From an uncultured Parabacteroides sp. (GTDB taxonomy: Bacteria; Bacteroidota; Bacteroidia; Bacteroidales; Tannerellaceae), in contig CASFNG010000003.1 in NCBI GenBank assembly GCA_949296075.1, positions 177,419 through 241,418 on the forward strand: a DNA stretch of 64,000 nucleotides, read 5' to 3'. Made by a program: the position numbers and the translations under genes. Every line of letters begins with the position of its first letter. Positions within the stretch are counted from its first letter, which is position 1. A model generated the notes under the pieces. That model worked only from the letters and a program-made list of their open reading frames with translations. It ran no database searches and was not told the origin of the DNA. Below, in pieces: positions 1 through 64,000 of the stretch.

Positions 1-934
1 CACTTCCCACCCCCGTAGCCTCCATCGTGAACGCCCCTTTCTGGTTGATCGTGCCGGCCAGCACCTTGTCTCCCGGCGTTTTCTCCACCGGGATAGGCTC
101 TCCGCTCAGCATACTCTCGTCCACGAACGAACCGCCTCGCTCCACGAGCCCATCCACGGGAATCTGCTCGCCGGGGCGGACGCTGACCCGGTCGCCCACA
201 CGCAAGAGGGAGATAGCCACCTCCTCTTCCACCCCGTCGATCACCCGCCGGGCCGTCTTAGGCTGCAGCCCCATCAACCCACGGATAGCGGACGAGGTAC
301 TGTTCTTGGCCCGCTCCTCCAATAATTTCCCCAGCAAGACAAACGCGATAATCACGCCCGAAGCCTCGTAATAGACGTGAGGCTCCAATCCCCTATCATA
401 CCAGAATTGGGGATATACCGTGTTGAATAAACTGAACAAGAAGGCGATCGAGGTACTCAACGCCACCAACGTATCCATATTGGCGCTCCCCCGTAAGGCA
501 TGGCGGACGCCACTCACGTAAAACGACCGGCCAAACAGGAGCATAATGCCCAAGGCCAGCGCCATCATGATCCAATTCACGCCCGGCACATGCATGAATA
601 CCATCCCCAATACCGCCAACGGGATCGAAAGCGCCCACGCCCCGATCGTATTTCGTCGCAACCGGGCGTAGCGGGTACGCTCCATCTCCTCTTGCACGGC
701 GGTAGGATCCTCTGCCTCTACCACCAAATCATAACCGGCCGCCTGCACCGCCTCCTTCATCCCCTGCGGCGTGATCCGCGAGGGATGGTAGGTGACGGAC
801 AAGGTATTGGCGGCGAAATTCACGGAAGCCTCCTCCACTCCGGGAAGCGACTTCACCGTATTCTCCACATTATTGGCACATACCGCGCAGCTCATGTCGA
901 GCACAGGCAGTATGGCTGTCTCCAAATCTTTCAT
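1..934 (-). CDS. heavy-metal (probably copper) translocating P-type ATPase, 3' end cut by window
   Basis: Inner-membrane ATPase that exports a soft metal, probably Cu+. The frame is open from the ATG at 934 to the window edge, so about 311 N-terminal residues are present. Residues 1-70 form a heavy-metal-associated domain with the metal-binding motif MSCAVC (Cys16, Cys19). Several hydrophobic helices follow, including [20 protein letters not shown]. The actuator domain then appears with the SGEP motif ([19 protein letters not shown]). The phosphorylation (DKTGT) and ATP-binding domains lie beyond the window, so the intramembrane CPC motif that would fix metal specificity cannot be checked. 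CxxC in the HMA domain fits Cu or Ag rather than Zn/Cd, but that is an inference. A TATCTTTG promoter element lies about 30 bp upstream of the start. Confidence 0.9.
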
Positions 935-963
935 AGATAACCTTTCTTCTTTTTTACGAAGAA

Positions 964-971
964 CAAAGATA
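964..971 (-). promoter_or_regulatory. Bacteroidetes -7 element for the P-type ATPase
   Basis: Read on the minus strand the sequence is TATCTTTG, an exact match to TAnnTTTG. It lies about 30 bp before the ATPase ATG. A TTG occurs 15 bp further upstream, closer than the usual 19-21 bp. Confidence 0.55.
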
Positions 972-1081
972 CGATAAATATAGTTGCAACCCGGTTGCGT
1001 TTCGCGGGGTTTCCCAAAAAACTTGACGTATCTTTTCCCCGAATTTTCGTTTTCCCCCTCCAACCCTTCTCAATTATTTCT

Positions 1082-1089
1082 TACCTTTG
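1082..1089 (+). promoter_or_regulatory. Bacteroidetes -7 element for the M24 peptidase
   Basis: TACCTTTG matches TAnnTTTG and sits 26 bp before the ATG at 1115. It lies inside the longer reading frame that opens at 995, which argues that the true start is 1115. Confidence 0.55.
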
Positions 1090-1114
1090 GACGCTGGAAA
1101 AAACGAACAAGACG

Positions 1115-2293
1115 ATGATCGAGGGAGAATTGAGGGAGGATTTACACATCAAATGGGACCGGATGAGATCGGAAATGAGGGCAATGGGCATAGAGGCCTG
1201 CCTGCTTTCCGTGGACGTGAATCTATATTATGCCACCGGACGGGTTTATAACGGCTATTTTTACCTGTCAATAGAGGATGAGCCTTGGTTCTTTATCAAG
1301 CGCCCCAATGGTTATTCCGGGGAACGGGTCGTGTATATCCGCAAGCCGGAGGAGCTGCCGGAACGGTTCGCGGAGCGCCATATACGGATGCCCCGCTCCT
1401 TGTTATTGGAGGCCGACGAATTAAGCTATACGGAATATATGCGGCTTTTCTCGATTTTCCGCCCGGAAAAAGCGGAAAACGCCACGAGGTTCTCGCGAAA
1501 ACTTCGTCAAGTCAAAACACCATTGGAGATCAAGAGATTCCGCATCTCAGCCCGTAAGCATGAAGCGACGTACCGGGAGATTCCCGCTTGCTTCCGGCCC
1601 GGCATGACCGATATAGAGCTCCAAATCGAGATTGAGCGGCGTATGCGTAAGAATGGCTCGATCGGGCTATTCCGGGCGTTCGGGGCCAACATGGATATTT
1701 ATATGGGAAGCCTGCTCGCCGGAGCCAACGCGGAAGAGCCCTCGCCCTTCGACTTCGCCTTGGGTGGTGGGGGACTGGATGCCTCCTGCCCATTAGGAGC
1801 CAACGGGACGGTCCTGAAAGACGGTACCGCCGTCATGGTGGATATGGCAGGTAACTATACGGCTTACATGACCGACATGACCCGCGTATTCTCCGTGGGT
1901 AGGCTTCCGGACGAGGCTTATCGGGCGCATCAGGTGGCGCTCGCGATCCAGGCAGAGATAGCGAACGCCGCCCGTCCGGGAAGCGCTTGCTCAGAGCTAT
2001 ATGACATCGCCGCACGGATAGCTGAGCGGGAAGGATTGTCTGATAACTTTATGGGGACCAAGCAACAGGCGAAATTCGTAGGGCATGGGATCGGCATACA
2101 GATCAATGAGCTGCCGGTGCTCACGCCACGCTCTAAAGAGGTGCTTGAGCCCAATATGGTGTTCGCCTTGGAGCCGAAATTCGTGATCCCGGGTGTCGGG
2201 GCGGTAGGCATAGAGAATAGCTTCTTGGTGACCGATACGGGCGTGGAGAAACTGACGGTCTTCGAGGAGGAGATCATCCCGTTAGACAAGTAA
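1115..2293 (+). CDS. M24 family metallopeptidase (Xaa-Pro aminopeptidase-like)
   Basis: Cytoplasmic dinuclear metalloprotease predicted to remove an N-terminal residue preceding proline. The 392-residue protein has a creatinase-like N-terminal domain (about 1-140) and a pita-bread catalytic domain (about 150-390). All five M24 metal ligands are visible: Asp243 and Asp254 (VDMAGNYTAYMTDMTR), His324 (GHGIGIQINE), Glu353 (ALEPKF) and Glu367 (GIENS). There is no signal peptide. The frame is open from 995, but the promoter at 1082-1089 lies inside that extension and the first 40 residues do not look like the family, so I use ATG 1115. An alkaline phosphatase gene follows after 35 bp and could be co-transcribed. 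Confidence 0.88.
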   Translation: MIEGELREDLHIKWDRMRSEMRAMGIEACLLSVDVNLYYATGRVYNGYFYLSIEDEPWFFIKRPNGYSGERVVYIRKPEELPERFAERHIRMPRSLLLEADELSYTEYMRLFSIFRPEKAENATRFSRKLRQVKTPLEIKRFRISARKHEATYREIPACFRPGMTDIELQIEIERRMRKNGSIGLFRAFGANMDIYMGSLLAGANAEEPSPFDFALGGGGLDASCPLGANGTVLKDGTAVMVDMAGNYTAYMTDMTRVFSVGRLPDEAYRAHQVALAIQAEIANAARPGSACSELYDIAARIAEREGLSDNFMGTKQQAKFVGHGIGIQINELPVLTPRSKEVLEPNMVFALEPKFVIPGVGAVGIENSFLVTDTGVEKLTVFEEEIIPLDK

Positions 2294-2328
2294 TATCATT
2301 ATTTATAAATACATTAAATCTTAGAGAC

Positions 2329-4029
2329 ATGAAAAAAGGACTTGTTTTTTTGCTGCTGTTGGCGATTATCGTCATGCCGGCCCGTGCCGTGGAGCAGGAG
2401 AACGTGAAACCCGTCAAGAACGTGATCCTCATGATCCCGGACGGGACATCGCTGGCCACCATCTCGATGGCACGCTGGTTACAATGGTATCAGGATCCGA
2501 GTAAGCCGAAGCTGAACATCGACCCCTATCTGTGCGGGACGGTGCGCACGCACTCATCGAACGCGCCGATCGGCGACTCCGCCCCCACCACCTCTTGCTA
2601 CATGACGGGGCAACCAAGCCGTACGGGCTATGTATCCACCTATCCGGAGAGCGACCAGGGAAATGACATCTATCCGACAGATCCGGCTCGTGCCTTCCAG
2701 CCTCTTACCACCGTATTGGAGGCGGGAAAGATGCTGCAAGGAAAGGCTACCGGCTTAGTGTTCACTTGCGAGTTCCCGCACGCTACCCCGGCGGATTGCT
2801 CCGCGCATAGCTACGACCGCGGCAAATATGAGTGGATAGCGCCCCAGATGGTACACAACGACGTGAACGTAGTGATCGGTGGCGGCGTATCCTTGCTCAC
2901 GAAGGAGATGGAGGATTATTTGGTTGGCAACGGCTATAACGTATATAGGAACGACCTGAAAGGGATGCGCGCGGATACGGGCTCCAAGATGTGGGCTTTA
3001 TATGGGGATAAGGAGATGGCTTATGACCTCGACCGCGACCCGGATGAGCAACCCTCTATCGAGGAGATGACACGCAAGGCGATCGAGAAGCTGTCCAAGG
3101 AGCCGAACGGCTTCTTCCTTATGGTGGAAGGCAGTAAGGTGGATTGGGCGGCTCACGCCAACGACCCCGTGGGAATGGCTACCGACTTCCTCGCGTTTGA
3201 CCGGGCTTGTGGCGCGGCGCTGGAGTTTGCCCGCGAGAATGGAGAGACGGCCGTTGTCATCGTACCGGATCATGGCAATAGCGGTATCAGCATCGGACGG
3301 AGAGATTGCAAAGGCTATGATACGCTCAGCAAGGATCAGCTGTTCCATCAATTCTCCCTGTATAAGCTGACAGCGGAGGGATTGGCCAACAAGGTGAATA
3401 GCATCCCGAACTCGGAGGTACAGGAGATGTTCCGCACGTATGCCGGATTCGAGCTTACCCCGGAGGAACTGAACGCGCTGAACAATTGCGAGGATTACAA
3501 GAACAGCCCGATTCCTGTCGGCGAGCGCCGGAAAGACGATAACTCGTCGCTGTACAGCGGATCGCTGACGGGCCTGATGGCGCACATCATCACCTCGCGC
3601 ACCTGCTTCGGCTTCACGACAGGCGGACATACGGGTGAGGAGGTGTTCTTGGCCGCTTATCATCCGCAGAACACCCTGCCGATGGGTATGCGTACGAACA
3701 TCGAGCTGAACGAGTATCTGTGCAACCTGTTCGGGCTCACGCACGATTCCTTGGAGAAACTCACTGACGAGCATTTCGCCAAGCATACGGAGGTGTTCAA
3801 GGATTACGCTTGCGAGATCGTCCCCGCGGCCGACGACAAGAGCTTCCCGACACTGATCGTGAAAAACAAGAAAAACAAGAAGAAGCAACTGACGATCACC
3901 CCGTTCTCGAATATCGTGAAATCCGGGAAGAAGGGGCAAGACGAGATCCGGTTGAACTCCGTGGTGGTTTACGTAGATAAGAATAACACATTCTACCTGC
4001 CGGAGAGCCTAACCGACTTCTTACAATAA
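2329..4029 (+). CDS. alkaline phosphatase, secreted
   Basis: Periplasmic phosphomonoesterase of the metal-dependent alkaline phosphatase family (PF00245), releasing phosphate from organic esters. The 566-residue product opens with a signal peptide (MKKGLVFLLLLAIIVMPARA). The first metal-site motif is VILMIPDGTS. The nucleophile is Ser84 in GDSAPTTSCYMTG, where the family has DSA. Later metal ligands appear in VEGSKVDWAAHAND, VPDHGNSG and TTGGHTGEEV. The C-terminal ~100 residues end in a lysine-rich stretch (KNKKNKKK) and a short beta-rich tail. The gene is followed directly by a strong terminator. No Pho box could be judged by eye. Confidence 0.92.
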   Translation: MKKGLVFLLLLAIIVMPARAVEQENVKPVKNVILMIPDGTSLATISMARWLQWYQDPSKPKLNIDPYLCGTVRTHSSNAPIGDSAPTTSCYMTGQPSRTGYVSTYPESDQGNDIYPTDPARAFQPLTTVLEAGKMLQGKATGLVFTCEFPHATPADCSAHSYDRGKYEWIAPQMVHNDVNVVIGGGVSLLTKEMEDYLVGNGYNVYRNDLKGMRADTGSKMWALYGDKEMAYDLDRDPDEQPSIEEMTRKAIEKLSKEPNGFFLMVEGSKVDWAAHANDPVGMATDFLAFDRACGAALEFARENGETAVVIVPDHGNSGISIGRRDCKGYDTLSKDQLFHQFSLYKLTAEGLANKVNSIPNSEVQEMFRTYAGFELTPEELNALNNCEDYKNSPIPVGERRKDDNSSLYSGSLTGLMAHIITSRTCFGFTTGGHTGEEVFLAAYHPQNTLPMGMRTNIELNEYLCNLFGLTHDSLEKLTDEHFAKHTEVFKDYACEIVPAADDKSFPTLIVKNKKNKKKQLTITPFSNIVKSGKKGQDEIRLNSVVVYVDKNNTFYLPESLTDFLQ

Positions 4030-4035
4030 AATTAG

Positions 4036-4067
4036 AAAGCGGGATCCTTTTCGATCCCGCTTTTTTT
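4036..4067 (+). terminator. rho-independent terminator after alkaline phosphatase
   Basis: Perfect 11-bp inverted repeat (AAAGCGGGATC / GATCCCGCTTT) around a 6-nt loop, running into a T tract. Confidence 0.9.
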
Positions 4068-4104
4068 ATACATTCGCGTACATAAGACAGAATATACACG
4101 ACCT

Positions 4105-5025
4105 ATGAAAAGTAAAAGTTTAGTTTCGATCGATCAATGTTCCAAAGAGGACATTCTTCGGATTCTGGATAACGCCAAAAAGTTTGAGGCGAACCCCAAC
4201 CGGAAGTTGCTGGAAGGCAAAGTGGCGGCAACCCTCTTCTTTGAGCCTTCCACACGGACGCGGCTGAGCTTCGAGACGGCGGTCAACCGCCTCGGCGGAC
4301 GGGTGATCGGATTTTCTGACGCCTCCACGACCAGTTCCTCGAAAGGCGAGACGCTGAAGGATACGATCCTTATGGTAAGCAATTACGTGGATCTGATCAT
4401 CATGAGGCATTATCTGGAAGGCGCGGCCCGCTATGCCTCCGAGGTTACCGACATCCCTATCATCAACGCCGGTGACGGGGCAAACCAACATCCCTCGCAG
4501 ACCATGCTGGACCTCTATTCTATCCGCAAGACCCAAGGGAAGCTGGAGGATCTGACCATCACGATGGTAGGCGACCTCAAATACGGCCGTACGGTTCATT
4601 CCTTGATCGTGGGGATGTCGCACTTCAACCCGACCTTCCATTTCGTGGCGCCTAAGGAATTGCGTATGCCTGATGAGCAAAAGAACTTCTGCGACAAGCA
4701 TGGCATCAAGTACGAGGAGCATACCGATTTCACGGAAGAGATCATCAACCAGACCGACATCCTGTACATGACCCGCGTGCAGCGCGAGCGTTTCACCGAC
4801 TTGGAGGAGTACGAGCGGGTCAAGAACGTGTATATACTGCATAACGATATGCTGCGGAATAGCCGCGAGAACCTGAGGATCCTGCATCCGCTCCCCCGTG
4901 TGAACGAGATCGCTTACGACGTGGACGACAACCCGAAAGCCTATTATATCCAACAGGCACGCAACGGCCTCTTCGCCCGCCAAGCGATCATTTGTGAGGT
5001 TTTAGGTATTTCCATTGACGAATAA
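4105..5025 (+). CDS. pyrB: aspartate carbamoyltransferase catalytic subunit
   Basis: Cytoplasmic enzyme joining carbamoyl phosphate and aspartate to give N-carbamoyl-aspartate, the first committed step of pyrimidine synthesis. The 306-residue length is that of the bacterial catalytic chain. The carbamoyl-phosphate signature [13 protein letters not shown] is near residue 50. [12 protein letters not shown] and the C-terminal [10 protein letters not shown] are also intact. It is followed 15 bp later by pyrI, so the holoenzyme should be the allosteric class B type. A TACATTCG element at 4069-4076 leaves a leader of only ~20 nt, which argues against a long attenuator like that of E. coli pyrBI. 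Confidence 0.97.
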
Positions 5026-5040
5026 ACAAAACGAACAACC

Positions 5041-5505
5041 ATGTCAGCAGAAAAGAAAAAAGAGTTACAGGTAGCCGCCTTGGAGAACGGCACCGCTATC
5101 GACCATATTCCTCCCAGCCAACTGTTTAAGGTGGCCTCCATGTTGGGCTTGCAAAGCATGAACAATACGATCACGATCGGAAACAACCTGCACAGCAACA
5201 AGATGGGCTGTAAGGGAATGATCAAGATCGCCGATAAGTTCTTTGAGGAAGATGAGATCAACCGGATCGCTCTGATCGCCCCTAACGTGGTACTGAATAT
5301 CATACGGGACTACGAGGTAGTCGAGAAAAAGACGGTAACCCTGCCCGATGAGTTGATCGGGATCGTGAAATGTAACAATCCTAAGTGCATCACGAACAAT
5401 GAGCCGATGCACTCCCGTTTCGAGGTGATCGACAAAGAGAAGGGAACGATCAAATGCCATTATTGCGAGCGCAAGATCAACAAGGAAGATATTATCATTA
5501 AATAA
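5041..5505 (+). CDS. pyrI: aspartate carbamoyltransferase regulatory subunit
   Basis: Regulatory chain that binds nucleotide effectors and contacts PyrB through a zinc domain. The 154-residue protein has the N-terminal allosteric domain ([12 protein letters not shown], then the [17 protein letters not shown] segment). The C-terminal zinc site has four cysteines arranged Cys-x4-Cys and Cys-x2-Cys (CNNPKC, CHYC). Length and order match the family. It is the second gene of pyrBI, with a 15-bp intergenic gap and a purine-poor ribosome binding region typical of this phylum. Confidence 0.97.
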
Positions 5506-5520
5506 GGAAATAAAAGGCAG

Positions 5521-5562
5521 GACGGTTGGATCGGGAGAAGGGACTCTCCCAATCCAACCGTC
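5521..5562 (+). terminator. long hairpin after pyrBI
   Basis: Two 18-nt arms (GACGGTTGGATCGGGAGA and TCTCCCAATCCAACCGTC) pair with one A/C mismatch around a 6-nt loop. No T tract follows (TGTCTATCAAG), so this could be an mRNA-stabilising or processing hairpin rather than a standard terminator. Confidence 0.6.
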
Positions 5563-5581
5563 TGTCTATCAAGAAAAGAAT

Positions 5582-6148
5582 ATGAAACACGACTGGAAAC
5601 CTGGGACTTTAATTTACCCGCTGCCGGCCGTCATGGTCAGTTGCGGGAACGAGCCGTCGGAATATAACATCATAACGGTCGCCTGGGTGGGAACGATCTG
5701 CACGAATCCGGCGATGTGCTATATATCCGTCCGGCCTGAACGATTTTCCTACCCGATATTGAAGAAGAACATGGAGTTCGTCATCAACTTGACCACCCGG
5801 GAACTGGCCTACGCGACCGACTGGTGTGGCGTGAACTCAGGCAGGGATCATCATAAGTTTGAGGAGATGGGATTGACACCGGGGAAAGCGTCGATCGTAA
5901 AGGCCCCGACGATCGAGGAATCCCCGCTATGCATCGAGTGCCGGGTGAGGGAAGTCATGGCGCTTGGCAGCCACGATATGTTCATCGCCGACGTGGTGAA
6001 TATCCTCGCCGACGACAAATACCTCGATCCGGAGACCGGGGCTTTTGACATGCACAAGGCGAACCTGCTCGCTTACTCACATGGGAAATATTACGAGCTG
6101 GGAGAGTTTATAGGGAAATTCGGATGGTCTGTCAAAAAGAAGAAATAA
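5582..6148 (+). CDS. flavin reductase family protein (flavoredoxin-like)
   Basis: FMN-binding split-barrel protein of the flavin reductase-like family (PF01613). It probably binds FMN and transfers electrons; the partner is unknown. The 188-residue product shows the family pattern YPLPAVMVSCG, then a substrate/flavin segment (VRPERFSYPILKKNMEFVIN) and TTRELAYATDWCGVNSGRDHHKF. The C-terminal half carries ECRVREVMALGSHDMFIADV, the usual strand leading to the dimer interface. No signal peptide is present. It is separated from pyrI by a hairpin. A beta-barrel gene begins 15 bp after its stop, so the two may share a transcript. Confidence 0.88.
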   Translation: MKHDWKPGTLIYPLPAVMVSCGNEPSEYNIITVAWVGTICTNPAMCYISVRPERFSYPILKKNMEFVINLTTRELAYATDWCGVNSGRDHHKFEEMGLTPGKASIVKAPTIEESPLCIECRVREVMALGSHDMFIADVVNILADDKYLDPETGAFDMHKANLLAYSHGKYYELGEFIGKFGWSVKKKK

Positions 6149-6163
6149 TCAGGCGGAAATGAG

Positions 6164-6877
6164 ATGAAGAGAATCTATATCATAGCGCTTGCGTGTTGCC
6201 TCGGTCTATCGGCCAAGGCACAAAAACTCATGGATATAGAGGATAAGGCATTCAATTTTGGAGCGAAGGTAGGCTTCAACGCCTCGTTTCCGGTCATCAA
6301 CAGCCTGTCGATCAACGGGCAGCAAGTGGAAAACATCGACATCGAGTATCAGGTAGGCTACTTAGCCGCCCTATTCTGTCGGGTCAATATCGAACGTTTT
6401 TTCCTGCAACCCAGTTTTTCCTGGCATCGTGAGGAGGGATATTTCCGTTTTTCCACCCCTTCCAACCTCCTGTCCGGGACGGAAACGGGAGGAAATTCCA
6501 ATTTGTTGAAGATGCGGACCAACTCGATGGATCTCCCCATCTTGGTCGGGTACCATTTAGTGAAAAGCGGCCCTTACCGATTAAGTTTCACGGTAGGGCC
6601 ACGCTTTAAATATAACTATAAGGTATCTTACACGGTAGAATCGACCGCTTCGCAAATCGAGTACATCAACGACAACACCCCCTTCGGCATCAACATAGAC
6701 GCCGGCGTCGGGGTCAGTATCGGACGCTTATTCTTTGATTTCGTCTATGAGTTCGGGCTCAATCAAGTAGAGTCTGATTTCTCGAGAGTGGGCGACGCTT
6801 CCACGGGGATTGACTACGACATCACGATCGACAAGCGGACGAACGTGATGAGCATCTCGTTAGGTTTCCTATTTTGA
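6164..6877 (+). CDS. outer membrane beta-barrel protein (porin family, PorT-like)
   Basis: Predicted outer membrane protein of 237 residues. A signal peptide (MKRIYIIALACCLGLSAKAQ) precedes alternating hydrophobic/polar strands such as FGAKVGFNASF, YQVGYLAALFCRV and LSFTVGPRFKYNYKVSY. The last strand ends in phenylalanine (VMSISLGFLF), the usual C-terminal signal for outer membrane insertion. This fits the Bacteroidetes 'outer membrane beta-barrel' group (PF13568); function is unknown. The stop overlaps the convergent CNNM/CorC gene by 9 bp. Confidence 0.82.
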   Translation: MKRIYIIALACCLGLSAKAQKLMDIEDKAFNFGAKVGFNASFPVINSLSINGQQVENIDIEYQVGYLAALFCRVNIERFFLQPSFSWHREEGYFRFSTPSNLLSGTETGGNSNLLKMRTNSMDLPILVGYHLVKSGPYRLSFTVGPRFKYNYKVSYTVESTASQIEYINDNTPFGINIDAGVGVSIGRLFFDFVYEFGLNQVESDFSRVGDASTGIDYDITIDKRTNVMSISLGFLF

Positions 6878-8155
6878 CCCCTCCTCCTCCGCTAATCTCG
6901 TCACCAAGACCTTATCGATGCGGGCGCCATCCATATCCATGATCTCGAACTCAAAATTAAGCCATCTCAACTTCTCGCCCGTTTTCGGGACCCTTTCCAG
7001 GATCTCCAAGATCAAGCCGCTCAACGTATTATAATCGTGTTCCGCATAAAGATCCTCCAGATCGAAATACTCCAAGAAATCATAGAAAGAGTATTGCCCG
7101 TCCACTAACCAAGTGCCATCCTCGCGCTGCAAGATCTCCGGCTCCTCGCCCACCTCAGGCACCTGCCCGATCAGCCCTTCCATGATGTCCTTCAAGGTAA
7201 CGATCCCCTGGATACCGCCGAACTCGTCGGTCACGAGCCCATATTTCACGTGCGTCTGCTTAAAAGACTCTAACGCGTTGTACACGCTCTGGTTCTCCGG
7301 GAGGAACTGGGCGGGACGAATCACCTGCTTGATCGAGAAATCGGACTGGTCGATCCGGCCGAACAAATCTTTCAGATAAACGACCCCTATGATATTATCG
7401 AATTTCTCCGACGCCACGGGATAAATATTGAACAGGTTCTCCTTCACCTTTTCCCGGATCTTCTCCGTGCTATCCGTCACATCCAGCCAAACCAGATCAC
7501 TGCGATGCGTCATGATAGATCCCACGTTGCGGTCGCCTAAGTTAAAGACACGCTCCACGATGTCTTGCTCCACCTCTTGCACCTCGCCACCGTCGAAACC
7601 CTCCTTCACGATCGCCTTGATCTCCTCCTCCGTCACCTTATTATCCTCTCGCGCGTCCACCCCGAGCATTTTCACGGTTATTGCCATACTTTTTGACAAA
7701 AGTACGACAAAAGGCGAAGAAATGATCGAGAGGAAATTCATGGGCTTCGCCACCAACATCGATACCTTCTCCGCGTATCCCATGCCGATCCGCTTCGGTA
7801 CCAGCTCACCGAAGATCAAGGTAAGGTAAGTGACGACTATGACGATCGTCGTTTTCGCGATCCCTAAGGCATAAGGAGCGAGCGAGGGTATCTGGGCGAT
7901 GATGACAGCGAAATTGGCCGCCAACGCCTCTCCCGAATATAAACCGGTCAAGATGCCGATTAACGTAATCCCGATTTGTATGGTCGATAAGAATTTATCC
8001 GGCTCATTAGCCAGCTTCAAGGCGGTAGCCGCCGACTTGTTTCCACGTTTTATCTCTGTCTCCAAGCGTGTCTTCCGGGCGGAGACCAAGGCTATTTCCG
8101 ACATTGATAGTATTCCATTGAATAAGATAAGGCCTATAATTATGACAATTTCCAT
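6869..8155 (-). CDS. hemolysin-family CNNM/CorC-like membrane protein with CBS pair
   Basis: Inner-membrane protein of the DUF21/CBS/CorC_HlyC family, linked in other bacteria to Mg/Co ion export or homeostasis; 'hemolysin' is a historical label. Order in the 428 residues: DUF21 transmembrane domain (about 1-190; LILFNGILSMSEIALVSARK is characteristic), a CBS pair (about 205-330; VGSIMTHRSDLVWLDV and YGLVTDEFGGIQGIVTLKDI), and a CorC_HlyC domain (about 345-425; WLVDGQYSFYDFLEYF). Length is typical. A promoter-like TATCTTCG (minus strand, 8185-8192) with TTG 18 bp upstream lies in the divergent gap shared with pheS. Confidence 0.9.
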   Translation of the reverse strand: MEIVIIIGLILFNGILSMSEIALVSARKTRLETEIKRGNKSAATALKLANEPDKFLSTIQIGITLIGILTGLYSGEALAANFAVIIAQIPSLAPYALGIAKTTIVIVVTYLTLIFGELVPKRIGMGYAEKVSMLVAKPMNFLSIISSPFVVLLSKSMAITVKMLGVDAREDNKVTEEEIKAIVKEGFDGGEVQEVEQDIVERVFNLGDRNVGSIMTHRSDLVWLDVTDSTEKIREKVKENLFNIYPVASEKFDNIIGVVYLKDLFGRIDQSDFSIKQVIRPAQFLPENQSVYNALESFKQTHVKYGLVTDEFGGIQGIVTLKDIMEGLIGQVPEVGEEPEILQREDGTWLVDGQYSFYDFLEYFDLEDLYAEHDYNTLSGLILEILERVPKTGEKLRWLNFEFEIMDMDGARIDKVLVTRLAEEEGSK

Positions 8156-8266
8156 TAAATATAAAGTAAAGTTTGATTTCGCTGCGAAGATAATAAATAG
8201 TTCAATATATCAAACAAATGGATTATCCCCTTTACTTACACATGGCCAAAAAAACAAACAAAACCC

Positions 8267-8296
8267 TTGCGATTTCGAAAGAAAGGCGTACTTTTG
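8267..8296 (+). promoter_or_regulatory. pheS promoter
   Basis: TTG at 8267-8269, a 19-bp spacer and TACTTTTG at 8289-8296 make a near-ideal Bacteroidetes housekeeping promoter, ending 26 bp before the pheS ATG. Confidence 0.75.
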
Positions 8297-8322
8297 CAAA
8301 CAAAAATAAAGTGTGATTAGAA

Positions 8323-9342
8323 ATGCTCGATAAGATTAAGGCTCTGCTTCAAGAAGTGGAGAATATGAAAGCGGCAAATGCCGAGGAATTAGAAGCTTTA
8401 CGAATCAAGTATCTCAGCAAGAAAGGAGAGATCTCTGCGTTGATGAACGACTTCCGTAACGTGGCAGCGGATCAAAAGCGAGAGATCGGCAAGTACTTGA
8501 ACGAATTGAAGGAGACGACCCAGAACAAGATTAACGAGCTAAAAGAAAGTTTCGATAGCGTACAGACCGTAAACGAGGACATCGACCTGACCCGCACCGC
8601 CTATCCTATCGAGCTTGGCACACGTCATCCCCTATCACTTGTAAAGAAAGAAATCTGCGACATCTTCGGGCGACTTGGATTCAGCATCGCGGAAGGGCCG
8701 GAAATCGAGGACGATTGGCATGTCTTCTCCTCCTTGAATTTCGCGGAAGATCACCCCGCTCGCGATATGCAAGACACCTTTTTCATCCAACACAACCCCG
8801 ACGTGTTGCTGCGCACGCATACATCATCCGTACAGACGAGGGTCATGGAGAAACAACAGCCCCCGATCCGTATCATCTGTCCGGGACGTGTCTATCGGAA
8901 CGAGGCGATCTCTTACCGCGCGCACTGCTTCTTCCATCAGGTAGAGGCGCTGTACGTGGACAAGAATGTCTCATTCGCCGACCTGAAACAGGCGTTGTTG
9001 TTCTTCGCCAAGGAGATGTTCAGCCCAGACACGAAAATACGTTTGCGCCCCTCTTACTTCCCGTTCACCGAGCCATCCGCAGAGATGGACATTTCCTGCA
9101 ACATCTGTGGAGGCAAAGGCTGCCCGTTCTGCAAAGGAACCGGGTGGGTAGAGATCCTCGGTTGCGGAATGGTGGATCCGAACGTGCTTGAGAATTGCGG
9201 CATCGATAGCAAGGTTTACTCAGGCTACGCGTTAGGAATGGGGATCGAGCGCATCACCAATCTGAAATACCAAGTAAAAGACTTACGAATGTTCTCGGAG
9301 AACGACATCCGTTTCCTGAGACAATTCGAGTCGGCCAATTAA
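8323..9342 (+). CDS. pheS: phenylalanine--tRNA ligase alpha subunit
   Basis: Alpha chain of the heterotetrameric class II synthetase that charges tRNA-Phe. The 339-residue protein has the N-terminal coiled-coil tRNA-binding arm (about 1-90) followed by the catalytic core. GPEIEDDWHVFSSLNF and HPARDMQDTFF mark motif 1. FHQVEALYVDK belongs to motif 2 and GYALGMGIERI is motif 3. The insertion CNICGGKGCPFCKGTGW carries paired cysteines, as is common in Bacteroidetes and Firmicutes PheS. pheT is not adjacent, which is normal for this phylum. Confidence 0.97.
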   Translation: MLDKIKALLQEVENMKAANAEELEALRIKYLSKKGEISALMNDFRNVAADQKREIGKYLNELKETTQNKINELKESFDSVQTVNEDIDLTRTAYPIELGTRHPLSLVKKEICDIFGRLGFSIAEGPEIEDDWHVFSSLNFAEDHPARDMQDTFFIQHNPDVLLRTHTSSVQTRVMEKQQPPIRIICPGRVYRNEAISYRAHCFFHQVEALYVDKNVSFADLKQALLFFAKEMFSPDTKIRLRPSYFPFTEPSAEMDISCNICGGKGCPFCKGTGWVEILGCGMVDPNVLENCGIDSKVYSGYALGMGIERITNLKYQVKDLRMFSENDIRFLRQFESAN

Positions 9343-9368
9343 ATTGAAAACCTAAATCATTTACCATC

Positions 9369-9396
9369 TCCCCGGGCTCCTAACCTGGCCCGGGGA
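9369..9396 (+). terminator. GC-rich hairpin between pheS and crcB
   Basis: Nine-bp perfect stem (TCCCCGGGC / GCCCGGGGA) with a 10-nt loop. No T tract follows, so termination is uncertain. I could not recognise the fluoride riboswitch consensus that often precedes crcB. Confidence 0.5.
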
Positions 9397-9413
9397 AACA
9401 CACAAGGTTAAAA

Positions 9414-9800
9414 ATGACAAAGGTTTTCCTTTTAATAATAGGAGGAGCCATCGGATCGGCCCTACGGTTCGGGGTTTCCACGTGGGTGCAACGATCGATG
9501 CTTCACTCCTTCCCTTTTGGTATCTTGTCGGTCAACGTGATCGGCTCCTTTTGCATTGGCTTCTGCTGGAGTATGGCGGAAGCCTTTCATTTTTCCACCC
9601 CTATGAGAGCGTTCCTCTTCACCGGATTCTTCGGAGGATTCACCACCTTCTCCTCGTTCACCCTTGACACGATGGTTCTCCTGCGCTCGGGGGAATACAA
9701 GATGGCGATCCTGAATATCATCGCCAGCAATGGCTTAGGGCTGATCGCGGCGCTATTGGGCATCCTGCTCGGGAAAAACCTCGCGACCACCCTCAAATAA
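9414..9800 (+). CDS. crcB: fluoride channel CrcB/Fluc
   Basis: Small dual-topology membrane channel that lets toxic fluoride leave the cell. The 128-residue protein has four hydrophobic helices and the Fluc landmarks GGAIGSALRFGVSTW (helix 1), NVIGSFCIGF (helix 2, conserved Asn) and TGFFGGFTTFSSFTLD (helix 3, the broken helix with the Phe-box and Na+ site). It is a single gene, so the active form would be a homodimer. It begins 71 bp after pheS, downstream of a GC-rich hairpin. Confidence 0.95.
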   Translation: MTKVFLLIIGGAIGSALRFGVSTWVQRSMLHSFPFGILSVNVIGSFCIGFCWSMAEAFHFSTPMRAFLFTGFFGGFTTFSSFTLDTMVLLRSGEYKMAILNIIASNGLGLIAALLGILLGKNLATTLK

Positions 9801-9958
9801 ACCCTCCCGAAACCTCCTCAAGTTTTTTCCGGAACACCGGGAAAGTCCCCGGATTCCTTGCCGTGGAAAAACCAAAGGCAAGCGGCTATCTCACGCCCCT
9901 ATTGTATATATGGGGTAAAAGTCATACCTTTCGAACCCGAAAAACAGGGAAAAATCTC

Positions 9959-10597
9959 ATGCGAAAAGAAGAACGATATAAAGGCGTATTAAATTGGTTC
10001 AAGGAAAACGTCCCGGTAGCCGAGACAGAGTTGCGTTACGATAATCCCTACCAGCTGCTGGTAGCGGTGATCCTCTCCGCCCAATGCACGGACAAACGGG
10101 TAAACATGGTGACCCCTGCCTTGTTCGAGGCCTTCCCGACACCGGAAGTGATGGCGGCGAGCACGCCCGAGGCGGTATTCGAGTACATCCACAGCGTATC
10201 CTACCCGAACAATAAGTCCAAGCACTTGGTTGGCATGGCGCAAATGCTCATGAAAGATTTCAACGGGATAGTCCCCTCCAACATCGACGACTTGCAGAAA
10301 CTCCCCGGCGTGGGGCGGAAAACGGCCAACGTGATCGCTTCCGTCGTGTTCGGGCAGCCCACGATGGCCGTGGACACGCACGTGTTCCGCGTCTCTAACC
10401 GCATCGGGCTGACCAAGGACAGCAAGACCCCGTTGGAGACAGAAAAAGAGCTGGTAAAGCATATTCCCAAAGAATTGATCCCGATCGCCCACCACTGGCT
10501 GATCCTGCATGGGCGATATACCTGCCTCGCCCGGAAACCGAAGTGTGAGGTATGCGGATTAAAGCCGTGGTGCGACTATTTCATGAAACACCCATGA
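9959..10597 (+). CDS. nth: endonuclease III
   Basis: Base-excision-repair DNA glycosylase/AP lyase that removes oxidised pyrimidines. The 212-residue protein has the helix-hairpin-helix LPGVGRKTANVIASVVFG with the catalytic lysine, then VDTHVFRVSNRIG with the catalytic aspartate. The C-terminal 4Fe-4S loop is Cys-x6-Cys-x2-Cys-x5-Cys (CLARKPKCEVCGLKPWC). The frame opens at 9863, but the 32 extra residues are not part of the family. A TTG-20-TACCTTTC promoter candidate (9902-9932) lies inside them, so ATG 9959 is preferred. The stop overlaps the next gene by 4 bp (ATGA). Confidence 0.95.
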   Translation: MRKEERYKGVLNWFKENVPVAETELRYDNPYQLLVAVILSAQCTDKRVNMVTPALFEAFPTPEVMAASTPEAVFEYIHSVSYPNNKSKHLVGMAQMLMKDFNGIVPSNIDDLQKLPGVGRKTANVIASVVFGQPTMAVDTHVFRVSNRIGLTKDSKTPLETEKELVKHIPKELIPIAHHWLILHGRYTCLARKPKCEVCGLKPWCDYFMKHP

Positions 10598-11472
10598 ATC
10601 TCGCGAAAAAGGATATTGCCACGTTCATTCTCCTGACGCTTGCCATGATCGTCTGTGTCCGATATTTTTACAGGGATATGGCCGACGAGCGGCGGGTGGC
10701 GGCGATCGATCCCTATCTGTCGCTCATCGCCACGCCAACGGCGATACTCTCCATCAGCAATCCACCCATGTTCAAGGAGTATATGCTCCCGGCACGATCC
10801 ATGAGGCAGGCGATCGAGGCATACACCTCTCCCATCTTTCTCTCCATGATCGGGCAGAACCCACACTTGCCGACCTTCCTGATCGGATACTACCCCAAGG
10901 GAGACATCCTGTATGCCCCGATGGACAGCCATTCCGCGAGGCAGGCCTTCAAATGGCTGGACTCGGCTTTCGCCTTCTCCCCGCGTCAACAGCAAGAAGG
11001 TACCGTCAGCGTACGCTACTATCCGGACACCGGCTCGCGATTCTTAGGCTGCTATTATCATGAAGGGCTGTTCGTGGCCTCGTACGACCGGGATTTATTA
11101 TTGAAAACGATAAAAAGACAAATAGAGAAACCTGCCACCGTCATCCCGGAACTGGCAACTCTCCCTACAAAAAGCAAACGGGCAGGTATCAACCTATTCG
11201 CGTGTAGCGACTCCCTCGACCTCCATGTAGCTACAACGGATTCCACCGTATGGAGATTGCCTGCCCAATGGCTCACCCTGAACCTGCTCTATGACAAGGG
11301 ACAACTGCGCTGCTATAATGAGCAACCCTACGAAGAGGGGATCGACAGCCTTTATCTCTCCCTAAGCGATACGATCGAAAACAAGTTGCGGCAGCTATTC
11401 CCGGAACTAAAAACCGCGGTACAAGTCAGTCACGACGAGTCCGCGGCCTATTTCCTGATCCGGGCCTATTAA
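10594..11472 (+). CDS. hypothetical single-pass membrane-anchored protein
   Basis: I do not recognise a family with confidence. The start is ATG 10594, overlapping the nth stop by 4 bp, which implies translational coupling. The 292-residue product has one N-terminal membrane helix (IATFILLTLAMIVCVRYFY, about 7-25), so most of it should be periplasmic. The remainder is a mix of short strands and helices without cysteine pairs or catalytic-looking motifs. The order PPMFKEYMLPARSM, YYPKGDILYAPM and YYHEGLFVASYDRDLL recalls the DUF3352-type exported proteins of Bacteroidetes, but this is only a resemblance. The stop overlaps the convergent MBL gene by 4 bp. Confidence 0.7.
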   Translation: MNLAKKDIATFILLTLAMIVCVRYFYRDMADERRVAAIDPYLSLIATPTAILSISNPPMFKEYMLPARSMRQAIEAYTSPIFLSMIGQNPHLPTFLIGYYPKGDILYAPMDSHSARQAFKWLDSAFAFSPRQQQEGTVSVRYYPDTGSRFLGCYYHEGLFVASYDRDLLLKTIKRQIEKPATVIPELATLPTKSKRAGINLFACSDSLDLHVATTDSTVWRLPAQWLTLNLLYDKGQLRCYNEQPYEEGIDSLYLSLSDTIENKLRQLFPELKTAVQVSHDESAAYFLIRAY

Positions 11473-12227
11473 AATTCCAGCGCCAATCTATCGTACGCGT
11501 AATGCACGTGAGGCGGCAACTCCTTCTCCACCACAGCCTGCAAACCAACCCGGTGGCTCATATGCGTCAGGTATGCCTCCTTGGGGCGGATACGGGCGAT
11601 CTTCTCCAACGCCTCCTCCAAACCCTCATGCGAAGGATGTGTCCCCTTACGGAGCGCGTCGATAATCAGCACCTCCAGCCCCATCAACTTGGCGTATTCC
11701 TCCTCCGGAAGATCCTTGAGATCCGTCAGATAGGCCATATCCCCGATCCGGAAGCCCATGATCGGCAGGCGACCGTGCATCACCCGGATAGGGATGACAC
11801 GCACTCCCGCCGCCTCAAACGGCTCCATCCCGACCGTATGTAGGCTAAGGTTGGGCACCCCCGGATATTTGTGCTCCTTAAACACATAAGGGATCCGTGT
11901 CTTGATCGCCTCCACCACGTTCGCCTCCGTATAAATATCCACCGCCTTTTCCCGGCAAAACGGGCGTAGGTCATCCAGTCCCCCCACATGATCGTAATGC
12001 TCGTGGGTAAGCAACACGGCATCCAAGTGGTAGATCCTCTCCCGGATCATCTGCCAACGGAAATCCGGCCCGCAATCGATCAAGATCCGTTTACCCTCTG
12101 TCTCCACCGATACGGACGCCCTCAGACGCCAGTCGCGGGGATCCGGGCTTGTGCACACCTCGCATTGGCAACCGATCTCCGGGTTCCCGGTGGAAGTGCC
12201 CGTCCCTAAGAAAATGACTCTCATCAT
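11469..12227 (-). CDS. MBL-fold metallohydrolase (PhnP-like)
   Basis: Cytoplasmic metallo-beta-lactamase-fold hydrolase, probably a phosphodiesterase of the PhnP/RNase Z-like branch. The 252-residue sequence begins with VIFLGTGTSTGNP and carries a cysteine cluster GCQCEVC near residue 20, a zinc site found in PhnP relatives. The catalytic motif is THEHYDHVGGLDDL. Further ligands are likely in VMHGRLPIMGFRIGDMAYLTD and AYLTHMSHRVG. It overlaps murB by 4 bp, so the pair is probably translated from one mRNA. Substrate unknown. Confidence 0.88.
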   Translation of the reverse strand: MMRVIFLGTGTSTGNPEIGCQCEVCTSPDPRDWRLRASVSVETEGKRILIDCGPDFRWQMIRERIYHLDAVLLTHEHYDHVGGLDDLRPFCREKAVDIYTEANVVEAIKTRIPYVFKEHKYPGVPNLSLHTVGMEPFEAAGVRVIPIRVMHGRLPIMGFRIGDMAYLTDLKDLPEEEYAKLMGLEVLIIDALRKGTHPSHEGLEEALEKIARIRPKEAYLTHMSHRVGLQAVVEKELPPHVHYAYDRLALEF

Positions 12228-13237
12228 CCTACGTATTTAACCTCGGGCATAAGCTCGATACCGAAACGATCCCTCACCGCCTCTCGGATGCTCTCCGCGA
12301 ACAAGGCGATCTCATAACCGCGCGCATCACCCAGATTCACCAGCACCAACGCCTGTTTCTCGTAAACGCCTACCTGTCCATGCGTCTTCCCCTTAAAGCC
12401 ACATCGCTCGATCAGCCAGCCGGCCGGAACCTTCACCCGCCCGTTCGCGGCAGGATAAGAGGGCACGTCCGGATAACGCTCCCGCAGCTTGGCGAAATCA
12501 TCCGCCGGAATAACAGGATTCATGAAATAGCTACCCGCATTGCCGAGCACCTCCGGATCGGGCAACTTACGTTTACGGATCGAGATTACCGCCTCTCGGA
12601 CAGCGGACAGCGTCAATTCAGGATATTTCTCCAATTCCTCGCGCAAGTTCCCGTAGCCGACCGAGAAAGAGGGCTTCTTGGATAGCCGCAACGTGACGTA
12701 AGTAACGATATGCGGATCGTTATGCTCATTCTTGAAATAGCTGTAACGATACCCATAATCGCAATCCGGATTGGAGAACACACGCCGCTCGAACGTCAGT
12801 TGGTTATAAGTCTCCACGCTATCCACCACATCCTTTATCTCTACCCCATAGGCCCCGATGTTCTGTATAGCGGCGGCTCCTGCCTCACCGGGTATCCACG
12901 AGAGGTTCTCTATCCCTCCCCACCCGTTCGAGACAGCGTGAGCTACCACGTCGTCCCACCTCTCGGCTGCGCCGACACGAAGCCATACGGTATCATCGTC
13001 TTCACGGGATACTTCCATCCCCTTGATCCTCGAATGCAGGATAATCCCGTTGAAATCATTAATGAACAACAGGTTACTTCCGCTTCCTATATGGAGGGAG
13101 AGGCATTCCTGGAAATACTCGTCGCGCAAGATCTTCGACAGTTCTTCCTCATTCTCATATTCCATGAACCAGCGCGTCTTCACCGGCAAATGAAACGTAT
13201 TGTGTCTCTCTAACGAATAATTCTGCTCAATTCTCAT
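12224..13237 (-). CDS. murB: UDP-N-acetylmuramate dehydrogenase
   Basis: Cytoplasmic FAD enzyme that reduces UDP-GlcNAc-enolpyruvate to UDP-MurNAc for peptidoglycan. The 337-residue protein has the FAD-binding segment LHIGSGSNLLFIND and IPGEAGAAAIQNIGAYGVEI. The proton-donating serine lies in NAGSYFMNP and the substrate loop in PAGWLIERCGFKGKTHGQVGV. Its length and the C-terminal part fit type I (E. coli-like) MurB. The frame opens at 13258, but the promoter at 13256-13285 places the transcript start downstream of that codon, so ATG 13237 (MRIEQNYS) is used. Confidence 0.96.
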   Translation of the reverse strand: MRIEQNYSLERHNTFHLPVKTRWFMEYENEEELSKILRDEYFQECLSLHIGSGSNLLFINDFNGIILHSRIKGMEVSREDDDTVWLRVGAAERWDDVVAHAVSNGWGGIENLSWIPGEAGAAAIQNIGAYGVEIKDVVDSVETYNQLTFERRVFSNPDCDYGYRYSYFKNEHNDPHIVTYVTLRLSKKPSFSVGYGNLREELEKYPELTLSAVREAVISIRKRKLPDPEVLGNAGSYFMNPVIPADDFAKLRERYPDVPSYPAANGRVKVPAGWLIERCGFKGKTHGQVGVYEKQALVLVNLGDARGYEIALFAESIREAVRDRFGIELMPEVKYVG

Positions 13238-13255
13238 TTCTTGGTCAATTTTTGG

Positions 13256-13285
13256 CAAAAGTAGTCATAAATAGCGCTTCGGCAA
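13256..13285 (-). promoter_or_regulatory. murB promoter
   Basis: On the minus strand TTG (13285-13283), a 19-bp spacer and TACTTTTG (13263-13256) match the Bacteroidetes consensus exactly. It decides the murB start at 13237. Confidence 0.78.
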
Positions 13286-13464
13286 ATCACGCCATTCCGG
13301 AATTTTTCAGGTATATCCATGAATGAGACTCGCGCACAGATGTGGATACTTGTTCTGCCACGAGCCAGGCGACGGCAAGGTAAACGGGTTATCTTACCCG
13401 AGGTTTTGCAAATCAAAGCCCTAAAATATATGGATAAGACTCTCCATAGAACGGAAAAACATTA

Positions 13465-13472
13465 TAAATTTG
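13465..13472 (+). promoter_or_regulatory. -7 element for the AraC-type regulator
   Basis: TAAATTTG matches TAnnTTTG; no TTG is found at the expected spacing. It would give a leader of about 100 nt that contains the stem-loop at 13483-13552. Confidence 0.45.
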
Positions 13473-13482
13473 CGACAGTCGA

Positions 13483-13552
13483 GAGGGAAAACCATTAACC
13501 ATCCTGCAAGTCAAGCGAGCAAGCGATTTGTAGGATGTCTTGTTTTCCCCTC
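13483..13552 (+). promoter_or_regulatory. structured leader upstream of AraC-type gene
   Basis: Two nested stems can form in RNA. The inner pair is CATCCTGCAAGTC (13500-13512) with GATTTGTAGGATG (13525-13537), with two G-U pairs. The outer pair is GAGGGAAAAC (13483-13492) with GTTTTCCCCTC (13542-13552), with one bulge. The TCTTGTTTTC after the inner stem resembles a weak terminator, so attenuation is possible. The rest of the 345-bp gap between murB and this gene shows only the two promoters. Confidence 0.5.
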
Positions 13553-13581
13553 CCCGATCATCACGATAAAACCGGGAAAGA

Positions 13582-14694
13582 ATGGATAATACGATATATG
13601 AATATGCGCTCGGTACCGCCTTGGTGCTGATGTTGTTCTTTGCCATCTATTTTCTGACGGCAAAAACACCGGACAAACCGATCTTCGGCAATTATATACG
13701 TTCTCGCCGCATCATGGGAGCGGCGTTGCTCCTGCTATCCGCCAATTATTCGGTTCACCTGTTTCTCGGTATCCGTTTTATCCATCCACACGCGGCGATC
13801 TTCATGAACCTATCCACCTATTTCTTGTCCTATTGGTTGTTTAGCTCAGCTCTCACCGCGCTGCTCGATCGTTTTTACCTGACCCGACAACGCTTCTCGC
13901 GACACATCCTGTATTGGCTATCGTTTACCGTCCTTTCCGGCTTCATCCTTCTGGCCTTGAGAGGGACGGCACGATATATCGGATTGCTGTTTATGGCCCT
14001 ATGGTTGCTCACCTACGGGATTTATCTGTCCCGAAAGCTCATCAAGACCTACCATCGGGCAGTCCGCCTGTTCGATGATACCCATTCCGAACACATCGCC
14101 GCCTATATCCAATGGATGTCGATCTTCACTTGGTGGGCGGTCATTTACGGGGTGAGTTGTGGGTTACTGACATTCTTGCCTGATAAATATGTATTTCTGT
14201 GGATCCTTTCCTCCATCCCGTTTTATATTTACCTTTATTGCTCTTACATGAACTATCTCCTTTTCTATGAACAGGTAGAAAGTATCCTGGAAAAAGAGAC
14301 TCCGGCAGGTATGGAAGAGATAAGCACCACTACGGAAGAGCAACCACATGACATCCCCGCCTACCATGCCGTTATCGAAAAAGACTTAACCGTATGGGTC
14401 GACATGAACGGCTATACAAAACCCGGGCTGAGCATCGAGGAACTGGCCGGGGCGCTCAAGACCAACCGTACCTACCTGTCGGCTTACATCAAGTCTACCT
14501 ATCACATCTCGTTCCGCGAGTGGATTACCGGATTACGCCTCCAATATGCCAAACAGATGCTGATTGAGCATCCGGAACTGACCATCGCGGGCATATCCGA
14601 GACAGCCGGATTCCTGTCCCAAAGTTATTTCATGAAAATATTCAAGGAAAAAGAGGGATGCTCGCCCGCACGTTGGCGAAAAACGCACATTTAA
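13582..14694 (+). CDS. membrane-anchored AraC-family transcriptional regulator
   Basis: Putative one-component regulator: a membrane sensor fused to an AraC DNA-binding domain. Of 370 residues, about 1-235 form six or seven hydrophobic helices (for example YALGTALVLMLFFAIYFLTA and ILYWLSFTVLSGFILLAL). After a linker rich in Glu/Thr (about 240-270), the C-terminal ~100 residues are the double HTH, with LSIEELAGALKTNRTYLSAY as the first helix-turn-helix and ITGLRLQYAKQMLIEHPELT followed by AGFLSQSYFMKIFKEKEG as the second. It lies immediately upstream of two paralogous lipoprotein genes on the same strand and is the obvious candidate for their control. The signal it senses is unknown. Confidence 0.88.
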   Translation: MDNTIYEYALGTALVLMLFFAIYFLTAKTPDKPIFGNYIRSRRIMGAALLLLSANYSVHLFLGIRFIHPHAAIFMNLSTYFLSYWLFSSALTALLDRFYLTRQRFSRHILYWLSFTVLSGFILLALRGTARYIGLLFMALWLLTYGIYLSRKLIKTYHRAVRLFDDTHSEHIAAYIQWMSIFTWWAVIYGVSCGLLTFLPDKYVFLWILSSIPFYIYLYCSYMNYLLFYEQVESILEKETPAGMEEISTTTEEQPHDIPAYHAVIEKDLTVWVDMNGYTKPGLSIEELAGALKTNRTYLSAYIKSTYHISFREWITGLRLQYAKQMLIEHPELTIAGISETAGFLSQSYFMKIFKEKEGCSPARWRKTHI

Positions 14695-14714
14695 GAGGAA
14701 AAACATACAGCTTG

Positions 14715-14745
14715 CAAGAATTGCTCTATCAACAAGAATTGCTCT
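14715..14745 (+). repeat. 13-bp direct repeats upstream of the lipoprotein pair
   Basis: CAAGAATTGCTCT occurs at 14715-14727 and again at 14733-14745, an 18-bp period; a degenerate third copy (AAGTTGCGCTCT) is at 14776-14787. Direct repeats just upstream of the target genes are the usual form of AraC-family operators. That role here is inferred from position. Confidence 0.5.
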
Positions 14746-14892
14746 GACGACAAATCAAGAAATGCCTCAATCACAAAGTTGCGCTCTCCCCACAAAAAGC
14801 GTTGACTTTCCACAGATCGGTCATTCCATATATCTTCTTTTTTATTTTTTTTTGTGGAACAGTATCCACTCCTTCAACTAAAAAACTTACTT

Positions 14893-16641
14893 ATGAAGAA
14901 CACAAGATTTATGAGTCATGGGATCCATTTACTCGTGTATGGGCTACTCACATGTTGCCTACCGCTGTTGTTTTCCGCTTGCTCGGATGACGACGATATA
15001 GAAAACATCGACGAAGATGAATATAACTACCCTCCACGTGGCCCTATCGACACGGATGAGACAGTGAGCAATTCCACCACCATCTTGGGTTCCATACCGG
15101 CCGAGCTGGAAGAAGCGTTCGACATTCGTTTCACCAACCAGAATAGCGACGTAACCGAGGAGACGGATGTACTCATCGTACCCGGTTCCGCGATTACCTC
15201 TTTCACGGAAGAGGCCGTGGCCGTTTATGAGAATAACGGGATCATCGTCATTACCCAGCCGGATATTCCAGCCACGAACAGCTGGTTCGAGCAAACGGGA
15301 TGGCCTTTCAGATTGCCCACGGACCAGGAAGATACGGAACTTTACGCATTCAGCCAATCGCATCAATATATCATGGATGACATGCACGATGAGATTACGG
15401 CCAATGAGCATCTGAACGGGTTTGTCAGCTGGATAAACCAAAGCTTGGTCCCGGCTGTCTCAGCCACGCCCGGAACCGGGGAAACCGCGATAGACAAATT
15501 GATAGCGGCCCAGACCATTACACACACGTATAGCTACCACCTCAGGGTAACCGAAGCCACGCCTTTATGGTCCGACAAGGATGAGGTATACGGAAATGGC
15601 ACTTTCACCGTCAAATACAGCATTTACCCCGTATATGTATTCCAAGGGCAGCAAAACAGCGGCGATTATTATATCGTGACCGCCGAATACACGGCCGAGA
15701 GTGCCAACATGTGCCAGATGAAAGATAAATATCACATGTGGATCGTCTCGCATGGACTTGTCCAGTCACACCTTTGCGGTTTTTATCTGGAAGACTTCAC
15801 CGTGGAGTCTTCCATCATCGAGAGCTCCAAGTCAAAGACTCCGCTGGGTGAATTCCCGGTAGGTTACTCGCCTGTGCCCCTGACCACATCCTCCGGAAGC
15901 ACCACCTACAGCACGGGGCTGAGCTGGTCGATAGGAGCCGATGTCGCGGTAGGCGGAAGCTCTAAAGGCATAGAAGGCTCATTTACCGTGAAAGGTGGGG
16001 TGACCATCTCTAACAGCCAGACAAGAACGATAGCGGATGTCAACATCATGAACCAGAGTACAAAGAATATCAGCAAATATAAATACGCGGTACGCAATCT
16101 GCCCGGACCGGTAGCAGGCCATATCTCCACTCCTCCCTTGGTATCGGTCAGCAACGCCACGCTACTCGGGAGCTGGATATGGAGGGTGCCCCAGACAACC
16201 GACAGGTCCACCAAGCAATTTTACCTCAATAGTAAAATAAGCTTGAATTACGGCAGTTGCCACCTATATTCGTCCAAATTAGACTTCGGCTCGCAAACGA
16301 CTTCCACGGGAACCTCGGAATCCTCGTCGTCGATCATTCCTCCAAGCCGTATCCCGACCGGACTCATCAAAATAAACAACTCCTACGAGAAGGAATATAT
16401 CAGCGATATCGAGATCATCGGGAAGAACGGTAAAGTAGAATACAGCACCGTGGGTAAAGGGAGCATCGAGCCCGGGAAGGTTTTCCTGCGCTATGTCCCC
16501 ATAGGTGAATATACCATACGATTCAAGATGGGGCCCAACGCGCTATCGACAAAAACGTACGTCAGCATCGAGACCGCCAACATCCAGCGGGGTGAGGAAT
16601 ATGAGATGAATTCGGAATTCGATTTTGAGGAACAAAAATGA
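14893..16641 (+). CDS. surface lipoprotein with leukocidin-like beta-pore-forming region
   Basis: Predicted lipoprotein of 582 residues. I start at ATG 14893 because it gives a proper signal peptide ending in the lipobox LLFSAC. The acidic run after the lipid Cys (SDDDDIENIDEDE) matches the Bacteroidetes lipoprotein surface-export signal. A unique N-terminal region (~30-170) is followed by a beta-rich region shared with the next gene. That region has YPVGYS-type and STTYSTGLSWSIGADVAVG segments, then GGVTISNSQTRTIADVNI. This order recalls the leukocidin/hemolysin fold, in which a glycine/serine-rich amphipathic stretch forms the membrane stem. A C-terminal Ig-like domain (IPTGLIKINNSYEKEYISDI) is also shared. 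The toxin assignment is a resemblance, not proof. Confidence 0.6.
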   Translation: MKNTRFMSHGIHLLVYGLLTCCLPLLFSACSDDDDIENIDEDEYNYPPRGPIDTDETVSNSTTILGSIPAELEEAFDIRFTNQNSDVTEETDVLIVPGSAITSFTEEAVAVYENNGIIVITQPDIPATNSWFEQTGWPFRLPTDQEDTELYAFSQSHQYIMDDMHDEITANEHLNGFVSWINQSLVPAVSATPGTGETAIDKLIAAQTITHTYSYHLRVTEATPLWSDKDEVYGNGTFTVKYSIYPVYVFQGQQNSGDYYIVTAEYTAESANMCQMKDKYHMWIVSHGLVQSHLCGFYLEDFTVESSIIESSKSKTPLGEFPVGYSPVPLTTSSGSTTYSTGLSWSIGADVAVGGSSKGIEGSFTVKGGVTISNSQTRTIADVNIMNQSTKNISKYKYAVRNLPGPVAGHISTPPLVSVSNATLLGSWIWRVPQTTDRSTKQFYLNSKISLNYGSCHLYSSKLDFGSQTTSTGTSESSSSIIPPSRIPTGLIKINNSYEKEYISDIEIIGKNGKVEYSTVGKGSIEPGKVFLRYVPIGEYTIRFKMGPNALSTKTYVSIETANIQRGEEYEMNSEFDFEEQK

Positions 16642-17990
16642 GGGCACGAATGAAGCGATTCCAAGTATATATCATTCTGTTAATCACGTGTAACCTCCTC
16701 TTTCCCGCGTGCGAGAAAGAGGAGGTCGATGAGGGCACGGATTTCATCGACGAGCCGCCTCCCATCGAAAACAGCTCGAATGACATCACCGAACTGATCA
16801 CGCCCCAAGAGACGTCGGTCACGTTTCCCTATGCCATCGACGATACGGTAAGGCTCCAAGACGTGGTGTACCATAAGGATCTGCGACTATATCCGTTGAC
16901 CGGCACCGGAGAAGTGACGTTACGCCACTCCATCTATCCCTTTTACGCCTTTGAGGATAATACCAGTAATGGGGATTACTACTTGGTGAAATCGGAGGTC
17001 TCCGTAGTCAATGAGGGAATGTATAAAGACAACAAGATATATCGGTACGACAAGGAGATGAGCGATGGCGGCGGGGATGAGCAAATCTACACGGGAATAT
17101 GTGGCTATTACTTGCGCGCGATACGTTTGAAGTACCAATTGTGCGACACGAAACACTATGGGGTAGTAGGCGAATATCCGGTAGGACATAGCCCCACGCC
17201 CCTCACCACGATCGGCTCCACCACCTATATATCGGGATTCTCCTTCACCATAGGAGGGCAAATACGGATCGGGAACGACACCCTTTCTATAAATCCCCTG
17301 CTATTCGATTTCGAATACAACCAGCAAACGATACGCAATATCCAAGACATGGATATACGGAACACCTCCACCAGCCAAATAGCCAACTATGAGTTCTCGC
17401 TGAACAACCTGCCGAGCGTGGGACATGAATTCGACCTCTCCCCACTCCTGCCGGCGCCGCCTCTTTCGGTCAATACCGGCACTTACCTACAGGAGTTCAT
17501 CTGGCGTGTACCTTCCACCAAGGACTTCCAAGGTGATGACGTGAGATTTGCCTTGCTCCAGACCGTGGAACTCGAATACGGCTATTGCCACTCTCGCTGG
17601 ACATTTCCACGGAAGATCCAAGCCTACACGTACAAATTGCGGGAAAACGTGAAGACTGTCTCATATAGCAATATCGTGGACATCACCCCGCCATGCCGTA
17701 TCCCGATGGGTAAACTGAAACTAACGAACAGGAACAAGGGATTATACGTGACCAAGGTAACCGTCACCGAAGAAGGAGGAAAAGAGCCGCTGACCATATC
17801 CAAGGGTTCTTTGGCCTACGGCAAGTCGTTCGAGATATACGTGAACACAGGGAAATACAAAGTGGAGTTCATGATGGGCAAAAACTCAAGGGACGCGGAA
17901 AAATACACCTTGATCTACGACGCGGCAGAGGTAGCGAAAGACGAGACCCTTGAGCTGTTCTCAGACTATGACTTCATGACATCCCAATAA
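16638..17990 (+). CDS. second leukocidin-like surface lipoprotein, paralogue of the preceding gene
   Basis: Predicted 450-residue lipoprotein whose ATG overlaps the previous stop (ATGA), so the two should be made in fixed ratio. The signal peptide ends in the lipobox LLFPAC followed by acidic residues (EKEEVDEG). It lacks the N-terminal extra region of its neighbour but aligns with it through HSIYPFYAF/YSIYPVYVF, GEYPVGHSPTPLTTIGSTTY/GEFPVGYSPVPLTTSSGST, the Q-T-R-x-I-x-D motif, the W-R-V-P motif (EFIWRVPSTKD) and the C-terminal IPMGKLKLTN/IPTGLIKINN domain. Unequal paralogues in tandem recall bicomponent leukocidins (S and F subunits), but adhesins or carbohydrate-binding proteins remain possible. 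A terminator follows. Confidence 0.6.
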   Translation: MRARMKRFQVYIILLITCNLLFPACEKEEVDEGTDFIDEPPPIENSSNDITELITPQETSVTFPYAIDDTVRLQDVVYHKDLRLYPLTGTGEVTLRHSIYPFYAFEDNTSNGDYYLVKSEVSVVNEGMYKDNKIYRYDKEMSDGGGDEQIYTGICGYYLRAIRLKYQLCDTKHYGVVGEYPVGHSPTPLTTIGSTTYISGFSFTIGGQIRIGNDTLSINPLLFDFEYNQQTIRNIQDMDIRNTSTSQIANYEFSLNNLPSVGHEFDLSPLLPAPPLSVNTGTYLQEFIWRVPSTKDFQGDDVRFALLQTVELEYGYCHSRWTFPRKIQAYTYKLRENVKTVSYSNIVDITPPCRIPMGKLKLTNRNKGLYVTKVTVTEEGGKEPLTISKGSLAYGKSFEIYVNTGKYKVEFMMGKNSRDAEKYTLIYDAAEVAKDETLELFSDYDFMTSQ

Positions 17991-18011
17991 AGGATGCCCA
18001 CATGAAACCAG

Positions 18012-18047
18012 GAGTGCGCCAAAAGAACTTCTCGGCGCACTCTTTTT
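18012..18047 (+). terminator. terminator after the lipoprotein pair
   Basis: Nine-bp perfect stem GAGTGCGCC / GGCGCACTC with a 13-nt loop, then TTTTTCATTT. The remaining ~225 bp before the HU gene shows only a short GCGGGA...TCCCGC repeat (18190-18216). Confidence 0.88.
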
Positions 18048-18274
18048 CATTTGGGAACCAACTATATACATCCATTCAAGAGGCATAGGACAACCCCTCG
18101 CGTCTCGATGGCACATAGCCGGATAAGCCAGAAAAAAATCGACTGAGTCCATGAACAGCCAAAAACTCCCCGAACATTAACTTTTTTTAGCGGGAACTTA
18201 TTAACAAAACTCCCGCAAGCCTTGTTTAATAAACGATTTCAAATATGATGTCAAACTAATAAAAACACAAATTT

Positions 18275-18559
18275 ATGAACAAAGCAGAATTAATTGACGC
18301 GTTAGCGGAAAAGACGAACATGCAAAAGCAAGAAGCGAAGAAAGTATTAGACGCCTATATCGAGATCGTGACCGAGCGCATGACGGATAATGAGGAGATC
18401 GTGCTCGTAGGATTCGGTACACTTACGCCAAGACCCCAGACCCAACGCCTGGCTCGTAATCCCAAGACCGGTGTACCCGTCATGATACCTGCCCGCACGA
18501 CTGTGAAATTCAAGCCCGGGAAATTCCTCTTAGAGTCGATGAACGCTCATTTGGAATGA
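18275..18559 (+). CDS. HU-family DNA-binding protein
   Basis: Small basic nucleoid protein that bends DNA as a dimer. The 94-residue sequence is a standard HU/IHF chain: MNKAELIDALAEKTNMQKQE helices, the VLVGFGTLTPRPQTQR saddle, and the arm with RNPKTGVPVMIPARTTVKF. The conserved RNP of the DNA-intercalating arm is intact. It stands as a single gene between two terminated units and is probably well expressed. Confidence 0.95.
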   Translation: MNKAELIDALAEKTNMQKQEAKKVLDAYIEIVTERMTDNEEIVLVGFGTLTPRPQTQRLARNPKTGVPVMIPARTTVKFKPGKFLLESMNAHLE

Positions 18560-18622
18560 GCCAAGACGGGAAGAATTCGCGGGAAAATACCTATGAGTGG
18601 GGAGAATCTCACGGAAATGAAT

Positions 18623-18630
18623 TACTTTTG
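18623..18630 (+). promoter_or_regulatory. upp -7 element
   Basis: TACTTTTG matches TAnnTTTG and ends 16 bp before the ATG, giving a very short leader. No TTG at the expected distance. Confidence 0.5.
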
Positions 18631-18646
18631 AACTCAAAAAAGGCGC

Positions 18647-19300
18647 ATGAGAATCGTTAATCTTGGAGAGACAAACTCGATCTTGAATCAATTTGTCTCT
18701 GAGCTTAGAGACGTGAACATACAGACAGACAGCCTACGATTCCGCCGGAATATCGAGCGTATCGGCGAGATCATGGCTTACGAGATCAGTAAAGAATTTC
18801 ATTACAGTACAAAAGAGATCCAATCCCCACTGGGCATCGCGCCCATGAATACCCCTGACGACCAGGTCGTGATCAGCACGATCTTACGCGCCGGGCTACC
18901 GCTCCACCAGGGATTCCTCCGTTATCTGGATCACGCGGAGAACGCTTTCGTATCCGCCTATCGCAAATACAAGGACCGCTTGAATTTCGACATTCACATT
19001 GAGTATATCGCCTCGCCGAAATTAGACGGCAAGACCTTGGTCATCTCTGATCCCATGTTAGCTACCGGAAGTTCTATGGAATTAGCTTACAAGGCTTTGC
19101 TGACAAAGGGAGAGCCTTCCCACGTACACGTCGCCTCGATCATATCAAGCAGGCAGGCGCTGGACTACTTGCGGAAGAGAATGCCGGAAGATAAGACGAC
19201 GATCTGGCTCGCCGCCTTGGATGATGATCTTGACGATCACTCATACATCGTCCCCGGATTGGGAGATGCCGGTGACCTCGCCTTCGGAGAGAAAGAATAA
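18647..19300 (+). CDS. upp: uracil phosphoribosyltransferase
   Basis: Pyrimidine-salvage enzyme that makes UMP from uracil and PRPP. The 217-residue protein has the PRPP-binding loop LVISDPMLATGSSMELAY and the uracil-binding C-terminus IVPGLGDAGDLAFG. ISTILRAGLPLHQGF near residue 80 is the usual substrate-facing segment. Length is normal. It is a single-gene unit flanked by its own promoter element and a bidirectional terminator. Confidence 0.93.
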   Translation: MRIVNLGETNSILNQFVSELRDVNIQTDSLRFRRNIERIGEIMAYEISKEFHYSTKEIQSPLGIAPMNTPDDQVVISTILRAGLPLHQGFLRYLDHAENAFVSAYRKYKDRLNFDIHIEYIASPKLDGKTLVISDPMLATGSSMELAYKALLTKGEPSHVHVASIISSRQALDYLRKRMPEDKTTIWLAALDDDLDDHSYIVPGLGDAGDLAFGEKE

Positions 19301-19311
19301 CGAATGGATAT

Positions 19312-19357
19312 AAAAAAAGAGATAGCCTTGAAATAAATCAAGGCTATCTCTTTTTTT
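19312..19357. terminator. bidirectional terminator between upp and the DUF1080 operon
   Basis: AAAAAAAGAGATAGCCTTG and its perfect complement are separated by 8 nt (AAATAAAT). With A and T tracts on both sides it can end transcription from either direction, serving upp and the convergent DUF1080 gene. Confidence 0.92.
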
Positions 19358-19381
19358 ATACTTATCTCAGGCTGATCCCTT

Positions 19382-22300
19382 TTATTTCAGCTCCTTGATA
19401 CGAATATTACGGAACTTGACAGGAGATCCATGCCCCAAGAATCCAATATGTCCCTTCTTATTGAATAAGCCCGGATGCTCTTTCCCGTCGGGAGTGCCAT
19501 TCTTCACGGCGTCGCGGATGTTACCATCCACGATCACTACCCCGTTGACCGTGACACGGATATGATCCCCATCAGCCAAGATCTCTTCCGTATTCCATTC
19601 CCCAACGGGCTTGATCGCCTTTTTGTGCGCCTCACCCGAAGGCAAGATCCCATAGACGGAGCCATGATGCTGGAGCGGCGTTATATCGCTATAGATCGGA
19701 TGCTCACAATCCAATACCTGAATCTCCATCCCTTCGTAGGCGGCATCACCTTCCATCGGGCAGCGGATACCCACCCCGTTATTGGCTCCCGGCGTAAGCT
19801 GGAACTCGAAACGGTAGATGAAATTCCCATATTCCTTTTTCGTATAGAGATTCCCGCCAAAACTCCGGCTCGGCTCCATAGAGATACAGCCATCCTCCAA
19901 GATATAGTCAACGGTATTGCCCGTCCACTCGTGCATATTCGTGCCATCGAACAAGATCGTGAAGCCTTCCTTCTTCTCTTCCGGGGAAAGTTCGAAGGGC
20001 TTCTGCCTCTCCAGCTCTTTCACGTAAATATTCCGGTAGTAAACCTTGCTTCCATGAGCCTGCAACTCAATCTGCTCTTCCGGGAAAATCGGGAGTTTTC
20101 GATCCCAATAATTCTCTAAGATCACGTTGTCAACGACCTTCTCCCCGTTCAAGAGAACAGTTACACGATCTCCAACCATCTTGATATAGAAAGAATTCCA
20201 CTCGCCCAACTTGTTGTCGGCCACTTTTAATGGCTTACTCTCGTTGACTTGGTTGTTATACAATCCCCCGGAACCGACTTGCGCTCCGACATCCACCCGG
20301 GAGGTATCCCAAATCTGCACCTGAGGTGTACCGCGCAAATAGATCCCGGCGTCAGCCTCCGGCCCCTTCGGATCTAACATCCAATCGACATACATCTCAA
20401 AATCGCCGTAGGTTTTCTCCGTACAGAGATTATTTCCCGTCCCGTTGAACACCAACATACCATCTTCCACGCTCCAGCCTTGCCGCATGATCTCGTCGGC
20501 CTTCTCTTGCGCCTTTGCCAATTGTGCCGGTTTCATCTTCGCCCTGACGATCGGATTTTCCACCAATCCTTTCCAGCCACTCAGATCTTTTCCGTTGAAG
20601 ATCGAGACAAAGCCGGTTTCATCAGGCATCTTATCTAAATGCTGCTTGAGCGCGTCACGGTCGTAACGGGCATCTTCCCCGTCAAACATCGGCAAGATAC
20701 GTTCCAAGATCGCCTTCACGTTCTTTCCTGTATACTCAGGATGCTCACGGGCTATGCCCCAGATCGCGTACACAGCCGCCGAACGTACGGAAGCGTCTTT
20801 CGCGTCCAGGAACTCAGAAGCGTACATAAGAGCGAGGAACGTCTGGGATTGCTGGATCTGGCGCAAGACAAGAACCTGCTGTTCGCTTGTCTTCGCGATC
20901 TCCATCGCCTTCCGCAAACGCAACAAACGGTTCTCTCCCGTGAATGAGGGATCGGATACCAGTTGGATATAACGTTTAAGCGCCTTGTCAAACATCGGGT
21001 CAGCGATCGAGGATTCGCAAAGCTTGAACAATTCATCGGCCGCCTCTATTCCCTGCCAATCCAACAATGCGTTGAAGGCCGCCTCCTTATTGATTGAGGA
21101 AGCATCGCTCAGTCCCCGTACGATCGTCAGCAGGGCCTCTTTATTTCCCGTAGCGGACAGAACCCTATAATAAAGATATTTCTTATTGTCTCCCGCCTGG
21201 ATCATACGACGATCCACGTCACGCGCTTGCACCTCAGGGGATCGCTTTGAGATCGCCGCGATGATAGCGTCTTGTAGGGGTTGGATCGCCGATGGATCAG
21301 CCGTCTCCAACATGCCGCACAACAAAGTGAAATCTTTCTCCGCCACGACATCTTTCAAGGCAGAATAAGCCGCTTTTCTCACCTCCGGCGAGTTAGCCTT
21401 GAGTTGCTCCAGCACCGTATTCAGATTAGCGTCTGCCATACGTATCGCCAACAGCTCCAAACCGGCGATCTTTCCCGCATCCGAGGCGGAGGGAATTACC
21501 TTCGCCACCGCGTTATCTATATCACCCGGAAAAGCCATCAACGCATCTTGCCCCAATAAGACGACTTGCTTATCGCCGCTCTTCAATAAATCCGTCAAGG
21601 CAGGGATAACGCTTGTATCTCCTATCCTCGTCAAAGCCCAAACTGCCGCTTGCTTTACCGCGAAATTCTCGGATGCGACTTGCTCTAACAGGACTTGTCG
21701 TGCCGGCAGATCAAAGCGTATCTCCAAATTCTTGATCACGTCGTGCTTGGCTGGCGACTTACTTTCCCGACCAATCCAGTTCAGTATATCCACCTTGACC
21801 TCAGGGTCTGCCTTCATCATACGCTTCAACACCTCGATATACACCTCCTGATTCGCGAAATCTGAGGCAAAATTCAAAGCGGCGTTGCGATAATCCTTAT
21901 CTTCGTCTTTCAATGCGGACAAGAGTGTTTTCACGGCATTCTCCGGGTTCGCTGACAAAAGGATCTGAAGAGCAGCTTCCCGGGTCTGCGTCGCTCCTGC
22001 TTTAGCGGATTTCTTTAACAGGCCTTTAGCCGCTTTCTCCGCCTCTTTATTATCTCCTTGCCCAAGCACTCGATGTATCAAGGCGATATATGCCTCATTA
22101 GCGCCAGTCTTTTCCATTTGGTAGCCTGCCTTTTCAGCGGCAGAGGCTAAATCTGCTAAAGATGCCTTAGACCCAACACGACTCAGCGCATAAAGAACTT
22201 CCTTTTGCAGGTTTTCATCGGTTGAACCCAACAAGGCTTTCAGGGGTATTTCCGCCTCCGAGACCTGGGCATCCGCTATCGCACGAATAATATTCTTCTG

Positions 22301-22840
22301 TGTCTTAGGCGTTCCGGAGCGCCGCTTTAAGGACGACGTCAAGACGACTCTCGCATTATCCGTGCTAATCGCGGCTAAAGCACGAGCGGCAGGTCCACTC
22401 AATCGCTCATCATTCAAATAATTCGCCAAGGCATCCACGCATTCATCCTTACCGATCAATTGGATTTGTCGGATAACAAAAGCCTTTGTCTCCTCATCAC
22501 TTACCTCATCCAACGCCTTCACATAAGCATTCGCTATGGTGATACGTGCTTGCTCATCCCCTTTTGCCATCACATAATGCGTCAATCCGCTTAAGGCATA
22601 ATCAACGTTGGCATTACTCCCCTTGCCGGGAGCGTTCATTTTCTTGACCAAAGACAAAACGCCCTCTTCTCCCGTCGAGCTTAGTTCATCGATCAATTTA
22701 TTATACTCCGCTTGCTGCTCAGCGGGCATCTGCGCCAACACATCCGCGACGACCGTCTTTGACGTACGATTAGCCGGGCTTTGGGCCATGAGCCCTCCGC
22801 ATAACAGCAAATAGGCTATCGATATATATACTTTTTTCAT
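19382..22840 (-). CDS. HEAT-repeat protein with two DUF1080 (3-keto-glycoside hydrolase) domains
   Basis: Exported 1152-residue protein. A signal peptide (MKKVYISIAYLLLCGGLMAQ) fixes the start at 22840; the longer frame to 22909 would overlap the upstream gene. Residues ~30-680 are helical HEAT-like repeats (for example AVWALTRIGDTSVIPALTDL and EVLYALSRVGSKASLADLAS). Two concanavalin-like DUF1080 domains (PF06439) follow: ~690-910 (FVSIFNGKDLSGWKG; DAGIYLRGTPQVQIWD) and ~920-1152 (FTILFDGTNMHEWTGN; NNGVGIRCPMEGDAAYEGME). DUF1080 members studied in gut Bacteroides hydrolyse 3-keto-disaccharides made by Gfo/Idh dehydrogenases; two such genes lie directly upstream. HEAT repeats probably give a scaffold for partner binding. 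Confidence 0.88.
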   Translation of the reverse strand: MKKVYISIAYLLLCGGLMAQSPANRTSKTVVADVLAQMPAEQQAEYNKLIDELSSTGEEGVLSLVKKMNAPGKGSNANVDYALSGLTHYVMAKGDEQARITIANAYVKALDEVSDEETKAFVIRQIQLIGKDECVDALANYLNDERLSGPAARALAAISTDNARVVLTSSLKRRSGTPKTQKNIIRAIADAQVSEAEIPLKALLGSTDENLQKEVLYALSRVGSKASLADLASAAEKAGYQMEKTGANEAYIALIHRVLGQGDNKEAEKAAKGLLKKSAKAGATQTREAALQILLSANPENAVKTLLSALKDEDKDYRNAALNFASDFANQEVYIEVLKRMMKADPEVKVDILNWIGRESKSPAKHDVIKNLEIRFDLPARQVLLEQVASENFAVKQAAVWALTRIGDTSVIPALTDLLKSGDKQVVLLGQDALMAFPGDIDNAVAKVIPSASDAGKIAGLELLAIRMADANLNTVLEQLKANSPEVRKAAYSALKDVVAEKDFTLLCGMLETADPSAIQPLQDAIIAAISKRSPEVQARDVDRRMIQAGDNKKYLYYRVLSATGNKEALLTIVRGLSDASSINKEAAFNALLDWQGIEAADELFKLCESSIADPMFDKALKRYIQLVSDPSFTGENRLLRLRKAMEIAKTSEQQVLVLRQIQQSQTFLALMYASEFLDAKDASVRSAAVYAIWGIAREHPEYTGKNVKAILERILPMFDGEDARYDRDALKQHLDKMPDETGFVSIFNGKDLSGWKGLVENPIVRAKMKPAQLAKAQEKADEIMRQGWSVEDGMLVFNGTGNNLCTEKTYGDFEMYVDWMLDPKGPEADAGIYLRGTPQVQIWDTSRVDVGAQVGSGGLYNNQVNESKPLKVADNKLGEWNSFYIKMVGDRVTVLLNGEKVVDNVILENYWDRKLPIFPEEQIELQAHGSKVYYRNIYVKELERQKPFELSPEEKKEGFTILFDGTNMHEWTGNTVDYILEDGCISMEPSRSFGGNLYTKKEYGNFIYRFEFQLTPGANNGVGIRCPMEGDAAYEGMEIQVLDCEHPIYSDITPLQHHGSVYGILPSGEAHKKAIKPVGEWNTEEILADGDHIRVTVNGVVIVDGNIRDAVKNGTPDGKEHPGLFNKKGHIGFLGHGSPVKFRNIRIKELK

Positions 22841-22850
22841 ACGTGCGACA

Positions 22851-24107
22851 TTAAATATTCCAAGGAGCCCGCATCGGTTGATCCAACAACCGGTTCGCAG
22901 CTTCATCATTAATAAATTCCAACTTAACAGGATCGAAATGAAGCGTCCGGTTCAACCGAAGCGCCACGATCCCCATATTCACGATCGTAGAAGAGCGGAA
23001 ACCGTTTCTCTCGTTCAAGGCAAAAGGCTGACGCGTGCGTACGCTCTCAAGGAAGTCGGTGACTTGAGGCTCCGGTTCAGGATAATCAGACAATTTCTTT
23101 TCCCAATCCGGTATATCACACACGAAATTCTTATATACATTTCCCTTCGGACCTGCGATATAAGGCGTATTTGGATCCCCGTAATCGCCACCCCAAAGCA
23201 CGATCTGGCAGCCATCCTCATATGTATATGTGATAGAACGCCATGTACCTACGGCGTCCGGATGTTGTTGTGGGGCATCCACCTCCACCTTGATGGGGCT
23301 GGTATCATCTTTCCCTAAGATATATTGTACCGGATCGATATAATGTTGCCCCATATCACCCAGGCCTCCGCCGTCATAATCCCAGTAACCACGGAAAGTC
23401 TGGTGCACACGGTGCGCGTTATAGGGCTTATAGGGAGCCGGTCCCAACCAAAAGTCATAATCCAATTCCCCCGGGACAGATTGCGGCTCCAGATACTCTT
23501 TCCCGACCCAGTAGAACTTCCAATCAAAACCGGTATGCTTGCTGATCGTCACCTTCAAAGGCCACCCTAACATACCACTCTGCACTAATTTTTTCAACGG
23601 TTTCACTGGCGTTCCCAAGCCATAGAACGTATCCTTGAAACGGAACCATGTATTCAAGCGGAAGATACGCCCATATTGCTTCATGGCCTCCATCACCCGC
23701 TTGCCTTCACCTATCGTACGGGTCATCGGCTTCTCGCACCAAATATCCTTACCCGCTTTCGCTGCCTCTACCGACATGATGCCATGCCAATGAGGAGGCG
23801 TGGCGATATGGACAATATCCACGTTTGGATCCAGGATCAAATCCCGGAAATCATGATAAGCGGCGATCTTATCTTTCACTAACTGCTTGCCTAATTCCAA
23901 ATGGTTCTTATCCACGTCGCATACAGCGACAAGGCGCGTTCCCGCATAGTCCACATGCCCGCGTCCCATGCCACCTGTACCGATAATTCCTTTCGTTAGT
24001 TGATCACTCGGGGCGATAAATCCTTTGCCTAACACGTGCCTTGGCACGATCGTTAGCGCGGCGATTCCTCCCAGTGTCTTAAGGAAATCCCTTCTGTTCT
24101 CTTTCAT
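22851..24107 (-). CDS. Tat-exported Gfo/Idh/MocA family oxidoreductase (1)
   Basis: NAD(P)-dependent sugar or glycoside oxidoreductase of 418 residues. A twin-arginine signal (NRRDFLKTLGGIAALTIVP) predicts export of the folded protein with its cofactor. The Rossmann domain has GIIGTGGMGRGHVDYAG and LVAVCDVDKNHLEL. The sugar-binding motif EKPMTRTIGEGKRV follows, with the conserved Lys of the EKP motif. The C-terminal domain contains DMGQHYIDPVQYILG, which supplies the usual catalytic His. It is the second gene of a three-gene operon, 10 bp before the DUF1080 gene. Substrate unknown; oxidation of a glycoside at C3 is the expectation from the neighbour. Confidence 0.9.
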   Translation of the reverse strand: MKENRRDFLKTLGGIAALTIVPRHVLGKGFIAPSDQLTKGIIGTGGMGRGHVDYAGTRLVAVCDVDKNHLELGKQLVKDKIAAYHDFRDLILDPNVDIVHIATPPHWHGIMSVEAAKAGKDIWCEKPMTRTIGEGKRVMEAMKQYGRIFRLNTWFRFKDTFYGLGTPVKPLKKLVQSGMLGWPLKVTISKHTGFDWKFYWVGKEYLEPQSVPGELDYDFWLGPAPYKPYNAHRVHQTFRGYWDYDGGGLGDMGQHYIDPVQYILGKDDTSPIKVEVDAPQQHPDAVGTWRSITYTYEDGCQIVLWGGDYGDPNTPYIAGPKGNVYKNFVCDIPDWEKKLSDYPEPEPQVTDFLESVRTRQPFALNERNGFRSSTIVNMGIVALRLNRTLHFDPVKLEFINDEAANRLLDQPMRAPWNI

Positions 24108-24130
24108 TGTATATCAGAAATATTAGATAG

Positions 24131-24167
24131 TATAGATTAACGAATGTTTTTAGACGTCTAAAATCTA
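24131..24167. promoter_or_regulatory. nested palindrome between the two oxidoreductase genes
   Basis: TTTTAGACGTCTAAAA (24147-24162) is a perfect 16-bp palindrome, framed by ATAGATT (24131-24137) and AATCTAT (24161-24167). It may be an operator or an intergenic RNA stem. The rest of the 130-bp gap shows nothing clear. Confidence 0.45.
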
Positions 24168-24237
24168 TCACATAAACAAAGAGGAAAAGGGAGAGCGCTC
24201 CTCAAGCCCCCTTCTTTTCTCTCTATAAATAACATTA

Positions 24238-25653
24238 TCACAAAGCAAACGCCTGCTGGCGATGAATCCACTGTCCACGGGTGAAATCCGGGAAGTCCAC
24301 CAAGGCCCCGCCCCGTGCGATCGACATTTCCGACAAGGCTGAGATTGCGCTCCACGCCGCGGCGTCATAGCAATCCATCGGAGCCGGTTTCTTATTGCGG
24401 ATCGCATCGATCAGGTCATACATCATCACGTAGTCCATACCGCCATGACCAGCCTCGGCTGCCTCAGCAGCATGCTTAGCCCACAGCTTATGGTCGTACT
24501 GCTTGAACCACTCCTCAGAATCGTCCCAACGGTGCGGTTTCGACTTACCCTGTACATACACATGATCGCCATCATTCATCCATAACCCTTCGGTACCTTG
24601 GATACGGAAGCCCAACGAATAAGGCCGTGGAGAATTCGTATCGTGCGTCACGATCACGGTCTGCCCGTTCGCGCATTTAATCATAGAGGTTACAATATCC
24701 CCCAAGTTAAACCGTACTTTAGCCAACGGATGATTCTCTCCGCCGTTATCCACGATGAATTTGTGCAAGCCGCGCGACTGGGTAGCCATCGCCGACAATG
24801 ACAAGAAACGATTTCCCCTGTTTATATCCAGGCAATGAGCCACCGGACCGATTCCGTGCGTCGGGTAAACATCCCCATTCCGATGCACGGAATGGTTCGT
24901 ACGCCACTGTGCCTCCGCAAAGGCGGTGGGCCCCATACGCAGATCACCGCTGCCCGGCTGGTAGGTATAATGCTCACCATCGTTGAATTTCACGTCGCGC
25001 AAATCATGCTCATAACCGCAAGTAGCATGAAGCAGCTCGCCAAACAATCCTTGACGCACCATATTCAATGCCGCCATGCAATCCCGGCGATAACATACAT
25101 TCTCCATGATATTCAGGTGGCTCCCGGTCGCTTCCGACACATTCACCAAGTCCCAGCATTCCTCCAAGGTGTTTGCCGCGGATACCTCCACGCCCACATA
25201 CGGTACGCCAGCTTTCATGGCAGCCACCGACATCGGCACGTGCCACTCCCACGGGCTCGCGATAATTACGCAATCAAACTCCTCATTGTTAAGCATCTTC
25301 TCAAACTCACGCTCCCCTCCCTTATATACTTTCGGGGCGGGTACGTTAAACTGGGCGATATGCTTCAACGTGCGATCGATCGGCCCTTGCTGGATGTCGC
25401 AGATAGCGACGATCTTATTTCCCGGTATCGCTAATACATTATTAATATGCTCATGGCATCTGGAACCTGTCCCGATAAAGCCGAATCTCAATTTACCATC
25501 ATCCTTGCCAGCCGGCTTTTTCGCCTTGGCCGCGGTGGAGGTGGTTATCGTTGATGTGGCGCCCGCGTTTCCGGCCATCGCTAAGCCGGCGGCACCTAAT
25601 CCCGCTACGGAGACTTTCTTAAGGAAAGAACGACGCGTGTTTTCCATATTCAA
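24238..25653 (-). CDS. Tat-exported Gfo/Idh/MocA family oxidoreductase (2)
   Basis: First gene of the operon, 471 residues (an alternative ATG lies 2 codons in, giving MENTRRSFLKK). The twin-arginine signal TRRSFLKKVSVAGLGAAGLA again predicts folded export. The Rossmann motif is RFGFIGTGSRCHEHINNV, followed by IVAICDIQQG. CVIIASPWEWHVPMSVAAMKAG and VGVEVSAANTLEECWDLV correspond to the family's substrate region; the usual EKP is replaced by GVEV. That feature and the HGIGPVAHCLDIN segment recall GH109-type relatives, which use NAD+ transiently for glycoside cleavage. Being paired with a second dehydrogenase and a DUF1080 hydrolase, an oxidative deglycosylation role is likely but unproven. Confidence 0.88.
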   Translation of the reverse strand: MNMENTRRSFLKKVSVAGLGAAGLAMAGNAGATSTITTSTAAKAKKPAGKDDGKLRFGFIGTGSRCHEHINNVLAIPGNKIVAICDIQQGPIDRTLKHIAQFNVPAPKVYKGGEREFEKMLNNEEFDCVIIASPWEWHVPMSVAAMKAGVPYVGVEVSAANTLEECWDLVNVSEATGSHLNIMENVCYRRDCMAALNMVRQGLFGELLHATCGYEHDLRDVKFNDGEHYTYQPGSGDLRMGPTAFAEAQWRTNHSVHRNGDVYPTHGIGPVAHCLDINRGNRFLSLSAMATQSRGLHKFIVDNGGENHPLAKVRFNLGDIVTSMIKCANGQTVIVTHDTNSPRPYSLGFRIQGTEGLWMNDGDHVYVQGKSKPHRWDDSEEWFKQYDHKLWAKHAAEAAEAGHGGMDYVMMYDLIDAIRNKKPAPMDCYDAAAWSAISALSEMSIARGGALVDFPDFTRGQWIHRQQAFAL

Positions 25654-25732
25654 TTTGTGTGTTTTTTAATGAAACAAAAAATTTCCTACTCCAAAAGACC
25701 GTGCCATGTACATTCCACGACACGAATCCATA

Positions 25733-25740
25733 CAAAAATA
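25733..25740 (-). promoter_or_regulatory. candidate promoter of the oxidoreductase/DUF1080 operon
   Basis: TATTTTTG on the minus strand matches TAnnTTTG, about 80 bp upstream of the first gene. No TTG at the expected distance, so moderate support only. Confidence 0.4.
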
Positions 25741-25895
25741 CGCAATTATTTCCTGCTTTCCTCATTTTCCTGTCAATGTACATATATTTTTTTATTATTT
25801 ATTTAATAGTAAGCTATATAAAGAATGAAGATGTCCATCACTTCGAGCATGATTTATGCCGACAAACCCGATTTTAGGCTATCTTCGCGTTCACT

Positions 25896-27743
25896 ATGCC
25901 CGAAAAGATGATGAAGGAATTATTACTCTTGCTGAAGAAATTCTTTGGATATACCTCTTTCCGCCCCTTACAGGCTGAGATCATACAACGGGTCTTACAG
26001 AAAGAGGATACGTTAGTGCTGATGCCTACCGGAGGAGGGAAATCAATTTGCTACCAACTGCCCGCCATCTACTCGCCGGGTACCGCCTTAGTCGTATCGC
26101 CCTTGATCGCCTTGATGAAAGATCAAGTAGAGAGCCTGATCGCCAACGGGATCCCTGCCGCCGCATTGAACAGCATGATGCCGGAGGAGGAGCAACAACA
26201 GGTGAAACAGCTCTGCGTGCAAGGGAAGATCAAGCTACTCTACATCTCCCCAGAGCGGATCAAGACGGAAGCGGATTGGTTCCTTCCCCGTCTCGACATC
26301 TCCCTGATCGCCATCGATGAGGCGCATTGCATCTCGCATTGGGGGCATGACTTCCGACCGGAATATACCCAGTTGTCCATCTTGAAGGAACGCTTCCCCA
26401 AAGTCCCTATCGTCGCTCTCACGGCTACGGCCGACAAGATAACCCGCAAGGATATTATCGAACAATTAAAACTTCGGGAACCAGGGGTATTCATCTCCTC
26501 ATTCGACCGCCCAAACCTGTCGCTTACCGTACGCCGCGGGCTCACCAAGAAGGAGAAGATCGCCGCCATCATCCATTTCATCCGTAAGCATACGGGGCAA
26601 AGCGGGATCATCTACTGTATGCGCCGCAACGACACGACCGAGCTGGCGGAGGACTTAGGTAGTTACGGGATCAAGGCGATCGCCTATCACGCGGGGCTTC
26701 CTCCCATCCTCCGGGAGAAGGCGCAAGAGGATTTCATCAACGACCGGGTCGACGTGGTATGCGCTACCGTGGCATTCGGCATGGGTATTGATAAAAGCAA
26801 TGTTCGCTGGGTGATCCATTACAGTATGCCGGGGAGCATCGAGAACTATTATCAAGAGATAGGACGAGCCGGAAGGGACGGGATGAAAAGCGACACGCTT
26901 TTGTTCTATTCCCTGAGCGACCTGATCGTACTCCGTCGCTTCGCCGAAGAGAGTAACCAGAACGAGATCAACATAGAGAAATTGAACTGGATGAGGCGTT
27001 ATTGCGAGTCGGAGATCTGCCGCCGACGTGTCTTGCTCAGCTATTTTGGAGAGGAGTCCGACCACGACTGCGGCAACTGCGACGTCTGCAAGAATCCTCC
27101 CAAGCGTTTCGATGGGAGTATCTTGATCCAGAAAGCCTTGAGCGCTATCGCCCGTACCGGCGAGCGGGTCGGGCTGCCGATGCTGATCGACATCTTGCGC
27201 GGCTCAAGCCGTGCCGAGCTCATCGAGAAGGGTTACAACCGGATCAAGACGTATGGGGCAGGCAGGGATCTTCCTTACAAACAATGGAAAGAATACCTGT
27301 ACCAAATGATCCAGTTAGGCTATATCGAGATTGATTACGCGAACGGGCAAACATTGAAGATCACCCCGTCCGGGAAGAAAATCCTGTATGGGGAACAGCG
27401 GGCTCAATTGGTGTTCTACAAAGAGCCGGAAGAGGAAACACGTACTTCCAAATCCCCGGAAAAACGGGTGAAAGCCCGACCGATCCGCCCCATTCGCTCA
27501 GACTCGGTGGACGAGACCTTGCTGGATGCCTTACGGCAGCTACGCAAGCAGATCGCGGATCGGGAGCATATACCGGCCTACATCATTTTCTCGGACGACT
27601 CCTTGGAGGATATGGTCGAGAAGAAGCCGGTCACCCTCGACCAGTTCAGCGACATCCGGGGTGTCGGACAGATCAAGTTAGAGCGATACGGGAAAGTGTT
27701 CACCGCCTTGACCCGTTTCGTTCTAAAGAAGCAAGAAGGTTGA
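25896..27743 (+). CDS. recQ: ATP-dependent DNA helicase RecQ
   Basis: 3'-5' superfamily 2 helicase of recombination and repair, 615 residues. Walker A is MPTGGGKSICYQLPA, the DExH box is AIDEAHCISHWGHDFRPEY, and motifs III and VI are ALTATADKITRKDI and QEIGRAGRDG. The RQC zinc site has four cysteines (CESEICRRRVLLSYFGE, then CGNCDVC). A winged-helix region and an HRDC domain (about 530-605; LRQLRKQIADREHIPAYIIF) complete the classic order. TATCTTCG at 25880-25887 is a promoter candidate so close that ATG 25908 or 25911 (MMKELL) may be the true start. Confidence 0.95.
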   Translation: MPEKMMKELLLLLKKFFGYTSFRPLQAEIIQRVLQKEDTLVLMPTGGGKSICYQLPAIYSPGTALVVSPLIALMKDQVESLIANGIPAAALNSMMPEEEQQQVKQLCVQGKIKLLYISPERIKTEADWFLPRLDISLIAIDEAHCISHWGHDFRPEYTQLSILKERFPKVPIVALTATADKITRKDIIEQLKLREPGVFISSFDRPNLSLTVRRGLTKKEKIAAIIHFIRKHTGQSGIIYCMRRNDTTELAEDLGSYGIKAIAYHAGLPPILREKAQEDFINDRVDVVCATVAFGMGIDKSNVRWVIHYSMPGSIENYYQEIGRAGRDGMKSDTLLFYSLSDLIVLRRFAEESNQNEINIEKLNWMRRYCESEICRRRVLLSYFGEESDHDCGNCDVCKNPPKRFDGSILIQKALSAIARTGERVGLPMLIDILRGSSRAELIEKGYNRIKTYGAGRDLPYKQWKEYLYQMIQLGYIEIDYANGQTLKITPSGKKILYGEQRAQLVFYKEPEEETRTSKSPEKRVKARPIRPIRSDSVDETLLDALRQLRKQIADREHIPAYIIFSDDSLEDMVEKKPVTLDQFSDIRGVGQIKLERYGKVFTALTRFVLKKQEG

Positions 27744-27809
27744 TTTTCAAAGTCTACAAATTAAACAAAAAGAGAGTTTTCGTATTTTCGCGTATCGAAA
27801 ATCAAAAGC

Positions 27810-29045
27810 ATGATGACCAAGTCTTTTTTCATCTATATCATCGGTTTCCTATTGGTATCCTCTCTCGCGATGGCGCAAGCCTCCCACGAGGATACGATTC
27901 CGTCCAGCTCCTTGATGATAGATGGCAAGCCCATGACGGAGAAGCAGATGAAGCGTTATTACAAGAAATTGCGCAAGGACTCTATCCGTGCCAACAAAAG
28001 AATATGGTGGTCCGTGCTGGGAGGCCCCTCCTACACACCCGAGGCATCGTTCGGCGTAGGGGGAGCGGTATTGGCCAGTTTCCGGATCCATAAGGACGAT
28101 ACGGTCACCCAACGATCCTTCATCCCTGCCGGGTTCAACATCACCCTGAACGGAACGTTCGTTTTCGCGGGAGCGGGTACCTTATTCTTCAACGAGAACC
28201 GGTTCCGCATCTATATCAATTACAGCTATCGCAACGAGCCCTCGCACTATTTCGGGAAGGGATATGAGGCTATCGAGCAAGTAGAGCGAAGCGATTCCAC
28301 CACGAAATTCCATAAGAGTGCCTTCCAGCTCTATCCCCGGTTCGTATGGGAGATCAGGCCGCATCTCTACACCGGACCGCTGTTCGACATCAACTTCAGC
28401 CGGTCGGGCGACATAAATCCTGTCATGGAACAGGATCCCTATTTCAACCTGTTCAAGCGGAATTACCTCAATATAGGTGTCGGCGGATTGTTCCAATACG
28501 ATACCCGCGACGACGTGGCCACCCCGACCTCCGGGATGCTGCTGAGCGCGATCGCCAAGTTCTACGGGAAATACTTGGGCGGCGACTATAATTACGAGGT
28601 GTTCGAGCTGGAGTATCGCCAATTCAGGCAGGTGTTCCGCCCGCGCAGCACGCTCGCTTGGGTAGCCAAGACTCAGATCGGCGTGGGCGACGTGCCGTTC
28701 ACGGAACTACCCTCCTTCGGATCGCCCTACGACCTGCGGGGTTATTACTGGGGGAAATACCGCGACAAGACGATGGCCTACGGGATCTTGGAATATCGCC
28801 ATATGTTCGGCAGCGAGGAGAAATACAGGAGCGGCAATTTCTGGGCGAAATGCGGGTTCGTCGGTTGGGTCGGTACCGGTACGATCGGCAACGCCCCTAT
28901 CGTCGACTGGAGCAAATGGAAGTTCAACTATGGCGTAGGCTTACGTATCCAGATGCAGCCGGGCAAGAATTTCCGGCTGGACATCGGGAAGGGGCCCGGG
29001 GAGACAGGCATGGGGGTCTATATGAACATGACCGAGGCTTTCTGA
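27810..29045 (+). CDS. BamA/TamA-family outer membrane protein (surface antigen D15-like)
   Basis: Predicted 16-stranded outer membrane barrel of 411 residues without POTRA repeats. A signal peptide (IYIIGFLLVSSLAMAQ) is followed by a short linker and strands such as GVGGAVLASFRIHKDD, FRIYINYSYRNEP and FKFNYGVGLRIQM-like segments. The D15 features are YDTRDDVATPTSGMLL and the loop LRGYYWGKYRDKTMAYGILE, the latter matching the conserved RGY region of loop 6. Lacking POTRA domains, it is more likely a specialised translocator or porin than BamA itself. TATTTTCG at 27783-27790 is a weak promoter candidate. Confidence 0.85.
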   Translation: MMTKSFFIYIIGFLLVSSLAMAQASHEDTIPSSSLMIDGKPMTEKQMKRYYKKLRKDSIRANKRIWWSVLGGPSYTPEASFGVGGAVLASFRIHKDDTVTQRSFIPAGFNITLNGTFVFAGAGTLFFNENRFRIYINYSYRNEPSHYFGKGYEAIEQVERSDSTTKFHKSAFQLYPRFVWEIRPHLYTGPLFDINFSRSGDINPVMEQDPYFNLFKRNYLNIGVGGLFQYDTRDDVATPTSGMLLSAIAKFYGKYLGGDYNYEVFELEYRQFRQVFRPRSTLAWVAKTQIGVGDVPFTELPSFGSPYDLRGYYWGKYRDKTMAYGILEYRHMFGSEEKYRSGNFWAKCGFVGWVGTGTIGNAPIVDWSKWKFNYGVGLRIQMQPGKNFRLDIGKGPGETGMGVYMNMTEAF

Positions 29046-29206
29046 GCCTCAACCTTGCCTCCTCCGGCAGCGACCTCGAAAACATCCATCAAGGATTGAA
29101 GAAAACCTGGGTGTCTTTCCCGGAAAACATCGGGAAGGTTTACTCATGCCCTTAAACATATTTTATGAATATGAGGGCAACCCTTCCCTTTTATCCCGGA
29201 ATTTAT

Positions 29207-29214
29207 TACATTTG
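29207..29214 (+). promoter_or_regulatory. -7 element of the thi operon
   Basis: TACATTTG matches TAnnTTTG and would start transcription at about 29221, exactly at the first base of the riboswitch. Confidence 0.65.
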
Positions 29215-29220
29215 CGTCAT

Positions 29221-29301
29221 CGAAGGGGTGCCATACTATTAGATTTCTAATGGGCTGAGATCATACCCTCAATACTTGACGCGGGTAATGCCGCCGTAAG
29301 A
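29221..29301 (+). promoter_or_regulatory. TPP riboswitch (THI element)
   Basis: Conserved blocks appear in order: GGGGTGCC (29225-29232), the pyrimidine-sensing CTGAGA (29255-29260) with ATACCC just after, and CGGGTAATGCC (29282-29292). It ends about 13 nt before the thiD ATG with no terminator between, so TPP binding probably blocks ribosome access rather than transcription. Confidence 0.95.
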
Positions 29302-29313
29302 AAAACGAACGAG

Positions 29314-30147
29314 ATGAATACGAACGAGACGTACCGCTATCCGGTAGCGCTGACGATCGCCGGTTCCGACAGTGGCGGAGGTGCCGGCATACAGGCAGAC
29401 ATCAAGACTTTCTCCGCGCTGGGGGTTTTCGCTACCTCGGCGATCACCGCGATCACCGCCCAGAACACCTGTGGCGTACGAGGTATCCAACCCGTCACCC
29501 CTGAATTATTACAAGCGCAGATCACCGCGATCCTCGATGATTTCACCGTCGATGCCATCAAGATCGGGATGTTGCACAACAAGGAGGTGGTACGGGTCGT
29601 AGCCGATCTGCTCGCTCCCCTTCCGTCTATCCCTATTATCTTGGACCCCGTGATGATCTCCACGAGCGGGAGCAAGCTGATCGAGGATGAAGCCATACAA
29701 GGCGTCATCGAGGAGCTGTTTCCCATAGCCACGTTGGTCACGCCTAATATCCCGGAGACAGAGTTCCTTTCGGGGCATAGGATCGGGAGCGAGGCGGATA
29801 TTTCTTTCGCCGCCGGTCTCCTTATGGAAGCGGGGGCCCAGGCCGTGCTGGTGAAAGGGGGGCATATAGGTGGAGACGAGATGACGGATTGGCTATTCCA
29901 GGGCAATGAGCCTCCTCAAGGATTTACCTCTCCCTCTATCCGGACAGGCAACACTCACGGGACCGGATGTACCCTGTCATCGGCGATAGCCGCCTATATG
30001 GCGTTAGGAAAGACACGGACGGAGGCGGTACGATTGGCGAAAGAATATATGAACAAGGCTCTCGCACAAGGAGCGAACGTGCGGATGGGGAAAGGGCACG
30101 GGCCTGTCAACCATTTCTTCGCCCCTCTTCCCTTGCGTAAAATCTGA
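29314..30147 (+). CDS. thiD: hydroxymethylpyrimidine (phosphate) kinase
   Basis: Phosphorylates HMP and HMP-P to HMP-PP for thiamine synthesis. The 277-residue ribokinase-fold protein has the signature AGSDSGGGAGIQADIKTF, the central IKIGMLHNKE and DPVMISTSGSKL, and the anion hole GNTHGTGCTLSSAIAAY with catalytic Asp/Cys region. It is the first gene downstream of the TPP riboswitch. The next gene follows after 7 bp. Confidence 0.96.
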   Translation: MNTNETYRYPVALTIAGSDSGGGAGIQADIKTFSALGVFATSAITAITAQNTCGVRGIQPVTPELLQAQITAILDDFTVDAIKIGMLHNKEVVRVVADLLAPLPSIPIILDPVMISTSGSKLIEDEAIQGVIEELFPIATLVTPNIPETEFLSGHRIGSEADISFAAGLLMEAGAQAVLVKGGHIGGDEMTDWLFQGNEPPQGFTSPSIRTGNTHGTGCTLSSAIAAYMALGKTRTEAVRLAKEYMNKALAQGANVRMGKGHGPVNHFFAPLPLRKI

Positions 30148-30154
30148 TAAAATC

Positions 30155-30741
30155 ATGCGTAAGTTGATCGTGATCTCCACACCCGGATTCTTTCCGGACG
30201 AGGCGTTTCTCATCGAACGCCTGCTCGATGAGGGTCTCCCTCTGCTACACTTGCGCAAGCCCGATTGCGAACGTGAGGCGTTAGAGAGGCTATTAGACAA
30301 GATCCCGTCGGACTATTACCCCCGGATCGCGCTGCATGATTGGTTGGATCTCGCCGAGGAACGATCGCTGGGAGGGGTACACCTGAACCGGAGAAACCCA
30401 GTCGTCCCTGACGGGTTCCACGGCCGCATCAGTCGCTCGTGCCACAGCTTGGAGGAGGTGGCGGCACGCAAGTCAAGTCTCGATTACCTCTTTCTAAGCC
30501 CGATCTTCCCAAGTATCTCGAAAGAGGGCTACGGAAACGGATTCCCGCTGGAGACGTTACGCGAGGCAGAGGGGATCATTGACGAGAAAGTAATCGCCTT
30601 AGGCGGGATCAGCGCACGAACCGTCACGCTATTAGAGGGAATCCCCTTTGGGGGAATAGCGGTGCTCGGAGCGATCTGGGGGAAATGTCCCTCCCAATCG
30701 ATGGGCGATCAAATCATAAACCAATACAAACAACTACAGCA

Positions 30742-30751
<10 letters not shown>
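30155..30751 (+). CDS. ThiE/TenI-like thiamine phosphate synthase family protein
   Basis: TIM-barrel protein of 198 residues related to ThiE and to the thiazole tautomerase TenI. Visible elements: LPLLHLRKPDCERE (strand 2), ALHDWLDLAEERSLGGVHL, the substrate loop LFLSPIFPSISKEGYG, and the phosphate-binding VIALGGISARTV with GGIAVLGAIWG. A second ThiE gene follows immediately, and this copy lacks the crisp Gly-Pro-x-Phe loop of active synthases (SPIF here), so a TenI-like or auxiliary role is plausible. It ends inside the N-terminus of the next gene (10-nt overlap). Confidence 0.8.
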
Positions 30752-33178
<2,427 letters not shown>

Positions 33179-33194
33179 GATAAAAAAGACAGCG

Positions 33195-33247
33195 GATCCC
33201 GCTTTTACGCCGGCGAGTCAGCCGGACGTAGGAGCGGGATCATTTTT
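33195..33247. terminator. terminator shared by thiC and the convergent patatin gene
   Basis: GATCCCGCT (33195-33203) pairs with AGCGGGATC (33233-33241), followed by ATTTTTT for the thi operon; a T run also follows on the other strand. The right arm and loop lie inside the 3' end of the patatin coding sequence. Confidence 0.75.
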
Positions 33248-34065
33248 TCCCCGCAAGCATACCCCTCCTCGTATAGTTTCTCCAACTCCCGGACATCATT
33301 GCCGGTGCGTCCTACCTTGATCGGGTTGACAGGCCGGATCACGAGCGCGCTCCCCTCCCGCTCTAATTGGTCGATATAATCCAAGGTCTCGTTATAACGC
33401 CGGTACCTCGTCCGCAACTGTTCGCGGATAGCGGGGTATTTCCGATAGATAAAGAGGGGAAGATAAAAATCCTTGTCCGGCTTCCGATAACCTTTGTTGC
33501 GGGTAAGCACGATCACGTTCCTCGGGAAACCATCGTGGATAGCCCGCCGGACAGGGATCGCGTCGCATACTCCCCCATCCACCATCGGCACGCCATCCAC
33601 ATACGAGACAGGGCACATGACAGGCAGCGTGCAAGAGGCCTTGCAGATAGCGAGCAGGCGCTTGGGATCTCGCTTCTCCTCGAAATACTCGGCCTTCCCC
33701 GTCAGGCAATTGCTCGTGACCATCACAAAACGGTCTGTCGAGCGGAAATAAGTATCGTAATCAAAAGGATAATAGAGGTCGGGATAGACATAGAACAAGA
33801 AATCCAAGTCAATATACCCTTTGCCCCTCAAGAAGTGGCGGAAGCCGATATAATCGTATCGCTTCAGCAGGTCGATATTGCTGAAGCGGGAGCGTCCGCG
33901 CTGACGGGAGGCATACGAGATCCCGTTGCTGGCGCCGGCAGAAACCCCGATCGTATAGGGGAACCAGATGGAATGATCCATGAAACAATCCAATACGCCT
34001 ACCGTGAATATCGCGCGCATACCCCCGCCTTCCAATACCAATCCGGTCTGATGATCCATTTCCAT
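33205..34065 (-). CDS. patatin-like phospholipase
   Basis: Serine lipid acyl-hydrolase of 286 residues from ATG 34065. The patatin signatures are complete: the glycine-rich oxyanion loop LVLEGGGMRAIFTVG, the nucleophile elbow GVSAGAS (Ser of the Ser-Asp dyad), and the catalytic aspartate in VDGGVCDAIP. No signal peptide is visible, so the enzyme is probably cytoplasmic or membrane-associated. The frame can extend to a GTG at 34122 that overlaps the rlpA stop by 4 bp, but the family sequence begins just after 34065. The 3' end contains part of the thi terminator. Confidence 0.87.
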   Translation of the reverse strand: MEMDHQTGLVLEGGGMRAIFTVGVLDCFMDHSIWFPYTIGVSAGASNGISYASRQRGRSRFSNIDLLKRYDYIGFRHFLRGKGYIDLDFLFYVYPDLYYPFDYDTYFRSTDRFVMVTSNCLTGKAEYFEEKRDPKRLLAICKASCTLPVMCPVSYVDGVPMVDGGVCDAIPVRRAIHDGFPRNVIVLTRNKGYRKPDKDFYLPLFIYRKYPAIREQLRTRYRRYNETLDYIDQLEREGSALVIRPVNPIKVGRTGNDVRELEKLYEEGYACGEKMIPLLRPADSPA

Positions 34066-34118
34066 ACTCAAAATCCATAAAAACAGTCTTCCGGGATTTT
34101 TCCCCCGGCCCTCGCCTC

Positions 34119-34580
34119 TCACCGCTCGAACCGCATCCTGTAGGGAGGCTCCGGGCGCAGATAGTCGGTCTCCAAATAGGGAATCCTCGGGTAGATAAGA
34201 TCTAAATATCTAAGATCCAAAGGCCCGGGGACCACCTCTATGCGTACCCTTGTAACCCCTTTCTTGATGAAATCAAGCTGTTCGGCGGCGCTTTCGGAGA
34301 CATCGATGATACGCTTCCGGTAACGCGGCCCCCGATCCGTCACGCAGACGATGACACTCTTCATATTCTCTAAGTTCGTGACGCGCAAGAAGGTACCAAA
34401 AGGATAGGTACGATGGGCAGCTACCATCTCCTCCTTATCGTGTACCCGCCCGCTCGCGGATAGCCTACCATGAAAACGGTGGTGATAATAGGAAGCCAGC
34501 CCCTCCTCTTGAGCGTACAGATCCATCCCCCCAAAAAAGGCGGACATGAGAACCAGCATATGGATAAGCCGAAAAGACAT
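34119..34580 (-). CDS. RlpA-like septal-ring lytic transglycosylase (double-psi beta-barrel)
   Basis: Exported 153-residue protein with a signal peptide (FRLIHMLVLMSAFFGGMDLYA) and one RlpA domain. Conserved parts are GLASYYHHRFHGRLSASG, AAHRTYPFGTFLRVTN and VCVTDRGPRYRKRIIDVS, including the catalytic-type Asp-Arg-Gly-Pro motif. There is no SPOR domain, as is common for short Bacteroidetes homologues. RlpA proteins cleave denuded glycan strands of peptidoglycan. It lies upstream of the patatin gene on the same strand and may be co-transcribed with it. Confidence 0.88.
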   Translation of the reverse strand: MSFRLIHMLVLMSAFFGGMDLYAQEEGLASYYHHRFHGRLSASGRVHDKEEMVAAHRTYPFGTFLRVTNLENMKSVIVCVTDRGPRYRKRIIDVSESAAEQLDFIKKGVTRVRIEVVPGPLDLRYLDLIYPRIPYLETDYLRPEPPYRMRFER

Positions 34581-34798
34581 CTCTTCTTCTGCGCTACTTA
34601 AGGGTATAATGATACGATAAAGGACAAAATCCCATCATACATAAACGAAACAAGCGGGGATTTGTTGCGTCCCTGCCGAAGATTTTTAGGAAATATCAAG
34701 AAGAAACCGCAAAAACCTCAGCATCTCAAGAAACAAACAAGAGGCGGGCGTATCATCCTAACTACGCGTTTTTAGGATATTTTTACGCGGATTTGTGT

Positions 34799-34806
34799 TA
34801 GCTTTG
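34799..34806 (+). promoter_or_regulatory. lemA -7 element
   Basis: TAGCTTTG matches TAnnTTTG, 39 bp before the lemA ATG. The 266-bp gap to rlpA otherwise shows no gene or hairpin. Confidence 0.5.
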
Positions 34807-34845
34807 CCTCATCATGTATAATTATTAAATAAATAGAAGGCAAAG

Positions 34846-35433
34846 ATGTTTAAGAACAAGACGTTATGGATTATCATCGCGATCGTGGCGATTGGATTCT
34901 TTTGGGTGAAAGGGGTGTATAACAAGATGGTGACCCAAGACGAAGGGGTCAAGACCGCCTGGAGCCAGGTGGAGAATCAATATCAACGCCGGATGGACTT
35001 GATACCCAACTTGGTAAACACGGTGAAAGGCTATGCCAGCCATGAGAAAGAGACGTTGGAAGGTGTGGTCAACGCTCGTGCGGAGGCCACGAAGACAACC
35101 ATAGATCCGTCGAATCTGACCGAGGAATCCTTACGCCGGTTCCAGGCGGCGCAGGGTGAATTAGGGAGCGCCCTCTCCCGTCTGATGGTCGTGATGGAGC
35201 GTTATCCAGACTTGAAGGCGAACCAAAATTTCCAAGAGCTGCAAGCCCAGTTAGAGGGTACGGAGAACCGGATCTCCGTCGAGCGGAAGCGGTTCAACGA
35301 GGTGGCGCAAGCGTATAATACCTATATCCGTACATTCCCCAATAATCTGCTTTCCGGGATCTTCGGATTCCAGCAAAAAGCCTACTTCAGCGCCGATGCC
35401 GGAGCGGAGAAGGCGCCTACGGTGGAATTTTAA
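34846..35433 (+). CDS. LemA family protein
   Basis: Membrane-anchored helical protein of 195 residues. One N-terminal transmembrane helix (LWIIIAIVAIGFFWVKGVY) is followed by the LemA signature VTQDEGVKTAWSQVENQYQRR, MDLIPNLVNTVKGYA and the C-terminal ENRISVERKRFNEVAQ. Function of the family is not settled; it is widespread and often paired with a TPM-domain protein, as here, where the next gene starts directly after the stop codon. Confidence 0.93.
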   Translation: MFKNKTLWIIIAIVAIGFFWVKGVYNKMVTQDEGVKTAWSQVENQYQRRMDLIPNLVNTVKGYASHEKETLEGVVNARAEATKTTIDPSNLTEESLRRFQAAQGELGSALSRLMVVMERYPDLKANQNFQELQAQLEGTENRISVERKRFNEVAQAYNTYIRTFPNNLLSGIFGFQQKAYFSADAGAEKAPTVEF

Positions 35434-36417
35434 ATGAGCCGATCGATGCGAGGAATGAGAAAGGAATCGGTATACGCACGAAGGGGGGTGCTCCCACTCC
35501 TGTTTATCGTCCTATCGCTGATCTGCCGTGCGTTCGCCCTCTCCGCGGAACCTTACACCGTGGAGACAATCCCAAACGTTCGCCTCTCCGATCGCTTGAA
35601 CCACGTGAGTAATCCGGATGGGATCATCTCCGCGGATGACGTGGCACATATCAACCAGCTGCTGAATCTCGTGGAGGATAGCCTCGGCATCGAGGTGGCG
35701 GTCGTGGCCGTGAACAGCATCGGTGATCAAGACGCCCGGATGTTCGCCACGGAGTTGTTCGGACACTGGGGGTTGGGACAAAAAGGCACGGACGACGGAC
35801 TGCTGATCCAGCTGGTGACGGAGCCTTCGCGGCGCTCGGTCGTTTTCGAGACGGGATACGGTATCGAGGCGTACCTCCCGGACGCGATCTGCTACCGCTT
35901 GCAACAACGCTACATGATCCCTGACCTCAAGCAAGGGAAGTATAGCGAAGGCATGGTGAAAGGGGTGGCGGCAGTGACCAAATACCTGCTGTCCAGCGAT
36001 TACAATCGCCCCGGGACAGGAGGAAACATCCGGCCCACGGTCTATTCTCGGGATCCCTCCCTGTGGCTATTCGCGCTTGGAGCCATCGGCGTGATCGGCT
36101 TGGCAAGCTGGCTCTCTTATCTGAAGTACCGCCCAAGGACTTGCCCTCGCTGCGGGAAGAAAACGTTCTCCTATATGGGAAGGCAAGTCATTCGCGAAGC
36201 GACATATTTCTCGGAGGGATTGGCGGAGGATGTTTATCGCTGTAAGACTTGCGGATATACCGAAAAGCATCAACGCACGATCGACCGGATACATCGTGGC
36301 GGCGGAGGTGGACCGATCATCATGGGTGGCGGTGGCTTCGGCGGCTTCGGTGGTGGCGGAGGTGGATCCTGGGGAGGAGGAAGCTCCGGTGGTGGCGGGT
36401 CTATCAGCCGTTTTTGA
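35434..36417 (+). CDS. TPM-domain membrane protein with zinc ribbon and Gly-rich tail (YgcG-like)
   Basis: Membrane protein of 327 residues paired with LemA. Order: signal/anchor segment (VLPLLFIVLSLICRAFALS), TPM domain (about 45-185; LNLVEDSLGIEVAVVAVNSI, QKGTDDGLLIQLV and GYGIEAYLPDAICYRL), a transmembrane helix (LWLFALGAIGVIGLASWLSY), a four-Cys zinc ribbon (CPRCGKKTF, CKTCGY), and a C-terminal tail of glycine repeats ending GGSISRF. ATG codons at residues 5 and 8 are alternative starts. TPM domains have been tied to photosystem repair and envelope stress in other organisms; the role here is unknown. Confidence 0.9.
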   Translation: MSRSMRGMRKESVYARRGVLPLLFIVLSLICRAFALSAEPYTVETIPNVRLSDRLNHVSNPDGIISADDVAHINQLLNLVEDSLGIEVAVVAVNSIGDQDARMFATELFGHWGLGQKGTDDGLLIQLVTEPSRRSVVFETGYGIEAYLPDAICYRLQQRYMIPDLKQGKYSEGMVKGVAAVTKYLLSSDYNRPGTGGNIRPTVYSRDPSLWLFALGAIGVIGLASWLSYLKYRPRTCPRCGKKTFSYMGRQVIREATYFSEGLAEDVYRCKTCGYTEKHQRTIDRIHRGGGGGPIIMGGGGFGGFGGGGGGSWGGGSSGGGGSISRF

Positions 36418-36425
36418 GAAAACAA

Positions 36426-36465
36426 GAAAGGCTGCCGGGTAAGGATACTCGGCAGCCTTTCTTCT
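36426..36465 (+). terminator. terminator after LemA/TPM pair
   Basis: GAAAGGCTGCCG and CGGCAGCCTTTC form a perfect 12-bp stem with a 12-nt loop, followed by TTCT. Confidence 0.82.
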
Positions 36466-36488
36466 ATGCCGCGGATAGCAGGGAATCC

Positions 36489-37406
36489 CTATTCACGCAT
36501 CTCATCCCGCTTGGGCAATTCTCCATCCATAACCGCCCGGGTTTGCGAGATCTTTGAGTTGGGAGGCACGCTATGGGTAAGCCAAATATTACCACCGATC
36601 ACGGAACCTCTCCCTATGGTGATCCGCCCCAAGATAGACGCGTTGGAATAAATCGTCACGTTATCCTCAATAATAGGATGGCGAGGCAGGTCGATCGGCA
36701 GTCCCTCCTCGTCGAGCGTGAAGCTCTTGGCTCCCAAAGTCACTCCTTGATAAAGCCGGACGTGGTTCCCTATGATGGCGGTCTGCCCGACAACGATCCC
36801 CGTACCATGATCTATACTAAAATACTCCCCGATCCGGGCTCCCGGATGAATGTCGATCCCCGTCCGGGAATGCGCCATCTCCGTGATAATACGGGGAATC
36901 ACCGGTACGCCTAATCCAAACAGCTCATGAGCGACCCGTTGATGCAACAGGGCATAAACCGCCGGATAACAAAAGATGATCTCGCTAAGGCTCTTAGCCG
37001 CAGGATCACCATCCAAGATCGCTTTCACGTCTGTGGACAGCAGGTATTTAATATGTGGGATCCGATCGATAAACGCGATGGCAATCTCAGAGGCCTTATC
37101 CTTGGATTCACCACAACATTCAGCCTCGAAACAAAGTCCATTATAGATCTGCTCTTGCAGCAGATCATAAATTTTTTCTAAATAAACGCCTGTGTAATAT
37201 TGAATAGAGCCAAGCTTAGCCTCTTGTTCTGTTCCAAAGAATCCGGGAAAAATAACCGTCCGTAACAAACCCATGATCTCCCGTAAAGTAGTCACTGAGG
37301 GTGATGGCTTCTGATGCAGCGGGATATAACGGTATTCCGGCAGATCCGTGGCAGAAAGCCGGTCCACGTTCCGCTGTATCTTATCTAAGATGATTCTCCT
37401 ATCCAT
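36489..37406 (-). CDS. serine O-acetyltransferase
   Basis: Makes O-acetylserine from serine and acetyl-CoA, the entry to cysteine synthesis. The 305-residue protein has an N-terminal helical SAT domain (about 1-160; IPHIKYLLSTDVKAILDGDP and YPAVYALLHQRVAHELF) and a left-handed beta-helix of hexapeptide repeats with SRTGIDIHPGARIGEYF, IDHGTGIVVGQTAIIGN and the catalytic-type HGTGIVVG. It resembles the EpsC/CysE group. ATG 37406 begins the family sequence and lies 5 bp after the upstream stop; the frame to 37502 is out of keeping with the family. Confidence 0.9.
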   Translation of the reverse strand: MDRRIILDKIQRNVDRLSATDLPEYRYIPLHQKPSPSVTTLREIMGLLRTVIFPGFFGTEQEAKLGSIQYYTGVYLEKIYDLLQEQIYNGLCFEAECCGESKDKASEIAIAFIDRIPHIKYLLSTDVKAILDGDPAAKSLSEIIFCYPAVYALLHQRVAHELFGLGVPVIPRIITEMAHSRTGIDIHPGARIGEYFSIDHGTGIVVGQTAIIGNHVRLYQGVTLGAKSFTLDEEGLPIDLPRHPIIEDNVTIYSNASILGRITIGRGSVIGGNIWLTHSVPPNSKISQTRAVMDGELPKRDEMRE

Positions 37407-37411
37407 GTGTG

Positions 37412-39592
37412 TTAATTGTCCCAAGTGGGATCGTAGCTGATTAATGAATCCGAGGCTGTGCCCAAACCGATGTAGATAAGTCCATCTAACAAGTACATGC
37501 AATGGATACTCCTGTATTTCTGTTCCAATCGCGACTTACGTGTCCATGTCTGGGTATTCGTATCATAGCGCCAAATGTACCCGCTGTCATCTACCCCATA
37601 CAGCGAGTTTTCGTACGCCACAGCGCACAGAAGAGCATTTCCAGGAAAGCTAACTTCCTCAGTCCAAGCAGTCACATCCGCATCCGTCGACCACAATTTC
37701 CGCGTATACTCAGGAGAGGGGTTACCTCGGTTGACAATCCCTAACCCCGCATAGACCTTGTTATTCACGACAGCCGCTACTCCTCCATATTGCGCGATCG
37801 GCAAATCGCTCTTACGTGCCCATTCATTCGACGCAGGTGTATAAACCCATACATCATGCATTAGGGTATCCCTCCTTCCTCCGACAAGATAAACCTGCTC
37901 ATCCAGCACACAACTTGCCGCACGATACATGCCGTTCGGACGCTTAGATGTCGCATTATCGGCCACAACCATCCATGAATTCTCGTAAGTAGAATAAGTG
38001 TACATATTATCGCTGGTATTCCCCGACTGATCTTGTCCGCCAAAAGCCCATACAGCCAGCCCAACACAGAAACAAGCCTGCCCGGAGAGTTTCTCTGGCT
38101 GCGGTTTCAAGGATCGCCATTCATTGCTTGATGCTATATATCTCCAGAACTCATCCGTGCAATCCGAGCCTTGGTCTCCACCTAACAAGAAACCTATACG
38201 GCCATCCATCTCACAAAAAGCAACTGATCCCGGCATCCGATAAGCCCCCTCAAAAGCGGCACGAAGAGTAAAAATCGGAGGAGTCTGGAAAGTTATCTCA
38301 TTACCATAAGCCACTCCACTCCCATTACGTGCATAAGCTCGTAGGTAATAGGTCGTTCCTCCCTTCAAGTTCTCGATCGTACCACTAAAAGACGCTGGCG
38401 TACCGGAAGAAAGGATCACCGATCCTACGCAATTCTCCAGTGTAGGGCTCTTGTTTATTCCCCAACATACACCAGCCTCAGTCACATCCGAGACCCCGAC
38501 AGAGAGGATCTCACCACCTACTTGGGCGGTTCCATTCCTCAAATCACTCACGGAAGTCGTGCTTAAGGTCGGCAATTCACTCTCTAAAACAGTCCAAACT
38601 CCCTCGCCCTCGCTATACGTCGTACCTAAGGCGTTGGTGGCATACGCACGGACATAATATCCCTCTTGCTGATTCAGCCCGTAGATCTTCCCAAAGAAAG
38701 TCCCGATGCCATTCCCACAAACGACCGTATCCGCGGTCTCGATCGTAGGATACGGCTCTTTTCCATAGCAAAAGCCACAAGCCGTAACAGCGGAATCACC
38801 CTCACTTGTCACCTCCAACGAGAACTCCACAAAAGTGAAGTCCGTCGATATTTTCGTGAAACGGTCATCAGCCAATACAGGCAAACCATTCGTTGTCCGG
38901 AAAGTTTCCACGGCAGCACCGTTATACGTTCCGTACTTATTCCGGGCATACGCCCTCACGTAATATGTAGTCTCCGGACGCAAATCCGTGATGACACAAT
39001 AAAACGAGTCGGCCTCCATATCGATCCGGATCAAAGAGTCAGAAGGAGAAGGCTCCGGATTCAGCATCAAGAAGACACCTCTTTCCTCCACGTCAGCCTC
39101 TCCCTTCACCGTGATCACCCCACCACATTGAGCCGAAGTGGACATTATATTCACAGGAATAGTCGTACGCACACTTCCCAGTCCATCCTGCGTCCGGAAC
39201 GAGAGGATGTCTCCATAAGCCGTATCCACCTCATTGATCGCATACGCACGGATATAATAGTCGGTATCATTCAGCAAGTTCTCGATCGTGGCCTCAAAAG
39301 CAGACTTCCCTTCTGAAACAATCTTTTTATTTCCTTCCTCCCAAGGGCAAGAAGAATCCGTGCTCCAACAAAAGCCGGACTCCGTCACCCGGGAACCATT
39401 TTCCCTCGTGACCTCACCCGATACCGTCACGGAGCTGGCGGTCGAGCGCAATATCTCGCCCGTCTCGACAGATGGGCTCAACGCATTCCGGATGCCTCCC
39501 GCTATATCCGGGTCTTCCACACATCCGGTCATCGCCAAAGTTGCGAATAAAAAAGAGAAAAAACAATATATATGTCTCATAAAACTGCTCAT
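37412..39592 (-). CDS. lipoprotein with fibronectin-like repeats and C-terminal Kelch propeller
   Basis: Predicted 726-residue lipoprotein (alternative ATG at 39580). The signal peptide ends in the lipobox LAMTGC, followed by VEDPD. Residues ~30-440 hold about five fibronectin-III-like repeats with the recurring pattern G-x-x-V-T-E-x-G-F/V-C-W and a YY-x-RAYA strand (TDYYIRAYAINEVDTAYGD, TYYVRAYARNKYGTYNG, YYLRAYARNGSGVAYGN). Residues ~450-726 carry Kelch-type blades (VWAFGGQDQSGNTSDNMYTY, VYLVGGRRDTLMHDVWVY). This is a typical architecture for a surface binding protein. It directly follows the kinase-cluster envelope protein, suggesting an outer-membrane output or ligand-sensing partner. Confidence 0.83.
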   Translation of the reverse strand: MSSFMRHIYCFFSFLFATLAMTGCVEDPDIAGGIRNALSPSVETGEILRSTASSVTVSGEVTRENGSRVTESGFCWSTDSSCPWEEGNKKIVSEGKSAFEATIENLLNDTDYYIRAYAINEVDTAYGDILSFRTQDGLGSVRTTIPVNIMSTSAQCGGVITVKGEADVEERGVFLMLNPEPSPSDSLIRIDMEADSFYCVITDLRPETTYYVRAYARNKYGTYNGAAVETFRTTNGLPVLADDRFTKISTDFTFVEFSLEVTSEGDSAVTACGFCYGKEPYPTIETADTVVCGNGIGTFFGKIYGLNQQEGYYVRAYATNALGTTYSEGEGVWTVLESELPTLSTTSVSDLRNGTAQVGGEILSVGVSDVTEAGVCWGINKSPTLENCVGSVILSSGTPASFSGTIENLKGGTTYYLRAYARNGSGVAYGNEITFQTPPIFTLRAAFEGAYRMPGSVAFCEMDGRIGFLLGGDQGSDCTDEFWRYIASSNEWRSLKPQPEKLSGQACFCVGLAVWAFGGQDQSGNTSDNMYTYSTYENSWMVVADNATSKRPNGMYRAASCVLDEQVYLVGGRRDTLMHDVWVYTPASNEWARKSDLPIAQYGGVAAVVNNKVYAGLGIVNRGNPSPEYTRKLWSTDADVTAWTEEVSFPGNALLCAVAYENSLYGVDDSGYIWRYDTNTQTWTRKSRLEQKYRSIHCMYLLDGLIYIGLGTASDSLISYDPTWDN

Positions 39593-40546
39593 TTAAAAAA
39601 ACACGCCCAACCCTGCGTTCAAATCCACATATTTAAAATTGACCGTATTACATCCCACACTGACAAAAAGGGATTTCGCGATCTTGAACATCACGTCGGC
39701 CTCGGCCGCTACGCCCTCGTACGAGGCATCCAAGTTTTTGCACCAGATCTCGCGCGTGATGCCGTAATCCTCATACGAATGAGTCGTAAAGGCATGAAGA
39801 AGCGTCCGTTTCCCATATCCAAAACCCACGGACGCATACAGCCAAGGACAACATTTCACGATCAAGCCTGCCGTACCCGCCAAACTACTCGTCTTGGAAG
39901 ATTCCGCGCCATTCAGCTCATACGACTCTTCCGGCTCCAGAAAATCAAGGATCTCCCCCCGGTTGTTACACTCGCCCGTATAGTTCATGAATGACATATT
40001 CGTCTTGAAGCGGACATACCATCCTAAGCGCTGGCCCACTCCCCCAACCGTGATCCCAAATGGGGACTCGATAGAATAAGCATATCCTACGAAGAATCGC
40101 ATCCGAGGCCTCGGCTTGATAAGCGATGAATCCCGATACACGATTTCCGGCTCAGCCGGCTTCAACAAGTCCTCCTTATACTCTTTCCAGTAGGTAGCCA
40201 GTTCATCGCTCTTTGGCGTCCCGATCCCCTCCGTATAGTAAACAATCAACTTAGAGATCGCGTCCAGGTCATCCTCGGTCGCTTTCACCGTCAGGCAGTT
40301 CAGGCACTTATCCATCAAGCTACGCATGGAAGAGCGCATCCGTGGGTTTGAGAGCCATATTTCCGTCAGTTTCTCTATACTATACGGGTCACACTGGGGC
40401 ACGCCCTCCTCATACCACATCTTGGCGTCGCTATAATCCTGACGTTTCATGGCCTCATCCCCTTTCCGGTTATAATCCATACGCTGTTGCGCGGCTATCC
40501 CCAAAGGGAACATCAGGCATATCATCCATATCAACAGTCTCTTCAT
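39593..40546 (-). CDS. envelope protein: TPR/Sel1-like N-terminus plus outer membrane beta-barrel
   Basis: Predicted 317-residue exported protein with a signal peptide (LLIWMICLMFPLGIAAQ). Residues ~20-135 contain a TPR/Sel1-like helical part (YNRKGDEAMKRQDYSDAKMW). Residues ~145-317 look like an 8-strand outer membrane barrel (MRFFVGYAYSIESPFGITVG, LYASVGFGYGKRTLLHAF) ending in phenylalanine (LNAGLGVFF). I do not recognise a named family. It lies 40 bp after the Ser/Thr kinase and immediately before the Kelch lipoprotein on the same strand, so it may be the outer membrane component of that signalling module. Confidence 0.75.
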   Translation of the reverse strand: MKRLLIWMICLMFPLGIAAQQRMDYNRKGDEAMKRQDYSDAKMWYEEGVPQCDPYSIEKLTEIWLSNPRMRSSMRSLMDKCLNCLTVKATEDDLDAISKLIVYYTEGIGTPKSDELATYWKEYKEDLLKPAEPEIVYRDSSLIKPRPRMRFFVGYAYSIESPFGITVGGVGQRLGWYVRFKTNMSFMNYTGECNNRGEILDFLEPEESYELNGAESSKTSSLAGTAGLIVKCCPWLYASVGFGYGKRTLLHAFTTHSYEDYGITREIWCKNLDASYEGVAAEADVMFKIAKSLFVSVGCNTVNFKYVDLNAGLGVFF

Positions 40547-40586
40547 ACAAATAGAAAAACACGTGTTTACAAGTTCATAATTAGCA

Positions 40587-42455
40587 TTAATAATAAGTAC
40601 GACCTTCTCCGATCAACGCTCCGTCCGTATTATAAATATCAAACAGATTATCCTCGCGCTCGAAAGCACGCCCATTGTCCGAGATGCCGACACTTAAATA
40701 CTTACAAGGGATACGCTCCTCTCCATCAGAGTCGATCGCCCCATACCGATTATTCGACTTCTTTCTAACGATCTTATATTTTCCAAAAGCCATTTTCTCC
40801 TCATACTGCGCGATTTTATCAGCGATGCGTTTTGCCTCGGCCCGCTCATCACAATCGATCATCAGCCGGACAACCTCCTCTGTCAACCTCGTATCCCTCG
40901 CTTCCGAGAAGTCCCGTCTTGCCCCGGCATAATCGGCCTGAGTCATCTTACTCTTACCCGAGGCGATCAAACGATTGTATTTCTCGGTCACCTCCGCCTC
41001 TGTCGGCCGATCCTCGGGAAGCACGGTTCCTTGTTCCTCCACCACGACTTTCTCCTCACGAACAGTCGGCTTAGCCCTTTCAGCGACCACATCCTCATTG
41101 CTTCCCCGCGGCATCTCAAGCGTCTTAGGCTCCGGTTCCGATTCCGCCTCAAGGCCGTTCCCCTTGATTGTTTCCTCCGGGGAGACAACTGGATCCATCA
41201 CCACGCTATCTCCCGTTTCCACGGTCATAGAGTCTTGGATCCCGGACGATACAGGTTCCATTCGCCCGGCAAGATCCGCCTTAGGACGATAATCATATAT
41301 CCATATAGCCGCGGCAGACCCTACGATCACCAACAAGGCTACGCCTATCGGAAGTACCTTTCCCGATGCCTTTCTCTTCTCCGGAAGCGGCTTATCCTCG
41401 CCTGCGGGCTGCTCTTTCAATATAGTGGCATCCTCATCAACCGCACCCATTCTCCCTGCCGAGGGGCTATCAAGAATCTTGGTCTCCTCATCCCCATCGG
41501 GAATAGAGGTCGGCGAGGATGTATCAAGGGGACACGGATCTTTATCCGCGATCGAGAAATCCAAGGCCGCCATCATCTCACCCACCGTGGCGAAACGGTC
41601 CGCGGGTATGATCTGCATAGCCTTCAGGATCACGGACTCCGTCTCTTCCCGAATCTCCGGATTTATTTCCCGGGGATTCCGCAAAGGACGCGTCGCCCGC
41701 AAGATCGATTCGGTAGGTATCTTGCCGGTAAGCAGATTGTACATCGTGGCACCCAGCGAGTAAATGTCCGGTCGAGGGGAAAACATCTGGATCCCCTCAT
41801 TATCATATTGCTCGATCGAGGCGAATCCTTTGGAGAGGGTCAGCATCGTCGTGCTGGTCTCCTCCTGCTCCATATCGTATCGCTTGCTAACCCCGAAATC
41901 GATCAACCGGGCGTTCCCATGCTGATCGATCAGGATATTGCTGGGCTTAATGTCTAAATGCAGGATATTCTTTTCGTGCACGAACTGGAGCGCCTCACCG
42001 ATCTGGCGGACATATCTCAGCACCGTCGATTCAGGCAGCACGCCATCCCGCTCCAAGATCGATTTCAAGGATGATCCCGCGATGTACTCCATCGCGATAT
42101 ATGCGGTGTTGTTCTCCTCGAACACCTCCAGCACATTGACGATGTAGGGATGATGCACCTCCGACAAGATCTTCGCCTCCTTGATCAGCTTCTCCTTAAA
42201 TTTGTCGAACAGAATCTTCCCCGTCTCGGAATGAACTCTCACCGCCTGCGAATCAGCGTCCCTAAAGCAGTAATCCTTGAAGAAATACTCTTTCACGCAG
42301 ACCGGCACCTCGGTTTTTATGGTACCTAACGGCCCCTTCACCTCCGTGTTCCAGATCCCCTTATAGGTTATGCCGAACCCCCCTTGCCCAATGACGTGGG
42401 TAAGTTTATATTTCCCATTTTGAAGCAAATATCCATCCGGCAGATTCATGATCAT
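40587..42455 (-). CDS. transmembrane serine/threonine protein kinase
   Basis: Hanks-type kinase of 622 residues. The kinase domain spans about 17-300: glycine loop VIGQGGFGIT (21-30), ATP lysine Lys55 (VCVKEY), Glu93, catalytic loop HLDIKPSN (Asp168) and DFG at 186. His-Leu-Asp replaces His-Arg-Asp, making it a non-RD kinase. A juxtamembrane linker (300-365) contains two similar acidic-Thr motifs, DEETKIL (Thr325) and EDATIL (Thr344). One transmembrane helix (367-387) leads to a periplasmic tail with a TPR-like segment (TQADYAGARRDFSEA) and a WG-repeat-like end (RYGAIDSDGEERIPCKYLSV). PP2C and FHA genes lie just upstream in the same direction, the standard partners of such kinases. Confidence 0.93.
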   Translation of the reverse strand: MIMNLPDGYLLQNGKYKLTHVIGQGGFGITYKGIWNTEVKGPLGTIKTEVPVCVKEYFFKDYCFRDADSQAVRVHSETGKILFDKFKEKLIKEAKILSEVHHPYIVNVLEVFEENNTAYIAMEYIAGSSLKSILERDGVLPESTVLRYVRQIGEALQFVHEKNILHLDIKPSNILIDQHGNARLIDFGVSKRYDMEQEETSTTMLTLSKGFASIEQYDNEGIQMFSPRPDIYSLGATMYNLLTGKIPTESILRATRPLRNPREINPEIREETESVILKAMQIIPADRFATVGEMMAALDFSIADKDPCPLDTSSPTSIPDGDEETKILDSPSAGRMGAVDEDATILKEQPAGEDKPLPEKRKASGKVLPIGVALLVIVGSAAAIWIYDYRPKADLAGRMEPVSSGIQDSMTVETGDSVVMDPVVSPEETIKGNGLEAESEPEPKTLEMPRGSNEDVVAERAKPTVREEKVVVEEQGTVLPEDRPTEAEVTEKYNRLIASGKSKMTQADYAGARRDFSEARDTRLTEEVVRLMIDCDERAEAKRIADKIAQYEEKMAFGKYKIVRKKSNNRYGAIDSDGEERIPCKYLSVGISDNGRAFEREDNLFDIYNTDGALIGEGRTYY

Positions 42456-42491
42456 GATAAAAAACCATTCAATCTGCCAAAATTACGCTAT

Positions 42492-43295
42492 TTATGCAAA
42501 AGAATAAAGAAAAGAGAGAATATTTTGTCTGACGCCCGTGTTTTCCTGCGCTTTCTGGATCGGTATGATATAGAAAGAGAAATTATCTTTTGTCGCCCCG
42601 TCGCAACGCTCCAGCAGCCGGTCCTTTATCATCTGCGCCGGCTGGTCATGATTGAAAAGATCCGCGATCTCCTTATCGCTCCACTGCTCCAAGAGACCGT
42701 CCGTGCAGAGGAATACGAAATCTCCCGCCCGCACATCCGTCCAGCGATTCACATCGGCCTCCGTGGAGGAATGTGATCCCTCTATGGCCCTTACGATCAC
42801 GTTTCGCTGGGGATGCGTTGCCGCCTCTTCCGGGGTGATCTTTCCCAAGCTCACCCACAAGTTGACCAGCGAGTGATCCTCCGACCGGTACAATATCTCC
42901 CCTTGGCGCAAATAATAGATCCGGCTGTCCCCCACGTGCGCGAACGTGATGCCATCGGAATCCATATAGGCGAGCGCCAGCGTAGTCGCCATACCTTTTG
43001 CCTCCGGATGTTCCCGTACATACGTATCGAAGCACGCCTCCGCATAATGGATCGCTTTCTGGACAAAATCAGGCGTGAGCCTATCCTTCAAGAAGGTAGA
43101 GAAATAGGTCTCCATCGACTCGCATGCGAGAGAGCTCGCCACCTCTCCTTTCTCAGCTCCTCCAACCCCGTCGCATACCATGAACAGCCTGGAGGCACCC
43201 GACAGATCCTCTGGGAGCGGATAGACGGAATCCTCGTTGTTCGGCCGTCCTCCCCTTTCCGATACCGCGTATGGTTTACCGATCGTTATAATCAT
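42492..43295 (-). CDS. PP2C-family serine/threonine phosphatase
   Basis: Cytoplasmic Mg/Mn-dependent phosphatase of 267 residues that should reverse the action of the adjacent kinase. The PP2C motifs are in order: SERGGRPNNEDS (Arg plus Asn-Glu-Asp), VCDGVGGAEKGEVAS (metal-binding DGxGG at ~42-46), VGDSRIYYLRQGEI, VFLCTDGLLEQWSDKEI and a final DNFSFYIIPI with the last aspartate. No membrane segment. It sits between an FHA gene (15-bp gap) and the kinase gene (36-bp gap), all on the minus strand. Confidence 0.95.
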   Translation of the reverse strand: MIITIGKPYAVSERGGRPNNEDSVYPLPEDLSGASRLFMVCDGVGGAEKGEVASSLACESMETYFSTFLKDRLTPDFVQKAIHYAEACFDTYVREHPEAKGMATTLALAYMDSDGITFAHVGDSRIYYLRQGEILYRSEDHSLVNLWVSLGKITPEEAATHPQRNVIVRAIEGSHSSTEADVNRWTDVRAGDFVFLCTDGLLEQWSDKEIADLFNHDQPAQMIKDRLLERCDGATKDNFSFYIIPIQKAQENTGVRQNILSFLYSFA

Positions 43296-43310
43296 AATAA
43301 CAGTGAGTTT

Positions 43311-43823
43311 TTATTCATTAAAGCGCAAGACAGTCCGCCCGATCACGATCTCGTCATTATCCTTGAGCACGACCATCTCGCCAGTCTCTAAGTAACTGTT
43401 ATTATATAACGTACGGTTTTTGCTATTATTGTCAATAAGGTAATGTTTATAGCCTCCTTTCGCGCCTTTTTTCACCTCGACGCAAATATGCTCGCGGCTC
43501 ATCGTCCGATCGGCTGTGACGATGGCCAGTGTCGCTTTCGATGAGTCAGACTTCCGCCCGACGACCATCCGCCCCTCATGGAGGGGGAAAGTCTGCTCTG
43601 GCGTGTCGGCGTCCGGAAGGACGGTCAGCCTGCCGATCCCGTCCTTGGGCGGGGACACGAGAACCGTCTCCGAATCCTCTGCCGGGGATTCCGCTGAGGA
43701 TAAGAGGGATAAAGGTATGCTTCCCTTACATTTCGGGCATTTGAAGGAGGTGATGCCGAGAGGGATCTTCCTTTCGTCCACCTTTAATCCTACCTGGCAA
43801 TGTGGGCACTTGACCGCGATCAT
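43311..43823 (-). CDS. zinc-ribbon/FHA domain protein
   Basis: Cytoplasmic adaptor of 170 residues. The N-terminal 35 residues form a zinc ribbon of the MJ0042 type (CPHC, then CPKC). A linker carries an acidic-Thr motif SETVL (Thr53), similar to those of the kinase linker. The C-terminal ~100 residues are an FHA domain, with VVGR (87-90), the phosphothreonine-binding SREH (109-112) and the following Asn-rich DNNSKNRTLYNNS loop. FHA domains bind phosphothreonine peptides, so this protein is a likely substrate and reader of the kinase, comparable in logic to GarA/OdhI. It overlaps the next upstream gene by 4 bp. Confidence 0.9.
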   Translation of the reverse strand: MIAVKCPHCQVGLKVDERKIPLGITSFKCPKCKGSIPLSLLSSAESPAEDSETVLVSPPKDGIGRLTVLPDADTPEQTFPLHEGRMVVGRKSDSSKATLAIVTADRTMSREHICVEVKKGAKGGYKHYLIDNNSKNRTLYNNSYLETGEMVVLKDNDEIVIGRTVLRFNE

Positions 43824-44074
43824 AAGATAAACGATATATCATCGCCATCCATATCCGTAGCGTACAGATCCATCGTATCCATATCGGAGAGCATGATCGT
43901 ATCGTCGGCCAAGGTGATGAAATCCGCGTGATCGACAGGCTCGACACCGCTCTCGTCTATCACCACGGCGTCGCCTAAATCAACGCCTCCCTCTTCCACG
44001 TCTATGACGACGGCGTCCGCGGGCATACCGTCATTGCCATCCAACGTCACGAATGTGTATTCCTCTTCTTGCAT
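43820..44074 (-). CDS. small acidic protein, possible kinase substrate
   Basis: An 84-residue, very acidic protein without recognisable family, signal peptide or membrane helix. It has an internal repeat (DAVVID at 20-25 and 35-40) and a Thr-containing acidic C-terminus: ADDTIML (Thr59), DTMDLYATDMDGDD. The first resembles the acidic-Thr-hydrophobic sites of the kinase linker and FHA protein; TDMD fits a phospho-Thr-x-x-Asp FHA ligand. Its ATG has its own promoter 31-60 bp upstream, and its stop overlaps the FHA gene start by 4 bp, which supports real translation. Function is unknown; phospho-regulated docking peptide is my inference. Confidence 0.7.
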   Translation of the reverse strand: MQEEEYTFVTLDGNDGMPADAVVIDVEEGGVDLGDAVVIDESGVEPVDHADFITLADDTIMLSDMDTMDLYATDMDGDDISFIL

Positions 44075-44104
44075 AGCCTTTATCTATTTACATTATTCCG
44101 GAAA

Positions 44105-44133
44105 CAAAAGTACGAAAAGCGATGGATTAACAA
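44105..44133 (-). promoter_or_regulatory. promoter of acidic protein-FHA-PP2C-kinase unit
   Basis: On the minus strand TTG (44133-44131), an 18-bp spacer and TACTTTTG (44112-44105). It would start transcription about 25 bp before the acidic-protein ATG. Confidence 0.65.
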
Positions 44134-44210
44134 ACCTGTTGTATTGGCTTATAATCAAACATTTGGGTTTCGTGTACAAAAGAGGCGGGTTTAGGGCACG
44201 AAAAGCGATG
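44112..44210. repeat. 13-bp direct repeat around the internal promoter
   Basis: ACGAAAAGCGATG occurs at 44112-44124, overlapping the promoter, and at 44198-44210, just beside the FHA/TM gene stop. A regulator site is possible. Confidence 0.4.
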
Positions 44211-44216
44211 CGCGCC

Positions 44217-44870
44217 TCATTCCCTCACCCATTTGGCCTTGCACGACGAGACCGGGCAACGTTTCCGGTTCCTCAGGGACTCCCAAGGGATCTCACCCAA
44301 GAAGGTACCGCATTTCGGGCACACGTAATCGATCTTGAACCGATTGGCGAGCTCTTGCAGCTGCCTTGGGATCTTAGCGGATTGCTTAGCGCCTAAATAG
44401 ATGCCGATCGTGGGGGCGCAAACCGTCACGATAAGGCTCGCGGCGAACAGTACCGGGTTGCCCTTCCCAAAGAAACCGACCACGACACCCACCACACCCA
44501 AAAGGGCGAACGGAAGAGACTGGAATATCCTTATCTTAAATTGATTAGATGACTGTATCTTAACCTTCGCTTTAACATAATCGTCGTATACATCCCGCAA
44601 GGCGGCGAATTCCTCACTATAATCATTGTCGGATTTAAGCACCTCGGAAACAAGCAGGGAGCAAGTGTCGCCCAGGCGGATGCGATCCGTGGGGAGCACA
44701 TACTTCCGCATGATCTGGACATCGTTCACGAAAGTCCCGTTGGTCGAGCCTAAATCCTCCAGCAGCAGCCCACCATCCTCCACCCGCGTTATACGGGCAT
44801 GGTGGCGGCTGACATGAGGATCGTCCACCACGTAATCGTTATCGTCCGCTTTTCCTATCCGTATGCTCAT
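44217..44870 (-). CDS. FHA domain protein with two membrane helices and C-terminal zinc ribbon
   Basis: Membrane adaptor of 217 residues. An FHA domain occupies the very N-terminus (about 1-75): IGKADDNDYVV, SRHH (21-24) and GSTNGTFV (41-48). A helical linker follows, then two hydrophobic helices (about 119-134 and 139-159), and a C-terminal zinc ribbon with Cys184, Cys187, Cys205 and Cys210. Both ends should face the cytoplasm, so this would recruit phosphothreonine proteins to the inner membrane. It begins 3 bp after the LytTR gene stop, so the two are co-transcribed. Confidence 0.88.
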   Translation of the reverse strand: MSIRIGKADDNDYVVDDPHVSRHHARITRVEDGGLLLEDLGSTNGTFVNDVQIMRKYVLPTDRIRLGDTCSLLVSEVLKSDNDYSEEFAALRDVYDDYVKAKVKIQSSNQFKIRIFQSLPFALLGVVGVVVGFFGKGNPVLFAASLIVTVCAPTIGIYLGAKQSAKIPRQLQELANRFKIDYVCPKCGTFLGEIPWESLRNRKRCPVSSCKAKWVRE

Positions 44871-44873
44871 GGC

Positions 44874-45263
44874 TTATTTCTTCTCCTCCTCAGGCGCGGC
44901 CGTGCTCATCTCTTTCTCAAGCGTGTCTTTCAGCACCTTCAGCGGATCCTTGGATATGACCAGCTCTTTCGGCTTGCCTTCCTCCGTGAGCAGGAGCAGG
45001 CGCTGCTTGGGCAAATTGATCTGCAAGATATGGTTCTTATTGATGATGTGGCTTTTCCCCACCCGCATCAATATCTTGTTGCATCCCTCGACCTGCCTCT
45101 CCAATATCTCCTCTATTTTCCCGATATTGATGGCGAAGGTAAACTGGATATTGTTCGAAAGCAGCAATTTCGTGTAATTCCTGTCTGCCTCAAAATAAAG
45201 GATCTGGCCGATCTTGATGCGCAATAGTTCATCTCTCGTTTTTATAATCAAATACCTTTCCAT
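44874..45263 (-). CDS. standalone LytTR DNA-binding domain protein
   Basis: A 129-residue protein that is essentially one LytTR domain: IKIGQILYFEADRNYTKLLL, IGKIEEILE and MRVGKSHIINKNHILQIN are the recognisable strands, followed by an acidic/Ala-rich tail (STAAPEEEKK). There is no receiver or sensor domain, so any regulation must come from a partner. As the first gene of the kinase/phosphatase/FHA block, it is a candidate transcriptional output; the C-terminal tail, with Thr in an acidic context, could be modified. Confidence 0.88.
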   Translation of the reverse strand: MERYLIIKTRDELLRIKIGQILYFEADRNYTKLLLSNNIQFTFAINIGKIEEILERQVEGCNKILMRVGKSHIINKNHILQINLPKQRLLLLTEEGKPKELVISKDPLKVLKDTLEKEMSTAAPEEEKK

Positions 45264-45298
45264 TCGTAGAAAAAGTTATCTCATTTCCTTTCCAAAAA

Positions 45299-45306
45299 CA
45301 AATATA
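45299..45306 (-). promoter_or_regulatory. -7 element of LytTR-FHA unit
   Basis: TATATTTG on the minus strand matches TAnnTTTG about 36 bp before the LytTR ATG; no clear TTG upstream. Confidence 0.5.
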
Positions 45307-45399
45307 AGACTTTTTATCCATTCTCCGGCATCTTTTCGAGGAAAGATGGGGTAGGTTCTCCTGATTCCTCGGCAGGTTAATCAACGGGCTCAAAACAAA

Positions 45400-45440
45400 C
45401 CGGGCCGGCGGAAGGGGGAATCCCCGTCCACCGACCCGGC
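45400..45440 (-). terminator. terminator of the mannoside utilisation locus
   Basis: Long hairpin: CCGGG/CCCGG outer pairs, CGG/CCG and GG/CC after single mismatches, and a GGGG-AAT-CCCC tip. Read on the minus strand it is followed by TTTGTTTTG, so it would end the locus after the GH2 gene. Confidence 0.8.
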
Positions 45441-45488
45441 AACATAAATCATCTCTCTGACAAAACCTATGGCAGGCTACGCCTCCCG

Positions 45489-48188
45489 CTACAACTTGAA
45501 ACTACTGGATCTCACGTTCCATCCCTTTACGACGAATATAGGTTCAGCGGGCATATCTTCCATCGCGGTCTCGATGATGACCGTCTTGCTTTCGCCCGGC
45601 AAAAGGGAGAAAAAGTTATCCGTATAAAAACTCGGGCGCACAGGCTTCCGGTCCTGATCGAGTAATTGCAACTGGGTGAAAAAAGCGATTGTAGAAGAGG
45701 TATTCTTGATCTCAGCCTTCACGAAATGCCGGTTTTCTTCTTGATATACCTCATAGCGTGTCTTCAACCGCACCTGCCTCAATTTAGACAAATCCTCGAA
45801 ACCCGAGGCGGCAGGCCCCGTCAAGGTCGTGCGTCCTTCATACTTATCGTTAGAGCGCCAATAGAAAGTATTCGCAACCTCTTTCCCCTTCGTGTCCAAC
45901 AAACGCAACTTAATGAAATGAACTTGCGTTATATTCCTCGGGAAATCGATGACAAATACGTCATTCACGACTCCATCCTCCGGGATGTCGATCGACTGGC
46001 TTTTGCTCCATACCTTCTTACTGTCTATATCAAACACCTCGGCGATGACCTTGTAATCCTTGAATGCCTGGTAGTAATCGTTATAGACCGATACCGTATT
46101 TTTCAAATAGTCGAATTGCGCATGGAGCGGCTCCAAGGCATTCTGGGTATGGTACAAAGAGGCTGTCGGTTCCAACGAGTAGTCCCACATACGGGCGCAC
46201 ACCTGCCGGACCGGACAATTATGGTACCAAAACAAAAGTCCGGACGCATAGCGGTCTCCATAGCTAAACTTATTATAATTCCAGACTTCCCAAATGGATT
46301 TGGCGTTCATCGCCCCCACGGCCTGTCCCTTCATGGCAAATTCCTCTATGGAGGAAGAGGGGCCATAGTGGTCGGTCAGATCTGCGTACATGGTCGACAT
46401 CAGGTGGAACCCTCCCCCATCATGGTAATCCCAAACCTCCTTATTGATCGGCCAAAGGTCTTTCTCGTCCATCACTTCCCGAAGGGTCTCTACTGTCGGG
46501 ATGGTAGGCGAGCCATATTCCGGATTGAATCCATCTACACGGCTACCTCGTTCGGATGCCGTATTCTCATAATGTTGCATAGGATTCACCTGCTTGTAAG
46601 GGCTACCATCGTGTACCCCATCACATTCAGACTGCATTTGATACCCGCGCGTACCATCCAATCTCAAGATCAGTTCCTTGGCGCCGGGCATCTCCGTGCT
46701 CTCGTTTGAGGAGACATAATAAGCCAACGAAGGATGGTTGCGCAAACGTTTCACCACCGCTTCTACATTACTCAGGTATAGATCCTTATCATTGGGATGT
46801 TTCGTATCGCCGGTCATCCAGAATTCCTGCCAGACAAGGAGCCCCATCTCGTCGCAAAGCTGGAAGAAGTAATCCGATTCGGCGATACCCCCACCCCACA
46901 TACGGATTAAGTTGATGCCTGACTGCTTCGTATATCGCAATTCCGCGTAGGTACGTTTATCGGATGTACGTAGCATAGCCTCCGGGATCCAGTTCGTCCC
47001 CCGGATAAACAGCTTCTTTCCATTCACATAGAATTGCCGGGATTTATCAGGGGTATTTTGGTCGGAGGTGATTTCCCGGATACCGAAACGGGTCTTTACC
47101 TCATCAGACACCTCTCCATCCACGGTAACGGCGAGCTTGAGCTCGTACAATTCCGGTTTCCCCTTGAAAAGAGGCCACCACAGCCTTGGATGTTTGATGC
47201 TCAACTGGGGGAAGTCTTCCGGCGTGAAACAGACCTCACGGGTCTCACCCCTGAATAAATCGACCTCCTTGCTAAAGGAAATGCCCTCGCCGACGATCTC
47301 GCCTGTGATCGTGCATTTAACACCCCGCTGGGTCGGGTTTGTCACCTCCACGCTCACGGTTTCTTTCGCCAAGTCATAATTCGGTTTGGAAAGCTCCGAC
47401 CGGATAAACGGATGTCGAAGGACCGCATTGCCTGTCGCGTAAAGACTTATACTTTTCCAGATACCCGTATTCCGGTCGCGGATACCATCGTTGAACGTAA
47501 AATCCCAACCGACACTCATCAGCATGGTCGTATTCAGACCAATATTCCCATCGCCTCCATTGTGGAACTCGCCCGCGGCTCCCCATTGCTTCGGCTTGAT
47601 AGTTCCTGGCATATCCACGGGATACACCTTGATAGCCAAAGCATTCGACTGACCTATACGAGCGAAATCGGTCATATTGATATAACTCGGCTTAAACATT
47701 CCGGACATATTGCCCAGCAGATGTCCGTTTACCCAGATCTCCGCTCGATAATTGATACCATCCACTTGAAGCCAGACATTTTTATCCCGGAAGCTTTCGG
47801 GTACTTCAAACTCTGTCCGGAACCAATAGGTATAAAAGTCTCTCCCGACCTTGGCCAGATCCGGGATAATATTCCGGTCCAGTTTATTGTTCAAGCCATA
47901 ATAAGGCTCCGGATAGACCTGGTTATATACCAAAGAGTTCAACACCGTACCCGGAACGATTGCCGGCATCCATCCATCGGTCTCATAGCCGGGCAGGGAA
48001 ATCCTCTCGGCCGGATCCTGCGCATCAGCGGCTTTAAACATCTGCCAATCAGACGTTCCGTCATGAACCTCCCTTGAATCCAAATATACCTTATTCGGAT
48101 CCCGATAATAATTGGGAGTCTGAGCCACCGCCATAAGGCAAGTGGCAAAAAACAAACAGACTCCGATAAAAAATCTATTCATCGTCAT
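45489..48188 (-). CDS. glycoside hydrolase family 2, beta-mannosidase-like
   Basis: Exported 899-residue GH2 enzyme (alternative ATG 2 codons in, MNRFFIG). A signal peptide (FIGVCLFFATCLMAVAQ) is followed by the jelly-roll domain (VWLQVDGINYRAEIWVNGHL), immunoglobulin-like domains and the TIM barrel (RGTNWIPEAMLR; INLIRMWGGGIAESDYF; LLVWQEFWMTGD). The acid/base glutamate is in YVSSNESTE and the likely nucleophile is in NPEYGSP. These features fit the mannosylglycoprotein endo-beta-mannosidase/exo-glucosaminidase branch rather than beta-galactosidase. It is the last gene of the locus, 7 bp after the GH130 stop, and should act on beta-mannosidic links in the periplasm. Confidence 0.87.
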   Translation of the reverse strand: MTMNRFFIGVCLFFATCLMAVAQTPNYYRDPNKVYLDSREVHDGTSDWQMFKAADAQDPAERISLPGYETDGWMPAIVPGTVLNSLVYNQVYPEPYYGLNNKLDRNIIPDLAKVGRDFYTYWFRTEFEVPESFRDKNVWLQVDGINYRAEIWVNGHLLGNMSGMFKPSYINMTDFARIGQSNALAIKVYPVDMPGTIKPKQWGAAGEFHNGGDGNIGLNTTMLMSVGWDFTFNDGIRDRNTGIWKSISLYATGNAVLRHPFIRSELSKPNYDLAKETVSVEVTNPTQRGVKCTITGEIVGEGISFSKEVDLFRGETREVCFTPEDFPQLSIKHPRLWWPLFKGKPELYELKLAVTVDGEVSDEVKTRFGIREITSDQNTPDKSRQFYVNGKKLFIRGTNWIPEAMLRTSDKRTYAELRYTKQSGINLIRMWGGGIAESDYFFQLCDEMGLLVWQEFWMTGDTKHPNDKDLYLSNVEAVVKRLRNHPSLAYYVSSNESTEMPGAKELILRLDGTRGYQMQSECDGVHDGSPYKQVNPMQHYENTASERGSRVDGFNPEYGSPTIPTVETLREVMDEKDLWPINKEVWDYHDGGGFHLMSTMYADLTDHYGPSSSIEEFAMKGQAVGAMNAKSIWEVWNYNKFSYGDRYASGLLFWYHNCPVRQVCARMWDYSLEPTASLYHTQNALEPLHAQFDYLKNTVSVYNDYYQAFKDYKVIAEVFDIDSKKVWSKSQSIDIPEDGVVNDVFVIDFPRNITQVHFIKLRLLDTKGKEVANTFYWRSNDKYEGRTTLTGPAASGFEDLSKLRQVRLKTRYEVYQEENRHFVKAEIKNTSSTIAFFTQLQLLDQDRKPVRPSFYTDNFFSLLPGESKTVIIETAMEDMPAEPIFVVKGWNVRSSSFKL

Positions 48189-48195
48189 TCATTTT

Positions 48196-49341
48196 TTAGT
48201 TCGGGATTTGATCGCCCAAAGATTTCTTCTCTGGATCATAAATAGCCACGCTTACTTGAGAATCCGCGCATCCATAATAAAGGAACCATTTGCCCTTGAA
48301 GAATACCAAGCCCTCGATAAACACCGTACCATCCACGTATTGTCCGCTCTTTTCGAAAGAAGCCATCGGACGGAAGAACGGAACATCCAAACGACGCAGC
48401 ACTTTCATCGGATTTTCCGGGTCTGTCAGGATTTGTCCGGCACAATAGGCTCCCCCCGTGAAGCGTTTGTCCCGTTTGCTGTCATCGGTCTGGTTCTTCC
48501 CGTTATAAAGCAGGACTATCCCTTTATCAGTCAAGACAGCGGGAGGGCCGCATTCCGTCAAGGCACTGTCGAAGAAACCCGGACGGGGCTTGATAACGGT
48601 CGCTAATTCGCCCCGTTCATCCAATATCGGTGTCCAATTCGTCAGATCATCGGAAGTAGCCGCATAGACCGCGTGCTCCCCCCAATACATAAAATATTTC
48701 CCGTTTATCCGGGTCAAGACTAATTTTCCGTCCTTAACCGCCGTTACCATAGAGCCGGATTTACAGAACAGATCCTTAAAACGTCCATCATAAGCCTTGG
48801 CAAAGGCGGGGCCGTGCTTCTTCCAGTGGATCAGATCCCGCGAGGTCGCGATACACAAACGGGCCACTTTCCGGTTCCAAGCGGTATAGGCCATCACGTA
48901 CAATCCGTCCTCCGTCACGCTCACGCGGGGATCCTCGCACCCTCCGGGCCATTCATACTCCTTCATATTGTCCCGATCCGGATACATCACCGGCGTATCT
49001 CCGCGCTTCATGCGGATACCATCGGCCGATTCCGCGATCCCGATGCGGGAGGTGCGCTTCCCGATCCCGGTCGCCGAATTATCCTCCGCACGATAAAGGA
49101 CATAGATCTTGCCATCTTTTACGGTCGCTGCCGGATTAAACACGTCACTCTCCTCCCACTTGACCTTTGCGTCCCGCATAGGACAATCAAACTGGTTAGA
49201 TGGATCCGGCGTAATAATCGGGTTCGCTTTTTCCGGACGGGCAAATCCACCTAAGGCCCAGTCCGGCAACACATTTTGTCGCTGGCCATACCCTACAAAG
49301 GGCAACATGGCCAAACCAATCAATAAAACTTGTTTTTTCAT
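48196..49341 (-). CDS. exported GH130-family beta-mannoside hydrolase/phosphorylase
   Basis: A 381-residue five-bladed propeller of GH130. The signal peptide (LLIGLAMLPFVGYG) marks it as exported, unlike the cytoplasmic phosphorylases, so a hydrolytic beta-mannosidase is likely (in Bacteroides an exported GH130 hydrolyses beta-1,2-mannosides). Visible elements: DVFNPAATVKDGKIYVLYR with the catalytic Asp region, YEWPGGCEDPRVSVTEDGLY, and LLYNGKNQ followed by YYGCADSQVSVAIY near the end. Together with the GH2 enzyme it points to a beta-mannoside-containing target glycan. Whether phosphate-binding residues are present needs alignment. Confidence 0.85.
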   Translation of the reverse strand: MKKQVLLIGLAMLPFVGYGQRQNVLPDWALGGFARPEKANPIITPDPSNQFDCPMRDAKVKWEESDVFNPAATVKDGKIYVLYRAEDNSATGIGKRTSRIGIAESADGIRMKRGDTPVMYPDRDNMKEYEWPGGCEDPRVSVTEDGLYVMAYTAWNRKVARLCIATSRDLIHWKKHGPAFAKAYDGRFKDLFCKSGSMVTAVKDGKLVLTRINGKYFMYWGEHAVYAATSDDLTNWTPILDERGELATVIKPRPGFFDSALTECGPPAVLTDKGIVLLYNGKNQTDDSKRDKRFTGGAYCAGQILTDPENPMKVLRRLDVPFFRPMASFEKSGQYVDGTVFIEGLVFFKGKWFLYYGCADSQVSVAIYDPEKKSLGDQIPN

Positions 49342-49399
49342 ATTAATAATATAAAGATCACAACCATCCGCTTACGACAGATAATCGTGTCAAGGTTAT

Positions 49400-50104
49400 T
49401 TATTTCATGGTCACCTCCATAATAGGGCTATAATTTATTACCCCTTCTGTCTTAGCCCCGACGCGAAGATATATTTTATTTCCATTTCCTCGAATCTTGC
49501 GCGAATTATCCTGATAAGCCTTGGCGTTTTCTAAGTCAAAGACAATCGTGCCTGCGGACTCTTTCACGGTCAGTTTTCCCGCCTGATTCGCGTTTCCGTT
49601 ATCTACACCCGGAGCGAAATTCCAATATCCATAGACTTCGGAAACCTTAAAACTTGGATCCGTCGGCATTACTTCATAAGCTATCGTGATTCTCTTACCG
49701 ACCACATTAGCTGACGCATTTATTCGAGCATATGGAATAGCTTTCATATTCAAGACCGTCTGACCTTTAACGGTCACGAACTCTTTACAAGGAGATACAA
49801 AAGGCCCATTTACCACAATCATATAATCACTGTTAAACAATTTGGTATTCTCGTAAGAGCCATCCATCTTCGCATAAAAATCGACAGACTGGGTAGCATT
49901 CGTATTCTGTTCAAACATATTAATAATAACGCCAGTCGAGCCTTGAACTGGCAACGGGACCGGCTCATTTGTTTCCGCATCCAAGATTTGTCCCTTGATG
50001 CCCCCATTGGGAGCATCGTAATTATCTAAATCGCTCAAACAACTTGTAAACAAGAAAGAGCAAATTGCCATCATTATTATAAAACCTATCTTTTTCATAT
50101 CCAA
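49400..50104 (-). CDS. DUF3823-type lipoprotein in SusE position
   Basis: Surface lipoprotein of 234 residues (second ATG MKKIGF two codons in). The signal ends in LFTSC and is followed by LSDLDNYD. The sequence has an N-terminal carboxypeptidase-regulatory-like strand set (GGIKGQILDAETNEPVPLP) and then AKMDGSYENTKLFNSDYMIV, as in DUF3823 lipoproteins that accompany SusD. A second Ig-like half follows (ANVVGKRITIAYEVMPTDPS). Probably helps capture the glycan at the cell surface. It follows susD by 17 bp. Confidence 0.82.
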   Translation of the reverse strand: MDMKKIGFIIMMAICSFLFTSCLSDLDNYDAPNGGIKGQILDAETNEPVPLPVQGSTGVIINMFEQNTNATQSVDFYAKMDGSYENTKLFNSDYMIVVNGPFVSPCKEFVTVKGQTVLNMKAIPYARINASANVVGKRITIAYEVMPTDPSFKVSEVYGYWNFAPGVDNGNANQAGKLTVKESAGTIVFDLENAKAYQDNSRKIRGNGNKIYLRVGAKTEGVINYSPIMEVTMK

Positions 50105-50121
50105 AATTTCATATTTACTAA

Positions 50122-51972
50122 TTAATTGGTATAGCCTGGGTTCTGCACGAGATTAGGGTTCGACTTCATGTCATCCTGGTTAATTTTCGTATAATAGTTC
50201 TTTTCCAAGAAAATACGTAACTGCTTAGGCGATTTGCTTCCCCTTTCCAACACATATTTACCATCCCGAATATCAAACCAAGGATACAACGCAGTTCCTC
50301 TAAATCCATTTAATCCCCCTTGAGCGACATCGAGATGAGCAATTCGCCAACGCTTCATGTCCCAAAAACGATGCCCCTCAAAAGCTAATTCCACCCTACG
50401 CTCGTGACGGATCTTTTCCATATCGATACTTGACAACAAAGCGATTCCCGCACGCTCACGAATCTTGTTAACAGCAGTCAACGCCTCAGCAGCCTTATTC
50501 AACTCCATAGCAGCTTCAGCTAAATTTAAATAAATCTCTCCCAAGCGAAAAACGGGCCACGAGGTTTCCGACTTATTCATATTCATATCGGTCAATGTCT
50601 CATCAAAAAATTTCTTCTGGTAAAATCCAGTCTTAGAGGCATCCCCGGCGTCAGCACCTCCATCTTTACCGGTTGTGCTATACGTTACGCCTTGGATTTC
50701 TACCGTATTACCACCATCAGGCTGGCTTGTCGCTTGATATCTTTCGGTATCTGAGACAATGATACCTCGCTTCCATTCCACTTTAGATCCTTGGCAAGGA
50801 GATCCTGGTAAATAGATCGAAGCGAAAAGGCGTGGATCCTTATTAGCAAAGACCTCATAAGGATCATCGAAACGTAACTGATTCCCATTCTCATCTTCTA
50901 ACCTCAATGTACCTTCTGAACCATCTACATATTCATAGGCCTCTACCAGTTCTAAGGTGGGAGCGATACCACATCCCCAACCTCCTCCACGATAGGAGAA
51001 CGGGGCATTACGTTTGTCCCAGCTATGAGCTTTACCTCCAGCAACACTATATCTCTTCTGGAAAATGTATTCACCGTTGTCACCATTCCCCTTCAAGAAC
51101 ATATCACAGAAGTTTTGAGCCTTATTATCCGGTTTTTTATTGTATAACGCATATTTCCCTGAATGAATAATAGCTTCTGAGGCTTCGTACGAAAGTTGGA
51201 AATAACGATCCGCCTCAGATGCAGGAATACCCACCAATCCCTCTTGCTGTACTTTACCATAACGAGCGATAGCTCCGGCATAAAGAGCAGCACGGGAACA
51301 AAGAGACAAAGCCACATATTTATTGGCCCGATATTTCCCATCCGCATTCCTGGACTCCGGAAGATCCTGCGCCGCAGCCTGACATTCCGAAACAATAAAA
51401 TCATACACCGCTTTCTCCGTATCACGAGGGACCATCAAGTCATCCAAATGATCAGGATCATAAACCTGTGATCTATCAATGATGGGAACTCCGCCATATC
51501 TCTTCACCAACGTAAAATAATGCATGGCACGCAAGAAACGAGTTTCTGCTAACAACTCTCGTTTTTCTTTATCAGATAAAGCGGTAGCCGTCTCCAACTG
51601 CATGATAAAATCATTGCAATTACGGATATATTTATAAATATCAGAAAATTTCTGTTCAAATAGCGCATCTTCATAAGTATATGTCGCATTCGCATTATCA
51701 AAGAGAGGATCTTTCTGGAATGATCCTTGCGCCTCATCCGACATCGACGAAGGATTCTGAAGGCGCCAAGCATCACGATACCAATAATCAAAATCTTCCA
51801 TCTGCACATAGTAGTACATCCCGACCAAAACCGCATCAATCAATTTAGCGTCTTTCCACACTTTCTCGGGAGTGATTATATCGAAAGATTCTTTTTCAAG
51901 ATAATCGGAACAAGCAGTCACGCCCAATAATAATAAACCACATCCGATTTTGTTTAGAATAGTCATATTCAT
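50122..51972 (-). CDS. SusD/RagB family outer membrane lipoprotein
   Basis: Glycan-binding lid of a SusC/SusD transporter, 616 residues. The lipobox is LLGVTAC, followed by SDYLEKES. The SusD N-terminal TPR region (TPEKVWKDAKLIDAVLVGMY; RNCNDFIMQLE; FLRAMHYFTLVKRYGGVPII) and the C-terminal domain (YLNLAEAAMELNKAAEALTA; HERRVELAFEGHRFWDMKRW) are intact. It starts 18 bp after the susC stop, so the pair is co-transcribed. Confidence 0.95.
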   Translation of the reverse strand: MNMTILNKIGCGLLLLGVTACSDYLEKESFDIITPEKVWKDAKLIDAVLVGMYYYVQMEDFDYWYRDAWRLQNPSSMSDEAQGSFQKDPLFDNANATYTYEDALFEQKFSDIYKYIRNCNDFIMQLETATALSDKEKRELLAETRFLRAMHYFTLVKRYGGVPIIDRSQVYDPDHLDDLMVPRDTEKAVYDFIVSECQAAAQDLPESRNADGKYRANKYVALSLCSRAALYAGAIARYGKVQQEGLVGIPASEADRYFQLSYEASEAIIHSGKYALYNKKPDNKAQNFCDMFLKGNGDNGEYIFQKRYSVAGGKAHSWDKRNAPFSYRGGGWGCGIAPTLELVEAYEYVDGSEGTLRLEDENGNQLRFDDPYEVFANKDPRLFASIYLPGSPCQGSKVEWKRGIIVSDTERYQATSQPDGGNTVEIQGVTYSTTGKDGGADAGDASKTGFYQKKFFDETLTDMNMNKSETSWPVFRLGEIYLNLAEAAMELNKAAEALTAVNKIRERAGIALLSSIDMEKIRHERRVELAFEGHRFWDMKRWRIAHLDVAQGGLNGFRGTALYPWFDIRDGKYVLERGSKSPKQLRIFLEKNYYTKINQDDMKSNPNLVQNPGYTN

Positions 51973-51990
51973 CGTCGTTCATTTTTAGTT

Positions 51991-54900
51991 TTAGAATGTT
52001 AGATTAACTCCGAAATTAAATGTTTTCATTTGCGGATAATAGCGGAAGGCGTTATTGTTATTTTCCGGATCCAGATATTTCATGATGCCATCCCTGCTGG
52101 TGAAAGTCAATACATTGAAAGCATTCACATACACTCTCAGATTTTCTATCCCTGCTCTTTGCAGCCAAGATTTAGGGAAGGAGTAACCCAACTCAACTGT
52201 TTTCAAACGTACATAATTGGATTTCTTCCTTGTCCAAGTACTATTCACCGTATTTCCGGAGTAGCCTGTCGGACGAAGAGCCGGCATATATCCGGGAATC
52301 CATTCGCTATTCGGGTCCGAAGGATCCTCGCGATGCCAGCGATCCAACCATATCGTACAGCCGTTTCCTATCCCTTGCTGGATAAAAGGAGCCATAAAGT
52401 CGCCTGTCATAAATAGTTCGTGCCCAGCCGCTCCCTGGAAAAACAAAGTCAAATCAAAGCCTTTGTATTCTCCCGAAAGATTCAAACCATAATACATTCG
52501 AGGGGTACTTCCATGTCCTATAGGTTGTTGATCTTTAGAATCAATGATGCCATCTTGATTGAGATCCTGATACTTCAAATCTCCAGGTAACAATGATTTA
52601 TTTCCATTTCCATCTTGAATTGGGGAATTAAGGATCTCTTCATAATCTCGGAACTGCCCGAGGCAAATATATCCCCACTGGATATCTTTATACCGATCGT
52701 TTGTGTTATTTCTCCAATCATCATATAGATTAGCAGAAGCCGCACGCTCAACATGACGGTTATAGCTACGAGTAGTAGAGAAGTTTGCCTTTACGTCGTA
52801 TGTGAAATCGCCAACTTTCTTATGGTGTCCCAACACAATCTCGAAACCTTGTGTCTTATCAGAATTTATATTCTCTTGCGGTAACGACTGACCGAATGTC
52901 GTAGGAAGTGTCAAGACACGAGTAGCCAATAAACCATCCCGCTTACGAATAAAATAATCAAACTCCCCAGAGATTAAGCCAGACAGGATAGATGTCTCGA
53001 AACCGACATTTACGGTAGTCGATTCATACCAAGTCAAATTGGCATTAGGCATTCCTTTATCGATAGCGCCATTCGACACACCCCCCCGATCCCAAGATAT
53101 AGTTTTTGGAAGGATAAGTATAACCTGTCAGATATTGATAGGCCTCAAAGTCACCTTCATCGCCAACTTTTCCGTATGAACCTCTCATCTTTAAATTATC
53201 GATCATGGGGAGAGCCTCTTTAAAGAAATCTTCTTCCGAAATTCTCCATCCTAACGAGAAAGCCGGGAAAAAGCCCCAACGCCTATCCGGCGCAAATTTA
53301 TAAGAGCCATCATAACGGAAACTGAATTCTGTCAAATATCTATTATCATACGCATAATTAAAACGCCCGACTAAACCGGAATGCGCGGCAACCCTTGCCG
53401 TACCATCATTGTTAAGATTAGTCTTGTCCCCAGCTGAGATTTGGTCAATGGCACCAATCGTAAATTGGCGATAAGCTTGTACCCAATCCGTCCGATCATT
53501 GTAGAACTCCCACAATACCAAAGCACCCAAGTCATGTTTTCCAAATGTGTTTTTATAATTCAAGGATACCTGACCATTTGGTTTGAAATAATTATCGGAT
53601 TGCGTCGTCAATTCAGAGATCGCATGGCTACCTGATTTCTTATAAACATCATTAACGGGATCATAAGTGTATTCATAATATTCCTTATACCACTTACGGC
53701 TATATTTATTATTATAATCGTAAGACAACAGAGCCTTCGCCGATAGCCCTTTTAACCACGGAATTTCCCAATTCAACGTAACAGAGCCGTTAAATTCACG
53801 CCGGTCTCTCCTATCATAGCCCACATTATCTATATCAGATAAATGAACCGGATTCCCTTTATCACCCGGATTAGACCAATACTCCGGATTATCATTGGCA
53901 TAAATGGGAAATACAGGCTTGGCCATCTGAATACTGCGGCTCAACGGGTCTGCCTCATAAGGCTTCATCCGAGTATCTAAACGTCCACTCAATTGTAAGT
54001 CTACCCTAAATCCTTTCACGATCTCAGCGCTGATATTAGAGCGAACGTTATATTTTTTATAATTGAAGGCCCCCGACTTATAAATACCTTCTTGATCCAT
54101 AAAGCCGAGAGAAAAATAGTACTTCACCTTTTCTGCGCCTCCCGATACACTCAGGTTGTGATACGTGGCTGGAGCAGTTTTCCGGATCACCTCCTTATAC
54201 CAATCGGTCGTCCCTATGCCCTGTTTAAAACGTTCCAGATCTTCCGCGGAATAAGGAGCCGCCACACCGATATTTTGTTGAGCCTCATTATATAGCATCG
54301 CATACTCATAGCCATTAAAAAACTCCGGATATCGTGTTATGTTCTGGATTCCTACATATCCATTATAACTGATCTTTGGCTTTCCTATCTCTCCTTTTTT
54401 GGTAGTGACCAAGATAACGCCATTAGCCCCTTTGAAACCATAAACAGCAGCGGAAGCATCTTTCAGGACACTGATCGACTCAATATCATTCGCGTCAATT
54501 TGCTTAAAATCACGTTCCACGCCATCCACTATAACCAACGCATCACCAAAGCCTCGGATATCGATGCTTGCGTCATCGTCACCCGGAGCGCCACTTCGCT
54601 GTACAGCGCGTAATCCCGGAAGTTTACCAGCCAGAGCATTACTTACGCTCGGGGTCTTTACGGTCGCTATATCTTTCGATTGGAGGGAAGCCACAGAGCC
54701 TGTCACCGAGGCCCTTTTTTGGACACCATAACCAACTACAACAACTTCATCCAGCGCTTGTGAGTCTTCGACCAATTTTACCTGAAACGTACTTTTACCG
54801 TTCACATGTACCTCTTGATCTTTATAACCTATATAAGAAATGAGCAATATGGCGTTCGACTTCACTTCCAGCGAAAATTTTCCATCTATATCGGTAATCG

Positions 54901-55339
54901 TCCCATGAGTCGTCCCCTTTTCCAGTACGTTCGCGCCAATCACGGGATCACCCGACTGATCAATGACCATACCACTTACGATTTTTATTTGTTCTCGCTC
55001 TAAGACTTCTCCGGAAGCCGACAGTACCACATATGAACCTTCCACCTTATAGGAGACTTCATCCCCGAACAAATCATATATGACTTCAGGCAAAGTGGAA
55101 TCCTTCACTTTTACGGAGACCTTATGACTGACATTAACGTCCTTGCCATAGATAAACAGTAGATTCGTCTGACGTTCTATTTCATCCAAAATCTTCTCGC
55201 ACCTCACGTCGCTTTTGTCTAAGGTTATTCTCACATTTTGGAAATTAACGATCTCCGCACGAGTGTATGTCACACACGACACGAATAGCAAAGACGCTAA
55301 TTTCAATATACGAGAAACCCGCAATTGTTTTTTTCTCAT
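51991..55339 (-). pseudogene. SusC/RagA TonB-dependent transporter split by a +1 frameshift in a G7 tract
   Basis: Outer membrane glycan importer. The first frame (55339-53057) holds an N-terminal signal, an STN secretin/TonB domain typical of ECF-regulated SusC (LDEIERQTNLLFIYGKDV), the carboxypeptidase-like domain (VSGMVIDQSGDPVIGANVLE), the TonB box/plug (LDEVVVVGYGVQKR) and part of the barrel. It ends after 760 residues just past YILGSGG. The barrel continues without loss in the next frame (VSNGAIDKGMPNANLTWYES) to 51991. The switch lies at seven Gs (53081-53087); with six, a 1115-residue SusC would result, ending in FNFGVNLTF. This may be true inactivation, phase variation, or a sequencing error. 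Confidence 0.9.
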
Positions 55340-55401
55340 ACAATATCGATTTATATAAATTAGGTATTAGATATTTTGTCAGTTAACCATTCCTTTTTAG
55401 A

Positions 55402-56337
55402 CTATTGGATAATGATTTCTCCTTCCTTTTCCTCAAAAGAGAAATGTGCGTCTGATTGTAAAGCGTTCAATACTTCCTCAATTGTATCGGATGTCCTGAA
55501 CTTTCCACTATATACATAATTATCCAACCTCGTGTTTCGAACGATAATCCTCACGCCATAATTTCTCTCTAATTTTCTCATCAGGCGTTTAAAGTCTATT
55601 TCTTTAAAGTCAATTATCCCAGATCTCCAATCCTTGAACTCGAAATCCTTCTCACATGGACGCAGGGATAAACGTCCGTTCTCAAAATGGACGATTTGGT
55701 TAGGGATCATACTTATTGGTTTCTCCAACAAGGAAGTATCATTCACCTCTATACGTCCTTTCAATAAAGTCGTGGAGAATGTCTCATCATCATAGGCGTC
55801 TACATTAAAAACCGTGCCTAATACTTTTATCTTACATTTTCCCGCTGAAACGACAAATTTATTCCTGTCATCCCGGGCTTCACTTACATCAAAAAAAGCC
55901 TCTCCTTTCAGTTTTACATTGCGCTCTCCGTTTCCAAAAGAGGTCGGGTAAGTCAGCTTAGACAAAGAATTTAACCAAATAACGGTTCCATCAGACAATG
56001 ACACTTGAGCTCTCTGACCGGCAGGTACAGAGATCGTATTATAAGACACGGCAGAGGTTCCCTCCTTTTGTATAAGAGGTATGAGATAAAAGCATAAACA
56101 GACCGTGGCGACAACGGATGAGAGCATCGACACCCAAAATACCCGTCTGCTAATGGTCGGTAGCATTTGGAATGCCATCCTATTCCGTGAACGTAATGAC
56201 ACGCTATCATAAATCTTACGCTCAGAAAAAAACTTACGTTTGTTTATATCAGAGGAATCAACCCACTCCCGTATTTCAGATATTTCCTCATCGGAAGCGT
56301 TCCCCGAAAACATTTTATATAACAATTCTCGTCTCAT
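55402..56337 (-). CDS. FecR-family anti-sigma factor
   Basis: Inner-membrane signal transducer of 311 residues between the SusC STN domain and the ECF sigma factor. The N-terminal ~70 residues are the cytoplasmic sigma-binding part (SGNASDEEISEIREWVDSSD). A transmembrane helix follows (VFWVSMLSSVVATVCLCFYL), then the FecR domain (VPAGQRAQVSLSDGTVIWLN; KLKGEAFFDVSE) and the C-terminal DUF4974 domain (IDFKEIDFKRLMRKLERNYG). Gene order sigma-FecR-SusC matches trans-envelope regulation of this locus. Confidence 0.93.
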   Translation of the reverse strand: MRRELLYKMFSGNASDEEISEIREWVDSSDINKRKFFSERKIYDSVSLRSRNRMAFQMLPTISRRVFWVSMLSSVVATVCLCFYLIPLIQKEGTSAVSYNTISVPAGQRAQVSLSDGTVIWLNSLSKLTYPTSFGNGERNVKLKGEAFFDVSEARDDRNKFVVSAGKCKIKVLGTVFNVDAYDDETFSTTLLKGRIEVNDTSLLEKPISMIPNQIVHFENGRLSLRPCEKDFEFKDWRSGIIDFKEIDFKRLMRKLERNYGVRIIVRNTRLDNYVYSGKFRTSDTIEEVLNALQSDAHFSFEEKEGEIIIQ

Positions 56338-56459
56338 ATTCTCCTTCTTACATACATAAAGGCGAATATCCGAGGAAATACCCTAACCCAAGATTCATTT
56401 TTTGCATATCTAATGCGAGATATGCCCCCACAAATACCTATCAAGCAGACATTCAAGAA

Positions 56460-57041
56460 TCAATTTTTGCAGAATAAAAGAAATGCAAAGATGAGCGGCA
56501 GATAATCTCTTAGGCTCTTACGTAAGGCAGTAAGGACCTTATTCATGTGAAATTCCACGGTCTTCACCGAAATACCCATATCTCTCGCGATTTCCTGATA
56601 AGTTTTGTTGTCATAACGGCTCTTCGTGAAAATCAATACGCTTTTTTCAGGTAGTCCCTCCAATGTCTCATCAATAAGAGATTGAATCTCGGCACTAAAT
56701 AACTCATACGGATCGCAAGCCTCTAAACAGGAAATTCTCATGTTCAATTCCCATTCTTTATTAGTTAATAAGGAGTCTGATATATCTGTCCATGTTCTAT
56801 AGCGTTGCAGATAATCCAAACATTTATGTTTCAACGCAATGAAAATATAAGAACGTGCATCCTGGATATGCTCTAACCGATCCCTATTTTCCCAAAAATA
56901 CATTATACTCTCTGACACAAGATCTTCCGCCACTGTTTTATCATGAACATATGAATATGCGAACCGCAAATAGCCTTCACGATAATTTCTATATATATCA
57001 TCAATTAATTGTAGTTCATTCCGAATATGTCTTTCCATCAA
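56460..57041 (-). CDS. ECF sigma-70 family RNA polymerase sigma factor
   Basis: A 193-residue extracytoplasmic-function sigma factor. Region 2 is visible in RFAYSYVHDKTVAEDLVSES and IMYFWENRDRL, with AYIFIALKHKCLDYL-like helices following. Region 4 is in LEGLPEKSVLIFTKSRYDNK and YQEIARDMGISVKTVEFHMN. The C-terminus is hydrophobic (LPLIFAFLLFCKN), common in this group. It heads the glycan locus and should be released by FecR when SusC binds its ligand. Confidence 0.94.
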   Translation of the reverse strand: MMERHIRNELQLIDDIYRNYREGYLRFAYSYVHDKTVAEDLVSESIMYFWENRDRLEHIQDARSYIFIALKHKCLDYLQRYRTWTDISDSLLTNKEWELNMRISCLEACDPYELFSAEIQSLIDETLEGLPEKSVLIFTKSRYDNKTYQEIARDMGISVKTVEFHMNKVLTALRKSLRDYLPLIFAFLLFCKN

Positions 57042-57133
57042 AATATATTTTGGCGTATAAAAACAAGATAATTATATGTTTCTCAATCTATTATGGCGTC
57101 AATCATTCTTTCAAGACTATAGTCACTCGATTG

Positions 57134-57165
57134 CAAATATATAATATATAGGTACAAAAAATACA
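57134..57165 (-). promoter_or_regulatory. ECF sigma gene promoter
   Basis: TTG (57165-57163), a 21-bp spacer and TATATTTG (57141-57134) on the minus strand, about 93 bp before the sigma-factor ATG. Confidence 0.55.
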
Positions 57166-57273
57166 ACAATATCAAAAAATTCGCCTTATACAATTTCCTT
57201 TCCTCCCGATATGGGATAGGCAATCCCGCCATTTTTAGGTACTTTCGCGGGAAACGCCTAAAAAAACAGGACC

Positions 57274-57396
57274 ATGAATACAGAATTACAACCTACACTC
57301 GATCAGATTCCACCCTCGTTCGCCCGCTGTTTCCTTAGCGACTGCCCGCTGGGTTTCGACAGCTACGAGGAGCGATACGACTTCGGCCTCGATTGA
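57274..57396 (+). pseudogene. short ORF, probable remnant of a cysteine-containing Bacteroidales gene
   Basis: A 40-codon frame with the sequence PPSFARCFLSDCPLG near its middle. The F-x-x-C-F-x-x-x-C-P pattern recalls the N-terminus of the DUF6078-type proteins of Bacteroidales, which are much longer, so this looks like a truncated copy. A TACTTTCG element at 57240-57247 could be its promoter. Repeats follow immediately after the stop. This and the next two features are all I see in the 580 bp between the sigma factor and ppdK. Confidence 0.4.
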
Positions 57397-57410
57397 ATTC
57401 CGTGGCTTGG

Positions 57411-57476
57411 GACCGCAAGTCCCAACGGATGAGACCGAGAGTTCCAAGCCACGAAACCGATAGTCCCAAATCATGG
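57411..57476. repeat. three tandem 22-bp degenerate repeats
   Basis: Units begin at 57411, 57433 and 57455. The shared core is RACCGNNAGTYCCAA; the last seven bases differ between units. The first unit also lies within an inverted repeat (GTGGCTTGG at 57402-57410 and CCAAGCCAC). The 22-bp period is not a multiple of 3, so it is not coding. Confidence 0.6.
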
Positions 57477-57555
57477 GGATCAATTTGAGACAAGAGAGAA
57501 AGCGCCAACCAGCCCATCAGAAGAAGAATACAGGTACGATCCCCCGAAAAACGAC

Positions 57556-57596
57556 TTAGGCCGTAGCCCCCTAATATAACGGGGCTTACGGCCTAA
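57556..57596 (-). terminator. ppdK terminator
   Basis: TTAGGCCGTA-CCCC pairs with GGGG-TACGGCCTAA with one mismatch; on the minus strand the stem is followed by GTCGTTTTTCGG. Confidence 0.75.
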
Positions 57597-57622
57597 TCTA
57601 TCATGTAATAATTCCTATCTCC

Positions 57623-60343
57623 TTATTCCTCTATCGCAGCCTGCGCCGCGGCGATACGAGCGATGGGGACACGGAACGGAGAGCACGACACATAATCCAA
57701 GCCTACCTGATGGCAGAATTTCACGGATGAGGGCTCACCTCCATGCTCGCCGCAGATACCGCACTTCAGATCCGGACGGATCGCGCGACCTTTCTTGGTA
57801 GCCATACGGATCAACTGGCCTACACCCTTCTGATCCAATACCTGGAACGGATCGACCTTCAAGATTTTCTTCTCTAAATAGACCGGCAAGAAGGAGGCTA
57901 TATCGTCGCGGGAATAACCGAACGTCATTTGCGTCAGGTCGTTCGTCCCGAAGGAGAAGAACTCAGCGCTTGAGGCGATACGGTCAGCTGTCAGGGCGGC
58001 CCGGGGAACCTCGATCATCGTGCCGACCTTAAAGTCGATCCGGTCACCCATCTCCTTGAACAGCTCCTCGGCGGCGTTGCGGATCACCCGCTCCTGCTCC
58101 TTGAACTCATACAGGATACCCGTCAGCGGAACCATGATCTCGGGCTTCACGTCAATGCCCTCCTCTTTCAGTTCCAACGCGGCTCCCAAGATCGCACGGG
58201 TCTGCATCTCCGTGATCTCCGGATAGGTATTACCCAGACGGCAACCGCGGTGCCCCAGCATCGGGTTATGCTCGCAAAGCGACTCCACCCGCTTCTGGAT
58301 GTCTTTCACGGATACGCCCATAGCCTCCGCCATCTCCTCCTGCCCTTTCAGGTCGTGAGGGACAAACTCGTGCAAAGGCGGATCAAGCAACCGGACAGTC
58401 ACGGGGCATCCCGCCATCACCTTGAAGATCCCCTTGAAGTCCTCTTTCTGGTAAGGCAGGATCTTCGCGAGCGCTTTCGTACGGCCCTCGGCATCCTCGG
58501 CCAGGATCATCTCTCGCATCGCCTTGATCTTCTCACCTTCGAAGAACATGTGCTCCGTGCGGCACAGACCGATGCCCACCGCCCCGAAGCTACGGGCTAT
58601 CGCCGCATCGTGAGGCGTATCGGCATTCGTGCGAACTTGCAGTTTCGTATATTTATCGGCCAAGGCCATCAGCTCGGCGAAATCACCGGATAACTCGGCC
58701 GCCTTCGTCTCTACCTTACCGACATAGACCTCTCCTGTCGTACCGTTGATGGAGATATAATCCCCCTCCTTCAAGGTCATGCCATCCACATCGACGGTCT
58801 TGTTCTTATAGTCGATATTCAAGGCACCGGCGCCGGAGACGCAACACTTACCCATTCCGCGCGCCACCACAGCGGCGTGAGAGGTCATTCCTCCGCGGGC
58901 GGTAAGGATACCCTCGGCCACCGCCATACCCGCCAAATCCTCGGGCGAGGTCTCGATACGAACCATGACCACCCGCTTGCCATCGGCATGCCATTTGGCG
59001 GCATCGTCGGCGAAGAACACGATCTGTCCCATAGCCGCTCCCGGGGAAGCGGGCAAGCCCTTCACCCATACCTTCGCCTGTTTCTCGGCCTTCTTGTCGA
59101 ACACGGGGTGCAACAACTCATCAAGTTTATTCGGCTCGATGCGATTCAAGGCGGTCTTCTCGTCGATCATGCCTTGGTGCAACAGGTCGATAGCGATCTT
59201 CACCATAGCGGCTCCGGTACGCTTGCCGTTACGGGTCTGCAAGAACCATAGCTTGCCTTCCTGCACGGTGAACTCCATATCTTGCATATCCCGATAGTGC
59301 GCTTCCAACTTATGCTGGATGGCATCTAACTGCTTATATATCTCGGGCATAGCCTCTTCCATAGAGGGATATTTCGCCACCCGCTCCTCCTCGGAGATCC
59401 CGGCGCGCTCCGCCCACCGGCGGGAGCCGATCTTCGTGATCTGCTGAGGTGTACGGATACCGGCCACCACGTCCTCGCCTTGCGCGTTGATCAGGTACTC
59501 GCCGTTAAAGAGGTTCTCGCCGTTCGCCGCGTCGCGCGAGAAGCAAACACCGGTGGCGGAGGTATCGCCCATGTTGCCGAATACCATCGCCTGTACGCTC
59601 ACGGCCGTACCCCACTCATCGGGGATCCCTTCCATCTTACGGTACAGGATGGCGCGCTCGTTCATCCAGCTATTGAACACGGCGCAGATGGCTCCCCACA
59701 ACTGCTCGTAAGCGCTGGTCGGGAAATCTTTCCCGGTCTGGGTCTTGACCGCCGCCTTGAAGCGAGTCACGAGCGTCTTCAGGTCATCCACGTCGAGCTC
59801 ATTATCCAGGCGTACGCCTTTCGCCTCCTTCACCTCCTCGATAATCGCCTCGAAGGGGTCTATATCCGCCTTGCTCGTCGGCTTCATGCCCAATACGACA
59901 TCGCCATACATCTGGACGAACCGGCGATACGAATCCCAAGCGAAACGTGGGTTAGCCGTCTTGCGCGCCAAGCCTTCCACCACCTCGTCGTTCAATCCGA
60001 GGTTCAGGATCGTATCCATCATTCCCGGCATGGAGGCCCGGGCCCCGGAACGTACGGATACCAACAGAGGATTCGTCACATCGCCAAACTTGGAGTTCAT
60101 CAGCGTCTCGATATTCGCGATCGCCTTCTCCACGTCCTCTTTCAGCAATTCCACTACCCTATCCTTCCCTAACTCATAGTATTCCGAACAGACTTCCGTC
60201 GTGATCGTAAACCCCGGGGGAACAGGCACGCCAATCAAGTTCATCTCAGCGAGGTTGGCCCCTTTACCGCCTAACAGATTCCTCATGTCTGCCTTTCCCT
60301 CGGCTTGTCCATTCCCGAATGTGTAAACTCTTTTCTTTTCCAT
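57623..60343 (-). CDS. ppdK: pyruvate, phosphate dikinase
   Basis: Interconverts pyruvate, ATP and Pi with PEP, AMP and PPi; in gut anaerobes it serves glycolysis and gluconeogenesis. The 906-residue protein has the N-terminal ATP-grasp domain (LLGGKGANLAEMNLIGVPVP; SVRSGARASMPGMMDTILNL), the phosphohistidine domain with GGMTSHAAVVARGMGKCCV (catalytic His in TSHAA), and the PEP-binding barrel (LCRTEHMFF; GHRGCRLGNTYPEI; SFGTNDLTQMTFGYSRDD). ATG 60343 (MEKKRVYTFGNG) begins the family sequence; the frame to 60412 is an unsupported extension. A TATATTTG element lies upstream at 60424-60417. Confidence 0.97.
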   Translation of the reverse strand: MEKKRVYTFGNGQAEGKADMRNLLGGKGANLAEMNLIGVPVPPGFTITTEVCSEYYELGKDRVVELLKEDVEKAIANIETLMNSKFGDVTNPLLVSVRSGARASMPGMMDTILNLGLNDEVVEGLARKTANPRFAWDSYRRFVQMYGDVVLGMKPTSKADIDPFEAIIEEVKEAKGVRLDNELDVDDLKTLVTRFKAAVKTQTGKDFPTSAYEQLWGAICAVFNSWMNERAILYRKMEGIPDEWGTAVSVQAMVFGNMGDTSATGVCFSRDAANGENLFNGEYLINAQGEDVVAGIRTPQQITKIGSRRWAERAGISEEERVAKYPSMEEAMPEIYKQLDAIQHKLEAHYRDMQDMEFTVQEGKLWFLQTRNGKRTGAAMVKIAIDLLHQGMIDEKTALNRIEPNKLDELLHPVFDKKAEKQAKVWVKGLPASPGAAMGQIVFFADDAAKWHADGKRVVMVRIETSPEDLAGMAVAEGILTARGGMTSHAAVVARGMGKCCVSGAGALNIDYKNKTVDVDGMTLKEGDYISINGTTGEVYVGKVETKAAELSGDFAELMALADKYTKLQVRTNADTPHDAAIARSFGAVGIGLCRTEHMFFEGEKIKAMREMILAEDAEGRTKALAKILPYQKEDFKGIFKVMAGCPVTVRLLDPPLHEFVPHDLKGQEEMAEAMGVSVKDIQKRVESLCEHNPMLGHRGCRLGNTYPEITEMQTRAILGAALELKEEGIDVKPEIMVPLTGILYEFKEQERVIRNAAEELFKEMGDRIDFKVGTMIEVPRAALTADRIASSAEFFSFGTNDLTQMTFGYSRDDIASFLPVYLEKKILKVDPFQVLDQKGVGQLIRMATKKGRAIRPDLKCGICGEHGGEPSSVKFCHQVGLDYVSCSPFRVPIARIAAAQAAIEE

Positions 60344-60416
60344 ATTCGATAGTATTGAATTTAGATCTATTTTACTTTTTCGCCCGCTTCGTTTGTCAAC
60401 TCGGCTTTGCAATACC

Positions 60417-60424
60417 GCAAATAT
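60417..60424 (-). promoter_or_regulatory. ppdK -7 element
   Basis: TATATTTG on the minus strand, 74 bp before the ATG; a TTG lies 16 bp upstream of it. Confidence 0.5.
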
Positions 60425-60728
60425 ATGCTATTTCAACCTTGCAAACACGAGATGCGATCAAGTTTTTTAGATGTTTTACAACCATTCTTCATTATTTTTA
60501 TTGAATAAATGCTTAGTTTTGCGTGCGGTAGTTTGCTAACGCTACGTTTTTCATCTCTTTCCCCGCGAGAGATCATGTCATTCCCTATTCATATCGCCCC
60601 CTTTGCCAAGATTGTTCCCGAGGATTTTTTCTTTTGCCGGTCTTGTTTCCCGAAAAACTACCGGAAGAAAACGCGGCGACAAGCGCTCTTTTTCCCGCTC
60701 TATCAGCGGATAACCACCCGAAAGCGCT

Positions 60729-60758
60729 TTGCGCTTACCGGAATTGTCCGTAATTTCG
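60729..60758 (+). promoter_or_regulatory. rlmD promoter
   Basis: TTG (60729-60731), 19-bp spacer, TAATTTCG (60751-60758), one mismatch to consensus. The rest of the 440-bp divergent gap (60344-60783) shows no convincing gene. Confidence 0.55.
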
Positions 60759-60783
60759 CGGGAAATCTAAAAACGAAATAACA

Positions 60784-62199
60784 TTGGCAAGGAAAAAGAA
60801 GCAGTTACCCCTCTTGGAGAAAGTGACCATAACGGACGTGGCGGCCGAGGGGAAAGCGATCGCGAGAGTGAACGACTTAGTGGTGTTCGTACCGTTTGTC
60901 GCTCCGGGCGACGTGGTCGATATACAGCTAACCCGAAAGAAAAACAGTTACGCGGAAGGGAAGGCGGTGTTTTTCCATGAATACGCCTCCAAGCGCACAC
61001 AGCCGTTCTGTGAGCATTTCGGGGTTTGCGGGGGGTGCAAGTGGCAGCACCTCCCCTACGAGGAGCAACTATTCTACAAGCAAAAACAGGTATATGATAA
61101 CCTGACCCGCATCGGGAAGGTGGAGATCGAGGAAAAATTACCGATCTTGGGATCCGGACACACCACTTTCTACCGGAACAAGCTGGAATTCACCTTTTCC
61201 AACAAGAAATGGCTCACGGAAGAGGAGGTGAACTCCGGCGAGTCGTTCGAGTGCATGAACGCGTTGGGATTCCATATCCCGGGGATGTTCGACAAGGTGC
61301 TCGACATCCGGAAATGCTGGTTGCAGGCGGATATATCGAACCAGATCCGGCTCTGCGTCAAGGAATACTGCCTCACGCACGAGGGGTATCCATTCTTTGA
61401 CCTCCGGAACCAGGAGGGATTCGAGCGCACGTTGATGATCCGCACGGCTTCCACGGGCGACCTGATGGTCGTATTGGTATTTTTCCATGAGGATGTGGAG
61501 CGCAGGGAGGCGCTGCTGACACATATCGCGGAGCGATTCCCGCAAATCACCTCCTTGATGTACGTGATCAATGGCAAGTGCAACGATACCATCACGGATC
61601 AAGAAGTATATGTATTCAAAGGGAAAGATCATATCATAGAGGAGATGGAAGGCCTTCGATTTAAGGTGGGACCCAAATCGTTCTACCAGACAAATAGTGA
61701 ACAGGCCTATAATTTATATAAGGTGGCGAGGGAATTCGCGGACCTGACAGGCAACGAGCTTGTCTATGACCTATATACAGGAACAGGGACGATCGCCAAT
61801 TTCGTGTCGGGCAGGGCACGTAAGGTGATCGGCATCGAATATGTGCCGGAGGCGATCGAGGACGCGAAAGTCAATTCCGCCTTGAACGGGATCGGGAATA
61901 CGCTATTCTTCGCCGGCGACATGAAAGATATATTGACGCAAGACTTCATCCAAGAGCACGGCAAGCCGGATGTAATCATCACCGACCCTCCACGGGCAGG
62001 TATGCACGACGACGTGATCCGGACAATCCTGTTCGCCGAGCCGGAGCGGATCGTGTACGTCAGCTGCAATCCGGCCACGCAAGCCCGCGACTTGCAGGCG
62101 CTGAATGAGAAATATGCGGTCAAGAAGGTACAGCCGGTCGATATGTTCCCGCATACGCATCATGTGGAAAATGTGGTCTTGCTCGCTAAAAGAGGCTAA
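60784..62199 (+). CDS. rlmD: 23S rRNA (uracil-C5)-methyltransferase RlmD-like
   Basis: SAM-dependent rRNA methyltransferase of 471 residues. Order: N-terminal TRAM domain (about 10-65; VTITDVAAEGKAIARVNDLV), the iron-sulfur cysteines (CEHFGVCGGCKWQHL), and the Rossmann methyltransferase domain with VYDLYTGTGTIANF, VIITDPPRAGMHDDV and the catalytic-type cysteine in VYVSCNPATQARDL. The only start consistent with the TRAM domain is TTG at 60784. RlmD versus RlmCD or RumA specificity cannot be told by eye. The next gene begins 12 bp downstream. Confidence 0.9.
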   Translation: MARKKKQLPLLEKVTITDVAAEGKAIARVNDLVVFVPFVAPGDVVDIQLTRKKNSYAEGKAVFFHEYASKRTQPFCEHFGVCGGCKWQHLPYEEQLFYKQKQVYDNLTRIGKVEIEEKLPILGSGHTTFYRNKLEFTFSNKKWLTEEEVNSGESFECMNALGFHIPGMFDKVLDIRKCWLQADISNQIRLCVKEYCLTHEGYPFFDLRNQEGFERTLMIRTASTGDLMVVLVFFHEDVERREALLTHIAERFPQITSLMYVINGKCNDTITDQEVYVFKGKDHIIEEMEGLRFKVGPKSFYQTNSEQAYNLYKVAREFADLTGNELVYDLYTGTGTIANFVSGRARKVIGIEYVPEAIEDAKVNSALNGIGNTLFFAGDMKDILTQDFIQEHGKPDVIITDPPRAGMHDDVIRTILFAEPERIVYVSCNPATQARDLQALNEKYAVKKVQPVDMFPHTHHVENVVLLAKRG

Positions 62200-62211
62200 C
62201 AGACGACCTAT

Positions 62212-63591
62212 ATGAATCGGATTCATATCCTATCGCTGCTGCTTGTAGGGCTTTTGTTGGGATGCGGAGGCAACCGGCAAGAGAAAGATACGGATACGGC
62301 CGCCGATCTCCCGCAGTTGCGAGCCAAGGGAGAGATAACGGCCGTGACCCTATATAGCTCAACCTCGTATTTTCAATACAAGATGCAGCCGATGGGATAT
62401 GAGTATGATTTAATACAAGATTTCGCCGAGAGCCAAGGACTGGCACTACATATCAAGGTAGCGGAGAACACCATTCGGCTGATCGAGATGCTGGAAGACG
62501 GGGAAGCAGACGTAGTGGCTTTCCCGGTACCAATCAATAACCAGCTACGGAAAGGGCTGATCTATTGCGGCAAGGAAGAGATCTCCAACCAAGTATTGGT
62601 ACAAAGGGCGAATAAGGGCGATACAATCCTCACGGACGTCACCCAGTTAATCGGGAAGGAGGTGTATGTAAAGCCAAACACCAAGTTCTCTGAACGGTTA
62701 CATAACTTAGACAGGGAGTTAGGAGGCGGGATCCGTATACAGGACGTGGCGGACGATTCCATCGCCGTAGAGGATCTGATCGAGATGGTATCACGAGGCA
62801 AAATCCCTTATACGGTCTGCGACGACAATACAGCCCGGCTGAATAAGACCTATTTCTGGAATATCAACGTGAATTTGCAGATCAGCTTTCCGCAACGTTC
62901 CTCGTGGGTAGTCAGGGAAAGCAGCCCGGAGTTAGCGCGAGCGATCGACGAATGGGCCTCCAACCAGCCAGGGAAACATTCGTTAAAAGCGATCACGAAG
63001 CGCTATTTCGAGCTTAGTAAACGTCCTTATGAGGCAGACATACCGGAAATAAAGGACGGACACATCTCTCCTTTTGATCCATTATTCAAGAAACACGCAA
63101 GGAACATCGGATGGGATTGGCAGCTACTGGCTTCGATCGCTTACCAAGAGTCCCATTTCGACCCGTCAGCCGTTTCATGGGCCGGGGCGGAAGGTTTGAT
63201 GGGGATAATGCCTAATACCGCAAAAGCGTTAGGGGTCACTCCGCACGAGCTGAAGGATCCGGACACGGGGATTCATACAGGCGTGGACTGTTTGCGGAGG
63301 TTTCGCCAAGGATTCTCAGAGGTGACAGATCCGGATGAGAAGATCAAATTCACCTTGGCAGCCTACAACGCCGGAATCGGCCATGTCTATGACGCGCAAC
63401 GCTTAGCTAAGAAGTATGGAAAAGATCCCAACGTATGGGACAACAACGTGGCGGAATATATCCGTCTGAAAAGCGATCCGGAGTATTATAACGATCCGGT
63501 CTGCAAACATGGGTACCTGCGGGGATCGGAGACCTTCAACTACGTAAAAGAGATCCTGGCTCGTTACCACTATTATAAGAGTAAATCATAA
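62212..63591 (+). CDS. MltF-like lytic transglycosylase lipoprotein
   Basis: Membrane-bound murein transglycosylase of 459 residues. The lipobox is LLLGCGGN. Residues ~35-270 form a periplasmic substrate-binding-like domain (YEYDLIQDFAESQGLALHIK; DVVAFPVPINNQLRKGLIYC; GKEVYVKPNTKFSERL). Residues ~290-455 are the SLT domain with catalytic Glu in LASIAYQESHFDPSAVSW, then GLMGIMPNTAKALGV and FTLAAYNAGIGHVYDA. This is the MltF arrangement, where the N-terminal domain regulates the glycan-cutting domain. It is 12 bp after rlmD and ends before a strong terminator. Confidence 0.93.
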   Translation: MNRIHILSLLLVGLLLGCGGNRQEKDTDTAADLPQLRAKGEITAVTLYSSTSYFQYKMQPMGYEYDLIQDFAESQGLALHIKVAENTIRLIEMLEDGEADVVAFPVPINNQLRKGLIYCGKEEISNQVLVQRANKGDTILTDVTQLIGKEVYVKPNTKFSERLHNLDRELGGGIRIQDVADDSIAVEDLIEMVSRGKIPYTVCDDNTARLNKTYFWNINVNLQISFPQRSSWVVRESSPELARAIDEWASNQPGKHSLKAITKRYFELSKRPYEADIPEIKDGHISPFDPLFKKHARNIGWDWQLLASIAYQESHFDPSAVSWAGAEGLMGIMPNTAKALGVTPHELKDPDTGIHTGVDCLRRFRQGFSEVTDPDEKIKFTLAAYNAGIGHVYDAQRLAKKYGKDPNVWDNNVAEYIRLKSDPEYYNDPVCKHGYLRGSETFNYVKEILARYHYYKSKS

Positions 63592-63618
63592 CGCATCCGG
63601 CCAAGAAAACAAATAAAA

Positions 63619-63668
63619 AAGCGCCGGTTTCTTGGAGGCTATTACACCTGCCAAAGAAACCGGCGCTT
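63619..63668. terminator. bidirectional terminator
   Basis: AAGCGCCGGTTTCTTgg and ccAAAGAAACCGGCGCTT form a near-perfect 15-bp stem; an A run precedes and TCTTTT follows, so it can serve both MltF and the convergent gene. Confidence 0.88.
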
Positions 63669-63687
63669 CTTTTATGAAATCCTGCGA

Positions 63688-64000
63688 TCAGAAGCTATAC
63701 CCGACACGAACGCCGAACATCGCCTGATCGAGATCTTTGATGATATTGTACTTAACTTCCAATCCAACCGAGAGGTTATCCGTAGCATATACCTCACCAC
63801 CTAAACCGATATTCGCACCAAAACGAGTAGCGTTATCGGAGACGTGTCTGCCAAGATCAAAGTTCCAGAAAGAGAGACTCAACCCGGCTAAAGGATAAAA
63901 GCCGAACATCTCGCTCAATTTCACCACGTAGTGTGCGTTAAGATCCAACGCACAAGAACTCAAACCATCATTCTTCACAAAATAAGTGACAGAGGGGTTT
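63688..64000 (-). CDS. outer membrane beta-barrel protein, 5' end beyond window
   Basis: The C-terminal ~103 residues of a beta-barrel outer membrane protein. The frame stays open to the window edge (NPSVTYFVKNDG precedes the visible GTG, so that codon is internal). Strands alternate as LNAHYVVKLSEMFGFYPLAG, LGGEVYATDNLSVGLEVKYN and AMFGVRVGYSF, ending in phenylalanine. Similar to OmpA-like/porin-family small barrels; function unknown. Confidence 0.8.
   Translation of the reverse strand, partial: NPSVTYFVKNDGLSSCALDLNAHYVVKLSEMFGFYPLAGLSLSFWNFDLGRHVSDNATRFGANIGLGGEVYATDNLSVGLEVKYNIIKDLDQAMFGVRVGYSF

What the first reader, a model, noticed from the sequence alone, without database searches (positions are those of the whole stretch)
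37412..45306. Ser/Thr kinase-PP2C-FHA signalling block linked to LytTR output and outer-membrane proteins
Seen: eight same-strand genes with gaps from -4 to 142 bp encode LytTR, FHA/2-TM/zinc ribbon, an 84-aa acidic protein, zinc-ribbon/FHA, PP2C, a transmembrane non-RD kinase, a TPR/barrel protein and an FN3/Kelch lipoprotein. Known: FHA domains read phosphothreonine, and PP2C phosphatases usually reverse Hanks kinases. Inference: a complete envelope-to-transcription phosphothreonine circuit, with two internal promoters. I do not know a described system with this exact gene set.
Basis: partly seen in the sequence, partly recalled or inferred. Interest (0 to 1): 0.78.

Follow-up and report, generated by a model that had tools for sequence, protein, structure and literature searches.

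The report
Phosphothreonine-switched LytTR regulator locus
A block of eight neighbouring genes kept by one family of gut and mouth bacteria looks like a signalling circuit in which a membrane kinase tags short threonine motifs and a membrane reader of such tags controls a partner gene regulator; if right, it shows how one poorly understood class of bacterial switches is thrown.

Summary
The eight genes are real, all on the minus strand (45263-37412), with the domains described. They form a conserved block of Tannerellaceae: kinase relative in 103 of 118 family genomes, all eight genes in order in 33 of 40 fetched loci. Conserved promoters cut it into three modules, and most natural splits fall at those joints. 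(1) LytTR plus a membrane FHA protein is the pair that stays together and resembles a LytTR Regulatory System (PMC6193735), whose signals are largely unknown. (2) A Thr-specific acidic-T-x-aliphatic motif recurs in the kinase juxtamembrane linker and the ZnFHA linker, as expected of FHA ligands, also in another family. (3) A repeat array with the period of LytTR sites lies 68-69 bp before the -7 box of the acidic-protein promoter in 33 of 35 loci by unbiased anchoring, 36 of 37 after correction. Best reading: kinase-made phosphothreonines act on the FHA membrane partner, which sets LytTR activity; LytTR drives ligand, adaptor and phosphatase as feedback. No biochemical step is tested. New variant combining known kinds.

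The parts
44874..45263 (-). stand-alone LytTR DNA-binding protein, 129 aa, no receiver domain
   Evidence: PF04397 6.9e-10; present in 80 of 80 named loci that were found with FHA2TM
44217..44870 (-). FHA2TM: FHA domain, hydrophobic hairpin (about residues 115-160), C-terminal four-Cys zinc ribbon; likely membrane partner of LytTR
   Evidence: (FHA G6, K7, S21, R22, H24, N44 in 34 of 34; C184, C187, C205, C210 in 33 of 34)
43820..44074 (-). Acid84: 84-aa acidic protein (25 D/E, 0 K/R), no confident fold, carries YTFVTLD and DFITLADDTIML
   Evidence: model mean pLDDT 45; a weak positional relative outside the family in L218
43311..43823 (-). ZRFHA: zinc ribbon, linker with SET53VLV, FHA domain
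   Evidence: T53 in 35 of 36 rows
42492..43295 (-). PP2C-type phosphatase
   Evidence: PF13672 3.9e-17; 12 of 12 checked positions invariant in 36 rows
40587..42455 (-). membrane Hanks-type kinase, non-RD, with juxtamembrane linker, one TM (368-386); outside part TPR-like (by eye) and WG-repeat-like (Pfam 0.009, under cut-off)
   Evidence: PF00069 3.8e-42; one TM after residue 290 in 40 of 40
41415..41489 (-). kinase linker Thr motifs EETKIL (res 323-328) and DEDATILK (340-347)
   Evidence: the window's own EETKIL scores only 2.4 with the PSSM, under the threshold of 4; the other scores 4.8
39593..40546 (-). TPRbar: signal peptide, Sel1/TPR-like N-terminal part, probable outer-membrane barrel
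   Evidence: C-terminal F in 38 of 40; no model could be made
37412..39592 (-). FN3/Kelch lipoprotein, acidic residues after the lipobox Cys (surface-export-like, recalled)
   Evidence: a simple lipobox pattern hits 24 of 40, 21 of these with at least 2 acidic residues at +2..+6
36489..37502 (-). serine O-acetyltransferase-like neighbour (own start probably later than the listed TTG); frequent but not constant neighbour
   Evidence: below NCBIfam cut-offs; 24 of 32 loci share this downstream neighbour; also in L218
45299..45306 (-). -7 box TATATTTG, promoter of LytTR-FHA2TM
   Evidence: 33 of 34 loci, shuffles 3.6
44105..44112 (-). -7 box TACTTTTG, promoter of Acid84-ZRFHA-PP2C
   Evidence: 35 of 35 loci, shuffles 4.0
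42478..42485 (-). -7 box TAATTTTG, promoter of kinase-TPRbar-FN3/Kelch
   Evidence: 36 of 40 loci, shuffles 5.3
44148..44202 (-). repeat array before the Acid84 promoter: TTCGTGCC (44202-44195), TTTGTACA (44180-44173), TTTGATTA (44159-44152); candidate LytTR site
   Evidence: middle unit 68-69 bp from the -7 box; best repeat offsets +21 and -22

Best explanation
The block is a LytTR switch worked by phosphothreonine. Module 1: the LytTR protein and the membrane FHA2TM protein act as a regulator with its membrane partner, as in LytTR Regulatory Systems. Module 3: the transmembrane kinase, with its outside domain, a TPR/barrel outer-membrane protein and an FN3/Kelch lipoprotein, reads the envelope. 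When active it phosphorylates Thr in acidic-T-x-aliphatic motifs: in its own juxtamembrane linker, in the ZRFHA linker and probably in the disordered Acid84 protein. FHA2TM reads these marks and changes its hold on LytTR, which then acts at the repeat array before the Acid84-ZRFHA-PP2C promoter. Module 2 thereby makes more ligand and adaptor and the phosphatase that erases the marks: homeostatic feedback. ZRFHA may also bind its own phospho-T53 and switch itself off, as GarA/OdhI do (recalled). Shown: genes, domains, conservation, promoter boxes, motif enrichment, repeat geometry. Inferred: every biochemical step, the sign of control (release or recruitment) and the signal.
For: Synteny: 33 of 40 fetched loci with all eight genes in order; 64 of the 80 best named loci likewise. 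Outside the family, G395 keeps the same set in two pieces, LytTR-FHA2TM (L163) and Acid-like-ZRFHA-PP2C-kinase-TPRbar-FN3K (L218): the parts are kept together in the genome though apart on the DNA. LytTR-FHA2TM is followed by a kinase start at a contig end in L165. -7 boxes before LytTR, Acid84 and kinase, not before the other five genes. A PSSM learned from ZRFHA linkers hits 39 of 40 kinase linkers, 60 hits against 11.7 +- 3.3 in 500 shuffles, and, not used in its making, the G395 ZRFHA linker (PDTVLL, 12.6) and kinase linker (DDTVLF, 12.6). A looser pattern gives 27 hits against 6.6 +- 2.6 in 18 kinase linkers of other clusters, with Ser and reversed versions not enriched in kinase linkers; Thr specificity is what FHA domains require (recalled). 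Array at 68-69 bp: 33 of 35, 36 of 37, repeat offsets +21 and -22; LRS repeats are mostly 9 bp with 12 bp between (PMC6193735, passages). Binding of the phosphorylated PknB juxtamembrane domain to the FHA protein FhaA is mentioned in PMC12077195 (passages); FhaA (TB39.8) is among the five PDB matches of ZRFHA, behind a Bdellovibrio GGDEF protein (that the GGDEF protein is from Bdellovibrio is recalled).
Against: No experiment. The PSSM did not transfer to other clusters: ZnFHA linkers p 0.90, scaffolds p 0.65, kinases p 0.065. The looser pattern was set after seeing the data; a stricter form is not enriched in family ZRFHA linkers (5 against 3.1). Acid84 is only mildly enriched by the PSSM (38 against 25.3 +- 4.6), its Ser control is also enriched (68 against 51.2), and the Acid-like protein of G395 has no PSSM hit. 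Family rows are related, so shuffles overstate significance. G395 shows no such array before its Acid-like gene. No conserved array stands before LytTR itself, unlike classic LRS. The anchor rule favours 68 bp. Who binds the array is not known. Three promoters mean that the eight genes may not be one transcript.
Confidence: 0.5

Rival explanations
1. Two separate systems that live side by side: a Hanks kinase/PP2C/FHA envelope-control locus whose targets lie elsewhere, and a LytTR-FHA2TM pair that merely shares the neighbourhood.
For: Separate promoters for each module; modules lie apart in G021, G026, G052, G009 and G395. Of 16 other FHA2TM loci examined only 4 have a LytTR near: L056, L163, L165, L210; more such loci were found and not examined. 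G059 keeps modules 1 and 2 but no kinase match was found in it.
Against: Eight-gene order in 33 of 40 loci while the upstream neighbour falls into 17 clusters in 32 loci; FHA2TM carries a conserved phosphate-binding site; in all four of those LytTR-bearing genomes or loci a kinase, PP2C and ZRFHA set is present too; the array stands before the phosphatase operon.
Confidence: 0.18
2. Acid84 is not an FHA ligand but a DNA-mimic or other acidic antagonist that titrates LytTR, made under LytTR control as negative feedback.
For: 25 D/E and no K/R in 84 aa; net charge -19 to -25 over the last 84 aa of every row; the G395 relative keeps the charge (27 D/E, 0 K/R) but not the DDT motif; array before its gene.
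Against: No confident fold is predicted (mean pLDDT 45, pTM 0.18, from 32 sequences), while known DNA mimics are folded (recalled); T7, T10, T54 and T59 are Thr in 34, 32, 33 and 31 of 36 rows; 4-nt overlap with the FHA gene in 34 of 35 suggests a partner of ZRFHA.
Confidence: 0.17
3. A defence or cell-death signalling locus related to the caspase-kinase-PP2C-FHA clusters of other Bacteroidota.
For: Related clusters such as L169 and L213 carry caspase-like peptidases (PF00656) beside kinase, PP2C and FHA genes; the kinase matches PADLOC kinase models.
Against: PADLOC matches are to the kinase only, none for the other seven proteins; no caspase in the block; the kinase is in 103 of 118 family genomes, mostly one match each, which suits a core function better than a patchy defence gene.
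Confidence: 0.08

Closest known systems
LytTR Regulatory Systems (HdrRM, BrsRM; LRS-like operons in Bacteroides), PMC6193735 (passages seen)
   Same: Stand-alone LytTR regulator gene followed by a gene for a membrane protein; direct repeats with a period of about 21 bp upstream of a promoter.
   Different: Membrane partner has an FHA domain and zinc ribbon; the array stands before the next operon, not before the LytTR gene; linked to kinase and PP2C. No paper in the library held both 'LytTR' and 'FHA domain'.
PknB juxtamembrane domain - FhaA (mentioned in PMC12077195, passages); GarA/OdhI self-binding FHA proteins (recalled)
   Same: Membrane Hanks kinase with Thr-bearing juxtamembrane linker, FHA protein as reader; Thr in front of an FHA domain.
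   Different: Two FHA proteins here, one membrane-bound and next to a LytTR regulator; Bacteroidota; non-RD kinase with TPR/WG-like instead of PASTA outside part.
Caspase-kinase-PP2C-FHA-ZnFHA clusters of other Bacteroidota (L169, L213, L056 and others)
   Same: FHA2TM, ZRFHA, PP2C and kinase relatives together, and an acidic protein gene just before ZRFHA in seven loci.
   Different: Caspase-like gene; the TPR/barrel-FN3/Kelch part was not seen as such; the acidic proteins are larger and not shown to be homologous to Acid84.
PknS-EcfK of Xanthomonas (PMC13147305; only the start of the abstract in a listing)
   Same: Hanks kinase that controls transcription.
   Different: Kinase acts directly on a sigma factor; no LytTR named in what I saw.

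Membership tests
LytTR Regulatory System (LRS) | LytTR-family regulator gene with an adjacent membrane protein gene | tested here: met
   80 of 80 named loci have both (the best 80 of 106 matches, selected by FHA2TM)
LytTR Regulatory System (LRS) | direct repeats upstream of the LRS operon's own promoter (autoregulation) | tested here: not met
   upstream of LytTR the alignment shows little more than the -7 box conserved; the array is before Acid84. Hence 'works like', not filed as a member
LytTR Regulatory System (LRS) | membrane protein inhibits the regulator | not testable with these tools
   needs deletion mutants
Hanks-type Ser/Thr kinase | G-loop, Lys, Glu, catalytic Asp, Asn, DFG | tested here: met
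   invariant in 40 of 40 rows; Arg of HRD absent (L 39, M 1)
PP2C phosphatase | metal-binding Asp and motif residues | tested here: met
   12 of 12 positions invariant in 36 rows
FHA phosphothreonine reader | Gly-Arg/Lys, Ser-Arg-x-His, Asn | tested here: met
   FHA2TM has K at the Arg position in 34 of 34; ZRFHA has R in 35 of 36
FHA phosphothreonine reader | binds phospho-Thr peptide | not testable with these tools
   no binding data
kinase-PP2C-vWA gene sets (as in actinobacteria, PMC7159879, passages) | vWA-domain gene beside kinase and PP2C | tested here: not met
   no vWA Pfam match in the eight proteins
PADLOC defence systems | matches beyond a kinase domain | tested here: not met
   kinase only, 0 of the 7 other proteins

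The most novel reading that the evidence does not exclude
A new class of bacterial transcription switch: a LytTR regulator gated by a membrane FHA protein that reads phosphothreonine on the kinase itself and on a disordered, dedicated ligand protein (Acid84), with the switch driving production of its own ligand and eraser. It would answer, for one branch, what throws LRS-type switches, and would be a phosphothreonine-to-transcription relay without phosphorylation of the transcription factor.
Probability: 0.28. Interest if true: 0.85.

Novelty: new variant of a known kind. Interest (0 to 1): 0.7.

Why it matters
LRS are said to be widely encoded, but little is known of the signals that activate them (PMC6193735, passages). 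Here the membrane partner carries a recognisable phosphothreonine reader and sits beside a kinase, an eraser and candidate ligands with a defined motif, so the switch can be tested directly. I saw no paper on this block in the listings (71 showed 12 of 18 papers, 92 showed 10 of 152; the others showed all, 40 and 55 being empty); subscription papers are not held. The kinase is in 103 of 118 Tannerellaceae genomes searched, a family of common gut and mouth bacteria.

Tried and rejected
Acid84 as a homologue of the larger acidic proteins of other clusters: profile comparison gave probability 1.6%; only the place before ZRFHA and the acidity agree. Transfer of the ZRFHA-linker PSSM to other clusters: failed. 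A genome-wide LytTR regulon: the array pattern gave 31 hits in 30 of 38 genus genomes, 29 of them with one hit, against 6 hits of the reversed pattern; those whose coordinates I compared (G000, G014, G022) lie between FHA2TM and Acid84, so no wider regulon was found, with a strict pattern. In seven further genomes it matched only G059, at two places that are not its Acid84 promoter; a scan by eye shows a diverged array at that promoter. Generic sigma-70 promoter scan: 11 found against 10.2 expected. PDB relatives of Acid84: none. Model of Acid84: no confident fold, so no fold search was made. No TPR/barrel model: the machine was busy at each try.

Weaknesses of the counts. Family rows include broken fragments (L059, L070) and a masked stretch (L057), kept as they are; L056 was left out of the family counts (it is a row of A3 and A4). 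In one search two loci (L062, L068) were anchored at the wrong place, which one search showed. One search takes the anchor nearest 68 bp, a rule that favours 68; of 39 sequences L059 and L184 had no anchor, and L187 is at 79. The 18 'other' kinase linkers include five of G003, which belongs to the family but has the caspase-type cluster, one of the window's own second cluster, and two near-identical ones of L164. One search used a mistyped pattern (one N too many) and is void; one search replaces it. I lowered the first rival from 0.22 to 0.18 and the novel case from 0.30 to 0.28, and raised the second rival from 0.15 to 0.17; the main odds stay.


Full report
What is there. The window lies in a 2.73-Mb, 83.75% complete genome. 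Named records recovered with a block protein are nearly all titled Parabacteroides, Tannerella or Tannerellaceae (best 80 of 106), so I take the family to be Tannerellaceae. Catalytic residues of kinase (40 rows) and PP2C (36 rows) are intact; the kinase is HLD, not HRD; both FHA domains keep their phosphate-site residues, with Lys for Arg in FHA2TM. The 84-aa protein has 25 acidic and no basic residues and gets no confident model (mean pLDDT 45).

Conservation. A kinase match at 1e-40 is found in 103 of 118 genomes of the family, 58 of 61 of the better ones. I fetched 40 stretches around it; 33 hold all eight genes on one strand in order with starts within 10 kb. Of the other seven, two begin at a contig end (L045, L059), four hold only kinase-TPRbar-FN3/Kelch (L054, L061, L069, L072), and one (L056) is a caspase-type cluster. 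Of 80 named loci found with FHA2TM, 80 have LytTR, 77 Acid84, 75 all of modules 1 and 2, and 64 all eight in order; of the other 16, 12 end within 300 bases of the last block gene and four (L114, L118, L146, L150) lack later genes although DNA follows. Many of these species are the same as in the first set. The gene upstream of LytTR falls into 17 clusters in 32 loci (the largest with 9), so the 5' border is sharp; the downstream serine acetyltransferase-like gene is shared by 24 of 32. At E 0.001 Acid84 was found in 4 of 295 genomes of the order, all four in the family. FHA2TM relatives at 1e-15 are in 17 of 295 genomes of the order (4 in the family) and 8 of 295 of the class (2 in the family).

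A relative outside the family. G395, of another family of the order, holds LytTR-FHA2TM at one place (L163) and at another an Acid84-like gene (97 aa, 27 D/E, 0 K/R, 15.3 bits only), ZRFHA, PP2C, kinase (62% identity in its first 310 residues), TPRbar, FN3/Kelch and the acetyltransferase, in the same order. Its ZRFHA linker has PDTVLL and its kinase linker DDTVLF, both 12.6 with a PSSM made without them; its Acid84-like protein has no PSSM hit, and no array stands before that gene. G299 has LytTR-FHA2TM followed by a kinase start at a contig end (L165) and, on another short contig, kinases, a ZRFHA and a PP2C.

Modules. The Bacteroidetes -7 box TAnnTTTG (recalled; a B. thetaiotaomicron example is in PMC6193735, passages) stands before LytTR in 33 of 34, Acid84 in 35 of 35 and the kinase in 36 of 40 loci, against 3.6, 4.0 and 5.3 in shuffles, and before FHA2TM, ZRFHA, PP2C, TPRbar and FN3/Kelch in 2 of 34, 0 of 36, 0 of 36, 0 of 40 and 3 of 40. 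In G009 LytTR-FHA2TM and kinase-TPRbar-FN3/Kelch lie apart and module 2 is in neither stretch (that genome is 77% complete). L150 breaks after the kinase, at no such joint. Acid84 and ZRFHA overlap by 4 nt in 34 of 35, so they are probably coupled in translation.

The regulator pair. LytTR Regulatory Systems are a LytTR regulator plus a membrane inhibitor, acting through direct repeats mostly 12 bp apart (PMC6193735, passages). LytTR and FHA2TM are adjacent in L163, L165, L186 and L056, and in L210, from elsewhere in the class, a stand-alone LytTR (PF04397 6e-20) lies one gene from FHA2TM in a cluster with ZRFHA, PP2C and kinase. Of 16 FHA2TM loci outside the block that I examined, 4 have a LytTR near by the family profile; some are cut by contig ends. 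Before the Acid84 promoter stands an array TTYGTAYM, TTNGTACA, TTTGATTA: with the last TTNGTACA as anchor its distance to the -7 box is 68 or 69 bp in 33 of 35 loci; the two others were mis-anchored. A rule that takes the anchor nearest 68 gives 29 at 68, 7 at 69 and one at 79 of 37, and the offsets that match the unit best are +21 and -22 (z 3.5 and 2.5). In L063 and L074 the third unit is TTCGTACG, a near copy of the second. The array pattern occurs about once per genome (31 hits in 30 of 38 genus genomes; reversed control 6). That LytTR binds it is my inference. There is no conserved array before LytTR itself, so I do not file the pair as an LRS.

The ligand motif. The linker between zinc ribbon and FHA in ZRFHA is variable except around T53 (Thr in 35 of 36). 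A PSSM of it finds at least one hit in 39 of 40 kinase juxtamembrane linkers, 60 hits against 11.7 +- 3.3 in 500 shuffles (largest 22). The looser pattern [DE].?T.[ILVM], set after looking, gives 115 against 15.3 +- 4.0 in family kinase linkers, 35 against 6.4 in ZRFHA linkers, 110 against 40.3 in Acid84, 27 against 6.6 +- 2.6 in 18 kinase linkers of other clusters, 7 against 2.6 in 10 scaffolds and 4 against 2.3 in 12 other ZnFHA linkers. The reversed and the Ser pattern are not enriched in kinase or ZRFHA linkers; in Acid84 the Ser pattern is mildly enriched (68 against 51.2). The stricter [DE].T.[ILV] is not enriched in family ZRFHA linkers (5 against 3.1), and the PSSM does not carry over to the other clusters, so the dialects differ. 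Thr specificity and direction are what FHA ligands would show. Rows are related, so the shuffles are not probabilities.

Wider setting. Other Bacteroidota hold clusters of FHA2TM, ZRFHA, PP2C and kinase relatives, several with caspase-like genes. In seven of them (L056, L164, L167, L168, L169, L210, L212) an acidic protein gene with a shared segment lies just before ZRFHA, the place Acid84 has here; homology to Acid84 is not supported. The window's genome, as far as it is complete, has two Hanks kinases, two PP2C and four FHA genes; the second kinase-PP2C set is beside dynamin-like GTPases.

Mechanism and judgement. The best reading is given in Best explanation, at 0.5: part of the doubt is whether the modules talk to each other, which G395 makes more likely, and part is which way and through which ligand, which G395 makes less sure for Acid84. 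The block being real and conserved I hold as near certain. No paper in the held library joins LytTR and FHA domain, and the other listings (two of them cut) showed none that I recognised as describing this block.

Noticed in passing
L175 7252-16007 (G000:C7): Second kinase-PP2C set in the same genome: kinase, PP2C, an Hsp70-FHA fusion, two dynamin-like GTPases and a C39-like peptidase.
   Followed up: partly
L174 8774-9319 (G000:C15): A zinc-ribbon/FHA gene related to ZRFHA, with no kinase or PP2C profile hit in the 20-kb stretch.
   Followed up: no
L169, L166, L168, L213: Kinase-PP2C-FHA-ZnFHA clusters in other Bacteroidota, several with a caspase-like gene, whose kinase linkers or acidic membrane proteins carry repeated DKTLIEN/DETIID-like motifs; apparently a wider kind of phosphothreonine locus.
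   Followed up: partly
L055 4480-7253: LytTR and part of FHA2TM are duplicated in tandem before the block in one species.
   Followed up: no
window 34846-36417: LemA and TPM-domain genes on the plus strand downstream of the block.
   Followed up: no
window 45489-48188: GH2-type glycoside hydrolase upstream of the block; a relative was seen in 1 of 40 fetched loci, on the other side of the block.
   Followed up: partly
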